From an uncultured Ruminococcus sp. (lineage in GTDB: Bacteria; Bacillota; Clostridia; Oscillospirales; Ruminococcaceae), in NCBI GenBank assembly GCA_946537565.1, contig CAMNFW010000035.1:1-13261 (forward strand): a DNA stretch of 13,261 nt. The letters run 5' to 3'. Below are positions 1 through 13,261 of this stretch, piece by piece. Below the pieces are notes generated by a model, which ran no database searches, was not told the origin of the DNA, and saw nothing but the letters and a program-made list of their open reading frames with translations. The first letter of the stretch is position 1. The number at the start of each line of letters is the position of its first letter. A program made the translations under genes and the position numbers.

Positions 1-796
1 CCGGTACATATTTATTGTCGCCGAAAAGTATTTCTACCTGTAACGGCAATGTTACAGTCTTTCCACGAAGATGACCGGAAAGAACTGATACTGCGCCGAA
101 TTCTCCCATAGCTCTTGCTGCACAGAGTACAATTCCGTATAGCAATGCCCATTTTATATGTGGGAGTGTTATTCTGCGGAATATTGTCAGTCCCTTTGCC
201 CCCATCATTGCAGCTGCTTCTTCTTCGTCAGTTCCCTGGGCTTCCAGCACTGGAAGAATCTCTCTGGAAATGAACGGGAAGGTCACGAATACTGTTGCCA
301 GTATTATTCCCGGCACTGCATATACTACTTCCAGTCCGTGTTCTTCAAGAAATGGATATATCTCACTTTGTCTGCCAAAGGTCAGTACATAGATAAGTCC
401 GGCTATTATCGGAGAAACTGTTACCGGAAGGTCGATCAATGTTACCAGCAGCTTTTTTCCCTTGAAACGGAATTTTGTCACCGACCAGGCTGCGAAAAGT
501 CCGAAAACTGTATTTATCAAAACTGCTATAACTGTTGCTTCAAGTGTCAGCAATACTGCACTTTTAGTATCATCTGCACCTATCGCCTCGGCATATGGAC
601 CGAAGCCTTTTTTTAATGCTTCTACTGCAACCGTTATCAGCGGCAGCACCAGCATAACAAACAGAAAGAGGACGCTTATGCCTATGAGCAGCCATTTTAC
701 TGCTTTTGAGCCCTTCGTTGCCGCATGGATATCTATGCTGCCTTCTCTCACCGTCACGGGTGAACTCTTCGCTTTAACAGCGTGAGCTTCTGCCAT
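1..796 (-). CDS. cysW: Sulfate/thiosulfate ABC transporter permease CysW (3' end cut by window edge)
   Basis: One of the two inner-membrane permease subunits of the sulfate/thiosulfate importer. I translated 265 codons from the minus strand; the frame is still open at position 1, so only the last few residues are missing. Hydrophobic segments follow a soluble N-terminal stretch of about 33 residues. The cytoplasmic ATPase-contact loop (EAA motif) is at about residues 190-215 (EEEAAAMMGAKG ... LPHIKW), followed by the family stretch ARAMGEFGAVSVLSG (about 227-241), diagnostic for CysW/ModB-type permeases. The ATG at 794-796 has an AGGAGG ribosome binding site about 8 nt upstream, lying inside the end of cysT. 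Only one base separates it from the cysT stop, so the two are co-translated. The EAA motif and the neighbouring sulfate-binding protein make sulfate more likely than molybdate. Confidence 0.93.
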   Translation of the reverse strand, partial: MAEAHAVKAKSSPVTVREGSIDIHAATKGSKAVKWLLIGISVLFLFVMLVLPLITVAVEALKKGFGPYAEAIGADDTKSAVLLTLEATVIAVLINTVFGLFAAWSVTKFRFKGKKLLVTLIDLPVTVSPIIAGLIYVLTFGRQSEIYPFLEEHGLEVVYAVPGIILATVFVTFPFISREILPVLEAQGTDEEEAAAMMGAKGLTIFRRITLPHIKWALLYGIVLCAARAMGEFGAVSVLSGHLRGKTVTLPLQVEILFGDNKYVP

Positions 797-797
797 A

Positions 798-1628
798 TCA
801 ATGTCCTCCTTTCAGTATCTTAGTGTTTCGTATCTGCACAAGGTTTACAAGGAATAATATCAGAAATGCCGCTGCCAGCATTACAAGTGCAATGGCCGTT
901 GCACTGGAATAATCATACTCCTGAAGCTCCGACATGATTATCAGCGGAGTTATCTCAGTTTCAAAAGGCTGGTTTCCTGCAATGAATACTACGCTTCCGT
1001 ATTCACCCAGGCAGCGTCCGAATGCAAGACCAAAACCGGTGAATATTGCCGGTCTCAGCTCAGGAAGTATCACCTTCCAGAATATCTTCGTCCGGCTTGC
1101 TCCAAGAATGCCTGCTGCTTCTTCATACAAAGGGTCAAGCTTCTCAAGCACCGGCTGAACTGCTCTTACCACAAAGGGTATTCCTATGAATATCAGTGCT
1201 ATGGTTATGCCTAAGCGAGTGTATGCTGCTTTTATACCGAACTTTCCTAACAGCTTTCCCATGAATCCTGTGTCAGCATAAAGGGAGGTCAGCGATATGC
1301 CGGCTACTGCGGTGGGAAGCGCAAAGGGCAGCTCGATCATTCCGTCCAGCAGCCGCTTGAACGGAAAGTCATACCTCACAAGCACCCAGGCAAGTATAAC
1401 GCCCATCACTGCATTTACAAGTGAGGCTGCCAGCGCTGTGATAAAACTTACCTCAAAGCTGGCTAATACTCTCTTCCTGGTTATCACTTCTATTATATCA
1501 CTTAAGCTCATCCTGGCTGTGAATACTATCAGTGATGCAAGGGGTATTAGTACGATCAGACTCAGCAATGTCAGTGTCACACCCATCGATAAGCCAAATC
1601 CGGGTATTATCCTTACCTTCTTCTTCAT
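798..1628 (-). CDS. cysT: Sulfate/thiosulfate ABC transporter permease CysT (CysU)
   Basis: The second membrane permease of the sulfate importer, about 276 residues, close to the family's usual 270-290. It has about six hydrophobic segments. An EAA loop lies at about residues 169-191 (YEEAAGILGASRTKIF ... LPEL), and the conserved GEYGSVVFIAGN stretch at about 208-219 is typical of CysT. Three in-frame starts lie close together: TTG at 1637, ATG at 1634 and ATG at 1628. The AAAGGA ribosome binding site sits only about 3 nt before the ATG at 1634 but about 9 nt before the one at 1628, so I chose 1628. The gene lies 103 nt after sbp and 1 nt before cysW in one operon. Family assignment is firm; the exact start is uncertain by two codons. 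Confidence 0.93.
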   Translation of the reverse strand: MKKKVRIIPGFGLSMGVTLTLLSLIVLIPLASLIVFTARMSLSDIIEVITRKRVLASFEVSFITALAASLVNAVMGVILAWVLVRYDFPFKRLLDGMIELPFALPTAVAGISLTSLYADTGFMGKLLGKFGIKAAYTRLGITIALIFIGIPFVVRAVQPVLEKLDPLYEEAAGILGASRTKIFWKVILPELRPAIFTGFGLAFGRCLGEYGSVVFIAGNQPFETEITPLIIMSELQEYDYSSATAIALVMLAAAFLILFLVNLVQIRNTKILKGGH

Positions 1629-1668
1629 AGTCATCAATCCTTTTCTAAGGGAAACCTGACTGGGTAAT

Positions 1669-1725
1669 AACTTCCTAAAGAAAGTTTCTTCCCCAGCCCA
1701 CCCCTTTCAATCACCTTTAAGGGGT
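1669..1725 (-). other. Two stem-loops in the sbp-cysT intercistronic gap
   Basis: Just after the sbp stop, the arms 1719-1725 and 1700-1706 (ACCCCTT / AAGGGGT) can pair over a 12-nt loop. A second hairpin follows at 1669-1686, with 7-bp arms (one G-T pair) and a TTTA loop. Neither is followed by a T-run on the minus strand, so these are not standard terminators. Stem-loops in this place often protect the 3' end of the abundant binding-protein transcript and raise its level over the permeases. That role is inferred from position only. Confidence 0.4.
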
Positions 1726-1731
1726 TATTTT

Positions 1732-2766
1732 TTATTCTTCGTAGATCTGATCAAAAAGTCCGCCGTCTGCAAAATGCTTCTCAAAGGCTTCGTCCCAGCC
1801 GCCAAAATCGTTTATCGTTACAAGATCAAGATCAAGATCAAATGTATCACCGAATTCAGCAAGTACCTTTTCATTCGATGGTCTGTAATAGTTCTCACCA
1901 GCAATTCGCTGCGCCTCTTCTGAATACAGATAGTTCAGGTATTCTGTGGCTACCTCTCTTGTTCCGTTTTTATCAACAACCTTGTCAACTACCGCTACTG
2001 AAGGCTGTGCAAGTATACTGATGCTCGGTGTTACGATCTCATATTCATCAGGATATTCCTGGAGTGAAAGAAATGCTTCATTCTCCCATGCCAGCAGTAC
2101 ATCTCCCTGCTTGTTCTCTACAAAAGAGTTCGTTGCTCCTCTTGCACCAGAATCAAGCACAAGAACGTGTGAGTAAAGTGTCTTTATATAGTCAGTGACT
2201 TTGGCTTCATCGTTGTTGTACTCGCTCTCTGCCCATGCCCATGCTGCAAGATAGTTCCAGCGTGCGCCGCCTGAGGTCTTGGGATTAGGTGTTATTATTC
2301 CTACGTCATCTCTCGCAAGATCTCCCCAGTCAAGTATGTTCTTAGGATTGCCCTTCCTTACAAGAAATACTATTGTTGATGTGTAAGGTGAACTGTCCAG
2401 TGGAAATTCATCTACCCAGCCCGGATCAATCAGACCGGCATCTTCCACTGCCTTGACATCATATTCAAGTGCAAGTGTCACTACATCTGCCGGGTTTCCA
2501 TTGGCTACTTCCAGCGCCTGCTTTCCTGAACCGCCGTGAGATTGAGTTATCTCCACTGTAGAATCATGCTCGGATTCCCAGTGCTTCTTGAACGCTTCAT
2601 TGTATGCTGCGTAAAGCTCTCTTGTCGGGTCATATGACACGTTTACTATAGAGTAGCTTTTTGCACTGTCGTCTGCGTTTGAAGTTTTTCCGCAGCCGGT
2701 GAATGAAAGTGCAGCTGATGCTGCGGCAAGGGTGAATGCTGTTATCTTTAATATACTGTTTTTCAT
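1732..2766 (-). CDS. sbp: Sulfate-binding lipoprotein of the ABC importer
   Basis: The extracellular solute-binding subunit that captures sulfate or thiosulfate and passes it to CysT/CysW; 344 residues, normal for the family. A lipoprotein signal peptide opens the protein: positively charged start, hydrophobic stretch 8-22, then SFTGC with Cys25 as the predicted lipidation site. Anion-binding motifs are visible: QSHGGSGKQA at about 75-84, and NPKTSGGAR at about 161-169, which matches the classic prokaryotic sulfate-binding signature. The ATG at 2764-2766 has AAAGAGG about 9 nt upstream. The frame stays open for 42 more codons upstream to a TTG at 2892, but that start would bury the signal peptide at residue 43, so I rejected it. 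First full gene of the operon, reading from the promoter at 2999-3027. Thiosulfate versus sulfate preference cannot be told. Confidence 0.94.
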   Translation of the reverse strand: MKNSILKITAFTLAAASAALSFTGCGKTSNADDSAKSYSIVNVSYDPTRELYAAYNEAFKKHWESEHDSTVEITQSHGGSGKQALEVANGNPADVVTLALEYDVKAVEDAGLIDPGWVDEFPLDSSPYTSTIVFLVRKGNPKNILDWGDLARDDVGIITPNPKTSGGARWNYLAAWAWAESEYNNDEAKVTDYIKTLYSHVLVLDSGARGATNSFVENKQGDVLLAWENEAFLSLQEYPDEYEIVTPSISILAQPSVAVVDKVVDKNGTREVATEYLNYLYSEEAQRIAGENYYRPSNEKVLAEFGDTFDLDLDLVTINDFGGWDEAFEKHFADGGLFDQIYEE

Positions 2767-2870
2767 GATCAAAAACCTCTTTCTTATTTTTCTCAGCCAG
2801 TCCGTTTTTACTGTGCCTTTTCTCACTGCCTGAGATATTTTTTCTATTATTTCCGGGTAACGTTCAAGGG

Positions 2871-2933
2871 TCACATTCGCTGCGAGGTCCAACAGCGTAT
2901 TACTCCTCCGGCGGCAAAGAATAAGCTATTCAT
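2871..2933 (-). CDS. 20-residue leader ORF upstream of sbp
   Basis: A short ORF (ATG at 2931-2933, TGA at 2871-2873) lies inside the roughly 225-nt 5' leader of the sulfate operon. Its ribosome binding site AAAAGGAGG is the strongest in the operon and sits 6 nt from the ATG. The predicted peptide begins MNSLFFAAGG and ends VIRCWTSQRM, with one Cys and one Trp. It ends 104 nt before the sbp start, and no obvious terminator follows it. A small leader before a sulfur-uptake operon suggests translation-dependent control, but I recognise no named family. Chance is possible for so short a frame; the strong ribosome binding site is the main support. Confidence 0.5.
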   Translation of the reverse strand: MNSLFFAAGGVIRCWTSQRM

Positions 2934-2998
2934 GTTATTCCTCCTTTTCTTTCACCTACTATTCATATTGATATGCTATGCTTTCGTGGTATGTGCTT

Positions 2999-3027
2999 AT
3001 AATACACCCTTTTTCCCAAATTGTCAA
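2999..3027 (-). promoter_or_regulatory. Sigma-A type promoter of the sulfate operon
   Basis: On the minus strand, TTGACA (3022-3027) is followed by a 17-nt spacer and TATTAT (2999-3004), one mismatch from the consensus. Transcription would start near 2992, giving a leader of about 225 nt before sbp. A 12-bp palindrome, CATAT-TG-ATATG (2964-2975), lies just downstream of the predicted start and could be a repressor site; no known sulfur-regulator motif was recognised there. Confidence 0.8.
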
Positions 3028-3155
3028 GTCCCCGAAACTAAGTTTGGTGATTTGTACGAAATACAATTCTTCATCACAAAAAGATTATACATATAAATCA
3101 TATCTGATTAGTCGGATTTGTGCGTATGCTCACTGTTTCTGTTCTGCTTCTTTCT
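3028..3155. other. AT-rich gap with no recognised feature
   Basis: This stretch lies between the sulfate promoter and the first hairpin cassette, within the 597-bp gene-poor interval 2767-3363. I see no ribosome binding site with a credible ORF, no RNA gene and no repeat shared with the rest of the window. The small frames that cross it run into the hairpin cassette and are not convincing. Confidence 0.5.
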
Positions 3156-3230
3156 GCCCCTTCCCCATTGGGGAAGGGGCGAGTATGGGGGCGAAGCCCC
3201 CATACTCTTTTGTGGGGCTTCGCCCCACAA
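3156..3230. repeat. Triple-hairpin intergenic cassette, copy 1
   Basis: Three perfect hairpins lie end to end. The first is 3156-3166 / 3170-3180 (11 bp, loop ATT), the second 3181-3192 / 3196-3207 (12 bp, loop GAA), the third 3210-3218 / 3222-3230 (9 bp, loop TTC). Stems are GC-rich (for example GCCCCTTCCCC and TTGTGGGGC). Copy 2 at 5156-5230 has the same arm lengths, loop sizes and order, with 67 of 75 bases identical. It sits past the terminator of the methyltransferase gene and upstream of the sulfate promoter. There is no protein-coding signal. It is probably a short dispersed repeat of REP or MITE type; no transposase is visible nearby. Confidence 0.88.
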
Positions 3231-3286
3231 TCCACTGCCATAACCGTATTGTTTATATTTACCTGCCGCTGTGTTAAAATAAAAAT

Positions 3287-3342
3287 ACACTATCTGCTGC
3301 TTTTTTTCAGCCGACTAAAGCTTCTTATGCTGCGGATAGTGT
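3287..3342 (-). terminator. Intrinsic terminator after the nadC-methyltransferase operon
   Basis: Arms 3329-3342 and 3287-3300 pair over 14 positions with two mismatches; the outer eight (ACACTATC / GATAGTGT) are perfect. On the minus strand the stem is followed by ATTTTTATTTT, as expected of a Rho-independent terminator 21 nt past the methyltransferase stop. The plus-strand side also has a T-run (3341-3350), so it could act in both directions. The 28-nt loop is unusually large. Confidence 0.7.
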
Positions 3343-3363
3343 TTTTTATTATTGTTCCAATCA

Positions 3364-4173
3364 TTATCTCAGCTGCCAGAACGCTACTGCACTGGCTGCT
3401 GCTACATTCAGCGAATCTACGCCGTTTGCCATTGGTATCTTAACTCGATAGGTGCAGCTGTCAATAGTTGTATCCTTAAGTCCTTCGCCCTCTGTTCCAA
3501 GAACTACTGCCAGCTTGCTTATATCCATCAGCTCAGGGGAATCTATACTAAGAGTATCATCACGAAGTGCCATTGCCGCTGTCATGAACCCCATATCATG
3601 CAGATAATTAATATAATCCGGTGAACCGCCGGGTATATATGTCCAGGGTATCTGAAATACCGTTCCCATACTTACCCTCAGCGACCGCCTGTAAAGCGGA
3701 TCACTGCACGGCTCCGTTAGTATTACCGCATCATAGTTGAGCGCTGCCGCTGAACGAAAAATCGCTCCAACATTTGTCTGGTTCATTATATCTTCCAGGA
3801 CAGCTACTCGTCTTGCTCCCTGCAATACCTTCTCCGGAGTTGAAAGCTTCTGCCGCCGCATTACACTGAGCAGTCCCTGTGTAAGCCGAAAGCCCGTAAT
3901 CTGTGTAAGCAGTTCACTGTCAGCGGTATAGACCTTTATATCTCCGCATCGTTCGATTATATCCACAGCCTGGCCTGTTATATATTTTCTTTCCGCTAAA
4001 AGTGAAAGCGGTTCATATCCTGCATCCAATGCTCTGCGGATCACCTTTGGACTTTCTGCTATGAATATTCCCGGCTCAGGCTCATAAAACCGCAGCAGCT
4101 GCACCTCTGAGGTACAGCTGTAGGGAAAAAGCTCAGGTATTGACAGGTCATTTATCTCGATTATCTCTGCCAT
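3364..4173 (-). CDS. SpoU/TrmH-family RNA 2'-O-methyltransferase
   Basis: A knotted (SPOUT) methyltransferase that transfers a methyl group from S-adenosylmethionine to a ribose 2'-OH in rRNA or tRNA; 269 residues. The N-terminal part (about 30-110) resembles the substrate-binding domain of the RlmB/TrmH type. The three catalytic-domain motifs follow in order: NQTNVGAIFRSAAAL at about 131-145 with the catalytic Asn and Arg, LGTEGEGL at about 225-232, and IPMANGVDSLNVAAA at about 246-260. I chose the ATG at 4171-4173 because it shares one base with the nadC stop (TAATG), a translational-coupling arrangement. A frame-open ATG at 4209 lies inside nadC and has no ribosome binding site. The RNA target cannot be told from sequence. 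A terminator follows at 3287-3342. Confidence 0.9.
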   Translation of the reverse strand: MAEIIEINDLSIPELFPYSCTSEVQLLRFYEPEPGIFIAESPKVIRRALDAGYEPLSLLAERKYITGQAVDIIERCGDIKVYTADSELLTQITGFRLTQGLLSVMRRQKLSTPEKVLQGARRVAVLEDIMNQTNVGAIFRSAAALNYDAVILTEPCSDPLYRRSLRVSMGTVFQIPWTYIPGGSPDYINYLHDMGFMTAAMALRDDTLSIDSPELMDISKLAVVLGTEGEGLKDTTIDSCTYRVKIPMANGVDSLNVAAASAVAFWQLR

Positions 4174-5015
4174 TATTTCGTTTTTATTTTCATCGAAATG
4201 TCGAAACATTTCACTGAATGTGTCAGCGCACCAAGTGAGATTATGTCAACTCCAGTCTCTGCAACCTGACGGATATTTTCACTGGTAACATTTCCGGAAG
4301 CCTCCAGAAGCGCCTGTCCAGCTGTTATCTCAACTGCCTTTTTCATATCATCACAGCTCATATTGTCCAGCATTATGATCTCGACCTTATTGTCAAGCGC
4401 TTCTTTAAGCTCTTCCAATGTACGAACCTCAACCTCGATCTTGACTGTGTGACCTATCTTCTCACGAAGTGCTGATACCGCAGCTGTAATACCGCCGTAT
4501 GCGTCAATATGGTTATCCTTGAGCATTGCTGCATCTGAAAGATTGAAACGGTGATTCTTTCCGCCGCCAACTGTAACTGCATATTTTTGCAGTCCACGCA
4601 GACCAGGCAGTGTTTTTCTTGTATCAGTTACAGAAGCGTTTGTGCCCTTTACCAGCTCCACACATTTATTTGTGGCTGTTGCAATTCCAGACATATGCTG
4701 GAGAATATTAAGCGCCGTTCTCTCACCTTTCAGAAGAGTCAGCGTACTGCCCTCCAGTTCTGCAATGATATCGCCTTTTTTAACCTTTGAACCGTCGGGC
4801 AAAAGTATTCTGAACTCTACATTTCCTCCTGCCAGATCAAACACTCTCCTGGCTATATCTATTCCGCAGACCACACCCTCGTCCTTTGCAACATAATATG
4901 CTGAGCTTTTGTGGCCGTCAGGGATAAGGTTATCCGCAGCAGCGTCGATATAGTTTATATCCTCCATGAGGGCAGTTGTGATTATATTGTCGATGTAGCA
5001 TTGTAATAATCTCAT
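4173..5015 (-). CDS. nadC: Quinolinate phosphoribosyltransferase (carboxylating)
   Basis: Joins quinolinate and PRPP to give nicotinate mononucleotide, CO2 and pyrophosphate, the last step specific to de novo NAD synthesis; cytoplasmic. It has 280 residues, the usual length. Motifs in order: GERTALNILQHMSGIAT (about 97-113), DTRKTLPGLR (about 131-140), KYAVTVGGGKNHR (about 144-156), LKDNH (about 165-169), IEVEV (about 193-197), IIMLDN (about 213-218), EASGN (about 238-242) and GVDIISLGALTHS (about 255-267). These include the Arg/His/Lys residues that bind quinolinate and PRPP. Two ATGs lie 6 nt apart; the ribosome binding site AAAAGGAG is 8 nt before the one at 5013-5015 and too close to the one at 5019-5021. 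No clear promoter was found between it and the cassette at 5074-5250. It overlaps the next gene by one base. Confidence 0.96.
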   Translation of the reverse strand: MRLLQCYIDNIITTALMEDINYIDAAADNLIPDGHKSSAYYVAKDEGVVCGIDIARRVFDLAGGNVEFRILLPDGSKVKKGDIIAELEGSTLTLLKGERTALNILQHMSGIATATNKCVELVKGTNASVTDTRKTLPGLRGLQKYAVTVGGGKNHRFNLSDAAMLKDNHIDAYGGITAAVSALREKIGHTVKIEVEVRTLEELKEALDNKVEIIMLDNMSCDDMKKAVEITAGQALLEASGNVTSENIRQVAETGVDIISLGALTHSVKCFDISMKIKTK

Positions 5016-5118
5016 TATCATAACTCCTTTTTTACAGTTATCGTTGCTTCGCTCAAAGGAAGCTTTTATCAGTCACTTTCCGCAGCTAAGGCTTACATCT
5101 GCCTCTGCACCAGTCCCT

Positions 5119-5150
5119 ACGGAAATCAATTTTTTTAAATTGATTTCCGT
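5119..5150. other. 14-bp perfect hairpin
   Basis: Arms 5119-5132 and 5137-5150 (ACGGAAATCAATTT and its reverse complement) pair perfectly over a TTTT loop. It lies 5 bp from the second triple-hairpin cassette. Copy 1 has no counterpart, so this hairpin is not part of the shared cassette. It could act as a processing or transcription-stop site; no T-run follows. Confidence 0.65.
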
Positions 5151-5155
5151 GCCCA

Positions 5156-5230
5156 GCCCCCTCCCCAATGGGGAGGGGGCGTTTATGGGGGCGAAGCCCC
5201 CATAAACTATTGTGGGGCTTCGCCCCACAA
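5156..5230. repeat. Triple-hairpin intergenic cassette, copy 2
   Basis: Same architecture as 3156-3230: 11-bp stem (5156-5166 / 5170-5180, loop AAT), 12-bp stem (5181-5192 / 5196-5207, loop GAA) and 9-bp stem (5210-5218 / 5222-5230, loop TTC, extendable by one A-T pair). Relative to copy 1, three stem pairs changed on both sides: T-A to C-G in hairpin 1, and A-T to T-A and G-C to T-A in hairpin 2. The only unpaired differences are one loop base and one linker base. It is in the same orientation as copy 1. It lies downstream of the carboxypeptidase gene and upstream of nadC. Confidence 0.88.
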
Positions 5231-5301
5231 TACACAGGCTGCGGAAAGTGTTATATAAATAGCTGATCATAGTTTTTGATGAAGTGATCCGAAATATGCT
5301 C

Positions 5302-6918
5302 TCAGTTCTGGTATCTTGAGCTGACAGCCAGATATTCCTCAAGAGTAAGTCCGGAATCATATATGAGCTTTGCATTCTCCTTGCCGAGATAACGAACGTG
5401 CCAGGGTTCATATTTATATCCTGTTATATTCTGCTTGCCTTCAGGATAGCGAATGATAAAGCCGTACTTCCAGCAGTTTTCAGCCAGCCATATCGCCTCA
5501 GGCGTACCCTTGAAGGAGTCGCTTGCCTGGATAATATCCGCAGCAAGTCCCGTCTGATGCTCGGAATGACCGGGACGTGCAGAATATGTATCTGCCTTTT
5601 CCTGACCGTCTCTTGCAACATAGCTGTTATACAGACTGCTCTGGTAGCTGTACGAACGGTATCCTGAACATATCCACAGGTTGAGACCGTCATTGGCTGC
5701 TGCTTCCTTCATCTCCGCAAAGGCTGCATTGAACTCAGCTGTCAGTCCGCCGGGATCATAGGTTGAAGGAAGCGAAAAGGTCTTATTTACGATAAGTATG
5801 CCATTGATATAGGTCAAGCCGTCCTTCTGGACTATCTCACGGCGTGCAAAGCCTTCCTTCTCGCCGTTTTCCCAGGTCAGAACAAAACGGTTCTTATCAT
5901 AACGTTTTATCTCAGCAGTTTCAGATGTGCCGTCTTCATTTACAAAGCGTATAGTGTTTTCATCTGCATAATAATAAAATGGAGTCTTGACGGTCTCACC
6001 TTTTTTCTGGGACGTACCGGTGTAGTTGTTGATAGTTACATATCTCACGCCTCTCTGACCGGAAACGTAATATGTTCCGGTAAGATCTTCAGTGCCGGCA
6101 TAGTCTGTATTTCCTGCATAGGTAAAATTCTCGGTTCCGGTTCCTGCCCAGCTGAGGTTAAAGTGTGTATCGTCCAGCCATTCTATCTCCGCAGAAGCCT
6201 TGTTTTCGTTTTCAGCGCCCAGGGTAAGCTCAACATTTTTTCCGCTTATATCCATTGTAAAATCTGCGCCCATTCCACTCTCTGCCTTGACGAAATGTCC
6301 GCCGCCGCTGCTAAACCAGAAGTATCTTATGCTGTCATAGCCGCTGCCTATCCACATTCCTTCCGGACACTCCTCGTCCTTCTGCTGGGTGTATTTTTCT
6401 TCACTGAGAAACGTAAAGCTTTCCTTTCCGTCCTGCCAGATTATGTCAAAATGAGTGTCATCTATCCACTTGATATTCGTTACTGTTGCCCAGCCGTTAT
6501 AGCTGAAATTGAAAACCAGCTTCCCATTGGTGAGTATACAGCCAAACTTCACGCTTTCTCCGTCATCTGCGGTATAATCTCCCGATACTCCGTCAAACCA
6601 GAAATATCTCTTCCCTGCATATCCCTCGCCGACCCAGCTTCCTGCCGGCATTTTCTTGTAATATGCTGAGAAATACTGCCTTTGAGCTATCATGTCAAAA
6701 ACGTCCACTGTGCCGTCACCGTTTATATCTCCGTCCAGTTCACCATACTGCGAATTCTTATTGATGAGTCTGTCACTCAGAGCTGTCAGATCAAGATTAC
6801 TCATGATATTGTCGGCGTTGAAGTCATATTTCAGCACAGCACCGTCCGCTGTCATTGTCACCATTCCTGCTCCCAGCACCGCTGCTGCCAGCATTGCCGT
6901 TAACCTGATCTTTCTCAA
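5302..6918 (-). CDS. Secreted dockerin-bearing VanY-type D,D-carboxypeptidase
   Basis: Predicted zinc peptidase that removes the terminal D-Ala from wall peptides outside the cell; 538 residues. Order: signal peptide (about 1-27); type I dockerin with two calcium-loop repeats (about 31-83, DFNADNIMSNLD and DINGDGTVDVFD); three beta-rich repeats (about 93-175, 185-270, 278-360) with recurring GSGY/GEGY, RYFWF and DDTHF stretches; then the VanY domain (about 366-538). Zinc-site motifs are present: SEHQTGLAAD (His454, Asp461) and EPWH (His507). SGYRSYSYQSSLY at about 418-430 is also typical. The TTG at 6916-6918 has AAAGGG 8 nt upstream; a GTG at 6927 overlaps that site and is less likely. Dockerins usually bind cohesins on scaffold proteins; on a wall carboxypeptidase this is unusual. 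D,L- or L,D-specificity cannot be excluded. It follows the ClC gene by 113 nt. Confidence 0.92.
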   Translation of the reverse strand: MRKIRLTAMLAAAVLGAGMVTMTADGAVLKYDFNADNIMSNLDLTALSDRLINKNSQYGELDGDINGDGTVDVFDMIAQRQYFSAYYKKMPAGSWVGEGYAGKRYFWFDGVSGDYTADDGESVKFGCILTNGKLVFNFSYNGWATVTNIKWIDDTHFDIIWQDGKESFTFLSEEKYTQQKDEECPEGMWIGSGYDSIRYFWFSSGGGHFVKAESGMGADFTMDISGKNVELTLGAENENKASAEIEWLDDTHFNLSWAGTGTENFTYAGNTDYAGTEDLTGTYYVSGQRGVRYVTINNYTGTSQKKGETVKTPFYYYADENTIRFVNEDGTSETAEIKRYDKNRFVLTWENGEKEGFARREIVQKDGLTYINGILIVNKTFSLPSTYDPGGLTAEFNAAFAEMKEAAANDGLNLWICSGYRSYSYQSSLYNSYVARDGQEKADTYSARPGHSEHQTGLAADIIQASDSFKGTPEAIWLAENCWKYGFIIRYPEGKQNITGYKYEPWHVRYLGKENAKLIYDSGLTLEEYLAVSSRYQN

Positions 6919-6952
6919 AATTATCACCCTTTCATTTTGTTCTGATACCGCA

Positions 6953-6982
6953 CCTGCATTATCTGAGAGCCAGTCATGCAGG
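6953..6982 (-). other. Stem-loop in the leader of the carboxypeptidase gene
   Basis: CCTGCAT and ATGCAGG (6953-6959 / 6976-6982) pair over 16 nt, and a short CTG/CAG pair can form inside. The hairpin lies about 35 nt upstream of the chosen TTG start. There is no T-run, so it is not a terminator. I found no convincing promoter in this 113-nt gap, so the gene may be read through from the ClC gene. Confidence 0.35.
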
Positions 6983-7031
6983 CTGTCATTTTCACGTTTG
7001 GCTTATGCCTGCCGTTTTTTGCGGTAAACTG

Positions 7032-8309
7032 TCAGTCCTTGTCGCCAATGCGCTTGTTGATATATTTCGTCTTTATCTTTGAATACAGTATCTTCTGCTC
7101 ACTGTAAAGCCCCCTGTAGCCCGAAAGCATATAGCTCACCGCACAGGCAAGGACATAGTAGGATATCCCCTTTCCGCCAAAAAGCTCAACACATAATAGT
7201 ATCGACGCTACCGGACAGTTCGTGACTCCGCAGAATAACGCTGCCATTCCTACTGCCGCTCCCATTGAACAGTCCATTCCCATAAGCGGTGCAAGTACAC
7301 TGCCTAATGATGAGCCTATGAAAAATACCGGAAATATCTCTCCGCCTTTGAAGCCTGATCCCAGCGTCACTGCCGTGAATATCAGCTTTATGGCAAATGC
7401 CGCAAAAAACGGGCTTCTTTCAAAGGCTGATACTATCATCGCTCCTCCTGTGCCGTTATAATCCTGGCTGCCGGCGATCAGCGTCATCAGAACTACCAAT
7501 GTTCCGCCGGCTGCTGCCCGAAGTGCATGATTCTTTATCTTCCTGAATAATGTCAAAGTTCCGCTCATGGCCGCACAGAACACCACGCTCAGCAGTGCAA
7601 ATACTATCCCCAGCAGCACTACTTTAAAATAACTCTGCGGTGTCATCTCCGGTATCTTTACCGTCAATGCCAGCCTTGAAATACCAAAAAGTGACGAAAT
7701 ATAGCTGGCTGTCAGCGCTGATATCACACAGGGTACTATTGCTGAATAATAAAATATCCCTACGCTTATGACCTCCATCGAAAACAGCGCTGCCGTTATC
7801 GGTGTTCCGAATACCGCCGCAAACATCGCACTCATACAGCACATTGTCATTATCCTTCTGTCATCATCGTCCAGTTTGAATCGCCGTCCCGCAAATGAAC
7901 CTAATGCCGCTCCTATCTGAAGCGATGCTCCCTCTCGTCCGCTGGAACCTCCGCAAAGATGCGTGATGATCGAAGCTATGAATATGCAGGCTGCATGACG
8001 GGGTCCCATTTTTTTATTGTCTCTCACCGCCAGCAATACAAGATTCGTTCCCTTGTCGTGGCTGTAATTCATTGCGTCATAAAAATATGCTATCGCCGCT
8101 CCGGCTAATGGCAGAAAATATACCGCCCAGCTGTGTCCGCTCCGGAAATACTCCGCTGCACTGGAGCAAAGATGAAAAAATGTGCCGATAAAACCTATGA
8201 CTATCCCTGACACCAAGCCTATCACCAGCCATTTTATAAAGCTCCTCGCTTCCGGCAGCTCCTCACGCTTAAGCTCCTCTGCCGCATTTCTAAGCAGTCC
8301 GTTGTCCAT
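7032..8309 (-). CDS. ClC-family anion channel/transporter
   Basis: Multi-span membrane protein that moves chloride or a related anion such as fluoride, by channel or H+ exchange; 425 residues, about the length of EriC without a C-terminal CBS pair. Family motifs: GTNLV (87-91) in the place of the first filter motif GSGIP; GGSSGREGASLQIG (120-133), containing the gating glutamate Glu126; FGTPITAALFSME (167-179); GSGFKGGEIFPVFFIG (317-332), in the place of GIFAP. The filter differs from the textbook chloride exchanger (GSGIP, GREGP): here GTNLV and GREGA. Together with KGGE this resembles the SycA/EriC-like branch that includes fluoride exporters, but selectivity is not decided. Starts 1 nt after the DUF4317 stop (TGATATG) without its own clear ribosome binding site, so it is probably translationally coupled. 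No fluoride riboswitch was seen. Confidence 0.92.
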   Translation of the reverse strand: MDNGLLRNAAEELKREELPEARSFIKWLVIGLVSGIVIGFIGTFFHLCSSAAEYFRSGHSWAVYFLPLAGAAIAYFYDAMNYSHDKGTNLVLLAVRDNKKMGPRHAACIFIASIITHLCGGSSGREGASLQIGAALGSFAGRRFKLDDDDRRIMTMCCMSAMFAAVFGTPITAALFSMEVISVGIFYYSAIVPCVISALTASYISSLFGISRLALTVKIPEMTPQSYFKVVLLGIVFALLSVVFCAAMSGTLTLFRKIKNHALRAAAGGTLVVLMTLIAGSQDYNGTGGAMIVSAFERSPFFAAFAIKLIFTAVTLGSGFKGGEIFPVFFIGSSLGSVLAPLMGMDCSMGAAVGMAALFCGVTNCPVASILLCVELFGGKGISYYVLACAVSYMLSGYRGLYSEQKILYSKIKTKYINKRIGDKD

Positions 8310-8310
8310 A

Positions 8311-9441
8311 TCAGTTCAGTGTAACGGGCATTCCGTTGATCTGGATAGTCGGATCGTCTATGTCTATCAGCAGACATCTTCTGCCGTCAACTACACTGGT
8401 GCGGACTTTATCTGCTGCCTCCGGCTTGATGTTTACGGTTATTCCGGGCGAGGTCAGGACTGTTTTATTGTCCACAAGATTTGAAGCCGTCAGCGGTACG
8501 TTTCCGCAGACCTTCTCGTATACCGGCTCCACCATGTCAACTCTCTCCTGAGGAACTCCTATCTCTGTCAGGATATCCTTGATCTTGGCATTGTCGATAA
8601 CAGCCTTTTCAGTATCGTCCTTGCCAGCTGCAACCTCTTCCTTGATCTTATCGTTGACGGTGGTGATGAGCATATAGTCAAGGTCATCGCCTACAACTGT
8701 CTTAAGTATGGAGTTAAAGCTCTCCTTCTCACTCTCCGCTGACATCACAAAATTGCAGCCCAATACATTTTCCACTATTGATATATTCGGCTTCGCTGCG
8801 GATTTTGCATAGTACATCACATGGTTGATGTCGCTGCTTCTGTCACTGAATACAGGATAAAGAAAACCGTCAGAGGGTGCTTTGCTGATGACCAGCTCGG
8901 TGTTTACCTTCTTGGTGATCTCATTGCTCTCAGAATCAAAAACAAAGCCGTCGCTGCGTGTATTTCCGGGGCAGACCGCTGTCAGGATATAACGGTAGAT
9001 CTCGTCCTCGCCCTCAGCAAATTCATCGTTCTTGTCCTTTTTACGGATAGTGTAGGTGCAGTAGGCTGAAATAACTGCAAAGGGTCCTGTATATGAGATA
9101 TTATTGGCTATATGAACCAGATAATTCTCACACATCACCTCGTCCTTAAGCTCTGACTTAAGAAGACTGAACAGCATATTCTGAGGCTGTCCCTCTTCAT
9201 AAGCTTCGTTGGGAAATTCATATTCACAGAAATTCTTGCCAACATTGGTGTTAAGGACTTTTTTCAGTGTCTCTTCATATACATCATGCTCCTCCGCAGG
9301 CATGGTCAGGCAGGAATCCACCCTGTGGAACAGCACGTTTTTTTCCGCATCTATGAAGCCTGTAAGCACTCGCTCCATGATGAAAAATCCGCTTTTATCC
9401 GAAAAATTCTTTTTTATCTCTGAGGTTTCCTTTTTATTCAT
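8311..9441 (-). CDS. DUF4317-family protein of unknown function
   Basis: A 376-residue acidic protein with no signal peptide and no membrane segment, so presumably cytoplasmic. The opening MNKKETSEIKKNF, the EYEFP stretch near 75, DEIYRYILTAVCPG (about 145-158) and the central FSDRSSDINHVMYYAKS (about 200-216) match my memory of DUF4317, a Firmicutes family with no assigned role. No catalytic motif is recognisable. The ATG at 9439-9441 has AAAGGA about 12 nt upstream, a long spacing; no better start exists nearby. Its stop is one base before the ClC start, so the two genes are probably co-translated, but this gives no functional clue beyond a possible shared stress response. It follows nadB by 145 nt. 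Confidence 0.8.
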   Translation of the reverse strand: MNKKETSEIKKNFSDKSGFFIMERVLTGFIDAEKNVLFHRVDSCLTMPAEEHDVYEETLKKVLNTNVGKNFCEYEFPNEAYEEGQPQNMLFSLLKSELKDEVMCENYLVHIANNISYTGPFAVISAYCTYTIRKKDKNDEFAEGEDEIYRYILTAVCPGNTRSDGFVFDSESNEITKKVNTELVISKAPSDGFLYPVFSDRSSDINHVMYYAKSAAKPNISIVENVLGCNFVMSAESEKESFNSILKTVVGDDLDYMLITTVNDKIKEEVAAGKDDTEKAVIDNAKIKDILTEIGVPQERVDMVEPVYEKVCGNVPLTASNLVDNKTVLTSPGITVNIKPEAADKVRTSVVDGRRCLLIDIDDPTIQINGMPVTLN

Positions 9442-9473
9442 TATTAATATGTATCCTTTCTTTCAGGGGGCAG

Positions 9474-9503
9474 AAGGCTGGAGACAATTGCTGTCCCCAC
9501 CTT
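9474..9503 (-). other. Hairpin in the leader of the DUF4317 gene
   Basis: AAGG (9474-9477) pairs with CCTT (9500-9503), and TGGAGACA (9479-9486) with TGTCCCCA (9492-9499), including one G-T pair, around a 5-nt loop. The only bulge is one C at 9478. It ends about 33 nt upstream of the start codon on the minus strand. No T-run follows, so it is a leader structure or a repeat remnant, not a terminator. Confidence 0.5.
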
Positions 9504-9532
9504 AGATCGTCCTGCCTCCTCCGTTATCACAA

Positions 9533-9588
9533 TTTGTAAACTGCAAACCGTAAAATTGTGAATTTTGAATTGTGAACTGTGAATTATT
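9533..9588. repeat. Degenerate heptamer tandem repeat, about eight units
   Basis: Reading the plus strand in steps of seven from 9533 gives tttgtaa, actgcaa, accgtaa, aattgtg, aattttg, aattgtg, aactgtg, aattatt. The central units share the consensus AATTGTG and the outer ones are decayed. The run ends inside the nadB stop codon (9587-9589), so the tandem tract may have defined the end of the gene. It was probably made by slippage; a regulatory role is not shown. Confidence 0.7.
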
Positions 9589-11044
9589 ATTCTATCACTT
9601 CGCTGAGTATTATATATGCTACTGTTACTATGGATTTTGCCAGCACATAATCTGCATTTACAAGATAGTCTCCGCTGAGAAGATCACTGCGTATCTCCTT
9701 TATGCGCTTGTAGCCTTCAACTGCTGCCTCCTTGTCGGGTATTACAAAATAACAGTTCTGGAGTATCCTTCTGGTCTCTGTTCTTATGCCCGACGGGATA
9801 TGGGCTGAACCTATCCGTGGATCAAACTGCGCCTCTTCAAATTCCTTCGGTGCGCTGTCCATTTTCGATGCTATATGCTCTGCTGCACGGCGTGAGAATA
9901 CCAGTGCCTCCAGCAGTGAATTGCTGGCAAGACGGTTTCCGCCGTGTACTCCTGTATGCGAACACTCTCCGCAGGCATAAAGATCCGGCAGACTGGTCTC
10001 GGAATTCTGGTCAACATCTATTCCGCCCATGAGATAATGCTGACATGGGAATATCGGCACCGGCTCCTTCGTCAGGTCATATCCCTGCTGGAGAAGCTTG
10101 CTGTATATCATCGGAAAACGATTTTTCAGAAATTCAGGATCCTTATAGCTTATGTCAAGATAAAAATCATTGTTTCCCTGCTTTCTCGCTTCAAGCACTA
10201 TGGAATGTGCCACTACATCTCTCGGCGCCAGCTCCAGACGCTCGTCATAATTGTGCATGAATCGCTCCTTATGACAGTTGAGAAGATACGCTCCTTCTCC
10301 TCTTACAGCTTCGGATATCAGGAAGCATTCACGGGTAGAACGGTTGTTGAAAGCTGTGGGATGAAACTGCACATAGCTAAGGTTCTTTATCTTTGCTCCC
10401 ATTTCATAGGCAAAGGTTATTCCGTCACCGGTGGCTATCGCTGAGTTTGTGGTGAACTGGTATACTCTTCCGATTCCGCCGGTGGCAAGTATCATGTAAT
10501 GACAGTTCACTGTGCTGTACTTGTCCTGACTGTCCTTAAGAAGCGCTGAATAGCCTGTTGATGTGCGCTTTGTGCTGCATATCATCGTGTTTTCCTTTAT
10601 CGTAACGTTCGGCAGCTTCTGGACATTCCTCAGCAGAGTTTCGGTTATCTCCTTTCCGGTGGTGTCAGCGTGGTGGAAGATGCGGTGACGGCTGTGTCCG
10701 CCTTCAAGAGTGCGGTGATAGGTGCCGTCCGGATTTTTGTCAAAGTCTACGCCCAGCTCAATGATATGCTCGATATCCTTTGCTGCTTCGCTTACAAGGA
10801 TATGAACCGCTTCGTCATTGTTCTTGAAACCGCCGGCAATAAGAGTGTCGTGATGATGATACTCTATCTTGTCGTCAGGTGAATCGTAAACGCCGGCAAT
10901 GCCGCCCTGAGCCAGCGAGGAATTGCACAGGCTCAGCTCACGCTTGCTGACTATCAGAATGTTCAGCTTTGAGGGCAGGCTCAGGGCGGCGTACAAGCCG
11001 GCGGCTCCGCAGCCTGCTATTATAACATCATAGTTTTCTGACAT
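9587..11044 (-). CDS. nadB: L-aspartate oxidase
   Basis: FAD enzyme that oxidises L-aspartate to iminoaspartate, the first step of de novo NAD synthesis; can use fumarate or oxygen as acceptor in the family, fumarate being likely in an anaerobe. It has 485 residues, shorter than the roughly 540 of E. coli, mainly at the C-terminus. Motifs: FAD-binding IIAGCGAAGLYAA (8-20); SSLAQGGIAG (42-51); LEGGHSRHRIFHHADTTG (113-130); VQFHPTAF (225-232); RGEGAYLL (248-255); ELAPRDVV (271-278); PCQHYLMGGI (333-342); ACGECSHTGVHGGNRLASNSLLE (357-379, split by key Gly residues). Glu114, His228, Arg275 and His336 match the known active-site residues. The ATG at 11042-11044 has AAAAGGA about 12 nt upstream. 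No nadA is adjacent; nadC lies about 4.6 kb downstream on the same strand. Confidence 0.95.
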   Translation of the reverse strand: MSENYDVIIAGCGAAGLYAALSLPSKLNILIVSKRELSLCNSSLAQGGIAGVYDSPDDKIEYHHHDTLIAGGFKNNDEAVHILVSEAAKDIEHIIELGVDFDKNPDGTYHRTLEGGHSRHRIFHHADTTGKEITETLLRNVQKLPNVTIKENTMICSTKRTSTGYSALLKDSQDKYSTVNCHYMILATGGIGRVYQFTTNSAIATGDGITFAYEMGAKIKNLSYVQFHPTAFNNRSTRECFLISEAVRGEGAYLLNCHKERFMHNYDERLELAPRDVVAHSIVLEARKQGNNDFYLDISYKDPEFLKNRFPMIYSKLLQQGYDLTKEPVPIFPCQHYLMGGIDVDQNSETSLPDLYACGECSHTGVHGGNRLASNSLLEALVFSRRAAEHIASKMDSAPKEFEEAQFDPRIGSAHIPSGIRTETRRILQNCYFVIPDKEAAVEGYKRIKEIRSDLLSGDYLVNADYVLAKSIVTVAYIILSEVIE

Positions 11045-11065
11045 AATTTATCCACGTCCTTTTCG

Positions 11066-11085
11066 TTCAGAGGCTCCGCTCTGAA
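11066..11085 (-). other. Hairpin in the nadB leader
   Basis: TTCAGAG and CTCTGAA (11066-11072 / 11079-11085) form a perfect 7-bp stem with a 6-nt loop. It lies between the predicted transcription start and the nadB ribosome binding site, so it could modulate translation or mRNA stability. No known NAD-pathway operator was recognised. Confidence 0.45.
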
Positions 11086-11098
11086 AATATATACATTT

Positions 11099-11127
11099 AT
11101 TATATCACATTATTTCTAAAAAGTCAC
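11099..11127 (-). promoter_or_regulatory. nadB promoter
   Basis: On the minus strand a perfect TATAAT (11099-11104) is preceded by TGA, an extended -10. GTGACT (11122-11127, four of six consensus bases) lies 17 nt upstream as the -35. Transcription would start near 11092, giving a leader of about 48 nt with a hairpin. Confidence 0.75.
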
Positions 11128-11174
11128 TACATTTGAAAATAAAAAATATATTCGTCAGTTTTAACAAATGGCAA

Positions 11175-11217
11175 TATCTGCGAAGATACGTTTTTTCGTA
11201 AGCTGCCGCCTATCTTC
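11175..11217. other. Overlapping inverted repeats between the divergent promoters
   Basis: TATCT-GCGA-AGATA (11175-11188) forms a small palindrome, and GAAGATA (11182-11188) can instead pair with TATCTTC (11211-11217). This sits between the nadB promoter and the plus-strand promoter. It is a possible shared operator, with no recognised regulator motif. The rest of the 11128-11285 gap shows nothing else. Confidence 0.25.
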
Positions 11218-11285
11218 ACAATCCCTGCTCCCTCCGCCTGATATCGGCTGAGCTGAGAAAAATATTCTGTTCTGCCCAAAATCTA

Positions 11286-11314
11286 TTGACACGGGTTTGT
11301 TTTCATTTTATAAT
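11286..11314 (+). promoter_or_regulatory. Fully consensus sigma-A promoter of the glycosidase gene
   Basis: TTGACA (11286-11291), a 17-nt spacer and TATAAT (11309-11314) match the consensus at all twelve positions. Transcription should begin near 11321, leaving a leader of about 25 nt before the ATG at 11346. This rules out the upstream TTG at 11286 as a start codon, since it lies in the -35 box. Confidence 0.9.
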
Positions 11315-11345
11315 AATAGTATCATTTAATGAAAGGAATCACACT

Positions 11346-12797
11346 ATGGACAAGCTTTTCAAGTTAACTATGGGCAAGGCTAAGTGCGCTGTCGATTTAG
11401 GCGACGGCAGCGAAAGAGGTGAGTATGTCGATCAGGACTATATCCTCAATAAACTCGGCAGACCCCACCGCAGCATCAGTCTCATGTACTGCTATTACCC
11501 CTTCGACAAGCAGTGGCCCCAGAGGATATCCGAAGCCATGAAGGATGCTCAGGTCTCCTTCCAGTGGGACTATCCCTATGACGACTATTTCACCTATAAA
11601 GGCGGTATCGGCGGTAATACCAGCGGCGAACCCTTTACTTTCATGCGTGATATCAGAAGACACGGTCAGGACGTTACCCTCACCCTCACTATCGACCCAA
11701 AAGTTACTGACGATATGCTCGCTGCTATCGGTAAAGACCTGCGCCCCTTCGGAAGAGTCTTCCTCCGCATAAACCATGAAGCTACCGGCAACTGGTTCTC
11801 ATTCAACAAACGTGCTTCATATCAGGAAGTGGCTGATTTCTATTGCCGTGCCTGCCGTGTCATAAAGGAACAGGCTCCTAATGTGCAGACTATACTCTGT
11901 ATCGGCGGCGTGGAAGATCTCTCAAAAGGCGAAGAGATCGAAAAGGAAAAGGAGTTTTCTCAGGCTGTAAAAGAAACCGATATCTGGTCTGTGGATAAGT
12001 ATATGTCCCTCCACTGGGGCTGGCCCTACGATGTGGCTGAACCCGGCGGTAATTCCCACAAAAGAGGCTCCGTTAAAGAAACCTATGATATGACTAAGGC
12101 AAGCTATGAACGCTTCAGGTTTATCTGCGGTGGCAAGGAAAAGCCCATGGTCATGTCTGAATTCAACTCCGACGGCGATGTCACAGGCGCTTATGAACAG
12201 GCTGAAATGGTAAAGCTGTTCTGCGATATGCTCAAAAATGACAAGGCTGAATGGTTCAGCGGCTTCACCTTCTATCAGTTCCGTGACCGTGGAAGACTCG
12301 GCCTCGAAATTGAAGACCCAAATAATAAAAATGTCGGCATCGAACAGCCGGTTTTACAGACCTATAAGGATATTATCCACGATGAATGGTTCATGCCTTC
12401 CCTCACTCAGGGCAGTGAGCTTGAACTCCCTGTCACCCTTCGCTGGGGCAGCTCTGAGGACGCTGAGGGTATCGCTGTTCCCCTGCACTTCGACGGCGAC
12501 CCGCATTTCTGCGAGGCTGTTTTCGATGAGGACGATGACTCAAATTACATCATGGAGCTGAACGGCCGCTGGTTCTATAAATCCCCCAATGCCAGAACTA
12601 TCGACATGATGAGCGCTTTCTTCAGCAATCACCTCTCTGGCAGCACCGACCTTACCCTTAAAATTTTCGCTCCCCCCGCTTCCGGTGAAAATGACCTCTC
12701 CGCTGAGGACGGTCTCTTCAATTATTACTATACCGTGAAAAAAATCCCGAAGGTGCGTATCCTCTCTTCACCGGTCGAACCCAGCCTCGACAGATAA
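11346..12797 (+). CDS. Cytoplasmic clan GH-A-like glycoside hydrolase
   Basis: A probable TIM-barrel glycosidase, 483 residues, family not certain. The stretch RPFGRVFLRINHEATGNWFSF (split around 133-153) looks like the acid/base region of GH26-like enzymes, with Glu145 the likely acid/base after INH. KPMVMSEFNSDGD (about 266-278) supplies a likely nucleophile, Glu272. FTFYQFRDRG (about 307-316) fits a late barrel strand. Residues about 360-483 form a separate, mostly beta C-terminal part. There is no signal peptide or membrane segment, so the enzyme appears to act inside the cell, perhaps on imported oligosaccharides. The ATG at 11346 has GAAAGGA 8 nt upstream. Codons are rich in C-ending forms (ctc, ccc, ttc). 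ispD follows after 34 nt and is probably co-transcribed. Substrate not inferable. Confidence 0.7.
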   Translation: MDKLFKLTMGKAKCAVDLGDGSERGEYVDQDYILNKLGRPHRSISLMYCYYPFDKQWPQRISEAMKDAQVSFQWDYPYDDYFTYKGGIGGNTSGEPFTFMRDIRRHGQDVTLTLTIDPKVTDDMLAAIGKDLRPFGRVFLRINHEATGNWFSFNKRASYQEVADFYCRACRVIKEQAPNVQTILCIGGVEDLSKGEEIEKEKEFSQAVKETDIWSVDKYMSLHWGWPYDVAEPGGNSHKRGSVKETYDMTKASYERFRFICGGKEKPMVMSEFNSDGDVTGAYEQAEMVKLFCDMLKNDKAEWFSGFTFYQFRDRGRLGLEIEDPNNKNVGIEQPVLQTYKDIIHDEWFMPSLTQGSELELPVTLRWGSSEDAEGIAVPLHFDGDPHFCEAVFDEDDDSNYIMELNGRWFYKSPNARTIDMMSAFFSNHLSGSTDLTLKIFAPPASGENDLSAEDGLFNYYYTVKKIPKVRILSSPVEPSLDR

Positions 12798-12831
12798 TCT
12801 GCGGAAAATCTAACCCGAAAGGAACCTGAAT

Positions 12832-13261
12832 ATGACTGTTTCTGCTGTTATAGTTTGCGCCGGAAATTCTACAAGAATGGGCGGCATAAATAAAATTCTC
12901 CTCCCCCTCGGCAAAAATAAGGTCATCGGTGTCACTATGCTCGCTTTCCAACAGTGCAGCAGTGTCGCTGAGATAGTTATCGTCGCAAGAGAACAGGATA
13001 TCCCGGCTATTAAAGACGAAGCCCAGGCCGCCGGCATCTCTAAGCTCAAAGCCTGCACCACCGGTGGCGCTACCCGTCAGGAAAGTGTCCTGAACGGTAT
13101 AAGACATATTTCTAAGGATACTCAGCTGATCGCTGTTCATGACGGCGCCCGCCCACTTGTTAAGCCTGAACATATCGAAAAAGTCATTAAGGACGCTTCT
13201 GTGTTCGGCGGTGCTTCTCTCGGTGTTCCCGTCAAGGATACTATCAAGGTTGTCGATGACG
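12832..13261 (+). CDS. ispD: 2-C-methyl-D-erythritol 4-phosphate cytidylyltransferase (3' end cut by window edge)
   Basis: Third step of the MEP isoprenoid pathway: CTP plus methylerythritol 4-phosphate gives CDP-methylerythritol and pyrophosphate. The first 143 residues are present, a little over half of the usual 230. The CTP-binding start VIVCAGNSTRMGGINKILLP (about 6-25) is a variant of the usual AAGxGxRMG...K signature, with Cys-Ala in place of Ala-Ala. GGATRQESVLNG (about 79-90), HDGARPLV (about 103-110) and GVPVKDTIKVVDD (about 131-143) are also typical. The ATG at 12832 has AAAGGA 8 nt upstream. Spacing of 34 nt to the glycosidase, same strand, no terminator between: probable operon. 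A ribitol-5-phosphate cytidylyltransferase (TarI-like) is a close alternative, since the two families share these motifs. Confidence 0.85.
   Translation, partial: MTVSAVIVCAGNSTRMGGINKILLPLGKNKVIGVTMLAFQQCSSVAEIVIVAREQDIPAIKDEAQAAGISKLKACTTGGATRQESVLNGIRHISKDTQLIAVHDGARPLVKPEHIEKVIKDASVFGGASLGVPVKDTIKVVDD

Follow-up and report, generated by a model that had tools for sequence, protein, structure and literature searches.

Two short units lying between the genes of an uncultured Ruminococcus sp. each consist of a chain of three perfect hairpins, and most of the differences between them occur as matched changes on both sides of a stem. The question raised by this locus is whether such paired changes reflect selection on an RNA or the behavior of the hairpin DNA itself. 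We addressed it in the window (the whole stretch of DNA that was analyzed, 13,261 nucleotides of contig CAMNFW010000035.1), in the rest of the genome and in other genomes of the genus.

Two hairpin cassettes and further copies

As originally predicted, 75-bp triple-hairpin units are found at 3156–3230 (copy 1) and 5156–5230 (copy 2), and hairpins A, B, and C have 3-nt loops and, in both units, stem lengths of 11, 12, and 9 bp, respectively; beyond the unit, hairpin C of copy 2 extends to 11 bp (5208–5232). Our alignment also agrees that there are exactly eight differences between the units (at 3161, 3168, 3175, 3182, 3183, 3205, 3206, and 3209), six of which form three compensated pairs (3161/3175, 3182/3206, and 3183/3205), whereas the remaining two fall in loop A and in the linker between B and C. 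If six stem changes are placed at random, three complete matching pairs are expected with a p of ∼2.4e-6, and the observed pairing was reached in 57 of 500 column shuffles, a weak control because it involves two sequences only. Both units fold well beyond shuffled sequences (z −9.9 and −8.9, 200 shuffles each). A 273,714-bp sample of the genome contains 24 perfect hairpins with stems of 9 bp or more and 3–5-nt loops, compared with 3–7 in five shuffles; this sample is biased because at least 7 of its 20 stretches, as well as the window, were chosen for holding such hairpins. Copy 2 also has a fourth, AT-rich hairpin, which was absent from the original prediction (Table 1).

The cassette is not confined to the two copies on which that prediction was based. 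A third full copy (copy 3) is present on another contig of the same genome, and there are weaker kin with one or two hairpins. Copy 3 displays additional paired changes and a base pair gained in both arms. Unpaired stem changes, which had been named as evidence against a conserved fold, do occur: one end pair of copy 3 is broken (A.A), and the second hairpin is imperfect in the second unit of contig C50. Ten other hairpin sites were found on eight contigs, six of them (on five contigs) within 250 bp of a contig end. Because hairpin sites are often near contig ends, copies may be lost from the assembly, which is a 90% complete draft.

Table 1. Positions of the hairpins, inverted repeats, and neighboring genes in the window
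Feature	Position	Strand	Basis or remark
Extracellular solute-binding protein gene, downstream of copy 1	1732..2892	−	Pfam PF13531
Promoter-like TTGACA-17-TATTAT, between copy 1 and solute-binding protein gene	2999..3027	−	consensus match only, 11/12
Copy 1 hairpin A, 11 bp, loop ATT	3156..3180	+	folding
Copy 1 hairpin B, 12 bp, loop GAA	3181..3207	+	folding
Copy 1 hairpin C, 9 bp, loop TTC	3210..3230	+	folding
Imperfect inverted repeat, 54 bp, beside copy 1	3288..3341	−	arm 3341(−) ranks first for congeneric MITE end among sampled positions
SpoU-type methylase gene, upstream of copy 1	3364..4209	−	Pfam PF00588
nadC, quinolinate phosphoribosyltransferase, downstream of copy 2 insertion	4173..5021	−	Pfam PF01729, PF02749
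Possible left target duplication of copy 2	5064..5073		weak, 7/10 identical to 5251–5260
Left terminal inverted repeat of copy 2 element, CACTTTCCGCAGC	5074..5086	+	perfect with 5238–5250
Copy 2 fourth hairpin, perfect, 14 bp, AT-rich	5119..5150		precedes triple unit
Copy 2 hairpin A, 11 bp, loop AAT	5156..5180	+	folding
Copy 2 hairpin B, 12 bp, loop GAA	5181..5207	+	folding
Copy 2 hairpin C, 11 bp here, loop TTC	5208..5232	+	folding
Right terminal inverted repeat of copy 2 element	5238..5250	−	perfect with 5074–5086
Possible right target duplication of copy 2	5251..5260		weak
VanY-type carboxypeptidase gene, upstream of copy 2 insertion	5302..6927	−	Pfam PF02557

Insertion site and inverted ends

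The three copies differ in their surroundings: copy 1 is upstream of a promoter-like site, copy 2 is between genes of the same direction, and copy 3 is between divergent genes. An empty-site comparison covered the copy 2 site. A vanY homologue is directly upstream of nadC, on the same strand, in 22 of 29 relatives, and the gap between the two genes is 5–38 nt in 14 of these 22 and 86–902 nt in the other eight. In the window this gap is 280 nt, with the element inside it. The long junction is lineage-specific, and copy 2 looks to have been inserted, although two observations count against this: the eight longer gaps in relatives, and a further ∼100 bp of the window's gap that are likewise specific to the lineage.

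The copy 2 element is 177 bp in length (5074–5250), with 13-bp perfect inverted ends that fold as an outer stem. Its putative target duplication is identical at 7 of 10 positions only, a level reached by chance in 1.4% of AT-rich pairs, and the flanks agree at 4 of 10 positions for the inverted repeat of copy 1 and at 5 of 10 for copy 3. Perfect 12-bp inverted repeats separated by 40–250 nt are not rare in themselves, with ∼10 distinct ones in the 273,714-bp sample. Copy 1 adjoins its inverted repeat and is not enclosed by it; this repeat may be the terminator of the SpoU methylase gene, and it was not flagged in a terminator scan.

Inverted ends are also found in two congeners (G140 and G087), in which related double hairpins are located inside 186- or 228-bp MITE with 18-bp inverted ends (candidate end sequence, CACTRTCYACAACTTAAG). 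Among the 21 end pairs found in 30 stretches, nine are flanked by identical 10-bp sequences, i.e. target duplications, two of these nine looking like one locus on two contigs, and the flanks agree at 8 or more of 10 positions in 14, compared with 3.6% of mismatched pairings. With up to three mismatches allowed and both strands counted, the end motif occurs 223 and 243 times in G140 and G087, respectively, compared with 34 and 32 times for a reversed-pattern control. It is not enriched in the genome of the window (47 versus 43 for the control), is less frequent than the control in the closest relatives by nadC (72 versus 102 in G068, 29 versus 57 in G090), and is little enriched in G030 and G083.

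The arms that flank the cassettes resemble these congeneric ends. A profile of the MITE ends, built without the species of the window from 19 of the 21 end pairs, was used to rank 546,714 positions, covering ∼13% of the genome. The arm at 3341(−) ranked 1st, 5074(+) 17th, 3288(+) 47th, and 5250(−) 120th, and the two arms on contig C14 ranked 332nd and 423rd, which places all six cassette-flanking arms within the top 423. In a repeat run with 18 end pairs, one redundant element having been dropped, the ranks were 1, 16, 46, 118, 319, and 467. None of 300 column-permuted profiles matched this six-arm performance, in which the six arms are not independent. Because the similarity was noticed before the test, these ranks are a measurement and not a blind prediction. 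Two loci (L205 and L206), apparently one locus on two contigs, are both counted in the end-pair and first-profile figures, and in the orientation and pairing figures below. A left end of a copy 1 element at 3131 was rejected as unsupported (profile rank 26,442).

By eye, copy 2 and the 186-bp MITE share the same internal order, i.e. end, GC hairpins, AT hairpin, plain arm, and end. There is no sequence homology between the cassette hairpins and the hairpins of the congeneric MITE, and a plasmid collection contained no match to the congeneric MITE or to the copy 2 element. In the most likely reading, each triple hairpin belongs to the hairpin-rich portion of a small mobile DNA element that carries no gene, in a gut or rumen bacterium. 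More specifically, the cassettes are probably the arm with the GC hairpins in a degenerate MITE whose ends are IS4/IS231-like, inserted between genes. Of the two options originally offered, an RNA element or a hairpin-based mobile repeat, the second is supported by the short junction in many relatives, the MITE-like ends and the common order seen by eye. The first is not supported, in view of the lack of an Rfam match, the placement of the copies and the lack of orientation bias among related elements of congeners.

Strand, stem pairing, and other explanations

To describe orientation and pairing across congeners, 100 related elements were assembled from the best 74 of 83 matches and the best 26 of 310. 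Sixty-two of these best 100 are in tandem gaps and show no strand bias, 30 running along and 32 against transcription; the others are in convergent gaps (14) or divergent gaps (9), overlap a crude ORF (10), or are at an edge (5). Only 22 of 1881 stem pairs in the best 100 elements are non-Watson-Crick (8 G.T, 4 A.C, and 10 others). In the 97 of these 100 elements that could be anchored, pairs 1–8 of hairpin 2 contain 43 two-sided changes versus 14 broken cells, whereas pair 9, at the stem end, has 27 unpaired cells versus 20 two-sided changes. Stems thus change in pairs, with few intermediates. Another alignment (A3), with 26 two-sided, 0 one-sided, and 1 broken of 304 cells, was set aside as biased because it had been selected from perfect hairpins.

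An alternative that we consider unlikely is that the cassettes are bidirectional transcription terminators, or stabilizers of mRNA 3′ ends, spread by local duplication. A strong hairpin in the gap between tandem genes can halt a transcript or protect it. A/T runs are present at either side of the copy 1 inverted repeat, and copy 1 hairpin B, which has a TTTT tail, was flagged as terminator-like. However, this was the only one of six GC hairpins in the window to be flagged, with none in copy 2; copy 3 is in a divergent gap, and a terminator gives no reason for three hairpins and inverted ends. Terminator activity may be a consequence of the insertion and not what gave rise to it.

An arm of the GCTGCGGA type was considered as a genome-wide terminator motif (116 occurrences versus 24 for the control, as the count for each strand) and was dropped because 30 contexts, judged by eye, looked mostly coding. 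A search of GTDB contigs with the two-hairpin core yielded 38 stretches. Many of these belong to unrelated groups (Magnetococcales, Viridilinea, Nocardia, and others), and two come from uncultured Clostridia or Ruminococcus; they are presumably independent GC-rich hairpins.

Palindromic intergenic units are also typical of REPINs, in which compensatory stem changes have been described as well (PMC3116915), and hairpins B (loop GAA) and C (loop TTC) have opposite strand senses. It is nevertheless improbable that the cassettes are a REP/REPIN-type element, mobilized by a RAYT (Y1) transposase that recognizes hairpins in single-stranded DNA and whose need for them keeps the stems paired. Y1_Tnp genes are present in G030, one of the five genomes with examined related elements, but Y1_Tnp (PF01797) is absent from the 90% complete draft of the own genome and from G083, G087, G136, and G140, all of which are rich in related elements; 41 of 125 genomes of the genus have one. 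GTAG is found nowhere on the + strand of the three copy regions, and CTAC, its complement on the − strand, is found once, in the copy 2 region only. The 18-bp ends and 10-bp target duplications of the congeneric elements are unlike REPs.

The least probable reading, and a very unlikely one, is a structured RNA, either cis-regulatory or a small RNA, with selection maintaining its three hairpins and thereby producing true compensatory covariation: the perfect stems with three compensated pairs between copies 1 and 2, the further compensated pairs and both-arm insertion in copy 3, and the very low folding energy of the cassettes fit it, but no Rfam family matched above its gathering threshold in the window or in 18 loci (17 congeneric stretches and contig C50), there is no constant place for an RNA because copies 1–3 occupy three kinds of site, the tandem-gap elements of congeners favor neither strand, and the G.T and A.C pairs are too few to demonstrate an excess of G.U. 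An RNA conserved across the genus was rejected as a candidate, since under strict filters a first model (R1) matched, among 100 genomes of the genus including the own, only the own genome and, with three weak matches, one other, which carries a different hairpin family. A second model (R2) matched 86 of 125 genomes and also unrelated hairpins in the window; its matches therefore denote a kind of structure and not always homology.

Proposed origin and comparison with known systems

Taking the mobile-element reading further, we propose that a small, non-autonomous, MITE-like DNA transposon inserts between genes, moved by an IS transposase that would act in trans. After insertion, perfect stems would be kept, and altered pairwise, chiefly through events on the DNA itself: a nascent strand may fold back at very stable small loops, and one arm would then be copied from the other with the loop retained, i.e. 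by intrastrand template switching. Arm-homogenizing template switching is documented, including loop-retaining intrastrand events at stable loops (PMC8604942 and PMC8794818), and is probably what re-pairs the stems here. The paired changes thus look like a product of hairpin DNA copying and not proof of a working RNA, and strand-templated repair, which the original prediction had mentioned as a caveat, is their likeliest, although not proven, cause. More tentatively, the genus may contain a large MITE superfamily with chains of perfect hairpins, the stems of which are rewritten in pairs by self-templated DNA synthesis at very stable small loops, a possibility that we rate somewhat below even. 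In the literature on Ruminococcus and Clostridia, covered as titles and abstract openings with most subscription journals outside the scope, no description of such elements was found.

Compensated base pairs are normally taken to prove that an RNA is conserved, and here they occur in mobile DNA that is placed regardless of transcription and, in some genomes, is present in many copies. The system allows a test of how much covariation is made by template switching alone, and is a warning that such repeats are easily miscalled as RNA families. It also provides a MITE family whose ends and target duplications are defined, which makes a search for its transposase possible. If the superfamily suggested above exists, its elements would generate the covariation expected of a textbook RNA although no RNA is involved, and every copy would be a natural recorder of intrastrand template switching.

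Several known systems share some of these properties. Mitochondrial DHE and RHE are likewise intergenic hairpin elements dispersed within a genome (for RHE, as described in PMC2800124), but the host here is bacterial and the congeneric family has inverted ends and target duplications. The likeness to REP/REPIN lies in palindromic intergenic repeats with compensatory stem changes (as reported in PMC3116915), whereas the own genome is without a Y1 transposase, GTAG is inconsistent, and the congeneric ends and duplications are of another kind. Template switching at quasipalindromes, as set out in PMC8794818 and PMC8604942, can explain through a single event why stems change in pairs, why both arms lengthen, and why the loop is retained or inverted; these accounts concern rRNA and yeast coding genes rather than serial hairpins in a mobile element. 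There is also a likeness to bacterial MITE and mobile insertion cassettes with ends of the IS4 family (IS231 subgroup), which are small, gene-less, and intergenic with inverted ends. MIC231 is moved in trans by the IS231 transposase, according to PMC1196294, and in PMC2266710 the IS231 subgroup is reported almost only from the B. cereus group. The congeneric family resembles IS231 elements in its 10-bp target duplications and end consensus: the latter fits the IS231 end pattern (CAT-------AA--TAA---, with direct repeats of 10–12 bp, in Table 1 of PMC2266710) at seven of eight named places, the exception being the third base, and the window arms agree with this pattern less well. Unlike in IS231 MITE, one arm of the element described here consists of perfect GC-rich hairpins arranged in a chain, and their stems vary.

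Triple-hairpin units and their placement in the genome

The original prediction of two triple-hairpin units in the window is confirmed. Comparison of both units bore out the differences between copies 1 and 2 as well as their three-hairpin fold, and folding gives the same three hairpins (A, B, and C) on either strand. Hairpin C of copy 2 measures 11 bp, and this copy has an extra AT-rich hairpin. The motif GCGAAGC, an extraordinarily stable DNA mini-hairpin, lies in hairpin B on one strand and in hairpin C on the other.

The window is one entire contig (C35) of a draft genome (310 contigs, 2.16 Mb, 90% complete). The gene repertoire as a whole, along with a dockerin gene on contig C14, suggests that the genome is from a Ruminococcus-like bacterium. 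A covariance-model search with copies 1 and 2, together with blastn, identified one additional full unit there, copy 3. Compared with copies 1 and 2, it keeps every pair except one terminal pair (A.A), shows two-sided pair changes, and has gained one base pair, in both arms, in hairpin B. One- or two-hairpin kin occur on contigs C1, C50 (two), C125, C246, and C255, with weak covariance-model scores (E 0.004 to 0.1), C255 being found by blastn and pattern only. Leaving the three full units aside, 10 hairpin sites are spread over 8 contigs; 6 of these sites, on 5 contigs, are no more than 250 bp away from a contig end, so some copies are probably missing from the draft assembly. Among 100 genus genomes searched with strict filters, the model matched the window's own genome and otherwise G083 alone, weakly, through hairpins of another kind. 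On C50, a two-hairpin unit is present twice in tandem, with identical first hairpins; the second hairpin of the second copy is now imperfect. The two-hairpin kin on C1, C125, C246, and C255 (L162, L178, L179, and L180) sit inside another repeat, in which the motifs GTTACTTTT / AAAAGTAAC recur.

Coordinates of hairpin units and related elements (C, contigs of the window's genome; L, fetched loci)
Feature	Position	Context
Copy 1	3156-3230	between SpoU methylase and solute-binding protein genes; flanking features all minus strand
Copy 2	5156-5230	between VanY and nadC genes
AT-rich perfect hairpin, 14 bp	5119-5150	extra to copy 2
Copy 3	C14:9693-9770	divergent gap, iron-alcohol-dehydrogenase-like gene (minus) / dockerin gene (plus)
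Tandem two-hairpin unit	L177:10057-10211	C50
High-copy 228-bp MITE	L206:2494-2721	G140/G087 set
High-copy 186-bp MITE	L233:2494-2679	G140/G087 set
Head-to-head pairs	L216:2501-2693, L213:2375-2573, L248:2501-2701, L245:2501-2690	

The three placements differ, and there is thus no constant place relative to genes. On the copy 1 side, a terminator-like inverted repeat comes after the SpoU methylase gene, and the promoter-like site of the solute-binding protein gene borders the gap. Of the two natures originally proposed, an RNA element is not supported, given this variable placement and the absence of strand bias relative to transcription in 100 related elements from congeners (crude ORF calls), whereas a mobile repeat is supported, with gaps.

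The vanY-nadC junction

nadC is present in 97/100 genus genomes (own included), and we compared the nadC loci of the best 29 relatives. A vanY homologue lies directly upstream on the same strand in 22, and was not found within the nadC locus in the other 7. The vanY-nadC gap spans 280 nt in the window, 10 nt in the two closest relatives (nadC 92.5% identical), and 5-38 nt in 14 of the 22 syntenic relatives. The remaining eight gaps measure 86, 125, 266, 583, 586, 884, 900, and 902 nt, the first two containing different, unrelated hairpins. Other hairpin families (GGGCGGAT...ATCCGCCC and GGGCGGAC...GTCCGCCC) are found near nadC at the same or nearby junctions in congeners (L117, L120, L130, and L139).

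Paired changes in related elements

A model built on G083 double hairpins, scoring at most about 40 candidates per genome, has matches in 86/125 genus genomes. Because the hairpins of the window match it too, a hit denotes this type of structure and need not mean homology. Across the five congeners examined, the best copies have arms of the CCAAAGGG and GGGGGAC...GTCCCCC types in common but differ from one another by paired changes. In L186, L183, L185, L212, L216, and L230, the GC hairpins adjoin a long AT-rich hairpin with perfect or near-perfect pairing; its stem sequence varies between copies, as though adjacent sequence had been copied to form an inverted repeat. In some gaps, two units stand head to head about one AT hairpin, forming a symmetrical five-hairpin element. 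GC-hairpin chains with GAA/TTC loops also occur in unrelated groups, e.g. Magnetococcales and Viridilinea (L028-L065).

In the 100 related elements, 22 of 1881 pairs are non-Watson-Crick (G.T 8 versus A.C 4, numbers too small to separate). Within hairpin 2 (97 elements), two-sided changes outnumber broken cells at pairs 1-8 (43 versus 14) but not at pair 9, the stem end (20 versus 27). Its loops (AGC, AGA, GGC, AAC, and similar) have a single orientation, no reverse complement being seen among them. This fits intrastrand template switching, in which, as described in PMC8794818, arms are repaired and the loop is retained. Interstrand switching yields loop inversion; the hairpin A loop change from ATT to AAT equals such an inversion, but it is also a single substitution. 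Transposition machinery selecting for the hairpin would give the same picture.

Probable kinship to a MITE family

In G140 and G087, double hairpins are part of an element of 186 or 228 bp, where they occupy one of the arms; the element has CACTRTCYACAACTTAAG ends (18-bp inverted) and 10-bp target duplications. Its end motif exceeds the reversed-pattern control about sevenfold in these two genomes and about twofold in G136 (63 versus 30); in G030, G083, G068, G090, and the window's own genome it is about as frequent as the control or less so. One MITE copy searched against the plasmid collection matched nothing there, and loci carrying MITE copies gave no Rfam match. When both strands of a 273,714-bp sample of the window's genome were searched with the MITE-end profile, one arm adjoining copy 1 ranked first and all six arms adjoining the three copies ranked high (lowest 423), and 0/300 column-permuted profiles did as well. 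The internal order of the copy 2 element, as judged by eye, is also that of the 186-bp MITE. On these grounds together, we read copies 1-3 as degenerate relatives of this family. Several points weigh against this kinship. The own genome is not enriched in the end motif, and window-family copies have weak target duplications or none. Perfect 12-bp inverted repeats are no rarity at similar spacing, with about 10 distinct ones in the sample, nor are the six profiled arms independent tests. The congeneric MITE itself fits the IS231 subgroup of IS4, as described in PMC2266710, in duplication length and, third base excepted, in end pattern.
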